Positions 1 to 36,490 of a stretch of 36,490 bases of DNA are shown here, in pieces. The position numbers and the translations under genes were made by a program. Source of the stretch: Flavobacteriaceae bacterium (GTDB taxonomy: Bacteria; Bacteroidota; Bacteroidia; Flavobacteriales; Flavobacteriaceae); NCBI GenBank assembly GCA_016649745.1, contig JAENXD010000004.1, positions 1 to 36,490 of the forward strand, in the 5' to 3' direction. The first letter of the stretch is position 1. Each line of letters begins with the position of its first letter. The notes under the pieces were generated by a model. The model ran no database searches and was not told where the DNA came from. It saw only the letters and a program-made list of their open reading frames with translations.

Positions 1-346
1 TTCAATGTTCTGTTTTTTCATCATTTTTGCGAAAAAAGCAAAAATGTCGCCAAAACCATATTAATTCTTCTTTTCTACCCGGCGTTTAAACACCGGGCTA
101 AAAACATTTTACCCCTCTGGGGTATTTCTTTAATAAATAATTGCCCCCTAACCCCCGAAGAGGGAATTTAAAGGTCCAAATTAAATTTTATATCAATAAA
201 TGAAATTTATAATGCCAAATACCATACTTTAAATTTGGTCAACGTTATTTACACATTGACAACATACATGTTGAACTTTTCTCTATTCTCTTTTCTCTTT
301 CCGCTATTGCCTAATGCCTAATGCCTAATTTTCCTTTCTGACTACA
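1..346. other. Non-coding end of window with hairpins and short repeats
   Basis: I see no convincing gene here; it lies downstream of the minus-strand acyl-CoA ligase. It holds a near-perfect palindrome at 78-97 (CCCGG arms around GTTTAAAC), a small hairpin at about 110-124 (ACCCC/GGGGT), a C-rich repeat at 143-168 (GCCCCCTAACCCCCGAAG) that recurs in variant form at 10993 and 12436, and three tandem copies of the heptamer TGCCTAA at 308-328. One of the hairpins may end transcription of the ligase, but none has a clean poly-U tail. Confidence 0.5.
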
Positions 347-2128
347 TTATTTTATCTCGAATATCTTATTGTACAAATGTTTGTATCTTGAAATAATCTC
401 ATCGCGTTTTGGTTTCATTGTTGGCGTAAGCAACCCATTGTCAATTCCCCAAACTTCTGGCGTAAGTTCAAATCGTTTTATCATTTCCCATTTGCCGAAA
501 TTTTTATTTCCAAGGTCTATTTCTTCTTGGATTCGGGCAATGATAATTGGATTTTGAATTAAATCTTTATTATTTTGCAATATTGGCTCATGATGAAGTT
601 TGGCCCAGTTCCTTAAAAATTCAAAGTTAGGCTGTACAATTGCTGCCGGCATTTTTTGTCCTTCGCCAATCACCACAATTTGTTCTATAAATCGAGATTG
701 TTTCATGACATTTTCAAGCAGGGCAGGAACAATGTATTTTCCTCCCGAAGTCTTAAAAATCTCTTTTTTTCGACCAGTTATTTTAATGAATCCATCTGCG
801 TCAATTTCACCTTTATCACCAGTATGAAAATAATCGCCAGTCATGACACTTGCTGTTTTTTCAGGATCTTTATAGTAACCAAGCATAATATTTGGTCCTT
901 TTACCAATATTTCACCGTCTTCGGCAATTTTAACTTCAACATTTCCAATGGGTTTTCCAACGGTGCCAATTTTAAACATATGGTCTTTATACATATTCAC
1001 GGAAACTACCGGAGATGTTTCTGTAAGACCGTAGCCTTCCATAATGATCATTTTTGCCGCTGAAAACACACTGGTCAAACGTGGTTGCAATGCCGCACTT
1101 CCCGAGACCATAGTGGTTAAATTACCACCTAAAGCTTCTCTCCATTTCACAAATATTAATTTATTTGCAACAGCTAATTGTTGTTCATACCACCAACCAT
1201 TTTTTCCATAAGGTTGATATTTTAAGCCCAATTCTACTGCCCAATAAAACAGTATTCTTTTTATTCCTTTTAATTCTGATCCTTTTGCGATGATGCCATC
1301 ATATATTTTTTCCAGTAAACGAGGTACTACCGACATTAAATTTGGGTTGGTTTCTTTGATGTTTTCTCCAAGTTTTTCAATGGATTCCGCAAAATATATT
1401 TCAGTTCCGGAGTATTGATACAAATAATGCAACATGCGTTCAAAAACATGACATACCGGTAAAAAACTTAAGGTTCTTGTAGTTCCCAAAGCCAATGGCA
1501 TTCTTGGAAAACTGTCCAATACATTGCTAACAATGTTGTTGTGTGAAAGCATCACGCCTTTTGGTTTTCCTGTTGTTCCTGATGTATATATAATGGTTGC
1601 TAAATCGTAAGGATTAATGCCGTCTTTTAATGCTTCAACTTCTGGCTGGTTACTTTCATCTTTTCCCAGCGTTAAAATTTCTTCCCAGTTTTTGCAGCCT
1701 TCAATTTCTTCAAAGGAATAGATTTCTTTTAAAGTGACTACATCATTTTTAACTGAAATTGCTTTGTCATAAAGCACTTGATCTGATAAAAAGCAATAGC
1801 TAACTTCGGCATGGTTAAAAATATATTTATATTCTTCTTCCGAAATTGTTGGGTAAATAGGGATATTGATGGCACCTATTTGCAATACGCCAATATCCAA
1901 AATATTCCATTCCGTTCTGTTGGCCGAAGATATAACGGCAATTTTATCGCCTGGTTTTACACCCAATCTCAGTAATCCTCTACTAATAGCATTGGCTTTA
2001 TCAATATATTCCTGGGTTGAAGTCGAAACCCATTTTCCATTATATTTTGTAGAAAAAGCTTTTTCTAAATTGTATTTTTCAAGTTGGTAATAGGCGAAAT
2101 CAAATAATCGGGTAACTTCTCTTGACAT
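347..2128 (-). CDS. Long-chain acyl-CoA ligase (AMP-forming), FadD-like
   Basis: Activates long-chain fatty acids to acyl-CoA through an acyl-adenylate, using ATP and CoA. The 593-residue length suits the FAA1/FadD-type long-chain branch of the ANL superfamily. Visible motifs are the phosphate-binding loop YTSGTTGKPKGVMLSH (about residue 182), the adenine-side motif GYGLTETSP (about 370), the TGD motif, and the C-terminal hinge with GRKKEIFKTSGGKYI, which carries the lysine-rich A8-like segment. No signal peptide or membrane helix is seen, so it is cytoplasmic or peripheral. A promoter-like sequence lies just upstream, and the remnant of a related gene lies further upstream on the same strand. 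The substrate chain length cannot be read from the sequence. Confidence 0.93.
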   Translation of the reverse strand: MSREVTRLFDFAYYQLEKYNLEKAFSTKYNGKWVSTSTQEYIDKANAISRGLLRLGVKPGDKIAVISSANRTEWNILDIGVLQIGAINIPIYPTISEEEYKYIFNHAEVSYCFLSDQVLYDKAISVKNDVVTLKEIYSFEEIEGCKNWEEILTLGKDESNQPEVEALKDGINPYDLATIIYTSGTTGKPKGVMLSHNNIVSNVLDSFPRMPLALGTTRTLSFLPVCHVFERMLHYLYQYSGTEIYFAESIEKLGENIKETNPNLMSVVPRLLEKIYDGIIAKGSELKGIKRILFYWAVELGLKYQPYGKNGWWYEQQLAVANKLIFVKWREALGGNLTTMVSGSAALQPRLTSVFSAAKMIIMEGYGLTETSPVVSVNMYKDHMFKIGTVGKPIGNVEVKIAEDGEILVKGPNIMLGYYKDPEKTASVMTGDYFHTGDKGEIDADGFIKITGRKKEIFKTSGGKYIVPALLENVMKQSRFIEQIVVIGEGQKMPAAIVQPNFEFLRNWAKLHHEPILQNNKDLIQNPIIIARIQEEIDLGNKNFGKWEMIKRFELTPEVWGIDNGLLTPTMKPKRDEIISRYKHLYNKIFEIK

Positions 2129-2153
2129 ATTTATTGAGTTAATTTGTGTTCCT

Positions 2154-2184
2154 GCAAAGTATAAAAATTAAAGTGAATCCACAA
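2154..2184 (-). promoter_or_regulatory. Candidate Bacteroidota promoter for the acyl-CoA ligase
   Basis: On the minus strand, TTG at 2184-2182 is followed about 20 bases later by TACTTTGC (2161-2154), resembling the -33 TTG / -7 TAnnTTTG promoter of Bacteroidota with one base fewer in the -7 box. It lies about 25 bases before the ligase start codon. Pattern match only. Confidence 0.4.
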
Positions 2185-2208
2185 GAGCGATTGTTGCATT
2201 TGTTAAAA

Positions 2209-2475
2209 TTAATTTTTATAGATTTTGATGTACAGATGGCTATAGTTTTGGAAATAATTTTTCGTTTCATTTTTAATGTAGGCGTAAGTAAATTGTTTTC
2301 AGTGCTCCAACTTTCTTTAGTGAGTTCAAAGGCTTTCACTAGTTCCCAATTACCAAAATTTTTGTTTGTGATGTTAATTTCCTTTTTGAATTCTTTATTA
2401 TTACTTTTTTTTGTGCTGTTGCTTTTACAGACTATATTTTCATTTAACTCTTTTTTAATTAAATTTGTGCATCTT
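2209..2475 (-). pseudogene. C-terminal remnant of a second long-chain acyl-CoA ligase
   Basis: Read on the minus strand, this stretch encodes KNFGNWELVKAFEL, then NNLLTPTLKMKR, and, after a shift to another frame, YSHLYIKIYKN and a stop at 2211-2209. These match the last part of the adjacent intact ligase (KNFGKWEMIKRFEL, NGLLTPTMKPKR, YKHLYNKIFEIK) in the same order and spacing. Only about the last 80-90 residues survive. The frame change near 2265-2280 and the lack of any upstream ligase domain mark it as a dead fragment, probably left by tandem duplication and deletion. Upstream of about 2430 the similarity fades, so the left boundary is approximate. Confidence 0.8.
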
Positions 2476-2650
2476 TAATTGTTTTTTAATAACAACCAAT
2501 AAGACCTTTTTAAAATCGTAAACCTCTTAAAAAAAATATGACTTCAATGTAGCGTTTTGTAATATTTTAACGTAATAGAAGTATATGTTATCAATTTTAA
2601 ATTGATTTTATAAAATATTTAAGATAGTTTAACTTTAAAAAAAATTAAAA

Positions 2651-3091
2651 ATGAACCGATATTTATTCTTTTTTGTAATAGCTATAATATTATCTTCATG
2701 TGATCTTAATAATGATTGTGGAGACTGTTTTACTCCTCCAAGACAATTTAATTTTGATTTTATTGATAAGGATACTTCAGAAAATTTATTTGTAAATGAA
2801 ACTTTTAGTGAAGATGATATTATAATAAAAGATGAAAGTAACAATGAAATTGAATTTCAACTAATAAATTATAATGATAGTTATATTTTGTCATTAAATG
2901 AAATAGGTTGGGAACTTGACCCTAAAACTTACACAATTGAGTTAAGTCCTGAAGTATCAGTTGTATTTGACTTAGATATGGATAGTAATAGTGATAATTG
3001 TTGTACCTATTTCTTAGTGAAAGAATTTGATATTCAGGATTTTGAATATACTGAATCACCTTCAACAGGAATAATTCAAGTTAAGATTTAA
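2651..3091 (+). CDS. Small lipoprotein of unknown function
   Basis: A 146-residue protein with a lipoprotein signal peptide: MNRY, a hydrophobic run FFFVIAIIL, then the lipobox LSSC with the lipidated cysteine at residue 17. The mature part is acidic and has four further cysteines in two pairs (DCGDC shortly after the lipid anchor and DNCC near the end), which suggests disulfides or metal binding in the periplasm or on the outer membrane. I do not recognise a family. It is only 5 bases from the next lipoprotein gene and appears to be first in a unit with the ECF sigma factor and its membrane partner. The upstream region 2480-2650 is very AT-rich and holds no other gene. Confidence 0.7.
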   Translation: MNRYLFFFVIAIILSSCDLNNDCGDCFTPPRQFNFDFIDKDTSENLFVNETFSEDDIIIKDESNNEIEFQLINYNDSYILSLNEIGWELDPKTYTIELSPEVSVVFDLDMDSNSDNCCTYFLVKEFDIQDFEYTESPSTGIIQVKI

Positions 3092-3096
3092 TTGAA

Positions 3097-3624
3097 ATGA
3101 AGAAAACACTTTTTACATTTTTACCATTGTTCATTATTGTACTTTTGAACCTATCTTGCAGTAATAGTGATGATAAGAATAGTCCGCTTTTACAAGATGC
3201 TGTAAATCAAATACAAAATGAAGTTTTAAACGCAAAATTACGAATTAATGAAGAGGTATTTAATACAATAAATACCAACCGAACTAACAAAATAAGCAAG
3301 GGAGAAGCATATTCTATTAACAATGTAAAAAGAGTTGGTGATTTCCTGCAAATTAATCTATCCTATAGTGGTGGTTGTAAAATACACGATTTTGAAATTA
3401 TTTGGGATGGAATTGTATATACAGATAAACCTTGTCATATGAACTTATTACTAATTCACAATGCAAATAATGACACTTGCGAGGCCTTAATAACAAAGAC
3501 AATTGTTGTGAATTTAGAAGAATTGATTGGGGATGTTTTATATAAAGATAATTGTGCTTATCATATTTACAGTACCTACAATTCAAGTGAATTTGCTGAT
3601 GCTGTCATTGAAGGTGTTAACTAA
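3097..3624 (+). CDS. Lipoprotein with GGCxxHxF motif, function unknown
   Basis: A 175-residue protein with a clear lipoprotein signal (MKKTLFTFLPLFIIVLLNLSC, lipobox NLSC, cysteine at residue 21), followed by a Ser/Asp-rich linker. The mature domain carries the pattern SYSGGCKIHDFEIIWDG and three later cysteines (DKPCH, DTCEA, DNCAY), so four cysteines sit in the folded part. I cannot name the family. The gene starts 5 bases after the preceding lipoprotein and ends about 50 bases before the sigma factor, consistent with one transcript. A role as an envelope sensor or target of the sigma system is inference only. Confidence 0.72.
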   Translation: MKKTLFTFLPLFIIVLLNLSCSNSDDKNSPLLQDAVNQIQNEVLNAKLRINEEVFNTINTNRTNKISKGEAYSINNVKRVGDFLQINLSYSGGCKIHDFEIIWDGIVYTDKPCHMNLLLIHNANNDTCEALITKTIVVNLEELIGDVLYKDNCAYHIYSTYNSSEFADAVIEGVN

Positions 3625-3674
3625 TAAGTTTTAAATTTAACTAAATAATATTCAATGAGTTAATTAAGTTTAAT

Positions 3675-4229
3675 TTGGAACAAGAGCTAGATAAACACAT
3701 ATATTTGGAAAACCTCATAACCCAATGCAAAAAAGGAAGTGTATTGCATCAGGAAATGTTGTATAAGCATTTTTATGGGTATGCTTTAAGTATTTGTAGG
3801 CTTTATACGTATTCTAATGATGATGCTGTTAGTATTTTAAACGATAGCTTTTTAAAAGTTTTTACTTCAATAAAAAAAAAAGGGTATAATAATTCAATAC
3901 CATTCAAAAATTGGTTACGAAGAATTTTAATTAATACAGCAATTGATAATTATCGTAAAAATTCTAAACATCGATATCATTTAGAAATTGAAGAAAACGA
4001 ACCAATATACACTGATACAAATAGTATAGATGATTTAAATGTTCAAGATATTTTGAAGCTATTGGATCAATTACCAGAAATACACAGAATGGTTTTTAAT
4101 CTATATGAAATTCAGGGTTTTAATCATCAGGAGATTTCTTTAAAACTCAATATAGGAGAAAGTACGTCGAGAGTATTTTTAACAAGAGCAAAAAAGAAGT
4201 TAAGAGTTTTATTTAATAAAAACTTTTAA
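3675..4229 (+). CDS. ECF-type RNA polymerase sigma factor
   Basis: A 184-residue sigma-70 family protein with two domains. Region 2, at about residues 25-95, binds core polymerase and the -10 element and includes LYKHFYGYALSICRLY. Region 4, at about 125-180, is a helix-turn-helix with LDQLPEIHRMVFNLYEIQGF and HQEISLKLNIGESTSRVFL. No region 3 is present, as expected for ECF factors. The start is taken as TTG at 3675 because the frame is closed upstream at 3642-3644, and the next in-frame ATG (residue 28) would cut into region 2; ATT at 3663 is another option. It is followed 6 bases later by a membrane-anchored protein that is the likely anti-sigma or signalling partner. Target genes are unknown. 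Confidence 0.9.
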   Translation: MEQELDKHIYLENLITQCKKGSVLHQEMLYKHFYGYALSICRLYTYSNDDAVSILNDSFLKVFTSIKKKGYNNSIPFKNWLRRILINTAIDNYRKNSKHRYHLEIEENEPIYTDTNSIDDLNVQDILKLLDQLPEIHRMVFNLYEIQGFNHQEISLKLNIGESTSRVFLTRAKKKLRVLFNKNF

Positions 4230-4235
4230 GTTAGT

Positions 4236-5612
4236 ATGGAAGATAATTTTGATAAAATATTAAGAGATAAAATTAAGGAAGTTTCAAAAAATCAAGACTT
4301 CGCTTACAATCCGGAGCATTGGAGAATGTTGATGGCTAAAAAGAAAAGCAATAAAAAAAGAGTCCTTTTTTATTGGCAATTTGCTGCTTTTGTTTTAATA
4401 GCACTTTTAGCTGGCGGTTTAGGCAAATACTTCTTTCAAAACTCTAATCATATTAAACAAGAAATAATAATAGATACTAATAATGATTCATTGAGAATTG
4501 ATACTTTAAAAAATAGTAGGGAAATTTTTATTACGTCGAGTAGTGTAGATAGTATAAATAATTTAGATAAAAAAAATAGTGTAATAGACTCATTATCAAA
4601 TAATAATAAATCTAAAATTGAATCAATATTAAAATCTCATTCTAAAACCGAAATAGCAACTACTTCAAAACAGCGTATTTATCCAAAACAAAAGATTGAA
4701 CCTAAAGATGCTGTAATAGCTGTTAATTCAGTCAAATTACACGATTCTATAGAAAAAAAATCTATTATTAATTTAAAGACTTTGTTAACTGAAGCAGAAA
4801 TGATTGCTAAAAATGAGAATATTGATACTTTAAATGAATCAACAGACATGGCATTTGAAAGCGAAATAAAAAAACAGGATTCAACATTTATAAAACAAGG
4901 TTTAGTTGCTTTAATTGAGGAAGAAGAGACAGATGAGAAAAGTAAAAGAAGCGCTATAAAGTTTGGAATTGATGTATCTCCAATAATTAATTATACATCT
5001 GAAAATGAAAATTCAAATGTAGGATATTCAGGTGGCGTTTTAGTCGAAATTCCTATAGCTACAAATTTTGATATTAGTACAGGAGTTTATTATGCCAATC
5101 AAAAATTAGATTTAAATCAACCTAATGGATATTCATCGGATGTTGTTAGTGCAAAAAACTCAAGTCAATTAGTAACAAAAGAAGCTATTACAAAAGGATT
5201 AGAAATCCCTGTAAATGTTAAATATAATTTCTCATTATATAAAAAGAACGTATTTATTTCAGTTGGTTTTACTTCAACATCTTATTTTACAGAAGATATA
5301 GAAGCAAATTATCTAAAAAATGGCAGAACTGAAACAAGCACACAAGATCTTCTTGGGAATAATATTGTTAAGTATAAATTGGTGCAAACCGAAGAAAAAA
5401 TTGTAACACCAAATAATTCTAATAACTTTAATTTTGCCAATATTTTAAATTTTTCACTTGGTTTGGAGCTTCCTTTAAATAATAATTATCAATCAATTAT
5501 TATAGAACCTTATTTCAAATATTCTTTAAAACCTATAACAGCACAAAAAGTTGATTTTTCGAGTGCTGGTATACATTTTCGCTATAATTTTAGTTTTTCA
5601 AGAAAAAAATAA
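4236..5612 (+). CDS. Membrane-anchored protein with C-terminal beta-barrel-like domain; putative anti-sigma partner
   Basis: A 458-residue protein. The N-terminal about 40 residues are charged and include NPEHWRMLMAKKK, resembling the short cytoplasmic part of anti-sigma-like proteins next to ECF factors in Bacteroidota. One membrane helix follows at about 43-67 (FYWQFAAFVLIALLAGGLG). Next is a long Ser/Asn/Lys/Asp-rich, low-complexity periplasmic region to about residue 230. The last about 225 residues have alternating amphipathic strands and end in RYNFSFSRKK, resembling small outer-membrane barrel domains of the PorT type. The link to sigma-factor control is inferred from the 6-base spacing. 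Having both an inner-membrane helix and a barrel-like domain in one chain is unusual. Confidence 0.72.
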   Translation: MEDNFDKILRDKIKEVSKNQDFAYNPEHWRMLMAKKKSNKKRVLFYWQFAAFVLIALLAGGLGKYFFQNSNHIKQEIIIDTNNDSLRIDTLKNSREIFITSSSVDSINNLDKKNSVIDSLSNNNKSKIESILKSHSKTEIATTSKQRIYPKQKIEPKDAVIAVNSVKLHDSIEKKSIINLKTLLTEAEMIAKNENIDTLNESTDMAFESEIKKQDSTFIKQGLVALIEEEETDEKSKRSAIKFGIDVSPIINYTSENENSNVGYSGGVLVEIPIATNFDISTGVYYANQKLDLNQPNGYSSDVVSAKNSSQLVTKEAITKGLEIPVNVKYNFSLYKKNVFISVGFTSTSYFTEDIEANYLKNGRTETSTQDLLGNNIVKYKLVQTEEKIVTPNNSNNFNFANILNFSLGLELPLNNNYQSIIIEPYFKYSLKPITAQKVDFSSAGIHFRYNFSFSRKK

Positions 5613-5689
5613 ATGTATTTTGTAGCGTTCTGTTCCTTCCCAACGTATAGTAAATAATAGGTTAATAATTTAATTACAAAAAGTAGCGT

Positions 5690-5725
5690 CTCATATCCTG
5701 CTTTAAAAAAGCAGGATGAGATTTT
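5690..5725 (+). terminator. Hairpin terminator after the sigma-factor unit
   Basis: TCCTGCTTT (5696-5704) pairs perfectly with AAAGCAGGA (5708-5716) around a three-base loop. The stem extends to CTCAT/ATGAG with a small bulge, and TTTT follows at 5722-5725. It sits about 80 bases after the membrane protein's stop codon. Confidence 0.6.
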
Positions 5726-5845
5726 ATAGGATTGTAAAAATTTGAAAAACCTTATGAAAAGGAAAATTTGAAAGACATACGGAGTTGGCAACAATTTGAC
5801 GCAATCAAATAAATGAATTTACATCTACTATATAAAATAAGAATT

Positions 5846-6370
5846 ATGAAAAACAAAATTTATTTTATTACATTATTATTAATCGGTAGCTTAATATCTT
5901 CTTGCTCGTCTGATGATGAATTAAACTATCAAAATGATTTCGAAAATAGCCAAAATGCTTGGTTGAATTTTAAAGAATCATCAAACAATTTCTATAAGTA
6001 TACGGTATCTGGAGGTTCTGTTTTTACGACTTATGGTTGGGAAACAACCATAACAGTATCAAATGGAATAATAATTCAACGAGATTTTACATATACTGGT
6101 AATCCAGAAAATATTCCTGAAGACAAATTAGAATGGACAGAAAATGAAAATGAAATAAACAGTCACGAATATTCAAGTGCTGCAGACGCTTTAACTTTAG
6201 ACGAAATCTATAATAAAGCTGAACAAGAATGGTTAATAAAAAGAGATAATGCCAAAACATATTTTGAAACCAAAAATAATGGATTAATCTCACTTTGTGG
6301 TTATGTTGAAAACGGTTGTATGGACGATTGCTTTGTCGGAATTACAATTAAGAGCATAGAAGCTTTATAA
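5846..6370 (+). CDS. Lipoprotein of unknown function
   Basis: A lipoprotein of 174 residues from the preferred start MKNKIYF at 5846. An in-frame ATG 33 bases upstream would add 11 residues and spoil the signal peptide. The signal is MKNKIYFITLLLIGSLISSC, followed by SSDDE. The mature part begins with a region containing NAWLNFKESSNNFYKYTV and an NG turn, then a helix with LTLDEIYNKAEQEWL, and ends with a cysteine-rich tail (CGYVENGCMDDCFVGI). The layout vaguely resembles DUF6174-type lipoproteins, which also combine a Tyr-x-Tyr strand, a V-x-NG turn and a late 'LDEIY' helix, but I am not sure of that assignment. It is probably monocistronic. Confidence 0.68.
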   Translation: MKNKIYFITLLLIGSLISSCSSDDELNYQNDFENSQNAWLNFKESSNNFYKYTVSGGSVFTTYGWETTITVSNGIIIQRDFTYTGNPENIPEDKLEWTENENEINSHEYSSAADALTLDEIYNKAEQEWLIKRDNAKTYFETKNNGLISLCGYVENGCMDDCFVGITIKSIEAL

Positions 6371-6525
6371 AAATGCTAAACGATAAACCAGAGTAGAGAA
6401 AAATTGTCGCCAACAAAATATAATTTATGCTCAAATCAGATTTAGTACAAACCAACAAACATTCAACAAGTATTTTGACGCAACCTTTTACAGAATTTAA
6501 AATAAACTAATAAATCACAAAAATT

Positions 6526-7035
6526 ATGAAAAAAGTTCAACAAACAACATGGTCAGTATTTTTTATTTTAATTTTATTAGCAATATTTTCCTGCTCGAAG
6601 GATAATGAACCAGAAGCACAATATAATGGATTTAATTTTGATGCAGGTATGGAGTTTTCTGTTTATAATTCTCAAAATGAAGACTTATTGAATCCAGAAA
6701 ACCAAAGTCACTTGGATTCAGCGAACATTAAATTGTTCTACGTAATCAACGGAGAAAAAAAAGAGGTTTATAACCCAAATTTAGACAGTCCAAGAAATTT
6801 TATGATTTATAAACATGAAAATGATTATAGAATTAGAGTTTTTCTGAATCATTCTGAAACATCGTATAAACCAATTACTTATATTCAGTGGAACGATAGC
6901 GATACTGACACGATAGAAGTGTCTTATCAAAGGACCCAAAATGCAACCTTACAAAATAAAATTTGGTTGAATGGAGAACAGATTTGGGAACGAGGTGATA
7001 ATACAATAGATCCTTACTTCGTGTTAACAAAATAA
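6526..7035 (+). CDS. Lipoprotein of unknown function
   Basis: A 169-residue protein with signal peptide MKKVQQTTWSVFFILILLAIFSC (cysteine at residue 23) followed by SKDNEPE. The mature domain is rich in Asn, Tyr and Asp and looks all-beta (IKLFYVINGEKKEVYN and ITYIQWNDSDTDTIEVSY). It has no further cysteine and no recognisable catalytic motif. It stands alone between another lipoprotein and the convergent purL, about 155 bases from its upstream neighbour, in which I see no gene. Outer-membrane or periplasmic attachment is expected from the lipobox; the function is unknown. Confidence 0.7.
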   Translation: MKKVQQTTWSVFFILILLAIFSCSKDNEPEAQYNGFNFDAGMEFSVYNSQNEDLLNPENQSHLDSANIKLFYVINGEKKEVYNPNLDSPRNFMIYKHENDYRIRVFLNHSETSYKPITYIQWNDSDTDTIEVSYQRTQNATLQNKIWLNGEQIWERGDNTIDPYFVLTK

Positions 7036-7123
7036 CTATAGGTAACAAAGAACTGAGTTAAAAAATAAGTCTTTTTATATTAATCGATACAAATTTATCA
7101 TGAGATAGTATCAAAAACAAATC

Positions 7124-10100
7124 TTACTTTAAATTTTCCAACCATTTTCTTGCATTCACAAATGCTTCTGCCCAAGGCGAAACGTCATCTTTTCTTCCAA
7201 CAGGATAATAAGCCCAATTCCATTGAAAAATAGAACGTTCAATATGTGGCATCATCACCAAATGACGACCATCTTTTGAACTCATCATAGCAACATTATA
7301 ATCGGAGCCATTCGGATTTGCAGGATATTCTTCATAACCATATTTAGCTACAATATGGTATTCTTTTTCTTCTAGAGGAAGGTTAAACTTCCCTTCGCCA
7401 TGCGAAATCCAAACGCCTAAAGTGCTGCCGACCAAACTGGAGAGCATCACGGAATTATTTTCTTGTATGGTGACTGAAGTGAATCCGCTTTCGTGTTTGT
7501 GTGAATCGTTATGCACTAATTTTCCATGAACTTTGTGTTCCGGATTTATCACTTCCAATTCCATAAAAAGCTGACAGCCATTGCAAATTCCAACCGATAA
7601 AGTATCTTCTCTTTTGAAGAAATTATCCAAGGCTGTTTTTGCTTTTTCGTTGTATAAGAAAGCACCTGCCCAACCTTTTGCAGAACCCAAAACATCTGAA
7701 TTTGAGAATCCGCCAACCGTACCAATAAACTGAATGTCTTCCAATGTTTCACGTCCGCTGATTAAATCGGTCATATGAACGTCTTTCACGTCAAAACCAG
7801 CCAGGTACATAGCATTTGCCATTTCACGTTCAGAATTGCTTCCTTTTTCACGAATGATGGCAGCTTTAGGTTTTTTCTCGTCATTACGAAGGAGAGTATC
7901 GACTGAAGTAATCTTTTCCTTTGAAGCAGATTGCTTCGTTTCACTCGCAATGACGTCTCCTAATTTCCCTGTAAAATGTTTTGGAAAAGTATATTTTAAA
8001 GGTTGATTTTTATAGTTTTCAAACCTTTCTTGCGCTTTGTTGTTTGCGCATTGTTTTTGATCTAATAAATAAGAAGTTTTATACCAAACATCGCGCAATT
8101 CGGGAATATTGAATTCCAGTGTTTTTTCTAGCGTTGTGATTGTGACTTTATCGCTTCTTACCGCATTTCCCAATTCAAAAAATTCAATATTTTTTTCATT
8201 TAAAATAGCGGGAAGTTCAGCATCATTACTTTGAAAAATAATTCCGCTGTTTTCAGCAAATAATACTTTAACAACATCTTTTTCCTGCAATTGGGAAATG
8301 TCAATATTCAATCCCACCATTTCCTGTGAGAAACACATTTCCAGCAAGGTTGTTATCATACCTCCTGCAGAGATATCATGTCCGGCTACAATTCGTTCTT
8401 CTTTAATTAATTGCTGAATGGCATTAAAAGCTCTTTTGAAAAAAGCCGCATCTTTAATGGTAGGTGTTTCTATTCCAATTTTATTTTGAGTTTGCGCAAA
8501 TGATGAACCACCCAATTTATAGGTGTCATTTGACAAGTTGATATAGTACAATTTGTTTAAACCGTTTTTTTGAAGTACAGGTTCAACCACTTTTGTAATA
8601 TCATCACAATGACCGGCTGCCGAAATAATAACGGTTCCGGGAGAAATCACTTCATCATTTGGGTATTTTTGCTTCATTGATAAAGAATCCTTACCTGTTG
8701 GCACATTAATTCCAAGTTCAATGGCAAAATCTGAAACCGCTTTTACCGCTTGGTACAAACGGGCATCTTCACCTTCATTTTTACAAGGCCACATCCAGTT
8801 TGCAGATAATGAAACAGAAGCTAAATTATTTTTTAAAGGTGCCCAAATAATGTTGGTTAACGCTTCTGCAATGGCATTTCGGCTCCCTGCCACCGGATCA
8901 ATTAAGGCGGAAATGGGCGCGTGACCAATAGCGGTTGCAATTCCTTCTTTACCTAAATAATCTAAAGTCATCACGCCACAATTGTTTAAAGGCAATTGCA
9001 ACGGACCTGCACATTGTTGTTTGGCAACTTTTCCGCCCACACAACGATCTACTTTATTGGTCAACCAGTCTTTACATGCTACTGCTTCCAATTGAAGTAC
9101 TTGCTCTAAGTAGGTTGCAATGTTTCTTATATGGTATTCTAAATCGCCATAGTTGTATTTGATGGTTTTATCGGTCATCACTACTTTTGGCGAACTGCCA
9201 AACATAGCTGCCAAGGTAAAATCCATTGGTTTTTCACCTGTTGATTTTGATTTGAAAGTAAAACGATTGTTATTCGTTACTTCACCAACTTGGTACATGG
9301 GTGAGCGTTCACGATCCGCAATTTTTTGCAGTAATTCAATATCTTTCCGACCAATAACCAATCCCATTCTTTCCTGAGATTCGTTACCTATGAGTTCTTT
9401 TGCTGAAAGCGTAGGATCACCAATCGGCAATTTATCTAAGTCAATTAAACCACCGGTTTCTTCCACCAATTCCGACAAACAATTTAAATGTCCGCCGGCA
9501 CCGTGATCGTGTATGGAAACAATTGGATTGATATCACTTTCAACCATGCCACGAATGGCATTTGCGGCACGTTTTTGCATTTCCGGATTGGAACGTTGAA
9601 CAGCGTTTAGTTCAATTCCGCTTGCGAATTCACCTGTATCCGATGATGAAACTGCTGCGCCTCCCATCCCAATTCGGTAATTGTCACCTCCTAATATCAC
9701 TATTTTATCTCCTGCTTTTGGTTTGTCTTTTAAAGCCTGATCTGCTTTTCCATAACCAATGCCGCCCGCTTGCATAATTACTTTATCATAACCTAATTTG
9801 CGTGAGCGTGCGCTGAGCGAAGCCGAAGTGGATTCTTCATGTTCAAAAGTTAAAACAGAACCGGCGATAAGCGGTTGGCCAAATTTGTTCCCAAAATCGG
9901 AAGCTCCATTTGAAGCTTTTATCAAAATATCCATTGGTGTTTGGTACAGCCATTTTCTTTCTTCCATACCTTTTTCCCAAGGTCTGCCCTGAGCGTGGTT
10001 GCTGAGCTGAGCCGAAGTAGAGTCGAAGGGTAAACGAGAATAGGAAGTCATATAAACAGCGGTTCCCGCCAATGGCAAAGATCCTTTTCCACCAGCCAAT

Positions 10101-10912
10101 CGGTCCCTAATTTCACCGCCAGATCCGGTAGCAGCACCGTTAAACGGTTCTACGGTTGTAGGAAAATTATGTGTTTCTGCTTTTAATGAGATCACCGATT
10201 TAAAATTCTTTTTCTGATAGAAATCAGGTTTGTCGGCTGATTTTGGTGCAAATTGCTCAACTACCGGACCTTCAACAAATGCCACATTGTCTTTATAGGC
10301 GGAAACAATTCCATTTGGATTTATTTCTGAAGTTTTTTTGATCAGTTTAAACAATGAGGCTGGCATTTCTTCACCATCTATTACGAATTTTCCGTTAAAT
10401 ATTTTATGCCGGCAATGTTCTGAATTTACCTGTGAAAATCCGAATACTTCAGAGTCGGTTAATTTTCGACCCGTTTTTTTACTTAAACCATTCAAATAAT
10501 CAACTTCTTCTTCGCTTAATGACAAGCCTTCGGATTTATTATAGGCAGCAATATCGTCAACTTCTAAAATAGGGGCAGGCTCAATATTTATGGTAAAAAT
10601 GTCTTGGTTCAAAGAAGCATATTTTTGAAAAATCATGGGATCAAATTCGGCGTCTTTTGTTGAAGCATTAAATTCTTCAATTCTAAGGATTCCTTCAATA
10701 CCCATATTTTGGGTAATTTCAACGGCATTCGTACTCCAGGGTGTTATCATGGCAGCACGCGAACCAATAAAAAAAGCATCCACAGATGCCTCAGCTAATT
10801 TTTCCTGATTCCCAAAAAGCCAGTTTAATTTTTCAATAGCTGTTAGGGAAAGTTCTTTTGACGTTTGTACAGCAACTATTTTACTGTTTTTGTTTCCAAA
10901 GAATTGGATCAT
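7124..10912 (-). CDS. purL: Phosphoribosylformylglycinamidine synthase (large, single-chain PurL)
   Basis: Catalyses step 4 of purine synthesis: FGAR + ATP + glutamine to FGAM. I chose the start MIQFFGNK at 10912; the TTG 45 bases upstream would add an unlikely N-terminus and overlaps a promoter-like box. The 1262-residue single chain has an N-terminal linker, two AIRS-type ATP-binding halves (SLKAETHNFPTTVEPFNGAATGSGG near 250; GGDNYRIGMGGAAVSSSD) and a C-terminal glutaminase domain with nucleophile Cys about 1110 in VGICNGCQL and PHIERSIFQWNW near the end. Three segments (about residues 295-309, 361-370 and 986-1012) look like inserted genomic repeats and are listed separately; the frame stays open throughout. 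It is transcribed divergently from the his operon. Confidence 0.97.
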   Translation of the reverse strand: MIQFFGNKNSKIVAVQTSKELSLTAIEKLNWLFGNQEKLAEASVDAFFIGSRAAMITPWSTNAVEITQNMGIEGILRIEEFNASTKDAEFDPMIFQKYASLNQDIFTINIEPAPILEVDDIAAYNKSEGLSLSEEEVDYLNGLSKKTGRKLTDSEVFGFSQVNSEHCRHKIFNGKFVIDGEEMPASLFKLIKKTSEINPNGIVSAYKDNVAFVEGPVVEQFAPKSADKPDFYQKKNFKSVISLKAETHNFPTTVEPFNGAATGSGGEIRDRLAGGKGSLPLAGTAVYMTSYSRLPFDSTSAQLSNHAQGRPWEKGMEERKWLYQTPMDILIKASNGASDFGNKFGQPLIAGSVLTFEHEESTSASLSARSRKLGYDKVIMQAGGIGYGKADQALKDKPKAGDKIVILGGDNYRIGMGGAAVSSSDTGEFASGIELNAVQRSNPEMQKRAANAIRGMVESDINPIVSIHDHGAGGHLNCLSELVEETGGLIDLDKLPIGDPTLSAKELIGNESQERMGLVIGRKDIELLQKIADRERSPMYQVGEVTNNNRFTFKSKSTGEKPMDFTLAAMFGSSPKVVMTDKTIKYNYGDLEYHIRNIATYLEQVLQLEAVACKDWLTNKVDRCVGGKVAKQQCAGPLQLPLNNCGVMTLDYLGKEGIATAIGHAPISALIDPVAGSRNAIAEALTNIIWAPLKNNLASVSLSANWMWPCKNEGEDARLYQAVKAVSDFAIELGINVPTGKDSLSMKQKYPNDEVISPGTVIISAAGHCDDITKVVEPVLQKNGLNKLYYINLSNDTYKLGGSSFAQTQNKIGIETPTIKDAAFFKRAFNAIQQLIKEERIVAGHDISAGGMITTLLEMCFSQEMVGLNIDISQLQEKDVVKVLFAENSGIIFQSNDAELPAILNEKNIEFFELGNAVRSDKVTITTLEKTLEFNIPELRDVWYKTSYLLDQKQCANNKAQERFENYKNQPLKYTFPKHFTGKLGDVIASETKQSASKEKITSVDTLLRNDEKKPKAAIIREKGSNSEREMANAMYLAGFDVKDVHMTDLISGRETLEDIQFIGTVGGFSNSDVLGSAKGWAGAFLYNEKAKTALDNFFKREDTLSVGICNGCQLFMELEVINPEHKVHGKLVHNDSHKHESGFTSVTIQENNSVMLSSLVGSTLGVWISHGEGKFNLPLEEKEYHIVAKYGYEEYPANPNGSDYNVAMMSSKDGRHLVMMPHIERSIFQWNWAYYPVGRKDDVSPWAEAFVNARKWLENLK
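7879..7955 (-). repeat. 77-bp palindromic repeat element inside purL
   Basis: The element begins CGTCATTACGAA and ends CTCGCAATGACG, which are inverted copies of each other (10 of 12 positions). A second, inner inverted pair is GAAGTAATCT/AGATTGCTTC. In purL it encodes about residues 986-1012 (VIASETKQSASKEKITS and TLLRNDE), a hydrophilic linker just before the glutaminase domain. The sequence resembles the intergenic repeat at 14032-14116, which also starts GTCATTACGAG. It is read through in frame, so it behaves like a coding-tolerated mobile palindrome. Confidence 0.72.
9803..9832 (-). repeat. Repeat-like in-frame insert B in purL
   Basis: About 30 bases encoding STSASLSARS (about residues 361-370) lie between FEHEE and RKLGYD, two stretches that I expect to be nearly adjacent in related PurL proteins. 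The DNA, read on the minus strand, contains ACTTCGGCTTCGCTCAGC, almost the same as ACTTCGGCTCAGCTCAGC in the insert at 9986-10030. It therefore looks like a partial copy of one repeat family. Exact ends are uncertain. Confidence 0.55.
9986..10030 (-). repeat. Repeat-like in-frame insert C in purL
   Basis: About 45 bases encoding PFDSTSAQLSNHAQG (about residues 295-309) lie between MTSYSRL and RPWEKGM. On the minus strand it starts CCCTTCGACT and ends GCTCAGGGC, the style of the 'CCCTTCGACT...CTCAGGG' repeats common in Bacteroidota genomes. It shares a core with the insert at 9803-9832. Exact ends are uncertain. Confidence 0.58.
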
Positions 10913-10944
10913 AAATTGATTTTTTAGTGTATTGTTAGAAAGTG

Positions 10945-10952
10945 CAAATTTA
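10945..10952 (-). promoter_or_regulatory. Candidate -7 box for purL
   Basis: TAAATTTG on the minus strand fits the Bacteroidota -7 consensus TAnnTTTG and lies 33 bases before the chosen purL start. No TTG is visible at the -33 position, so support is partial. Confidence 0.35.
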
Positions 10953-10992
10953 ACCAAAAAATAATATAAATATTAAAAGATTGAAAGATTAA

Positions 10993-11016
10993 AGCCCCTA
11001 ACCCTCGAAGGGGAAA
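10993..11016 (+). repeat. Short C-rich/G-rich intergenic repeat
   Basis: GCCCCTAACCCTCGAAGGGG matches the pattern at 143-168 and 12436-12459 (GCCCC-TAACCCCCGAAGGGG). Three copies in this window, all intergenic, mark it as a genomic repeat. In the purL-his gap (10913-11575) it is followed by the larger palindrome at 11108 and low-complexity AAACAATTAAAC-like sequence; no gene other than the his leader was found there. Confidence 0.6.
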
Positions 11017-11107
11017 TTAATGCCTGAAAGTAAAAAAGTAATTGCGAACTATCCCTTTATAATAAATTAAAATTCTAAAATCGGAAATCACAAATCGTAA
11101 TTCAAGA

Positions 11108-11198
11108 ATGCGTTAGCGATTGCAGCGGAAATCCTTTTTGGCGGTTTTTCACCGCTAAAAAGATTGAAACGGAAAGCGCGACCCGAAAGGGAACGCCC
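11108..11198 (+). repeat. Large imperfect palindrome between purL and the his operon
   Basis: The core folds as AATCCTTTTTGGCGGT (from 11130) against ACCGCTAAAAAGATT (to 11165). Its flanks start GCGTTAGCGATTGCAGCGG and end GCGCGACCCGAAAGGG then AACGCCC. The higher GC content and hairpin form set it apart from the AT-rich surroundings, as expected for an interspersed palindromic repeat. It lies upstream of both divergent promoters and carries no visible reading frame. Confidence 0.6.
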
Positions 11199-11374
11199 AA
11201 ATCAATTGATAATTAACAATGAATAATTAAAAAGTGGAAAAAAACGACCAAAACAAATAAACATTTCAACGATTAAACGAATAAACAATTAAACACCAAC
11301 TGTTAATTATTTAACAAAAAAACAGCTAATTGTAAATTATTAGAACAAGTAGTGCCCAAATCTTAAACAAATTT

Positions 11375-11382
11375 CTATATTT
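11375..11382 (+). promoter_or_regulatory. Candidate -7 box of the histidine operon
   Basis: TATATTTG matches the Bacteroidota -7 consensus TAnnTTTG and is 24 bases before the ATG of the his leader peptide, so a transcript would begin near 11389. A TTG at the -33 position is not evident. Confidence 0.5.
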
Positions 11383-11405
11383 GTCAAATAATAACAATCA
11401 GAGAA

Positions 11406-11462
11406 ATGAATTTTACACAAAACCACCATCATCATTTTCATAGTCGCACTCAAGTGAGTTGA
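11406..11462 (+). CDS. hisL: Histidine operon leader peptide (18 residues)
   Basis: The short reading frame MNFTQNHHHHFHSRTQVS has five histidines within six codons (7-12), the hallmark of a his leader peptide. It lies directly upstream of a strong intrinsic terminator and of hisG. When charged His-tRNA is scarce the ribosome should stall on these codons, at 11424-11441. The segment AATTTTACACAA (11409-11420) in the leader can pair with TTGTGTAAAAATT (11470-11482), enclosing the His codons, so ribosome position would alter the RNA fold. The name follows the enterobacterial analogue; the sequences need not be homologous. Confidence 0.85.
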   Translation: MNFTQNHHHHFHSRTQVS

Positions 11463-11495
11463 AAATGTATTGTGTAAAAATTAAACATATATTTA

Positions 11496-11528
11496 AAACC
11501 CGTTTGAGTTCATCAAGCGGGTTTTTTC
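11496..11528 (+). terminator. his operon attenuator terminator
   Basis: AAACCCGTTTGA (11496-11507) pairs with TCAAGCGGGTTT (11513-11524) as a 12-bp stem with one G-U pair, a five-base loop, and a U-run reaching 11527. It sits between the His leader and hisG, so it would stop transcription before the structural genes. A candidate competing helix is ACTCAA (11448-11453, in the leader) with TTGAGT (11504-11509, in the 5' arm). That helix is only 6 bp and is a proposal. Confidence 0.82.
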
Positions 11529-11575
11529 TTTAAAACTCATTGATTTACTCAAACACAGCAACAAAAAAAATAAAA

Positions 11576-12367
11576 ATGAGTAAATTAAAAATCGCAGTTC
11601 AAAAAGCAGGAAGACTAAACGAAGATTCACTTCAATTGCTAAAAGATTGTGGCATTTCCATCGATAATGGAAAGGATCAGTTAAAAGCATCGGCAAGTAA
11701 TTTTCCTTTGGAAGTTTTATATTTGAGAAATGGAGACATTCCTCAATATCTTAAAGATGGCGTGGTTGATATCGCTATTATTGGTGAAAACGTTTTGATT
11801 GAAAAAGGAAATGGAATTGCTATTATTGAGCGCCTTGGATTTTCTAAATGTCGCGTTTCTTTGGCTGTCCCTAAAGGAAAAAATTATAAAAACATCAACG
11901 ATTTAGACGGAATGCGCATCGCCACTTCTTATCCGAACACGGTAAAGGAATACTTTAAGAAATTTAACGTAACGCCTGATATTCATATCATTAGCGGCTC
12001 TGTAGAAATTGCCCCAAGTATTGGTTTGGCCGATGCTATTTGCGATATTGTATCAAGTGGAAGCACCTTATTTAAAAATAATTTAAAGGAAGTTGAAGTG
12101 ATGCTTAAAAGTGAAGCTGTTTTAGCGGTTTCGCCAACTATTTCTATGGAAAGTCAATTGTTACTGAACAAACTTCAATTTCGGATTCAGGCGGTGTTAA
12201 AGGCTAGAAAATCGAGATATATTTTAATGAATGCGCCCAATGATAAAATTGCCGAAATCATTAAAATATTGCCGGGAATGAGAAGTCCGACAGTATTGCC
12301 TTTGGCAGAAAAAGGCTGGAGTTCCATTCATACGGTAATTGAGAGAAAGATACTTTTTGGGAAGTGA
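11576..12367 (+). CDS. hisG: ATP phosphoribosyltransferase, long form, 3' end frameshifted
   Basis: First enzyme of histidine synthesis: ATP + PRPP to phosphoribosyl-ATP, and the usual target of histidine feedback. The start MSKLKIAVQKAGRL at 11576 is preferred over the upstream in-frame extension. The PRPP-binding loop DIVSSGSTLFKNN is at about 157-169, and the C-terminal regulatory ACT-like domain begins near 210. The open frame ends after 263 residues in IERKILFGK. In the next frame, FWEVIDELKQLGAEGLLVVP followed by IEKMVV and a stop at 12433-12435 is the expected long-form HisG C-terminus. One base appears to be missing near 12341-12345, so this reading frame is probably truncated by mutation or sequencing error. 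Confidence 0.93.
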   Translation: MSKLKIAVQKAGRLNEDSLQLLKDCGISIDNGKDQLKASASNFPLEVLYLRNGDIPQYLKDGVVDIAIIGENVLIEKGNGIAIIERLGFSKCRVSLAVPKGKNYKNINDLDGMRIATSYPNTVKEYFKKFNVTPDIHIISGSVEIAPSIGLADAICDIVSSGSTLFKNNLKEVEVMLKSEAVLAVSPTISMESQLLLNKLQFRIQAVLKARKSRYILMNAPNDKIAEIIKILPGMRSPTVLPLAEKGWSSIHTVIERKILFGK

Positions 12368-12435
12368 TTGATGAGCTGAAACAATTGGGTGCCGAAGGTT
12401 TACTGGTGGTTCCCATTGAAAAAATGGTTGTTTAA
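12343..12435 (+). pseudogene. hisG: Out-of-frame C-terminal tail of hisG
   Basis: Frame-shifted by one base from hisG, this reads EKDTFWEVIDELKQLGAEG, then LLVVPIEKMVV and stop, if one base is restored before GAGAAAGAT. With that base the whole gene would encode about 286 residues, the normal long-form length. The lost tail belongs to the histidine-binding regulatory domain, so the truncated protein might keep activity but lose feedback control or stability. Confidence 0.82.
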
Positions 12436-12746
12436 AGCCCCCTGACCCCCGAAGGGAGGACAGAGTGTAAATAAAATGTGTGGTACACATTTTTAGCGAT
12501 TGGGCCAGCTGGCGAAGGGGCATTTAAAATGTTAAAAGTTAGAAAGTTAAAAGTAAAAAAATTTAGTTATATAAAGATAATTATTTTTATCAACCAATCA
12601 AACTCCCTTTCCTTTGGAAAGGGTTGGGGATAGGATAAAAGTTAGAAAGTTAAAGGTTAAAATATTTAAAGTTATGGGGAGTAAACATATAACAATTAAC
12701 CTTTAAACGATTAAACAAATAAATGATTACACAATTTTAAAAAACA
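12436..12746 (+). other. hisG-hisD gap: repeats and hairpins, no gene
   Basis: This 311-base gap starts with a copy of the C-rich/G-rich repeat (12436-12459). It has a perfect 9-bp hairpin AAAATGTGT/ACACATTTT at 12473-12493 and another hairpin CCCTTTCC/GGAAAGGG at 12605-12623 followed by TTGGGGATAGGAT, a pattern typical of interspersed repeats. The rest is low-complexity GTTAAAAGTTAGAA-like sequence. No conserved reading frame was found. It is long for a gap within a his operon and might hold a partial terminator. Confidence 0.55.
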
Positions 12747-14030
12747 ATGAATAAAATAATAAATCCGCCAAAAGAAGAATGGTTTTCCATTCTAAAAAGA
12801 CCAACACAAACCATTGAAGCAGTTGAAAATACAGTAATATCTATTTTTGATGATGTCAAAAGAAACGGCGATGATGGCGTAAAACGTTATACTGCAATCT
12901 TTGACGGTGTGGCATTGGACGATTTATGTGTTTCTGCCAAAGAAATTTCAGAAGCTGAAAATGCTTTGGCAAAAGAATTAAAAGTGGCCATTCAACAGGC
13001 TAAAAAAGCCATTGAAAAATTTCATTTGGCGCAAAAAACAGCAAAAGTTTTTGTAGAAACCGTTGAAGGTGTGGAATGTTGGCAGGAAAAAAGGCCGATC
13101 CAGAGAGTGGGATTGTATATTCCGGGAGGCACTGCACCGTTGTTTTCTTCGGTCTTAATGCTGGCCGTTCCGGCAAAAATTGCTGGTTGTAAAGAAGTTG
13201 TTTTGTGTTCACCGCCCAATAAAAAAGGAGAAATAAATCCGGCCATTCTATATGCGGCGAACCTTTGCGGCATTACAAAGATTTTAAAAGTGGGCGGAAT
13301 TCAGGCCATTGCCGGACTCACTTTTGGAACGGAAACCATTCCGCAGGTGTATAAAATTTTCGGTCCTGGAAATCAATATGTTACCGTTGCGAAACAATTG
13401 GCCACCAAATACGGTGTGGCGATTGATATGCCCGCCGGACCGAGCGAATTGCTAATTGTTGCTGATGATAGTGCCAATGTGAGCTTTGTGGCTTCCGATT
13501 TATTGAGTCAGGCTGAACATGGTACAGACAGTCAGGTAATTTTGGTGTCAACATCTATGGAAATGTTAAAAAAAGTTGAAAAGGAAATTGAAATCCAATT
13601 GCCTCTGTTATCCAGAAAGAAAATAGCAGCAAAAGCCATAGGGAATTCAAAATTAATTTTTGTGGAGACCAAAGAAATCGCCATAGAAATGATTAATGAA
13701 TACGGACCTGAACACTTTATTATTTGTACAAATAACAACGATTTTTACGTTGAGAATGTTCAAAGTGCAGGTTCTGTTTTTATTGGTAATTATTCGCCTG
13801 AAAGCGCAGGGGATTATGCTTCCGGAACCAACCATACTTTACCCACAAATGGCTATTCAAAAGCATATTCCGGTGTTAATTTAGATTCATTTTTGAAATC
13901 GATTACCTTTCAGAAAATTTCTGAAAAGGGAATTCAGAATATTGGGAAAACCATCGAATTAATGGCCGAGGCAGAAGGTTTGACGGCACATAAAAATGCA
14001 GTGACTTTGCGTTTAAATAGCTTAAAGTAG
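12747..14030 (+). CDS. hisD: Histidinol dehydrogenase
   Basis: Carries out the last two steps, L-histidinol to histidinal to histidine, with two NAD+. The 427-residue length is normal. Visible motifs are FGPGNQYVTVAKQ (about 205-217), MPAGPSELLIVAD, SQAEHG with Zn ligands Gln255 and His258, the catalytic pair Glu322-His323 in GPEHF, Asp356 in PESAGDYASG, and His415 in LTAHKNA. These sit four residues before their E. coli counterparts, so all active-site residues are present. The gene is second in the operon after the long repeat-filled gap and is followed by another repeat before hisC. Confidence 0.97.
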   Translation: MNKIINPPKEEWFSILKRPTQTIEAVENTVISIFDDVKRNGDDGVKRYTAIFDGVALDDLCVSAKEISEAENALAKELKVAIQQAKKAIEKFHLAQKTAKVFVETVEGVECWQEKRPIQRVGLYIPGGTAPLFSSVLMLAVPAKIAGCKEVVLCSPPNKKGEINPAILYAANLCGITKILKVGGIQAIAGLTFGTETIPQVYKIFGPGNQYVTVAKQLATKYGVAIDMPAGPSELLIVADDSANVSFVASDLLSQAEHGTDSQVILVSTSMEMLKKVEKEIEIQLPLLSRKKIAAKAIGNSKLIFVETKEIAIEMINEYGPEHFIICTNNNDFYVENVQSAGSVFIGNYSPESAGDYASGTNHTLPTNGYSKAYSGVNLDSFLKSITFQKISEKGIQNIGKTIELMAEAEGLTAHKNAVTLRLNSLK

Positions 14031-14031
14031 A

Positions 14032-14116
14032 TGTCATTACGAGGAGTGCAAACGACGTGGTAATCTCTTTATTGGTTGAGATTGCCACAGCAAATGAAAA
14101 ATTTGCTTCGCAAAGA
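14032..14116 (+). repeat. Palindromic repeat between hisD and hisC
   Basis: It begins TGTCATTACGAGGAGTGC and contains GTAATCTCTTT ... GAGATTGCCAC, giving an imperfect stem, and ends near TTTGCTTCGCAAAGACA. The beginning matches the element inside purL (GTCATTGCGAG on the minus strand), so the two appear to be one family. It occupies most of the gap between hisD and hisC. Confidence 0.62.
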
Positions 14117-14148
14117 CAAATGGGAAACATGAAAATAAAAACTATAAA

Positions 14149-15183
14149 ATGGACATCCAAAAATTAATAAGAGATAATATAAAGGCGCTAAAACCTTATT
14201 CTTCGGCAAGAGATGAATTTAAAGATTTCACGTCGGAAATGGTTTTTTTGGATGCCAATGAAAACCCGTTTGAAAATGGTGTAAATCGTTATCCCGATCC
14301 GCAACAAACCACTGTAAAAGAAGCATTGTCAAAATTAAAAGAAGTTCCTGTAAGTCAAATTTTATTGGGGAATGGAAGTGATGAAGTGTTGGATTTAATT
14401 TTTAGGGCTTTTTGTGAACCAAAACAGGACAATATCATTACGTTGCCGCCTACTTATGGAATGTATAAAGTGCTGGCAAACATCAATAATGTTGGAGAAA
14501 GGGAAGTGTTGCTAACTGATAAATTTCAACCGAATGTGAAGGAAATTTTAAAAATTTCAGATAAACATTCAAAAATTTTGTTTTTGTGTTCGCCAAATAA
14601 TCCAACCGGCAATTCATTTTCCAACGAAAGTGTTGAAATATTGTTGAATTCATTTAACGGATTGGTTGTTATTGATGAAGCCTATATTGATTTTTCTTCG
14701 GAAAAAAGCTGGTTGCAAAGGCTGAAGGAATTTCCGAATTTAGTGGTGACGCAAACTTTGTCCAAAGCCTACGGAATGGCAGGGATACGATTGGGAATTT
14801 GTTATGCTTCCGAAGAAATTATTGCGATTCTGAATAAAATTAAACCGCCATATAATGTGAATGAATTAACGCAGCAAAGAGCGTTAAAACGAATTTTAAC
14901 TAAAAATAAAGTCCAAAAAGAAGTTAATAAAATTTTAGAGCAAAGAGAGAAATTAATTGGCAAATTAAAATCTATCTCATTTATTGAAGAAATATACCTG
15001 ACAGACGCAAATTTCATACTGATAAAGGTGGATGATGCCACAAAAAGATACCATCAATTAATTGAAAAAGGGATTGTGATCAGGAACAGAACAAACCAAC
15101 CTTTATGTGAAAATACGCTGCGATTGACTGTTGGGACAACAAATGAAAATATAAAATTGATAACGGCATTAAATGATTTATAA
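14149..15183 (+). CDS. hisC: Histidinol-phosphate aminotransferase
   Basis: A PLP-dependent class II aminotransferase that converts imidazole-acetol phosphate and glutamate to histidinol phosphate. Its 344 residues include ANENPFENG (substrate side), [21 protein letters not shown] (about 148-155), the PLP-contacting Asp176 in VVIDEAY, the Schiff-base Lys206 in [16 protein letters not shown], and the C-terminal arginine in LRLTVGT. The start ATG at 14149 is preceded by AT-rich sequence with no Shine-Dalgarno site. Its stop codon is only one base before the hisB ATG, so the two are probably translationally coupled. Confidence 0.97.
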
Positions 15184-15184
15184 A

Positions 15185-16318
15185 ATGAAAAAAGTATTGT
15201 TTATAGACAGGGACGGCACCATGATTTTAGAACCATCAGACCAACAAGTTGATGCGTTTGAAAAAATTATTTTTTATCCGAAAGTATTCACGTATTTAGC
15301 CAAAATAGCCAAGGAACTCGATTATGAATTGGTAATGGTCACCAACCAGGACGGATTGGGAACAATTGCTTATCCAGAAGAATCTTTTTGGTCGGTTCAA
15401 AATTTTGTGATTCAATGTTTTGAAAATGAAGGCGTAAAGTTTGACAAGGTGTTTATTGATAAAACTTTTGCAAAAGACAATGCCATAACCAGAAAACCCA
15501 ATACAGGTTTGTTAACCGAATATTTTTCTGAGGAATATGATTTGGGGAATTCCTTTGTGATTGGTGATCGGTTAACAGATATTCAATTGGCTAAAAACCT
15601 CGGTGCAAAAGGAATTTTCATCAACAACAACACCAATCTTGGAACTGGAGAAATAACAGTGAAAAGAGAGGAATTAAATAATTTAATTGCACTGGAAACC
15701 AATGATTGGCAAAAAATATATGAGTTTTTAAAATTAGAAAATCGAACTGCCGAACTCACAAGAAATACCAACGAAACTAAAATTTATGTCAATCTAAATT
15801 TAGATGGAACCGGAAAAAGCGATATTTCAACAGGCATTGCTTTTTTTGACCATATGCTAGACCAAATTGCGCGTCACGGCCAAATGGATTTAATCATTAA
15901 AGTAAAGGGGGATTTGGACGTGGATGAACATCATACCATTGAAGACACCATGATTGCTTTGGGTGAAGTTTTTGCAAAAGCATTGGGAAATAAATTGGGG
16001 ATTGAGCGTTACGGATTTTGTTTGCCTATGGATGATTGTCTGGCGCAAGTTTCCATTGATTTTGGTGGAAGAAACTGGCTGGTTTGGGAAGCAGATTTTA
16101 AACGTGAAATGATTGGGGAAATGCCAACAGAAATGTTCTTTCATTTGTTCAAATCATTTACTGATGGTGCCAAATGCAACTTGAATATCAAAGCTGAAGG
16201 CGTGAATGAACACCATAAAATTGAAGCCATTTTTAAGGCATTTGCAAAAGCCATAAAAGCTGCCGTAAAAAGAGATCCTGAAAAAATGATTTTGCCAAGC
16301 ACAAAAGGAACTTTATAA
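15185..16318 (+). CDS. hisB: Bifunctional histidinol-phosphatase / imidazoleglycerol-phosphate dehydratase
   Basis: Supplies two steps of the pathway. The N-terminal HAD phosphatase (about 1-165) has the nucleophile motif DRDGT (Asp8, Asp10), VTNQDG and GDRLTD. The C-terminal dehydratase (about 190-377) has [12 protein letters not shown], the metal-binding HHTIEDT (249-255) and EHHKIEAIF (342-350). The 377-residue length matches the fused form. The start [12 protein letters not shown] at 15185 is preferred over an ATG 12 bases upstream that overlaps hisC. The cysteine cluster that holds a structural zinc in E. coli HisB-N is not seen (the region reads [13 protein letters not shown]), so this is probably the zinc-free variety. 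Confidence 0.97.
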
Positions 16319-16419
16319 TTAAAAATGAATAATTAAAAATTAAAATTTTAAAGGGTTATTTTGCGATAATTAAAATATTAAATTCCTGATACTAGATACT
16401 CAATACCAGATACCAAAAA

Positions 16420-17001
16420 ATGAAAATAGTCATTATAAATTACGGGGCGGGGAACATTCAATCCATTAAATTTGCCATTCAACGTTTGGGTTATGAAGCT
16501 GTTTTATCAGATGATGCCGAAGAAATTAAAGGAGCTGATAAAGTGATTTTTCCAGGAGTGGGAGAGGCTGGCAGTGCGATGAAGAAATTGAGATCGACCG
16601 GATTGGATAAATTGATTCCAACTTTAAAACAGCCTGTTTTAGGGATTTGTTTGGGAATGCAGTTAATGTGTAATTATTGTGAAGAAGGCAACACACAAGG
16701 TCTGGGAATTTTTGATGTTGATGTTGTTAAGTTTAGTAATAAAGTTAAAGTTCCTCAAATTGGATGGAATCAAATTGGAAATTTGAATTCGGAACTGTTT
16801 AAAGGAATTGCAGAAAAGGAGTATATGTATTTGGTGCACAGTTTTTATGTTCCGCTGAATGAGGAAGCTATTGCAACCACTGAATATGGGATAAAATATG
16901 CTTCAGCATTGCAAAAAGATAATTTTTACGGCGTACAGTTTCACCCTGAAAAAAGCAGTAAAGCCGGAGAACAAATATTGAAGAATTTTTTGGAAATATA
17001 A
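16420..17001 (+). CDS. hisH: Imidazole glycerol phosphate synthase, glutaminase subunit
   Basis: A class I glutamine amidotransferase that feeds ammonia to HisF. It has 193 residues, with NYGAGNI at the start, the oxyanion region PGVGEAGSAM, nucleophile Cys77 in GICLGMQLM, and His175 and Glu177 in QFHPEKSSKAGE, completing the triad. The preceding 100-base gap is low-complexity sequence (GATACT/AATACC-like) without a gene. It is separated from hisA by a palindromic repeat rather than sitting next to hisF, as is usual in this gene order. Confidence 0.97.
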   Translation: MKIVIINYGAGNIQSIKFAIQRLGYEAVLSDDAEEIKGADKVIFPGVGEAGSAMKKLRSTGLDKLIPTLKQPVLGICLGMQLMCNYCEEGNTQGLGIFDVDVVKFSNKVKVPQIGWNQIGNLNSELFKGIAEKEYMYLVHSFYVPLNEEAIATTEYGIKYASALQKDNFYGVQFHPEKSSKAGEQILKNFLEI

Positions 17002-17023
17002 AACTTAATTAAAATGAACTTTA

Positions 17024-17102
17024 CGTCACCCTCAACTTGTTTCAGGGTCTCATTAGTATTGCATAATGTAGGATGAGATTCTGAAACAAGTTCAGAATGA
17101 CG
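17024..17102 (+). repeat. 79-bp palindromic repeat, copy 1 (hisH-hisA gap)
   Basis: The left arm starts CGTCACCCTCAACTTGTTTC and the right arm ends GAAACAAGTTCAGAATGACG. The arms pair with a few mismatches around a short centre. It has the same arms as the copies at 17901 and 18764. It fills most of the gap, and a folded RNA could affect mRNA processing or stability here. Confidence 0.85.
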
Positions 17103-17141
17103 TTTTAATAAGAAATACAAATCAGCAATTAAAAAATAAAA

Positions 17142-17867
17142 ATGAGAATAATACCAGCAATAGACATCATAAACGGCAAATGTGTGCGCCTCTCAAAAGG
17201 AGATTACAGCACCAAGATAATTTATAATGAAAATCCGCTGGAAGTAGCTAAAATGTTTGAAAATCATGGGATTAAGTATTTGCATTTGGTCGATTTAGAT
17301 GGCGCAAAATCAAGTCATATTGTAAATCACAAAATTCTGGAACAAATTGCTTCGAAAACGAACTTAAAAATCGATTTTGGTGGCGGATTGAAGTCGGATT
17401 CCGATTTGAAAATTGCTTTTGAAAGTGGTGCAAACCAGATAACCGGAGGAAGTATTGCTATAAAATACCCTTCAATTTTTAAAAGCTGGCTGGAAAAATA
17501 CGGTTCTGATAAAATTATTTTGGGTGCGGATGCTTTGAATGAAAAAATAGCGGTTAGCGGTTGGCAGGAAGATTCTAATGTAGATCTGATTCCGTTTATT
17601 CAAAATTATCAAAAAGAAGGCGTTAAATATGTAATTTGTACCGATATTTCAAAAGACGGAATGTTACAAGGACCATCGTTTGAATTGTATCAAAAAATAA
17701 TCAGTCAAGCTTCAAACATAAAATTAATAGCCTCCGGAGGAATTTCTACTTTTGAAGAACTGCCTAAATTGGCAGAAATAGGTTGTGAAGGAACGATTAT
17801 TGGAAAAGCTATTTATGAACATAAAATTAGTATGAAAGATATTGAGAATTTTATTTTAAATAATTAA
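17142..17867 (+). CDS. hisA: ProFAR isomerase (HisA)
   Basis: A (beta/alpha)8-barrel enzyme that opens the ribose ring of ProFAR by an Amadori rearrangement. It has 241 residues. The first catalytic aspartate is Asp8 in [16 protein letters not shown]. The two phosphate-binding half-barrel motifs are seen as [11 protein letters not shown] and [11 protein letters not shown]. The second acid is in the [11 protein letters not shown] region or the preceding ILGADA strand. It ends with [11 protein letters not shown]. The start ATG at 17142 fits the family N-terminus. Palindromic repeats flank it on both sides. Confidence 0.97.
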
Positions 17868-17900
17868 AGGTTATTTTATGGAAAATAAAAATAGAGTTTT

Positions 17901-17980
17901 CGTCACCCTGAACTTGTTTCAGGGTCTCATTATGATTTAACTTAAGTATGTTGAGATTCTGAAACAAGTTCAGAATGACG
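17901..17980 (+). repeat. 80-bp palindromic repeat, copy 2 (hisA-hisF gap)
   Basis: The left arm is CGTCACCCTGAACTTGTTTC and the right arm ends GAAACAAGTTCAGAATGACG, in the same orientation as copy 1. The centre differs (TATGATTTAACTTAAGTATG). It lies 33 bases after hisA and ends about 20 bases before hisF. Confidence 0.85.
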
Positions 17981-18001
17981 TATTTTTAATAACTTTAATA
18001 A

Positions 18002-18757
18002 ATGTTAACAAAAAGAATTATTCCCTGTCTCGATATTAAAAATGGAAGAACCGTAAAAGGCATCAATTTTATTGATTTACGAGATGCAGGTGATCCTGTT
18101 GAATTGGCTGAGATTTATGCAAATAATGGGGCAGATGAATTGGTTTTTTTAGACATAACTGCTACGGAGCAACGTAGAAAAACATTATCTGAATTGGTAA
18201 TGCATGTCGCGGAAAAAGTGAATATTCCTTTTACAGTCGGTGGCGGAATTTCTTCGGTGGAAGATGTTGAAATATTATTAAACTCAGGAGCGGATAAGGT
18301 TTCCATAAATTCTTCGGCAGTTAAAAATCCCCAATTGATCAATGATTTGGCATCAAAATTTGGGAGTCAGTGCATCGTTGTTGCCATTGACGCGAAACAA
18401 ATTGATGGAGAATGGATCGTTCATTTGGTGGGCGGAAAAGTGCCCACAAAAATTAAATTATTTGATTGGGCAAAAGAAGTTGAGGAACGTGGTGCGGGAG
18501 AAATTTTGTTTACTTCGATGGACCATGATGGCACAAAAAACGGATTTGCAAATGAAGCGTTGGCCTATTTGGGTGGGTTGGTAAATATTCCTATAATTGC
18601 TTCAGGAGGAGCCGGAAATATGCAACATTTTACTGATGCTTTTATAAAAGGAAAGGCTGATGCGGCTTTAGCGGCCAGTGTATTTCATTTTAAAGAAATT
18701 GAAATTGTAGATTTAAAAAAAGAATTGAAAAGAAATAATATACCAGTTAGATTATAA
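18002..18757 (+). CDS. hisF: Imidazole glycerol phosphate synthase, cyclase subunit
   Basis: Uses ammonia from HisH to turn PRFAR into imidazole glycerol phosphate and AICAR, the latter returning to purine synthesis. A 251-residue barrel with Asp11 in [16 protein letters not shown], a second catalytic aspartate in VVAIDAK (about 130), and phosphate loops [11 protein letters not shown] and [11 protein letters not shown]. The [10 protein letters not shown] loop and [11 protein letters not shown] near the end are typical of HisF and distinguish it from its paralog HisA. The start ATG at 18002 fits the family N-terminus. Confidence 0.97.
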
Positions 18758-18763
18758 ATTTAA

Positions 18764-18842
18764 CGTCATTCTGAACTTGTTTCAGAATCTCAACATACAG
18801 ATATAAATCAGTATGAGAACCTGAAACAAGTTCAGGTTGACG
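18764..18842 (-). repeat. 79-bp palindromic repeat, copy 3, reversed (hisF-hisIE gap)
   Basis: Read on the minus strand it starts CGTCAACCTGAACTTGTTTC and ends GAAACAAGTTCAGAATGACG, matching copies 1 and 2. The asymmetric marks (CCTG arm versus TTCTG arm, and the TATGTTGAG side) show that this copy is turned around relative to the other two. It starts 7 bases after the hisF stop codon. Confidence 0.83.
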
Positions 18843-18885
18843 ATTAATAAGAATATCTTTAATATAAAAATTACAAGAAACGATT

Positions 18886-19485
18886 ATGAATATAGATTTT
18901 AACAAAAACGAAAACGGATTAGTACCTGTAATCATTCAAGACCATATCACAAAAAATGTCTTAATGTTGGGTTATATGAATCAGGAAGCTTTTGACAAAA
19001 CTGTTGAATTGGGAAATGTGACCTTTTTCAGCAGAACAAAAAAAAGGTTATGGACAAAAGGTGAGGAAAGCGGCAATTTTTTGAGCGTGGTTTCCATTCA
19101 AAACGATTGTGATCAGGATACTTTGTTAATTCGCGTAAATCCCGCAGGTCCAACTTGCCATAAAGGAACGGATACTTGTTGGGGAGAAACCAATGATCCG
19201 TCTTATGGTTTTTTGTCGCAACTGGAAGAAGTGATTAAAAACAGGAGGGAAGCAGGCAATTCCGAAAATAGTTATGTGGCTTCTTTATTTGAAAAGGGAA
19301 TTAATAAAATAGCCCAAAAAGTGGGGGAGGAAGCTGTTGAAATTGTGATTGAGGCAAAAGACAATAACGACGATTTATTTTTAAATGAAGGTGCCGATTT
19401 ACTTTTTCATTATTTAATTTTGTTGCAGGCAAAAGGATTTACTTTACAGGATATTGTGAAAGTTTTAGGAGAAAGACATCAATAA
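18886..19485 (+). CDS. hisIE: Bifunctional phosphoribosyl-AMP cyclohydrolase / phosphoribosyl-ATP pyrophosphatase
   Basis: Carries out steps 2 and 3 of the pathway. The N-terminal HisI part (about 1-105) has VTFFSRTKKRLWTKGEESG, the metal-binding acids in DCDQDTLL, and zinc cysteines in GPTCHKGTDTCWGE. The C-terminal HisE part (about 110-199) is an all-alpha pyrophosphohydrolase with KVGEEAVEIVIEAKDNN and the acidic NEGADLLFHYLILL helix. The 199-residue length is normal for the fusion. It is the last his gene. No strong hairpin terminator follows; the gap to the next gene has AAAGTAC and GACTAAA heptamer tracts. Confidence 0.97.
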   Translation: MNIDFNKNENGLVPVIIQDHITKNVLMLGYMNQEAFDKTVELGNVTFFSRTKKRLWTKGEESGNFLSVVSIQNDCDQDTLLIRVNPAGPTCHKGTDTCWGETNDPSYGFLSQLEEVIKNRREAGNSENSYVASLFEKGINKIAQKVGEEAVEIVIEAKDNNDDLFLNEGADLLFHYLILLQAKGFTLQDIVKVLGERHQ

Positions 19486-19489
19486 GTAT

Positions 19490-19576
19490 AAAGTACAAAG
19501 TACAAGTTTAAATATTAGAAGTTAGATATTAGAAGTACAAAGAAAAAAGACCAGAGACTAAAGACTAAAGACTAAA
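19490..19576 (+). repeat. Heptamer-periodic tract after the his operon
   Basis: The tract contains two copies of AAAGTAC (19490-19503), a 14-base repeat starting ATATTAGAAGT, and three tandem copies of GACTAAA (19556-19576). All have a period of 7 or 14. No coding potential is seen. Confidence 0.6.
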
Positions 19577-19679
19577 AATATGAAGTTTTTTAATTTGTAA
19601 ATTCATTGATTTTCATAATTTTAACTTTTAATATTTTATATCGTATATTTAATATTCTTAATTTATTTTAATAACAATA

Positions 19680-20354
19680 ATGACCTCAATTTCAAAATCG
19701 ACCTTAGATTTTTTAAAAGCGCTGAAAACCAATAACAATCGTGATTGGTTTAATGAAAATAAAGCTGCATTTGAGGCTGAGCAAAAAAAAGTTAAAGAAT
19801 TTTACAATTCGGTGATGGAACATTTAAAAATGCAGGACCTTATTGAAAATGTGAAAATATTCAGGATTTACAGGGATGTTCGTTTTTCAGCAGATAAAAC
19901 GCCATTTAAACCTCATTTTGCTGGTCATTTCACCCGAGCGACCAACAAGTTGCGAGGCGGATATTATTTAAGAATAAGACCAGGAGAAAGTTTTTTGGCT
20001 GGTGGGTTTTGGGAACCCAATAAAGAGGATTTGTTAAGAATTAGAAAAGAATTCGAAACCGATGCAACTGAAATTAGAGCCATTGTAAGTGCTCCGGATT
20101 TTAAGAAGTATTTTGGGAAATTACAGGGCAATGCTGTAAAATCCGCACCACGAGGTTTTGATAAAAATCATCCGAATATAGCTTTGATCAGGCTAAAACA
20201 ATTTATTGTGACACGTGAATTTACTGATGAAGAAGTTTTATCGCCAAACTTTTTAAGGGAAGTTATGGATTCATTTTTGGCAATGCGACCCTATCTGGAT
20301 TATATGAGTGAAGTGCTTACCACCAATTTAAATGGAGAGTCTATAATCGATTAA
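19680..20354 (+). CDS. DUF2461 / TIGR02453 family protein
   Basis: A 224-residue conserved protein of unknown biochemical role. It shows family-typical stretches: the N-terminal LDFLKALKTNNNRDWFNENK, then KIFRIYRDVRFSADKTPFKPHF (split as KIFRIYRDVRFSADK and TPFKPHF), GGYYLRIRPGESFLAGGFW, and a later KSAPRGFDKNHPNIALIRLK. There is no signal peptide or membrane helix, so it is probably cytoplasmic. It lies about 195 bases after hisIE, far enough to have its own promoter, and converges with secA across a palindrome. Confidence 0.9.
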   Translation: MTSISKSTLDFLKALKTNNNRDWFNENKAAFEAEQKKVKEFYNSVMEHLKMQDLIENVKIFRIYRDVRFSADKTPFKPHFAGHFTRATNKLRGGYYLRIRPGESFLAGGFWEPNKEDLLRIRKEFETDATEIRAIVSAPDFKKYFGKLQGNAVKSAPRGFDKNHPNIALIRLKQFIVTREFTDEEVLSPNFLREVMDSFLAMRPYLDYMSEVLTTNLNGESIID

Positions 20355-20377
20355 AATAATTATGCTGTATTGAAATT

Positions 20378-20558
20378 ACCCGTTGGGTGTGATTAATTTT
20401 TAATAATAATTTTTCGTCAGTTCGAGTGATTTTAGATAGAAAATCGTATCGAGAACAGAAAAAATTATTGTTAAAAAAGTTCTCGATACATTTTTTGTTC
20501 CGTTTTACTACACAAAAAACACTCGAACAGACGGTTTTAATAATTGCCCCCAACGGGT
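20378..20558 (+). repeat. Nested long palindrome between convergent genes
   Basis: The outer arms are CCCGTTGGG (20379-20387) and CCCAACGGG (20549-20557). An inner pair is CGTCAGTTCGAGTGATTTT (from 20415) against AACACTCGAACAGACG (to 20533). A third pair in the middle is TCGAGAAC/GTTCTCGA. The whole could form one long hairpin or cruciform and may act as a two-way terminator for the DUF2461 gene and secA. It has the look of an interspersed repeat nested in another. Confidence 0.75.
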
Positions 20559-20588
20559 TTAGAAATTGAGTTTAATTTTTGAATTTTA

Positions 20589-23500
20589 TCATTCCTCCAC
20601 CAGCACCCAATCACCTTTTTGAATTAAAGGAATGGCTTGTTTGTATTTTACCGACTTGTTTTCGCCCGACAATACATGTTTAATGGTCACTTGTTCATTT
20701 CGTCCAATTTTTCGCTCGGTGCGTACGATGGTTTCAACAACATGCTGTTGCGTTTGGTTGGTTTGTGCATTTGGCGCAGAGTTACCGTATTCTTCCTTGC
20801 TCAATTGAACTTTCTCACGTTTTTGTTCTCTTGCCGGTAAAACGCGGGTTGCATCTTGTGAAGGCAATTCACCTTTGAATAAAAACGATAAGACTTCTTT
20901 ATTTACTTTATCAAGCATGCTGTTGAACAGCTCAAAAGACTCAAATTTGTAAATTAACAATGGGTCTTTTTGCTCATAAGTTGCATTTTGAACCGATTGT
21001 TTTAACTCATCCATTTGTCGCAAATGATCTTTCCATGTATCGTCAATGATCGCAAGTGTAATATTTTTTTCAAAATCGGTCACCAACTCTTTTCCGCCAG
21101 ATTCATAAGCATCTTTTAAATTGGTAATTACTTTCAATTCCTTAACGCCATCGGTAAAGGGAACCACAATTCGTTCATATTTTTCACCGTGATTTTCATA
21201 AACATCTTTAATTACGGGAAAAGCAGCTTTTGCATTTCTTTCTAGTTTCTCTTTATAATGTTTGTAAACAACATCAAAAAGTTGATCTGTAAGTTCTTGT
21301 TCCGTAAGTGATTTAAATTCTTCTTCGTTAAAAGGAGAAGTTGTGGAAGAAAAACGAATCAGTTCAAATTCAAAATTCTGATAATCATTCGCGAGTTTAT
21401 TTTCTCTAATCAACATGTTACAGGTATCAAAAACCATATTTACGATATCCACCTGCAAACGGTCTCCATACAAGGCGTGGCGACGACGTTTGTAAACGAC
21501 TTCTCTTTGAGAATTCATCACATCATCGTACTCAAGTAATCTTTTACGAACTCCAAAGTTGTTTTCTTCCACTTTGCGTTGTGCGCGTTCAATGGATTTG
21601 GAAATCATGGAGTGTTGAATAACTTCACCTTCCTGAAGCCCCATTCTGTCCATCATTTTCGCAATACGTTCGGAACCGAACAATCGCATTAAATTGTCTT
21701 CCAATGATACATAAAACTGTGAAGAACCCGGATCTCCCTGACGACCGGCCCTACCTCGTAACTGGCGGTCTACTCGACGTGAATCGTGACGTTCTGTACC
21801 CACAATGGCCAAACCTCCCGCTTTTTTAACTTCATCGGAAAGTTTTATATCCGTTCCACGACCAGCCATATTGGTTGCAATGGTTACGACACCCGAGTTT
21901 CCTGCTTCTTCAACGATTTCAGCTTCTCTTTTGTGCAGTTTGGCATTTAATACATTGTGTTTTATTTTTCTGATGGTAAGCATTCGGCTTAACAATTCGG
22001 AAATTTCTACGGAAGTGGTTCCCACCAACACAGGTCGACCTAAATTCACCAAGTTTACAATTTCATCAATAACGGCATTGTATTTTTCACGCTTGGTTTT
22101 GAAAACCAAATCGTCTCGATCATCCCGAACTAATTCTCTGTTGGGTGGAATTTCAATAACATCCAATTTATAAATTTCCCAGAATTCCCCGGCTTCTGTA
22201 ACGGCAGTTCCTGTCATACCGGAAAGCTTTCGGTACATTCTAAAGTAATTTTGGAGTGTAACCGTAGCGTATGTTTGTGTGGCAGCTTCAATTTTAACGT
22301 TCTCTTTTGCTTCAATCGCCTGATGTAATCCGTCGGAATAACGACGACCTTCCATAATACGTCCGGTTTGCTCGTCAACAATTTTAATTTTATCATCCAT
22401 AATTACATACTCAATATCTTTTTCAAATAAAGTGTATGCCTTAAGCAATTGATTCATCGTATGAATTCGTTCGCTTTTTATGCTGTAATCACGATATAGT
22501 TCTTCTTTTTTCTCAGTTAAAACCTCCGGTGTGTCCTTTTCACGCTCCAATTTGCCGATTTCAGTACTTAAATCTGGTAAAATGAAAAAGTTTTCATCAC
22601 CGTCATCACCTGATAAATAGGTAATTCCTTTATCAGTCAACTCAATAGAATTGTTTTTTTCATCAATAACAAAATATAACTCTTCGTCAATTTTAGGCAT
22701 TTCACGATTGTTATCCTGCATATAATGATTCTCCGTTTTTTGCAAGAGTTGTTTAATGCCTTCCTGACTTAAAAATTTGATTAAGGCTTTGCTTTTCGGC
22801 AAACCTCTAAAAACACGAAGTAATAAAAATCCGCCTTCTTTGGTATCGCCTTCAGCCAATAATTTTTTTGCTTCAGCCAAAACAGCGGTTAAATAATTTC
22901 GTTGGGTAGAAACAATTCTGTCTACACTAGGTTTTAACTCGTTAAATTCGTGACGGTCTGCATTCGCAGTCGCCCCTGAAATAATTAATGGAGTACGTGC
23001 ATCATCAATTAAAACGGAATCGACCTCATCCACAATAGCATAATTTGGCGGGCGTTGCACCAAATCGTTTGGTGAATGCGCCATATTATCACGCAAATAA
23101 TCAAAACCAAATTCGTTATTTGTACCGTAAGTAATATCTGCATTGTATGCTTTCCTTCGCGCATCTGAATTTGGTTCATGGTGATCAATACAATCAATTC
23201 TTAATCCATGGAATTCAAAAATTGGACCCATCCAGGCAGCATCACGTTTTGCCAGATAATCATTTACGGTTACCAAATGCACGCCTTTTCCTGTAAGCGC
23301 ATTTAAGTAAATAGGGAGTGTTGAAACCAATGTTTTACCTTCACCAGTCATCATTTCGGCAATTTTACCCTGATGCAAAACCGAACCACCGATAAGTTGC
23401 ACATCGTAATGAATCATATCCCAAGTAACTTCTTTTCCCTGGGCATCCCATATATTGGTCCAAATGGCTTTGTCATTTTCAAGGACTATATTTTCTCGCG

Positions 23501-23924
23501 TTGCGGAAAGTTCCCTGTCAAACGGCGTTGCCGTAACGGTAATGGTTTTATTTTGGGTAAAGCGTTTGGCAGTTTCTTTAACAACGGCAAATGCTTCGGG
23601 CATGATTTCGTCTAATGTTTTTTCTGAAGCTTGGTATAAATCTTCTTCTAAACTGTCAATTAAAGCATAAATTTCTTCTTTTCGGTCTATGTTTGCATCG
23701 GTTAATTCTGCTTTTAATTCATCAATTTTTGAAGAAAACTCAAGCGTTGAATCTGATATTTTTTGCTTAAAGTAAGCCGTTTTTTCACGTAATTGATCGT
23801 TTGTTAAATTTGTAATTTCTTGATCAAAAGCATTAACCTTGGTAACTATGGGCTGAAGCAATGCTAAATCTTTCTTTTTTTTATCTCCAACAAAAACTTT
23901 AAGGACTGAATTTATGATACTCAT
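20589..23924 (-). CDS. secA: Protein translocase ATPase SecA
   Basis: Motor of the general secretion pathway, working with SecYEG at the inner membrane. The 1111-residue length is the enlarged Bacteroidota form. It has Walker [15 protein letters not shown] (about 191-204), Walker B with the [16 protein letters not shown] region (about 300), the second nucleotide-binding fold with [12 protein letters not shown] and [10 protein letters not shown], and the arginine finger motif [13 protein letters not shown]. An acidic, coiled insertion at about 55-85 and another near 345-420 account for the extra length. The tail ends in [16 protein letters not shown] and lacks the cysteine-rich zinc/SecB-binding end of proteobacterial SecA. 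It is apparently monocistronic. Confidence 0.98.
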
Positions 23925-23959
23925 ATTTTAGGTGTCAAATTTTTAAATAATTACGTGTA

Positions 23960-23974
23960 AAATTACAGTAATTT
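23960..23974. promoter_or_regulatory. Small palindrome upstream of secA
   Basis: AAATTAC-A-GTAATTT is a perfect 7+7 inverted repeat 36 bases before the secA start. It could be an operator or chance in AT-rich DNA. No clear TAnnTTTG box is visible nearby. Confidence 0.2.
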
Positions 23975-24052
23975 ATATTGATATTAATAGCTGGTAAAGT
24001 TAATTTTTTTAATGTTAAATCATTTTAATTCTGTATAAAATTATAATCAATA

Positions 24053-24089
24053 ACCAAAAAAAAAGTCTCGCTAGAGACTTTTTTTGGTT
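24053..24089 (-). terminator. Terminator between the DUF2795 gene and secA
   Basis: AACCAAAAAAAAGTCTC pairs with GAGACTTTTTTTGGTT around the loop GCTA. With A-runs on one side and T-runs on the other it can work in both directions. It directly follows the DUF2795 stop codon and separates it from secA. Confidence 0.85.
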
Positions 24090-24098
24090 AAGTATTTT

Positions 24099-24320
24099 TT
24101 AATATTCATCTTCGTTCCAAAGATAATCTTCTTCTGAAGGGTAATCTGGCCAAATTTCGACAATTGATTCGAAATTCTCTTCCTCATCTTCAATTTCTTG
24201 AAGATTTTCCACAACCTCTAAAGGTGCCCCTGTTCTAATTGCATAATCAATCAATTCATCCTTTGTCGCGGGCCAAGGTGCATCTGCTAAATACGATGCT
24301 AATTCTAGTGTCCAATACAT
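24099..24320 (-). CDS. Small acidic DUF2795 family protein
   Basis: A 73-residue protein starting MYWTLELASYLADAPWPATK and ending with a very acidic tail (WPDYPSEEDYLWNEDEY). This is a familiar, strongly conserved small protein of Flavobacteriia assigned to DUF2795. No function is established that I know of; the family is sometimes described as possibly nucleic-acid related, but the negative charge here argues for caution. It has a good promoter upstream and a terminator downstream, so it is a stand-alone gene. Confidence 0.9.
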   Translation of the reverse strand: MYWTLELASYLADAPWPATKDELIDYAIRTGAPLEVVENLQEIEDEEENFESIVEIWPDYPSEEDYLWNEDEY

Positions 24321-24342
24321 AAATTTCCGTATTAAATTTTTG

Positions 24343-24372
24343 CAAAAGTAATTTTTTTACTTAATTAGGCAA
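24343..24372 (-). promoter_or_regulatory. Promoter of the DUF2795 gene
   Basis: On the minus strand, TTG (24372-24370) is followed after 19 bases by TACTTTTG (24350-24343). This fits the Bacteroidota -33 TTG / -7 TAnnTTTG consensus in both sequence and spacing, and lies about 22 bases from the start codon. It is the best promoter match in the window. Confidence 0.65.
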
Positions 24373-24407
24373 GCTATTTCTAGTTTTATTTCAAAATAAA
24401 AAAGAAC

Positions 24408-24983
24408 TTATTTTATTTTCTCAGGAATCCAAGGGATTTCTTGAGCCTGATTGTCAATTGTCAACTTTCGTGCCAGTACAAATAGATAGTCGGAAAGTCG
24501 ATTTAAATACACTAAAATTTTTGGATTTATGGTACTTTCGTCATTTAACAAGGTCGTTATTCTCTCAGCTCTTCTGCAAATACAACGTGTAATATGACAA
24601 AATGACACGGTTGTATGTCCGCCAGGCAAAATAAAGTGCGACATTGATGGCAAAGATTCGTTCATTTTATCCATTTCATTTTCTAGGAGTTCAATAGATT
24701 CTTCTGTAATTTTCAGAATATTTAAACGCTCTTTTCCGCTTTTTAAGATTTCTTTTTCAGGAGGCGTTGCCAGCATGCTGCCCAAAGTAAATAATTCGTT
24801 TTGAATTTTTAACAGAATTTCAGTGGTATGCGAATCAATTTTTTGATCACGAATTAAGCCAAGATATGAATTTAGCTCATCTACTGTGCCATAGGCTTCT
24901 ATCCTTAAATGATATTTTGGTACCCTTGTTCCTCCAAAAAGAGAAGTTTTGCCTTGATCCCCGGTTTTTGTATAAATTTTCAT
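24408..24983 (-). CDS. Cob(I)alamin adenosyltransferase, PduO/CobO-II type
   Basis: Transfers the adenosyl group from ATP to cob(I)alamin, making coenzyme B12. It has 191 residues in the PduO-type trimeric fold. The N-terminal ATP-binding motif is MKIYTKTGDQGKTSLFGGTR, and the second signature is FILPGGHTTVSFCHITRCICRRAER, of which LPGG and the Arg/Glu in RRAER are the usual ATP and subunit-interface residues. No other cobalamin genes are nearby, so it probably serves salvage of external corrinoids for B12-dependent enzymes elsewhere. The symbol is left empty because naming varies (pduO, cobO, mmaB). Confidence 0.94.
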   Translation of the reverse strand: MKIYTKTGDQGKTSLFGGTRVPKYHLRIEAYGTVDELNSYLGLIRDQKIDSHTTEILLKIQNELFTLGSMLATPPEKEILKSGKERLNILKITEESIELLENEMDKMNESLPSMSHFILPGGHTTVSFCHITRCICRRAERITTLLNDESTINPKILVYLNRLSDYLFVLARKLTIDNQAQEIPWIPEKIK

Positions 24984-25020
24984 CTGTTTAAATTTTATTT
25001 TTTAGCGGTAACAGCTGCTG

Positions 25021-25040
25021 CCTGCCTGCCGGCAGGCAGG
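25021..25040. repeat. GC-rich perfect palindrome
   Basis: A 20-base perfect palindrome built from CCTGCCTGCC and its complement GGCAGGCAGG. It is all G/C but for four A/T bases, in an otherwise AT-rich 232-base gap (24984-25215) that holds no gene. Such CTGCC/GGCAG palindromes recur in Bacteroidota genomes. Confidence 0.8.
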
Positions 25041-25191
25041 TTCGCCAATAATCATTCCTTTGTGTATCAAAATTTGTTATGCTCGTTTTATTTGCTGTTT
25101 TTTATTGATTTTTATTTGTCAAATGGAACGCTTAGCATCATTCTTTTTTCTGTTAGATTATTTTGTCGTAGACGTTTCATATTGCAAATTA

Positions 25192-25213
25192 ACTAATTTT
25201 TATGTAAATTAGT
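25192..25213 (-). terminator. Weak AT-only hairpin after the methyltransferase gene
   Basis: ACTAATTT (25192-25199) and AAATTAGT (25206-25213) form an 8-bp stem just past the stop codon of the minus-strand gene. No G-C core and no long U-run follow, so termination is uncertain. Confidence 0.3.
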
Positions 25214-25215
25214 GA

Positions 25216-25995
25216 TTAAATTCTTATTGTAAAATGTTGTTTTTCTTGTTCCTGTCTAAAAAACACAATTCCCCAAAAAAAAGCATTGATGGTGACGGTG
25301 ACTTTGGGGTGATTTTTTATATCCTTCCAGGCCAGTTGCATTTCTGGTGACCAATTGATATCGTCAAAAATAAATACAGAATCATTATTTGTGGTTTCAA
25401 GGCATTGATTGAAATAATCAAGCGTCGCTTTTTTTTGATGATTTCCGTCGAAATAAATTAAATCGTAATGTTTATTTTTTATAACGGAAGAAAGCGTTTT
25501 GTTAAAGTTGCCAACAACCAATTGAATATTATTTAAGTGATTTGTGTTGAATAGTTCTTTTGCTATTTGCGCAGTATTTTCACAGCCTTCAAGCGTAATA
25601 ATTTCAGCTTCAGGGTTTCCAATACTCAAAACGGAAGTTCCCAATCCAACGGAAGTTCCAATTTCCAGTATATTTTTAGACTTAAAATAATCAATAATCC
25701 GAAGAAGGAGTTTCGCTCTTTTGGTAGCTATTCCGGCAATCTTTGCGATATCAGATACTTTTCGTTCGTTATTTTTAAAAAACGAAGAACCTTTGCCATA
25801 ATCTGTTATTGTGATGTTTTTATGATTAGAATACAACGATTTTCTAATCCGGTTAAACGCGTTCTTTTTTGATGGATTTGTTTTGGTGTTGAAACACTTG
25901 GTCACTAAATCATAAACAAAAGGCGAGTGTACGCCGTGTTGATTTGTTGATGTAAGTAAAAAAGTGATAAATGACCTAATTTTAAACCATTTCAT
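25216..25995 (-). CDS. Class I SAM-dependent methyltransferase (O-methyltransferase-like)
   Basis: A 259-residue protein with a Rossmann-type methyltransferase domain. Motif I is NILEIGTSVGLGTSVLS (about 108-124), the acidic ribose-binding residue is in IITLEGC, and YDLIYFDGNHQKKATLDYF with FIFDDINWSPE matches the metal-binding acidic loop of O-methyltransferase relatives. The N-terminal ITFLLTSTNQHGVHSPFVYDL is typical of a conserved Bacteroidota subgroup. The substrate is unknown. It is divergent from the Wza-like gene across an 88-base gap, so a link to polysaccharide is possible but unsupported. Confidence 0.85.
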   Translation of the reverse strand: MKWFKIRSFITFLLTSTNQHGVHSPFVYDLVTKCFNTKTNPSKKNAFNRIRKSLYSNHKNITITDYGKGSSFFKNNERKVSDIAKIAGIATKRAKLLLRIIDYFKSKNILEIGTSVGLGTSVLSIGNPEAEIITLEGCENTAQIAKELFNTNHLNNIQLVVGNFNKTLSSVIKNKHYDLIYFDGNHQKKATLDYFNQCLETTNNDSVFIFDDINWSPEMQLAWKDIKNHPKVTVTINAFFWGIVFFRQEQEKQHFTIRI

Positions 25996-26054
25996 GACAA
26001 GTCAGTTTTAATGCGAAAATAGTTGAAAAATTATTTTAATACGCTATTTAAAAT

Positions 26055-26062
26055 TATATTTG
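26055..26062 (+). promoter_or_regulatory. Candidate -7 box for the polysaccharide export pair
   Basis: TATATTTG matches TAnnTTTG and lies 22 bases before the start of the Wza-like gene. The -33 element is not clear. Confidence 0.4.
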
Positions 26063-26083
26063 CCTGAGCCTGATTAAATTTTT

Positions 26084-26854
26084 ATGAAGAATTTTTTTTT
26101 ATACGTTGCAGTTTTAAGTCTGCTCTCATCTTGTATTTCAACAAAGCAAATGACCTCTTTTCAGGGCGATCCTGTAAGCAAATCGGAAATTTATAAATTA
26201 AATAATGACCCTTATCGTTTGCAGGTAAATGATATTTTATACATTGATATTAAAGCTGAAAACCAGGAACTCGTAACGCTTTTTAAGAATAATGCTTCAG
26301 GCGACGGTGGTGGAGGAGGACTTTATTTTTCGGGATATACAATTGACAACCACGGGAATATTAGAATTCCTTACATTGGTGAACTCAATGTTTTGGGATT
26401 TACCGAAAAAGAAACCAGGGAAAAAATTGAAGTCGAATTGGGTAATTTTTTAAAGAATCCCGAAAATGTCTTTGTGACAGTTAAATTAGGTGGCATTAAC
26501 TTTATTGTTACCGGAGAAGTAGGCTCTCCCGGCACAAAAAATTTAGCGCAAAATCAAGTTTCTATAATTGATGCCATTGCCAATTCCGGTGAAATTTCCA
26601 CTTTTGGCGACCGTGAAAACGTGCTAATTATCAGAAAAACGCCGGACGGGGTGAAAAAATACAAAGTTAATATGAATGAGATTTCCATATTTGAGTCGGA
26701 AAATTTCTATATTCAGCCCAACGACATTATTTATGTGGCTCCGTTAAAACAAAAATCGTGGGGAATTGGAACTACAGGATTACAAGCATTTACAACAGTT
26801 GTTTCAGTATTGTCATTTTTAATAACCTCTGTTTTATTAGTTAAAAATTTATAA
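26084..26854 (+). CDS. Wza-like polysaccharide export lipoprotein
   Basis: An outer-membrane polysaccharide export protein of the Poly_export/SLBB type. It has 256 residues and the lipoprotein signal MKNFFLYVAVLSLLSSC (cysteine 17). The export domain has YRLQVNDILYIDI and GNIRIPYIGELNVLGFTEKE, followed by an SLBB-like segment (INFIVTGEVGSPGTKNLAQN) and a C-terminal hydrophobic helix (about 232-254, FTTVVSVLSFLITSVLLV). It would form the outer channel that passes capsule or exopolysaccharide chains. It ends 6 bases before the Wzc-like gene, its usual partner. Confidence 0.93.
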   Translation: MKNFFLYVAVLSLLSSCISTKQMTSFQGDPVSKSEIYKLNNDPYRLQVNDILYIDIKAENQELVTLFKNNASGDGGGGGLYFSGYTIDNHGNIRIPYIGELNVLGFTEKETREKIEVELGNFLKNPENVFVTVKLGGINFIVTGEVGSPGTKNLAQNQVSIIDAIANSGEISTFGDRENVLIIRKTPDGVKKYKVNMNEISIFESENFYIQPNDIIYVAPLKQKSWGIGTTGLQAFTTVVSVLSFLITSVLLVKNL

Positions 26855-26860
26855 TATTTT

Positions 26861-29320
26861 ATGGATAATAAATTCAAATTTATTGAAAATCCAAGTGAGC
26901 AAATCTCTAATATTAAAGATTATTTATTTCGAATTTTAGCCAATTGGAAATGGTTTGTGGCAACTATTGCCATTGCATTCGCAATTGCATATTATGTAAA
27001 TATTTCCACCCAAAAGATATACGGATTAAGCACAACGATTGCCGTAAACGAAAAACAAAATCCGCTTTTTTCATCAGGAACCAATATTGCATTTAACTGG
27101 GGAGGCGTAAGTGATAGGGTTGAATCCATCAGAAAGGCGTTAACTTCTAGATCTCATAATGAAAAAGTAATAAGTCGGCTCAATTTTTATATTGAGTATT
27201 TAAAAGAGGGTCGTTTTAGAAGAGAGGACGCTTACGGTGAAACACCATTTACCATAAAATTGCAACCTAACCAATACCAATTGTTGAATACCTTAGTTAA
27301 AATTAATTTTATTGACAATAATCGTTTTGAATTGTCGGTAGATTTTAATGAAAATGCGACTTATAAATTAATTAACTATAAAGACGAGTCGTTTAAAGAT
27401 TTTGAAGAAAATAAAAAACGTTATTCAAAAATATTTTTAATTGATGAATATATAAATCTTCCGTTTTTAAAAGCCCAAATTGAACTTATAAATGAGGTAA
27501 AAGATTTAAAGGGACAATCGTTTTATTTTCAGTTGAGATCTATTGATCAGGCTGCCGGACAATACGGGAATGTGAGGGCAAACGGGCTTACCGGGACTTC
27601 TCTAATAGAATTGTCGTTAACGGGTCCCAACAAAAACAGAATTGTTGATTATTTAAATGAAACCGTCAAAGTTTTGGCTGAACATGAACTGGATGAAAAA
27701 ACAAATTATGCCAGAAGCACCAAAGAATTTATTGATGCTCAGTTTAGAAATACTTCGGACAGTTTAAAATCAATTGAAGACAACATTGGGAAGTTTAAAC
27801 AGGAAAACTCAATTTATCAATTATCTGCTGAAGGAGGTGAAATCTATTCACAAACAGTTAGTCTAGATAAAATGCAAGAGGAGCTGGGCGATAGAATTGT
27901 ATATTTCAATAACTTGGAAAACTACATAAAAACCCATACAAATTTCACGAATATTCCAGCACCCGCAATCATAAATATTGAAGATGGTTCTATTTCCGGA
28001 ATGGTAGGTAAATTAACGGAACTTTCCATAAAAAAGGAAAAATTATCAAAAGAAGTTACCTCAAATCATCCTTCATTAATAGCGGTAAATCAGGAAGTTG
28101 AAACCACAAGAAATGTGTTGCTCGAAAACCTTTCCTCCTTAAGGAATCAAACTAAAATCGCCCTGAATAATAGCAGGAACCGATTAAATACCTATAATTA
28201 CGAGCTGGGCAAACTTCCGAAGAAAGAACAAAAATTATTAAATTATCAACGAAAATACAGTTTAACCGAATCTAATTATGTTTTCTTGATGCAGAAAAGA
28301 TACGAGGCCGATATTGCAATTGCGGCGAGTGTATCAGACATTTCAGTATTGGATACTGCAAAAGATACTGGTCAGGGATCAATTTTGCCAAGAATGCAGT
28401 TTAATTATATGATTGCTTTGCTCTTGGGAACTATTTTTCCGCTTTTTGTGATTATTGCAAAAGAAGTTTTGGATACCCGAATTCACACAACTGAAGAAAT
28501 TGAAAAAATTTCGCCAATACCAATTTTAGGAGTGGTGGGGAATAATGGAGCCAATAGTAATTTAGCCGTTTTTACCAAGCCGAAATCGGGTGTTGCCGAA
28601 TCATTTAGGGCATTGCGTTCAAATATTCAGTTTTTATTTACCAGAAGCACAAGAGATAAATGTAAAACGATTATTGTGACGTCATCCGTTAGCGGAGAAG
28701 GTAAAACTTTTGTTTCAATCAATATGGCCACCGTTTTTGCATTGGGAGGAAAAAAAACAATTTTGGTTGGGTTGGATTTGCGCAAACCAAAAATATTTGA
28801 TGATTTTGAAGTTTCCAATGAAATTGGCGTGGTTAACTATTTAATAGGAGAAGAAAATATTGATGCGATTATCCAAAAGACTAAAATTCCAAATCTTGAT
28901 GTAATTACTGCAGGTCCGGCACCTCCAAATCCTTCAGAATTATTGATTGGTTCCGCAACCGAGGAATTAATTAACAGTTTAAAAGAAAAGTATGATTATA
29001 TTATTTTAGATACGCCGCCTATAGGATTGGTAAGTGACGCAGTAGAGTTGTTGAAATATGCCGATTCAACGCTTTATATTGTTCGACAAAACTATTCTCA
29101 AAAAGGAATGTTTAAAATGATTAATGAAAAATATATTAAAGAAGAAATCTCTAATATTAGTATAGTACTCAACGATTTCACCATGAAATTACGCTATGGA
29201 GGTTATGGCAATGGCTATGGTTACGGCTACGGTTATGGCAAATACGCCAACGGATATGGCGGTGAAGAAGCACCTAAATCATTCCTTCAAAAGATTTTTA
29301 AAAGAAAAGAGGATAGTTAA
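26861..29320 (+). CDS. Wzc-like polysaccharide co-polymerase / BY-type tyrosine kinase
   Basis: An inner-membrane protein of 819 residues that controls polysaccharide chain length and export. It has an N-terminal Wzz-type domain with a membrane helix at about 28-47 and a second at about 512-528 (FNYMIALLLGTIFPLFVII), and coiled periplasmic helices between. The cytoplasmic kinase has Walker A SSVSGEGKTFVS (about 606-617), Walker A' ILVGLDLRKP, Walker B YIILDTPP (Asp about 717), and a C-terminal tyrosine cluster (about 778-801, YGNGYGYGYGYGKYANGYGG) for autophosphorylation. The first Asp of the usual Walker A' (DxDxR) is Gly here. No glycosyltransferases follow; the transcript ends at a strong terminator. 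Confidence 0.95.
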   Translation: MDNKFKFIENPSEQISNIKDYLFRILANWKWFVATIAIAFAIAYYVNISTQKIYGLSTTIAVNEKQNPLFSSGTNIAFNWGGVSDRVESIRKALTSRSHNEKVISRLNFYIEYLKEGRFRREDAYGETPFTIKLQPNQYQLLNTLVKINFIDNNRFELSVDFNENATYKLINYKDESFKDFEENKKRYSKIFLIDEYINLPFLKAQIELINEVKDLKGQSFYFQLRSIDQAAGQYGNVRANGLTGTSLIELSLTGPNKNRIVDYLNETVKVLAEHELDEKTNYARSTKEFIDAQFRNTSDSLKSIEDNIGKFKQENSIYQLSAEGGEIYSQTVSLDKMQEELGDRIVYFNNLENYIKTHTNFTNIPAPAIINIEDGSISGMVGKLTELSIKKEKLSKEVTSNHPSLIAVNQEVETTRNVLLENLSSLRNQTKIALNNSRNRLNTYNYELGKLPKKEQKLLNYQRKYSLTESNYVFLMQKRYEADIAIAASVSDISVLDTAKDTGQGSILPRMQFNYMIALLLGTIFPLFVIIAKEVLDTRIHTTEEIEKISPIPILGVVGNNGANSNLAVFTKPKSGVAESFRALRSNIQFLFTRSTRDKCKTIIVTSSVSGEGKTFVSINMATVFALGGKKTILVGLDLRKPKIFDDFEVSNEIGVVNYLIGEENIDAIIQKTKIPNLDVITAGPAPPNPSELLIGSATEELINSLKEKYDYIILDTPPIGLVSDAVELLKYADSTLYIVRQNYSQKGMFKMINEKYIKEEISNISIVLNDFTMKLRYGGYGNGYGYGYGYGKYANGYGGEEAPKSFLQKIFKRKEDS

Positions 29321-29336
29321 CAGACTATCCTCTTTT
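29305..29336 (+). terminator. Terminator of the polysaccharide export pair
   Basis: AAAAGAGGATAGT (29305-29317) pairs with ACTATCCTCTTTT (29324-29336) around a loop that contains the Wzc stop codon; the T-run continues to 29339. Coding sequence and terminator thus overlap. Confidence 0.88.
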
Positions 29337-29353
29337 TTTAAATCTAAATAATT

Positions 29354-29425
29354 CCCCGACGGCTTTGCCGGGGTTTCCGATTTACCTCTCCTTTGAGAGG
29401 TCGGAACTGCCTTTTCGCAGTTCCG
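29354..29425. repeat. Cluster of three hairpins between convergent genes
   Basis: Three adjacent stems: CCCCG/CGGGG with inner GGC/GCC (29354-29373), ACCTCTC/GAGAGGT (29384-29401), and CGGAACTGC/GCAGTTCCG (29402-29425). The GC content is high for this genome. It is probably an interspersed repeat that may also help end transcription of the minus-strand ABC-F gene. Confidence 0.65.
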
Positions 29426-29450
29426 GGTGAGGCAAAATATTAGCGTATTT

Positions 29451-31082
<1,632 letters not shown>

Positions 31083-31102
31083 TTAAGATTTTAAATTTTT
31101 TG

Positions 31103-31110
31103 CAAAAGTA
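31103..31110 (-). promoter_or_regulatory. Candidate -7 box for the ABC-F gene
   Basis: TACTTTTG on the minus strand, followed by C, fits TAnnTTTG and lies 26 bases before the start codon. No TTG is seen at the -33 spacing. Confidence 0.42.
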
Positions 31111-31219
31111 GTGAATTAGATTTTAAAGAAAATAATAAACCCATAGTTAATTTTTAGTGTTTAAAAGTTTTCCTGCCACATTTAACACCTCATTAACAAG
31201 CAAGCCATCTATATGTGTG

Positions 31220-31227
31220 TATTTTTG
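31220..31227 (+). promoter_or_regulatory. Candidate -7 box for the thioredoxin-fold lipoprotein
   Basis: TATTTTTG fits TAnnTTTG and ends 16 bases before the ATG. The -33 element is not evident. Confidence 0.35.
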
Positions 31228-31243
31228 TTTCAAATAAATTTTC

Positions 31244-32614
31244 ATGAAATATATTACCTATGTCATATTGGTATTTTTAGCAGTTGGTTGTGGAAAAAGC
31301 AATGAGAATGCGGTTACTTATTTTGGAGGTTTAATAATCAATCCAAAATCAAACTTTGTTTTGTTTTTAAAAGATGAGAAAGTTATCGATACTTTGTGGC
31401 TTGATAAAAACAATCGATTTTTAAAGAAGATTCCTATATTGAAGGAAGGTTTTTTTACCTTTAAACACGGAACTGAATTTCAATACATATATTTAGAACC
31501 TTCAGACAGCGTTTTGGTTAGGCTTAATACTTGGGATTTTGATAAATCGCTTGTGTTTAGCGGGAGAGGGAGTGTTAAAAATGAATTTTTAATTAATTTA
31601 TTTTTGCATAATGAGAAAGAGGAAAGGATGATGTACCACTATTTTGATTTAAATGAAAAGGATTTTCAGGCTAAAATTGATTCACTTTCCAAAGCAAGAT
31701 TTGCTGTTTATAATGATTTTTTTGAGAATGAAGGGTCGGTATCAAAAGGATTTGAAAAATTCACAACCATCGCTATTCAATTTCCGTTATTCAGATTAAA
31801 AGAAGTTTACCCATATTATCATAACCTTGAAGAATTTTCAGAAGTTTCCAATACTTTTTACAAATTCAGAAAAGATATTAATTTAAATGAGGAAAATTTA
31901 GTGTCATTTTATCCCTATCAAAACTATGTGGTCAGTTATTTATACAATATAAGTTATCAGCTCAAAGAAAAAAACAGTGCCAAAAATGATATTACGGTGA
32001 ATATTTTAAATGCGGTTAATGAACATATAAAGGCAGAAGGATTTAAAAATATCCTGTTGAAAAGAATTTTAGTCAGCGATTTTTTAAAAAGCAGATCGGC
32101 TTGCCACATTAATGAGGAAGCTTTGAGTATATTTTTGACAAACTGCACCAATAAAGAATATATTGAACAAGTTAATAATTTGGTAAAGGATTGTAATTAT
32201 ATACCATTGAATAAACCGTTTCGCGATTTTGACATTGTTTCCTATAACAACGTTCCTTCAACAATAAATGAGGTTATTAATAATAAAAATGCTGTAGTTT
32301 ACTTTTGGTCAACGGATTATATGTCGTATGATTATTTGGTGAGCCGCATTAGATTCTTAGAGAAAAGGCATCCCGATTTGTTGTTTATAGGCATCAATAT
32401 GAAGACTTCACCACAAGATTCAACGAAAGAATATAACTTAAAATTACCTGACATCAATAACCAATATATGTTGTCTGCAGACAGCTATGCACATAACTAT
32501 TTAAGCAGCAAATATCCACGCACCATTATTATAGACGACGCAGGAATTGTTAAAAATAGATTTACCAATTTAGATTCAAGAACTCTTGATTCAGAATTGA
32601 ATAAATTAAAATAA
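31244..32614 (+). CDS. Lipoprotein with thioredoxin-like C-terminal domain lacking CXXC
   Basis: A 456-residue lipoprotein with signal MKYITYVILVFLAVGC (cysteine 16). An N-terminal beta-rich part (about 25-110, FGGLIINPKSNFVLFLKD) resembles the DUF4369-like domain found before thioredoxin domains in Bacteroidota. A helical middle section follows. The C-terminal about 130 residues look like a TlpA-type thioredoxin fold: AVVYFWSTDYMSYDYLVSRI, then LLFIGINM, and a cis-proline-like strand YPRTIIIDDAGIV. The expected WCxxC is WSTDYMS (near residue 355), so it cannot be a dithiol oxidoreductase. A binding or scaffold role is likely. The family assignment rests on motif layout only. Confidence 0.8.
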   Translation: MKYITYVILVFLAVGCGKSNENAVTYFGGLIINPKSNFVLFLKDEKVIDTLWLDKNNRFLKKIPILKEGFFTFKHGTEFQYIYLEPSDSVLVRLNTWDFDKSLVFSGRGSVKNEFLINLFLHNEKEERMMYHYFDLNEKDFQAKIDSLSKARFAVYNDFFENEGSVSKGFEKFTTIAIQFPLFRLKEVYPYYHNLEEFSEVSNTFYKFRKDINLNEENLVSFYPYQNYVVSYLYNISYQLKEKNSAKNDITVNILNAVNEHIKAEGFKNILLKRILVSDFLKSRSACHINEEALSIFLTNCTNKEYIEQVNNLVKDCNYIPLNKPFRDFDIVSYNNVPSTINEVINNKNAVVYFWSTDYMSYDYLVSRIRFLEKRHPDLLFIGINMKTSPQDSTKEYNLKLPDINNQYMLSADSYAHNYLSSKYPRTIIIDDAGIVKNRFTNLDSRTLDSELNKLK

Positions 32615-32648
32615 ATTGGTATAATGTTATTTGTATACTATTAAAGCG

Positions 32649-32656
32649 TACTTTTG
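32649..32656 (+). promoter_or_regulatory. Candidate -7 box for the DEAD-box helicase gene
   Basis: TACTTTTG followed by CA fits the Bacteroidota -7 consensus. A TTTG lies at 32630-32633, a little closer than the usual spacing. A start near 32663 would give a 5' leader of about 50 bases, reasonable for a cold-responsive helicase mRNA, though that regulation is not shown here. Confidence 0.45.
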
Positions 32657-32711
32657 CACCCGATTTAACCGGTTTATAGATGGGCGTCTGTAGATCACAA
32701 TATTTACAGAA

Positions 32712-34532
32712 ATGACGACATTTAAAGAACTAGGGCTTAACAGCCAAATATTACAAGCATTGACTGATTTAGGGTATGAAACCCCAACTGAAATTCAGTT
32801 AAAAGCAATTCCTCAAGTTTTATCTTCAAAACAAGATTTAAAAGCATTTGCACAAACAGGTACAGGAAAAACCGCAGCATTCAGTTTGCCAATATTGGAA
32901 CAAATTGATGCTAATAGCGGTGATACACAGGCAATTATTTTATCGCCGACACGTGAGTTGGCGATGCAAATTGCCAATAACATCTCCGATTTTTCCAAAC
33001 ATTTAAAAGGTGTTAAAACACTTGCCGTTTATGGGGGTGCCAGTATTGAGGATCAAGTTAGAAAACTAAACAAAGGTGTTCAAATTATTGTTGGAACACC
33101 AGGAAGAACAGTTGATTTAATCAAGAGAAGACAATTAAAACTTGGAAACCTTAAATGGCTTATTTTAGATGAAGCCGATGAGATGTTGAATATGGGTTTT
33201 AAAGATGAATTGGATAAAATTCTTGAAGTTACGCCAAAAGAGAAACAAACATTATTGTTTTCTGCTACGTTTCCAAGAGAAGTTGAAAGCATCGCTAAAA
33301 ACTATTTAAAAAATCCGGTTGAAATTAGTGCCGGAGAAAAAAATAAAGGAACAGATCAGGTGTCACATCAATATTATGTGGTTTCAGAAAGAAACAGATA
33401 TGCTGCCTTAAAAAGAATTGCTGATGTGAATCCGGATATTTACAGCATTATTTTTTGCAGAACGAGAAGAGAAACACAAGAAGTTGCTGATAAATTAATC
33501 AGTGACGGATACAATGTTGATGCACTTCACGGTGATTTATCCCAAGCGCAACGTGACAGCGTAATGGAAAAATTCCGCAATAAAACGTTGCAAATATTGG
33601 TTGCTACAGATGTTGCAGCGAGAGGTTTGGACGTAACGGATTTAACACACGTTATAAACCATAAACTTCCAGACCAGATTGAATCTTACACGCATCGTAG
33701 TGGAAGAACAGGACGTGCCGGAAAAGAAGGAATCTCCATAGCGATTGTTACCAGTAGAGAAAAAAGTAAATTGCATCCGATTGAAAGACTGATAGGTAAA
33801 AAGTTTATCAGTACACCAATTCCTACAGGAAAAGAGATTTGCCAAAATCAATTGTTAAAATTGATTGATAAAGTTCAGGATATTAAAGTTAATGAAACTG
33901 AAATAAGCGATTTCTTACCTTCGATTTATGAGAAATTAAAAGATTTAGATCGTGAAGAATTGATAAAAAGATTTGTTTCTATAGAATTCAATACCTTTTT
34001 ATCCTATTATGAAAATGCACCTGATTTAAATGACAGTGAGCATATGAGAGGTGCTGACAGGAATTCTGATTCAAGAAACAAACGAAGAGATGATGAAAAC
34101 ATGACTCGTTTCTTTATCAATATAGGTAGAAAGGATAAATTAAATCCAGCAAGATTGATTGGTTTAATTAATGATCAAAGAATTGCTAAAAATATTGAAA
34201 TCGGACAAATTGAAATTTTAGACACTTTCTCGTTTTTCGAATTGGATAAAAACTACGAAAAAGAAACGATGAGTGCTTTTGAGGGAAATGATGTTGATTT
34301 TGAAGGCAGAAATGTGAATGTTGAAATTACTACCAAACAACGTACCGGACAAGCAAGAAGCGGAGGCGGTCGTGGAGGAGACAGAGGCCCAAGAAAAAGA
34401 TCTGGTGACGGAGACAGAAAACCAAAAAGTGATTTTAGCGGATTTGGAAGAAAACGTTCCGGTGCTCAGGGATCAACTAGCAAAAGCTCATTTGGATCAG
34501 ATCAAAATCCGAAGAGAAGAAAAAGAATATAA
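32712..34532 (+). CDS. DEAD-box RNA helicase (DeaD/CshA type) with RNA-binding tail
   Basis: An ATP-dependent RNA helicase of 606 residues. Motifs are the Q motif (FKELGLN ... TPTEIQLKAIP), motif I AQTGTGKT (47-54), Ia PTRELA, GG, TPGR, motif II DEAD (153-156), motif III SAT, and in the second RecA fold DVAARGLDV and HRSGRTGRAG. Residues about 470-545 (TRFFINIGRKDKLNPARLIG) form a DbpA-type RNA-binding domain, and the last about 60 residues are a basic Gly/Arg/Ser-rich tail. This layout suits ribosome assembly or RNA turnover factors of the DeaD group. It is a single-gene transcript with its own promoter-like box and a strong terminator. Confidence 0.95.
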   Translation: MTTFKELGLNSQILQALTDLGYETPTEIQLKAIPQVLSSKQDLKAFAQTGTGKTAAFSLPILEQIDANSGDTQAIILSPTRELAMQIANNISDFSKHLKGVKTLAVYGGASIEDQVRKLNKGVQIIVGTPGRTVDLIKRRQLKLGNLKWLILDEADEMLNMGFKDELDKILEVTPKEKQTLLFSATFPREVESIAKNYLKNPVEISAGEKNKGTDQVSHQYYVVSERNRYAALKRIADVNPDIYSIIFCRTRRETQEVADKLISDGYNVDALHGDLSQAQRDSVMEKFRNKTLQILVATDVAARGLDVTDLTHVINHKLPDQIESYTHRSGRTGRAGKEGISIAIVTSREKSKLHPIERLIGKKFISTPIPTGKEICQNQLLKLIDKVQDIKVNETEISDFLPSIYEKLKDLDREELIKRFVSIEFNTFLSYYENAPDLNDSEHMRGADRNSDSRNKRRDDENMTRFFINIGRKDKLNPARLIGLINDQRIAKNIEIGQIEILDTFSFFELDKNYEKETMSAFEGNDVDFEGRNVNVEITTKQRTGQARSGGGRGGDRGPRKRSGDGDRKPKSDFSGFGRKRSGAQGSTSKSSFGSDQNPKRRKRI

Positions 34533-34569
34533 CAATAAAAAAAGCCGCTTTAAGCGGCTTTTTTTATTG
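34533..34569. terminator. Bidirectional terminator shared by convergent genes
   Basis: A perfect palindrome with stem AAAAAAAGCCGCTT / AAGCGGCTTTTTTT and outer CAAT/ATTG. It begins on the helicase stop codon and overlaps the last codons of the convergent dehydrogenase gene, so each gene uses the other arm's T-run. Confidence 0.92.
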
Positions 34570-35451
34570 AAATTGTTTTGCAATTTTCTCTGCTTTCCTA
34601 GATTCGGAATAATCATAAAAACCTTCACCCGATTTTATTCCAAGTTTTCCGGCCTGTACCATATTTACCAAAAGCGGACAAGGCGCATACTTCGGATTTT
34701 TAAATCCATTATACATCACGTTTAAAATAGACAAACACACATCCAGACCAATAAAATCGGCCAATTGCAATGGACCCATTGGGTGTGCCATTCCTAATTT
34801 CATTACGGTATCAATTTCATAAATGCCGGCAACGCCATTGTACAAAGTTTCTATGGCTTCATTAAGCATGGGCATTAGAATTCGGTTAGCCACAAATCCG
34901 GGATAGTCATTTACTTCAACAGGAATCTTTTTCAAATTTTCAGAAAGTTCCATAATGGTTTTGGTTACTTCATCAGAAGTGTTGTATCCTCTAATGATTT
35001 CAACCAATTTCATAATTGGAACCGGATTCATAAAGTGCATTCCTATCACTTTTTCAGGTCGGTTGGTTACCGACGCTATTTTAGTGATTGAAATGGAAGA
35101 AGTATTTGAGGCCAAGATTGCATTCGCAGGCGTTTCTTCGTCAATTTGCTTGAATATTTTTAATTTTAAGTCTACATTTTCTGTTGCGGCTTCAACAACC
35201 AAATCTACATTTTTAACGCCTTCAGCAATTGAAGTAAAGGTGGCAATATTGGCTAAAGTTTGCGCTTTAATTTCCGCAGTGATTATTCGTTTATCAACCA
35301 AACGATCCAGATTTTTAACAACGGTAGAGAAGCCACGGTCTAAAGCTTCTTGTGAAATATCAATTAAATGTACATGGTACTTATTTTGGGCGAAAACGTG
35401 GGCAATTCCATTTCCCATGGTGCCAGCACCAATAACGGCTATATTTTTCAT
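34564..35451 (-). CDS. 3-hydroxyacyl-CoA (3-hydroxybutyryl-CoA) dehydrogenase
   Basis: An NAD(P)-dependent oxidoreductase that interconverts 3-hydroxyacyl-CoA and 3-oxoacyl-CoA. It has 295 residues as a stand-alone HBD/PaaH-type enzyme. The Rossmann motif is IGAGTMGNGIAHVFAQ (6-21), followed by LIDIS with the NAD-selective aspartate. The signature stretch is IGMHFMNPVPIMKLVEIIRG, containing the catalytic histidine; the glutamate of the catalytic pair is within this region. The C-terminal helical domain has PGFVANRILMPMLNEA and GMAHPMGPLQLADFIGLD. It starts 10 bases after the neighbouring oxidoreductase gene ends, so the two are probably co-transcribed. Role could be beta-oxidation or hydroxybutyrate metabolism. 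Confidence 0.94.
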   Translation of the reverse strand: MKNIAVIGAGTMGNGIAHVFAQNKYHVHLIDISQEALDRGFSTVVKNLDRLVDKRIITAEIKAQTLANIATFTSIAEGVKNVDLVVEAATENVDLKLKIFKQIDEETPANAILASNTSSISITKIASVTNRPEKVIGMHFMNPVPIMKLVEIIRGYNTSDEVTKTIMELSENLKKIPVEVNDYPGFVANRILMPMLNEAIETLYNGVAGIYEIDTVMKLGMAHPMGPLQLADFIGLDVCLSILNVMYNGFKNPKYAPCPLLVNMVQAGKLGIKSGEGFYDYSESRKAEKIAKQFQ

Positions 35452-35461
35452 AGTTTTAATT

Positions 35462-36421
35462 CTAAAAATCGTTAATAATCATTTGTGCCACGCGAAGCGC
35501 TTCGGCACCTTGCTCCAGCGTTACAATTGGTGTTGTGTTGTTATTTATGGCGTCGGCAAAAGTTTCCAATTCATCTAAAATTGCATTGTTGGCCTCAATT
35601 TTCGGATTTTCAAAATAGATTTGTTTTTTTAGGCCTTCTGCATTTTGTAAAATCATATCGAAATCGCCTGGGTTTTCAGGTGCATCTTTCATTCTCACAA
35701 CTTCTGTCGCTTTTTCAAAGAAATCTACTGCAATATAGGCATCGCGTTGAAAAAAACGCGTTTTACGCATATTTTTCAAAGAAATTCTGCTGGCGGTTAA
35801 ATTGGCGACACAGCCGTTTTCAAATTCAATGCGAGCATTCGCAATATCGGGTGTATCACTCAATATAGAAACGCCGCTGGCATTTACGCTTTTCACCTTT
35901 GATTTTACCACACTCAAAATAATATCGATATCGTGAATCATTAAATCCAACACTACAGGAACATCCGTTCCTCTTGGATTGAATTCAGCCAAACGGTGTG
36001 TTTCAATAAACATCGGATTGTGAATGGCATCCTTTACAGCAGTAAAAGCAGGATTATAACGTTCAACATGACCTACTTGCCCTTTCACCTGATGTTCTTT
36101 TAGTAATTCAATAAGAATTTCAGCTTCATCAACAGTTTTGGTGATTGGTTTTTCAATAAAAACATGTTTACCTTTTTCTATTGCTTCTTTTGCGCAGTCG
36201 AAATGAGAAAGTGTTGGTGTGACAATATCAACAACATCAACGGCATCAATTAATTCCTGGATTGAACTAAATGACTTATAACCAAATTCTTTTTCAACTT
36301 TTTTGGCGTTTTCTTTGATTGGATCATAAAAACCGACTAAGTCATATTTTTCGGATTGATTTATTAATTTTAAATGAATTTTGCCCAGATGTCCGGCTCC
36401 TAAAACTCCTGCTTTCAACAT
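35462..36421 (-). CDS. Gfo/Idh/MocA family oxidoreductase
   Basis: An NAD(P)-dependent sugar-type oxidoreductase of 319 residues from the preferred start MLKAGVLGAGHLG at 36421; a start 21 bases upstream would disrupt the Rossmann N-terminus. It has the GxGxxG motif in VLGAGHLGKIH, the aspartate of GFYDP, and the family motif EKPITKTVDEA with the conserved Glu-Lys-Pro, followed by a catalytic-domain stretch LDLMIHDIDIILSVV. No signal peptide is present. The substrate cannot be read from the sequence. It is directly upstream of the hydroxyacyl-CoA dehydrogenase gene in what looks like a two-gene unit; the functional link between them is unclear. Confidence 0.9.
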   Translation of the reverse strand: MLKAGVLGAGHLGKIHLKLINQSEKYDLVGFYDPIKENAKKVEKEFGYKSFSSIQELIDAVDVVDIVTPTLSHFDCAKEAIEKGKHVFIEKPITKTVDEAEILIELLKEHQVKGQVGHVERYNPAFTAVKDAIHNPMFIETHRLAEFNPRGTDVPVVLDLMIHDIDIILSVVKSKVKSVNASGVSILSDTPDIANARIEFENGCVANLTASRISLKNMRKTRFFQRDAYIAVDFFEKATEVVRMKDAPENPGDFDMILQNAEGLKKQIYFENPKIEANNAILDELETFADAINNNTTPIVTLEQGAEALRVAQMIINDF

Positions 36422-36490
36422 AATTAAAGTAGTTAAGTACATGACAAAAAGCAGAATAGGTTTTTTTCCAAAGACTTGAATCCAGTCAAA

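Follow-up and report, generated by a model that had tools for sequence, protein, structure and literature searches.

How a short palindromic repeat, of a kind known to be dispersed across bacterial genomes, comes to be read as part of an essential enzyme is the question raised by the purL gene described here. The stretch of DNA analysed (the window, 36,490 nucleotides) is contig C31 of a 3.12 Mb Flavobacteriaceae genome in 283 contigs, which is 78% complete with 5% contamination. The genus of this genome is tied to Lutibacter by PurL sequences identical to named Lutibacter records. The purL gene (P0001; phosphoribosylformylglycinamidine synthase, 1262 aa; NF003672, 1469.7 bits) is located at 7124–10912 on the minus strand, and it is the only PurL match in this genome (single copy). 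According to the first-pass annotation, a complete palindromic element is translated inside purL, and together with two upstream inserts it argues for a mobility process that tolerates or favours coding sequence.

The element is a dimer that belongs to a genus-wide repeat family; its site is empty in some relatives, and between genera its DNA differs far less than the surrounding purL does. We consider it probable that a REP-like dimer was inserted into purL as a hairpin, that such entries occurred several times and were tolerated, and that the site was re-entered. The recurrent, phase-fixed hot spot in purL is new; in the open-access papers, supplements apart, no study was found that deals with this site in purL or with a coding subtype of fixed phase. 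Statements on published repeats refer to the available part of each source.

The dimer and the linker that holds it

The element at 7879–7955 (77 bp) is a head-to-head dimer of CGTC-tagged REP-like units with the CGTC tags outside, a known type of repeat that the first-pass annotation left unnamed. The coordinates and terminal inverted repeats reported earlier are correct, and the outer 12-nt arms, CGTCATTaCGAa and CGTCATTgCGAg, match at 10 of 12 positions. The left unit in the coding sense (7928–7955, minus strand) is of the short subtype CGTCATTGCGAGTGAAACGAAGCAATCT and gives the peptide VIASETKQS. The right unit (7879–7914, plus strand) is of a long diverged subtype, CGTCATTACGAAGGAGAGTATCGACTGAAGTAATCT, a close variant of which is present in the purL insert of genome G028 (L028). 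Both units start with CGTC. A second inner inverted pair had also been described; the pairing is present, but it stems from two REP-like units of different subtype, and the purL element is therefore a heterodimer.

Folded as single-stranded DNA, the segment 7879–7955 reaches −12.5 kcal/mol (shuffle mean −6.85, z −2.74; 2 of 200 shuffles as stable), and an inverted REP doublet able to form one hairpin, a feature of REPINs, is thus present in this fold. Each unit by itself is only weakly folded (−2.2 and −1.3 kcal/mol). Folded alone, the short unit leaves the CGTC tag unpaired and forms a 5-bp stem with a 12-nt loop, and the long unit forms no ATTAC stem. Beyond its stem the short unit ends in CT, and the next two nucleotides are CA, GT, TA or CT in five listed copies. 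A known RNA at this segment was rejected, the sole Rfam match near the dimer having an E value of 0.68, far under gathering and outside the segment.

The element is open and in frame, as had been claimed, and is translated as approximately DVIASETKQSASKEKITSVDTLLRND in the linker before the glutaminase domain. An AlphaFold model of PurL residues 780–1262 (28 alignment rows) is modest, with a mean pLDDT of 61. Model residues 194–232, which include most of the insert, are below pLDDT 50, and a strand is located just after, at 237–242. The low values are as expected for a loose linker.

The count of three repeat-derived inserts in one purL gene was confirmed, and both upstream inserts are real and vary within the genus. 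Insert site 1 (9995–10030, minus strand), translated as PFDSTSAQLSNH, is a CCCTTCGACTC..GCTCAG-type repeat fragment, and insert site 2 (9812–9832, minus strand), translated as STSASLS, is a CTTCG..GCTCAG-type repeat fragment. At these two sites, short CTTCGAC..GCTCAG-type fragments are present in some species, and the sites are empty in others.

States and age of the purL site

The PurL alignment contains 30 genomes, 29 from Lutibacter (of the 38 searched) and one from another genus; the 29 are those with the locus among the best 30, G007 (full-length PurL) and fragments being left out. At site 3, where the dimer is located, the 29 Lutibacter PurLs hold the dimer in 8 cases, other repeats in 3 (L014, L015 and L016) and a 12-residue linker in 18. 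An empty site in orthologous purL, for which the first-pass annotation had proposed to look, is thus present in close relatives. Some of the 12-residue linkers, for example HKPVILSAVERP, may be repeat remnants as judged by eye. An in-frame insertion in a gene of known function, with orthologues that are without it, is a feature of Rickettsia palindromic elements (RPEs), and it is found in purL. No target duplication was obvious in the 10 pairs listed, in which the linker is too variable to exclude one.

Among the best 80 of 581 named PurLs, a same-type dimer at the same codon and phase is present in Co_bin.381, two Polaribacter, Algibacter onchidii and a Seonamhaeicola MAG. The PurL of Tamlana nanhaiensis has a hybrid at site 3. 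In the purL of G023, 21 extra palindromic nt are located within the unit, and further inserts are nested in the dimers of L013, L019 and L059. The nested and replacement inserts at site 3 all preserve the frame. G023 shows the highest PurL identity (88%), yet the PurL tree puts it beside L011. Filled, empty, exchanged and nested states of the site are available in close relatives, some of them cultured isolates, which makes it possible to trace directly how such repeats insert, choose their target and are lost.

The PurL tree was calculated from 106 sequences with the insert columns removed and four rows identical to others dropped; L062, L111 and L112, with no readable site-3 segment, were counted as empty. 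The filled state takes at least 12 changes over the 106 tips, 7 of them inside Lutibacter, in a tree of PurL only that counts changes and cannot separate gain from loss. Filled and empty members form sister pairs at L024/L032, L050/L093, L059/L100 and L077/L098 (SH-aLRT 95–99) and at L055/L087 (82).

The codon comparison of the insert used the 11 rows in which the left unit is uninterrupted, to the exclusion of L010, L059 (nested) and L064 (hybrid). Same-residue codons are identical between genera in 230 of 244 cases (94%) in the left unit against 15683 of 30196 (52%) in the rest of purL, the filled rows having been selected by a peptide motif, a choice biased towards conserved copies. The flanks of the insert, 20 codons each, are ordinary (0.555 and 0.566 against 0.53). 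The difference between insert and surroundings indicates that the insert DNA is young, and the ordinary flanks indicate that the insert alone is young and no larger tract was exchanged. Exchange of a purL tract between genera is, accordingly, unsupported. The insert codons GTC, GCG, ACG and AAG are mostly rare in host genes. The insert arrived recently and probably several times; the codon and tree data favour repeated insertion over one old insertion.

One old insertion with many losses would likewise leave several genera with an identical codon, orientation and phase. In such a history, an insertion in an ancestor of Flavobacteriaceae would have been passed on by vertical descent with many losses, and the remaining inserts would have stayed alike through nucleotide-level constraint or through conversion between repeat copies. 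The same codon, strand and phase are found in the purL rows and in 17 coding rows, decayed-looking linkers such as KLEDVANTVKQSNKP and KLTDVIANNGKQPRP exist, and menE-like genes show a range of variants, all of which would suit this history. We nevertheless judge it unlikely, because the insert codons are far more alike than those around them and because well supported sister pairs differ in state. In addition, the purL copy of G013 is, by eye, unlike the copies listed from that genome, all of long subtypes, whereas conversion predicts likeness.

In the reading by repeated insertion, a head-to-head dimer with REPIN-like anatomy would have been inserted into the part of purL that encodes the loose linker preceding the glutaminase domain, with the frame kept. 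The dimer may have moved as a folded single-stranded hairpin, by machinery other than a Y1/RAYT transposase linked to it in these genomes, and the purL site would have been entered several times independently in Flavobacteriaceae. The insert would persist because, read in this direction and phase, it has no stops and adds a hydrophilic peptide to a linker that tolerates it. Once the linker had been seeded by a REP, later REPs would tend to re-enter the remnant. Such re-entry would account for a codon and phase that do not vary, for the variety of repeats at the site and for the nesting. A host function would not be needed. The conserved peptide and codons of the left unit could point to a selected role, as an adaptive linker or as an mRNA hairpin controlling purL. 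Such a role is very improbable, however, as the insert is absent from most relatives, the left unit is also present in unrelated genes, other repeats replace the dimer at the site, and the only nearby Rfam match is the one mentioned above.

The repeat family and its possible movers

The family pattern gave 136 matches in 27 of the 38 genomes of the genus, and 0 in the reversed control. In the window, a pattern-and-hairpin scan detected 8 CGTC-tagged units, with 0 in the reversed window. A relative of the purL element had been placed in the hisD–hisC gap, and it is real: a related unit of the long subtype with a TGTC tag is located at 14032–14065 on the plus strand, and its downstream partner arm looks degenerate. 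As to copies elsewhere in the genome, whose count had been proposed earlier, four were found by the family pattern, and the strict unit pattern gave the window copy only. A second full copy was not found with a 117-nt query against this genome; beyond its own locus, the query matched just 28 nt of a menE-like gene.

After merging copies identical including 15 nt on each side, the 136 matches correspond to 127 distinct copies. Only 14 of these are located inside long ORFs (150 aa or more, ends excluded), and the genes are purL, leuS, menE-like, metG, gltX, hsdM-like and PglX-like methyltransferases and one unnamed ORF. This share is far under the usual coding share of bacterial genomes. The proposal that the mobility process tolerates coding sequence is supported, but the suggestion that it favours coding sequence fails for the whole family, and may hold for one subtype. 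Of the 10 distinct copies of the 26-nt form, to which the purL copy belongs, 8 lie in long ORFs, against 6 of 117 among the other lengths, orthologues being non-independent in these counts.

A search of 299 Flavobacteriaceae genomes gave 25 copies of this subtype and its close variants in 19 genomes, with 0 in the reversed control. Long ORFs contain 17 of the 25, all on the sense strand and in phase 0; the exact 27-mer is in genes in 13 of 13 cases and the variants in 4 of 12. Four more exact 27-mer copies in the genus census (G002, G006, G012 and G023) are alike, and all 17 exact copies in the searched Flavobacteriaceae genomes are therefore in genes, in the sense direction and in one phase. 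In 395 genomes across the phylum, the only additional exact copy (G465, same phylum only) lies outside long ORFs. The 27-mer can be read without stops in only four of its six frames, which accounts for some of the phase fixation. That every exact copy within genes has one phase is notable, and selection for a tolerable peptide may explain it. The genes of the subtype by best NCBIfam match are leuS, purL, gltX, menD, mfd, hemW and icmF, where the cut frames of mfd and icmF score below the curated cut-off, as does the menE-like assignment.

VIASETKQS is found at one leuS site in six genera, and Lutibacter has empty leuS sites. Single sites of gltX (three genera) and of hemW (two genera) also have this peptide. 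By motif search, the leuS site was read in 29 of 30 loci: VIASETKQS in 3, VIPAEAGIS in 1, long inserts in 11 and short linkers in 14. VIPAEAGIS (L241) is presumably the translation of yet another palindromic repeat type. It is possible, although we hold this only tentatively, that Flavobacteriaceae contain a REP-like subtype specialised for coding genes, which would re-enter the same few codons of purL, leuS, gltX, hemW and menE, each time in the sense direction and in the phase that yields VIASETKQS, and whose targeting would rely on something other than a known transposase.

Mobilisation as a REPIN by a RAYT-type Y1 transposase of these genomes would agree with the REP-doublet anatomy described for REPINs in the available text of Bertels & Rainey (2011; PMC3116915), and the genome of the window has 5 Y1_Tnp matches. 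We attach very little weight to it, because a CGTC-tagged unit was found at 0 of 28 Y1 loci. At the Y1 loci of the genome itself, three were inspected and have other hairpins, and the motif scan gave a CGTC REP at 0 of 5. Furthermore, 14 of the 27 genomes with family matches have no Y1_Tnp match, including G028 with 23 matches, a few of the 14 being less than 90% complete. In the available text of PMC3733652 (Di Nocera et al., 2013), CGTC REPs likewise show no association with a transposase. A RAYT gene flanked by the same REP, as expected of REPINs, was not found at the 28 Y1 loci, and the RAYT link of the purL repeat is thus unsupported. Multiple copies with no associated Y1 transposase (136 matches, 0 of 28 loci), a feature of CGTC REPs, are found here.

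Many Lutibacter (L252–L262), the genome of the window among them (G000:C84:11499-11810), have a Vsr-like nuclease domain, DUF559, inserted in frame within the editing region of LeuS. The LeuS stretch between the flanking motifs is 147–181 residues with DUF559 against 16–17 when empty, and the site is where other species hold REP-like inserts. Open frames of 1022–1069 aa bearing DUF559 are present in many Lutibacter (L293, L295–L298, L301, L305, L306, L308 and L309). In L297 and L305, DUF559 lies within B12-dependent methionine synthase (MetH) with repeat-like peptides at both ends, and in L297 it is between two B12-binding domains. At L307:2-1114 and L310:2-1345, a long in-frame array of translated CGTC-tagged repeats (RHPEFSSGSDDVE..MLKQVQHDD) adjoins a stand-alone DUF559 gene; the array-bearing frame is glycosyltransferase-like by eye and has no Pfam match.

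As DUF559 is inserted in LeuS at a site that takes REP-like units elsewhere, and is in frame in MetH as well, it was considered as a mover. That such nucleases spread the repeats, or share landing sites with them by homing, is hardly credible: the two arrays beside stand-alone genes and the unit density of stand-alone DUF559 regions (46 units in 99.9 kb, 0.46 per kb, against 0.04–0.09 at the purL, leuS and menE loci) would favour it, but two of the 15 regions account for 44 of the 46 units, and one of the two (L334) was stretched to include known matches, any unit is present in only 3 of 15 DUF559 regions against 8 of 30 purL, 6 of 30 leuS and 3 of 30 menE loci (intragenic units included), and the repeat-rich genomes G022, G018 and G036 are without a DUF559 match.

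Comparison with known repeats, and the his region

The closest comparison is with the CGTC-tagged REPs of PMC3733652, which include intragenic units. In the available text, these have a stem of 8–9 bp, a loop of 4–5 nt and a short unpaired tail that is mostly CCA, and head-to-head dimers predominate. The repeats described here share with them the unpaired CGTC or TGTC tag, the A-T stem start, head-to-head dimers, intragenic units and the lack of a linked transposase, here of the Y1 type. In contrast, the purL unit has a 5-bp stem, a 12-nt loop and apparently no CCA tail, and several genera have an insert at one purL codon, made of different repeats and always in a single phase. A stem of 8–9 bp with a loop of 4–5 nt is absent from both purL units, and the purL unit is therefore called a REP-like variant and not assigned to any of the four CGTC families. 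Different REPs at about the same recB site in two Xanthomonas are described in PMC3733652, where 'G. forsetii' is listed among the CGTC hosts. The same text equates RPE-4 and RPE-6 with CGTC REPs and leaves open how CGTC REPs move; the main text does not contain 'purL'.

Palindromes in frame in genes are shared with the Rickettsia palindromic elements (Ogata 2000, 2002, as described in PMC10969869 and PMC3733652). Unlike those, as far as the available texts describe them, the purL element has a Bacteroidota host and is 77 bp against about 150 bp (PMC10969869), and it recurs at one orthologous codon across genera. An essential enzyme appears to have gained peptide repeatedly from repeat DNA outside Rickettsia, the best-known case. 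With REPINs (PMC3116915), the dimer shares the inverted REP doublet able to form one hairpin; in the text available, however, REPINs occur with RAYTs and are extragenic, whereas the purL dimer is coding and without a RAYT link. RepRanger (PMC12306157) has two Flavobacterium genomes in a table, and the word 'intragenic' is not in its main text.

Head-to-head pairs in the window are the purL element and three elements of the his region. The three are intergenic dimers of another CGTC-tagged family (CTGAAC..TTTCAG type), at 17024–17102, 17901–17980 and 18764–18842. The unit at 17901 has an 8-bp stem and a 5-nt loop, within the range that the purL units lack. The ORFs flanking 17901–17980 are, we assume, hisA and hisF. 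The hisA–hisF gap holds a dimer of the ATTGC/ATTAC type in four Lutibacter genomes (L145, L163, L201 and L123), against the CTGAAC type in the window, which indicates that the repeat family was exchanged at an intergenic spot. The 'G. forsetii' among the CGTC hosts is presumably Gramella forsetii, a Flavobacteriaceae.

Two further features of the window were observed. At 11407–11530, a short frame, MNFTQNHHHHFHSRTQVS, is followed by an inverted repeat and a T run upstream of a hisG-like gene, and from its sequence this region may be a histidine leader peptide with an attenuator. A CCCCTAACCCCCGAAGGGG-type repeat (family D10) is present in three copies, at 145–168, 10995–11018 and 12439–12462, and may be the DNA from which the peptides on either side of DUF559 in MetH are translated.
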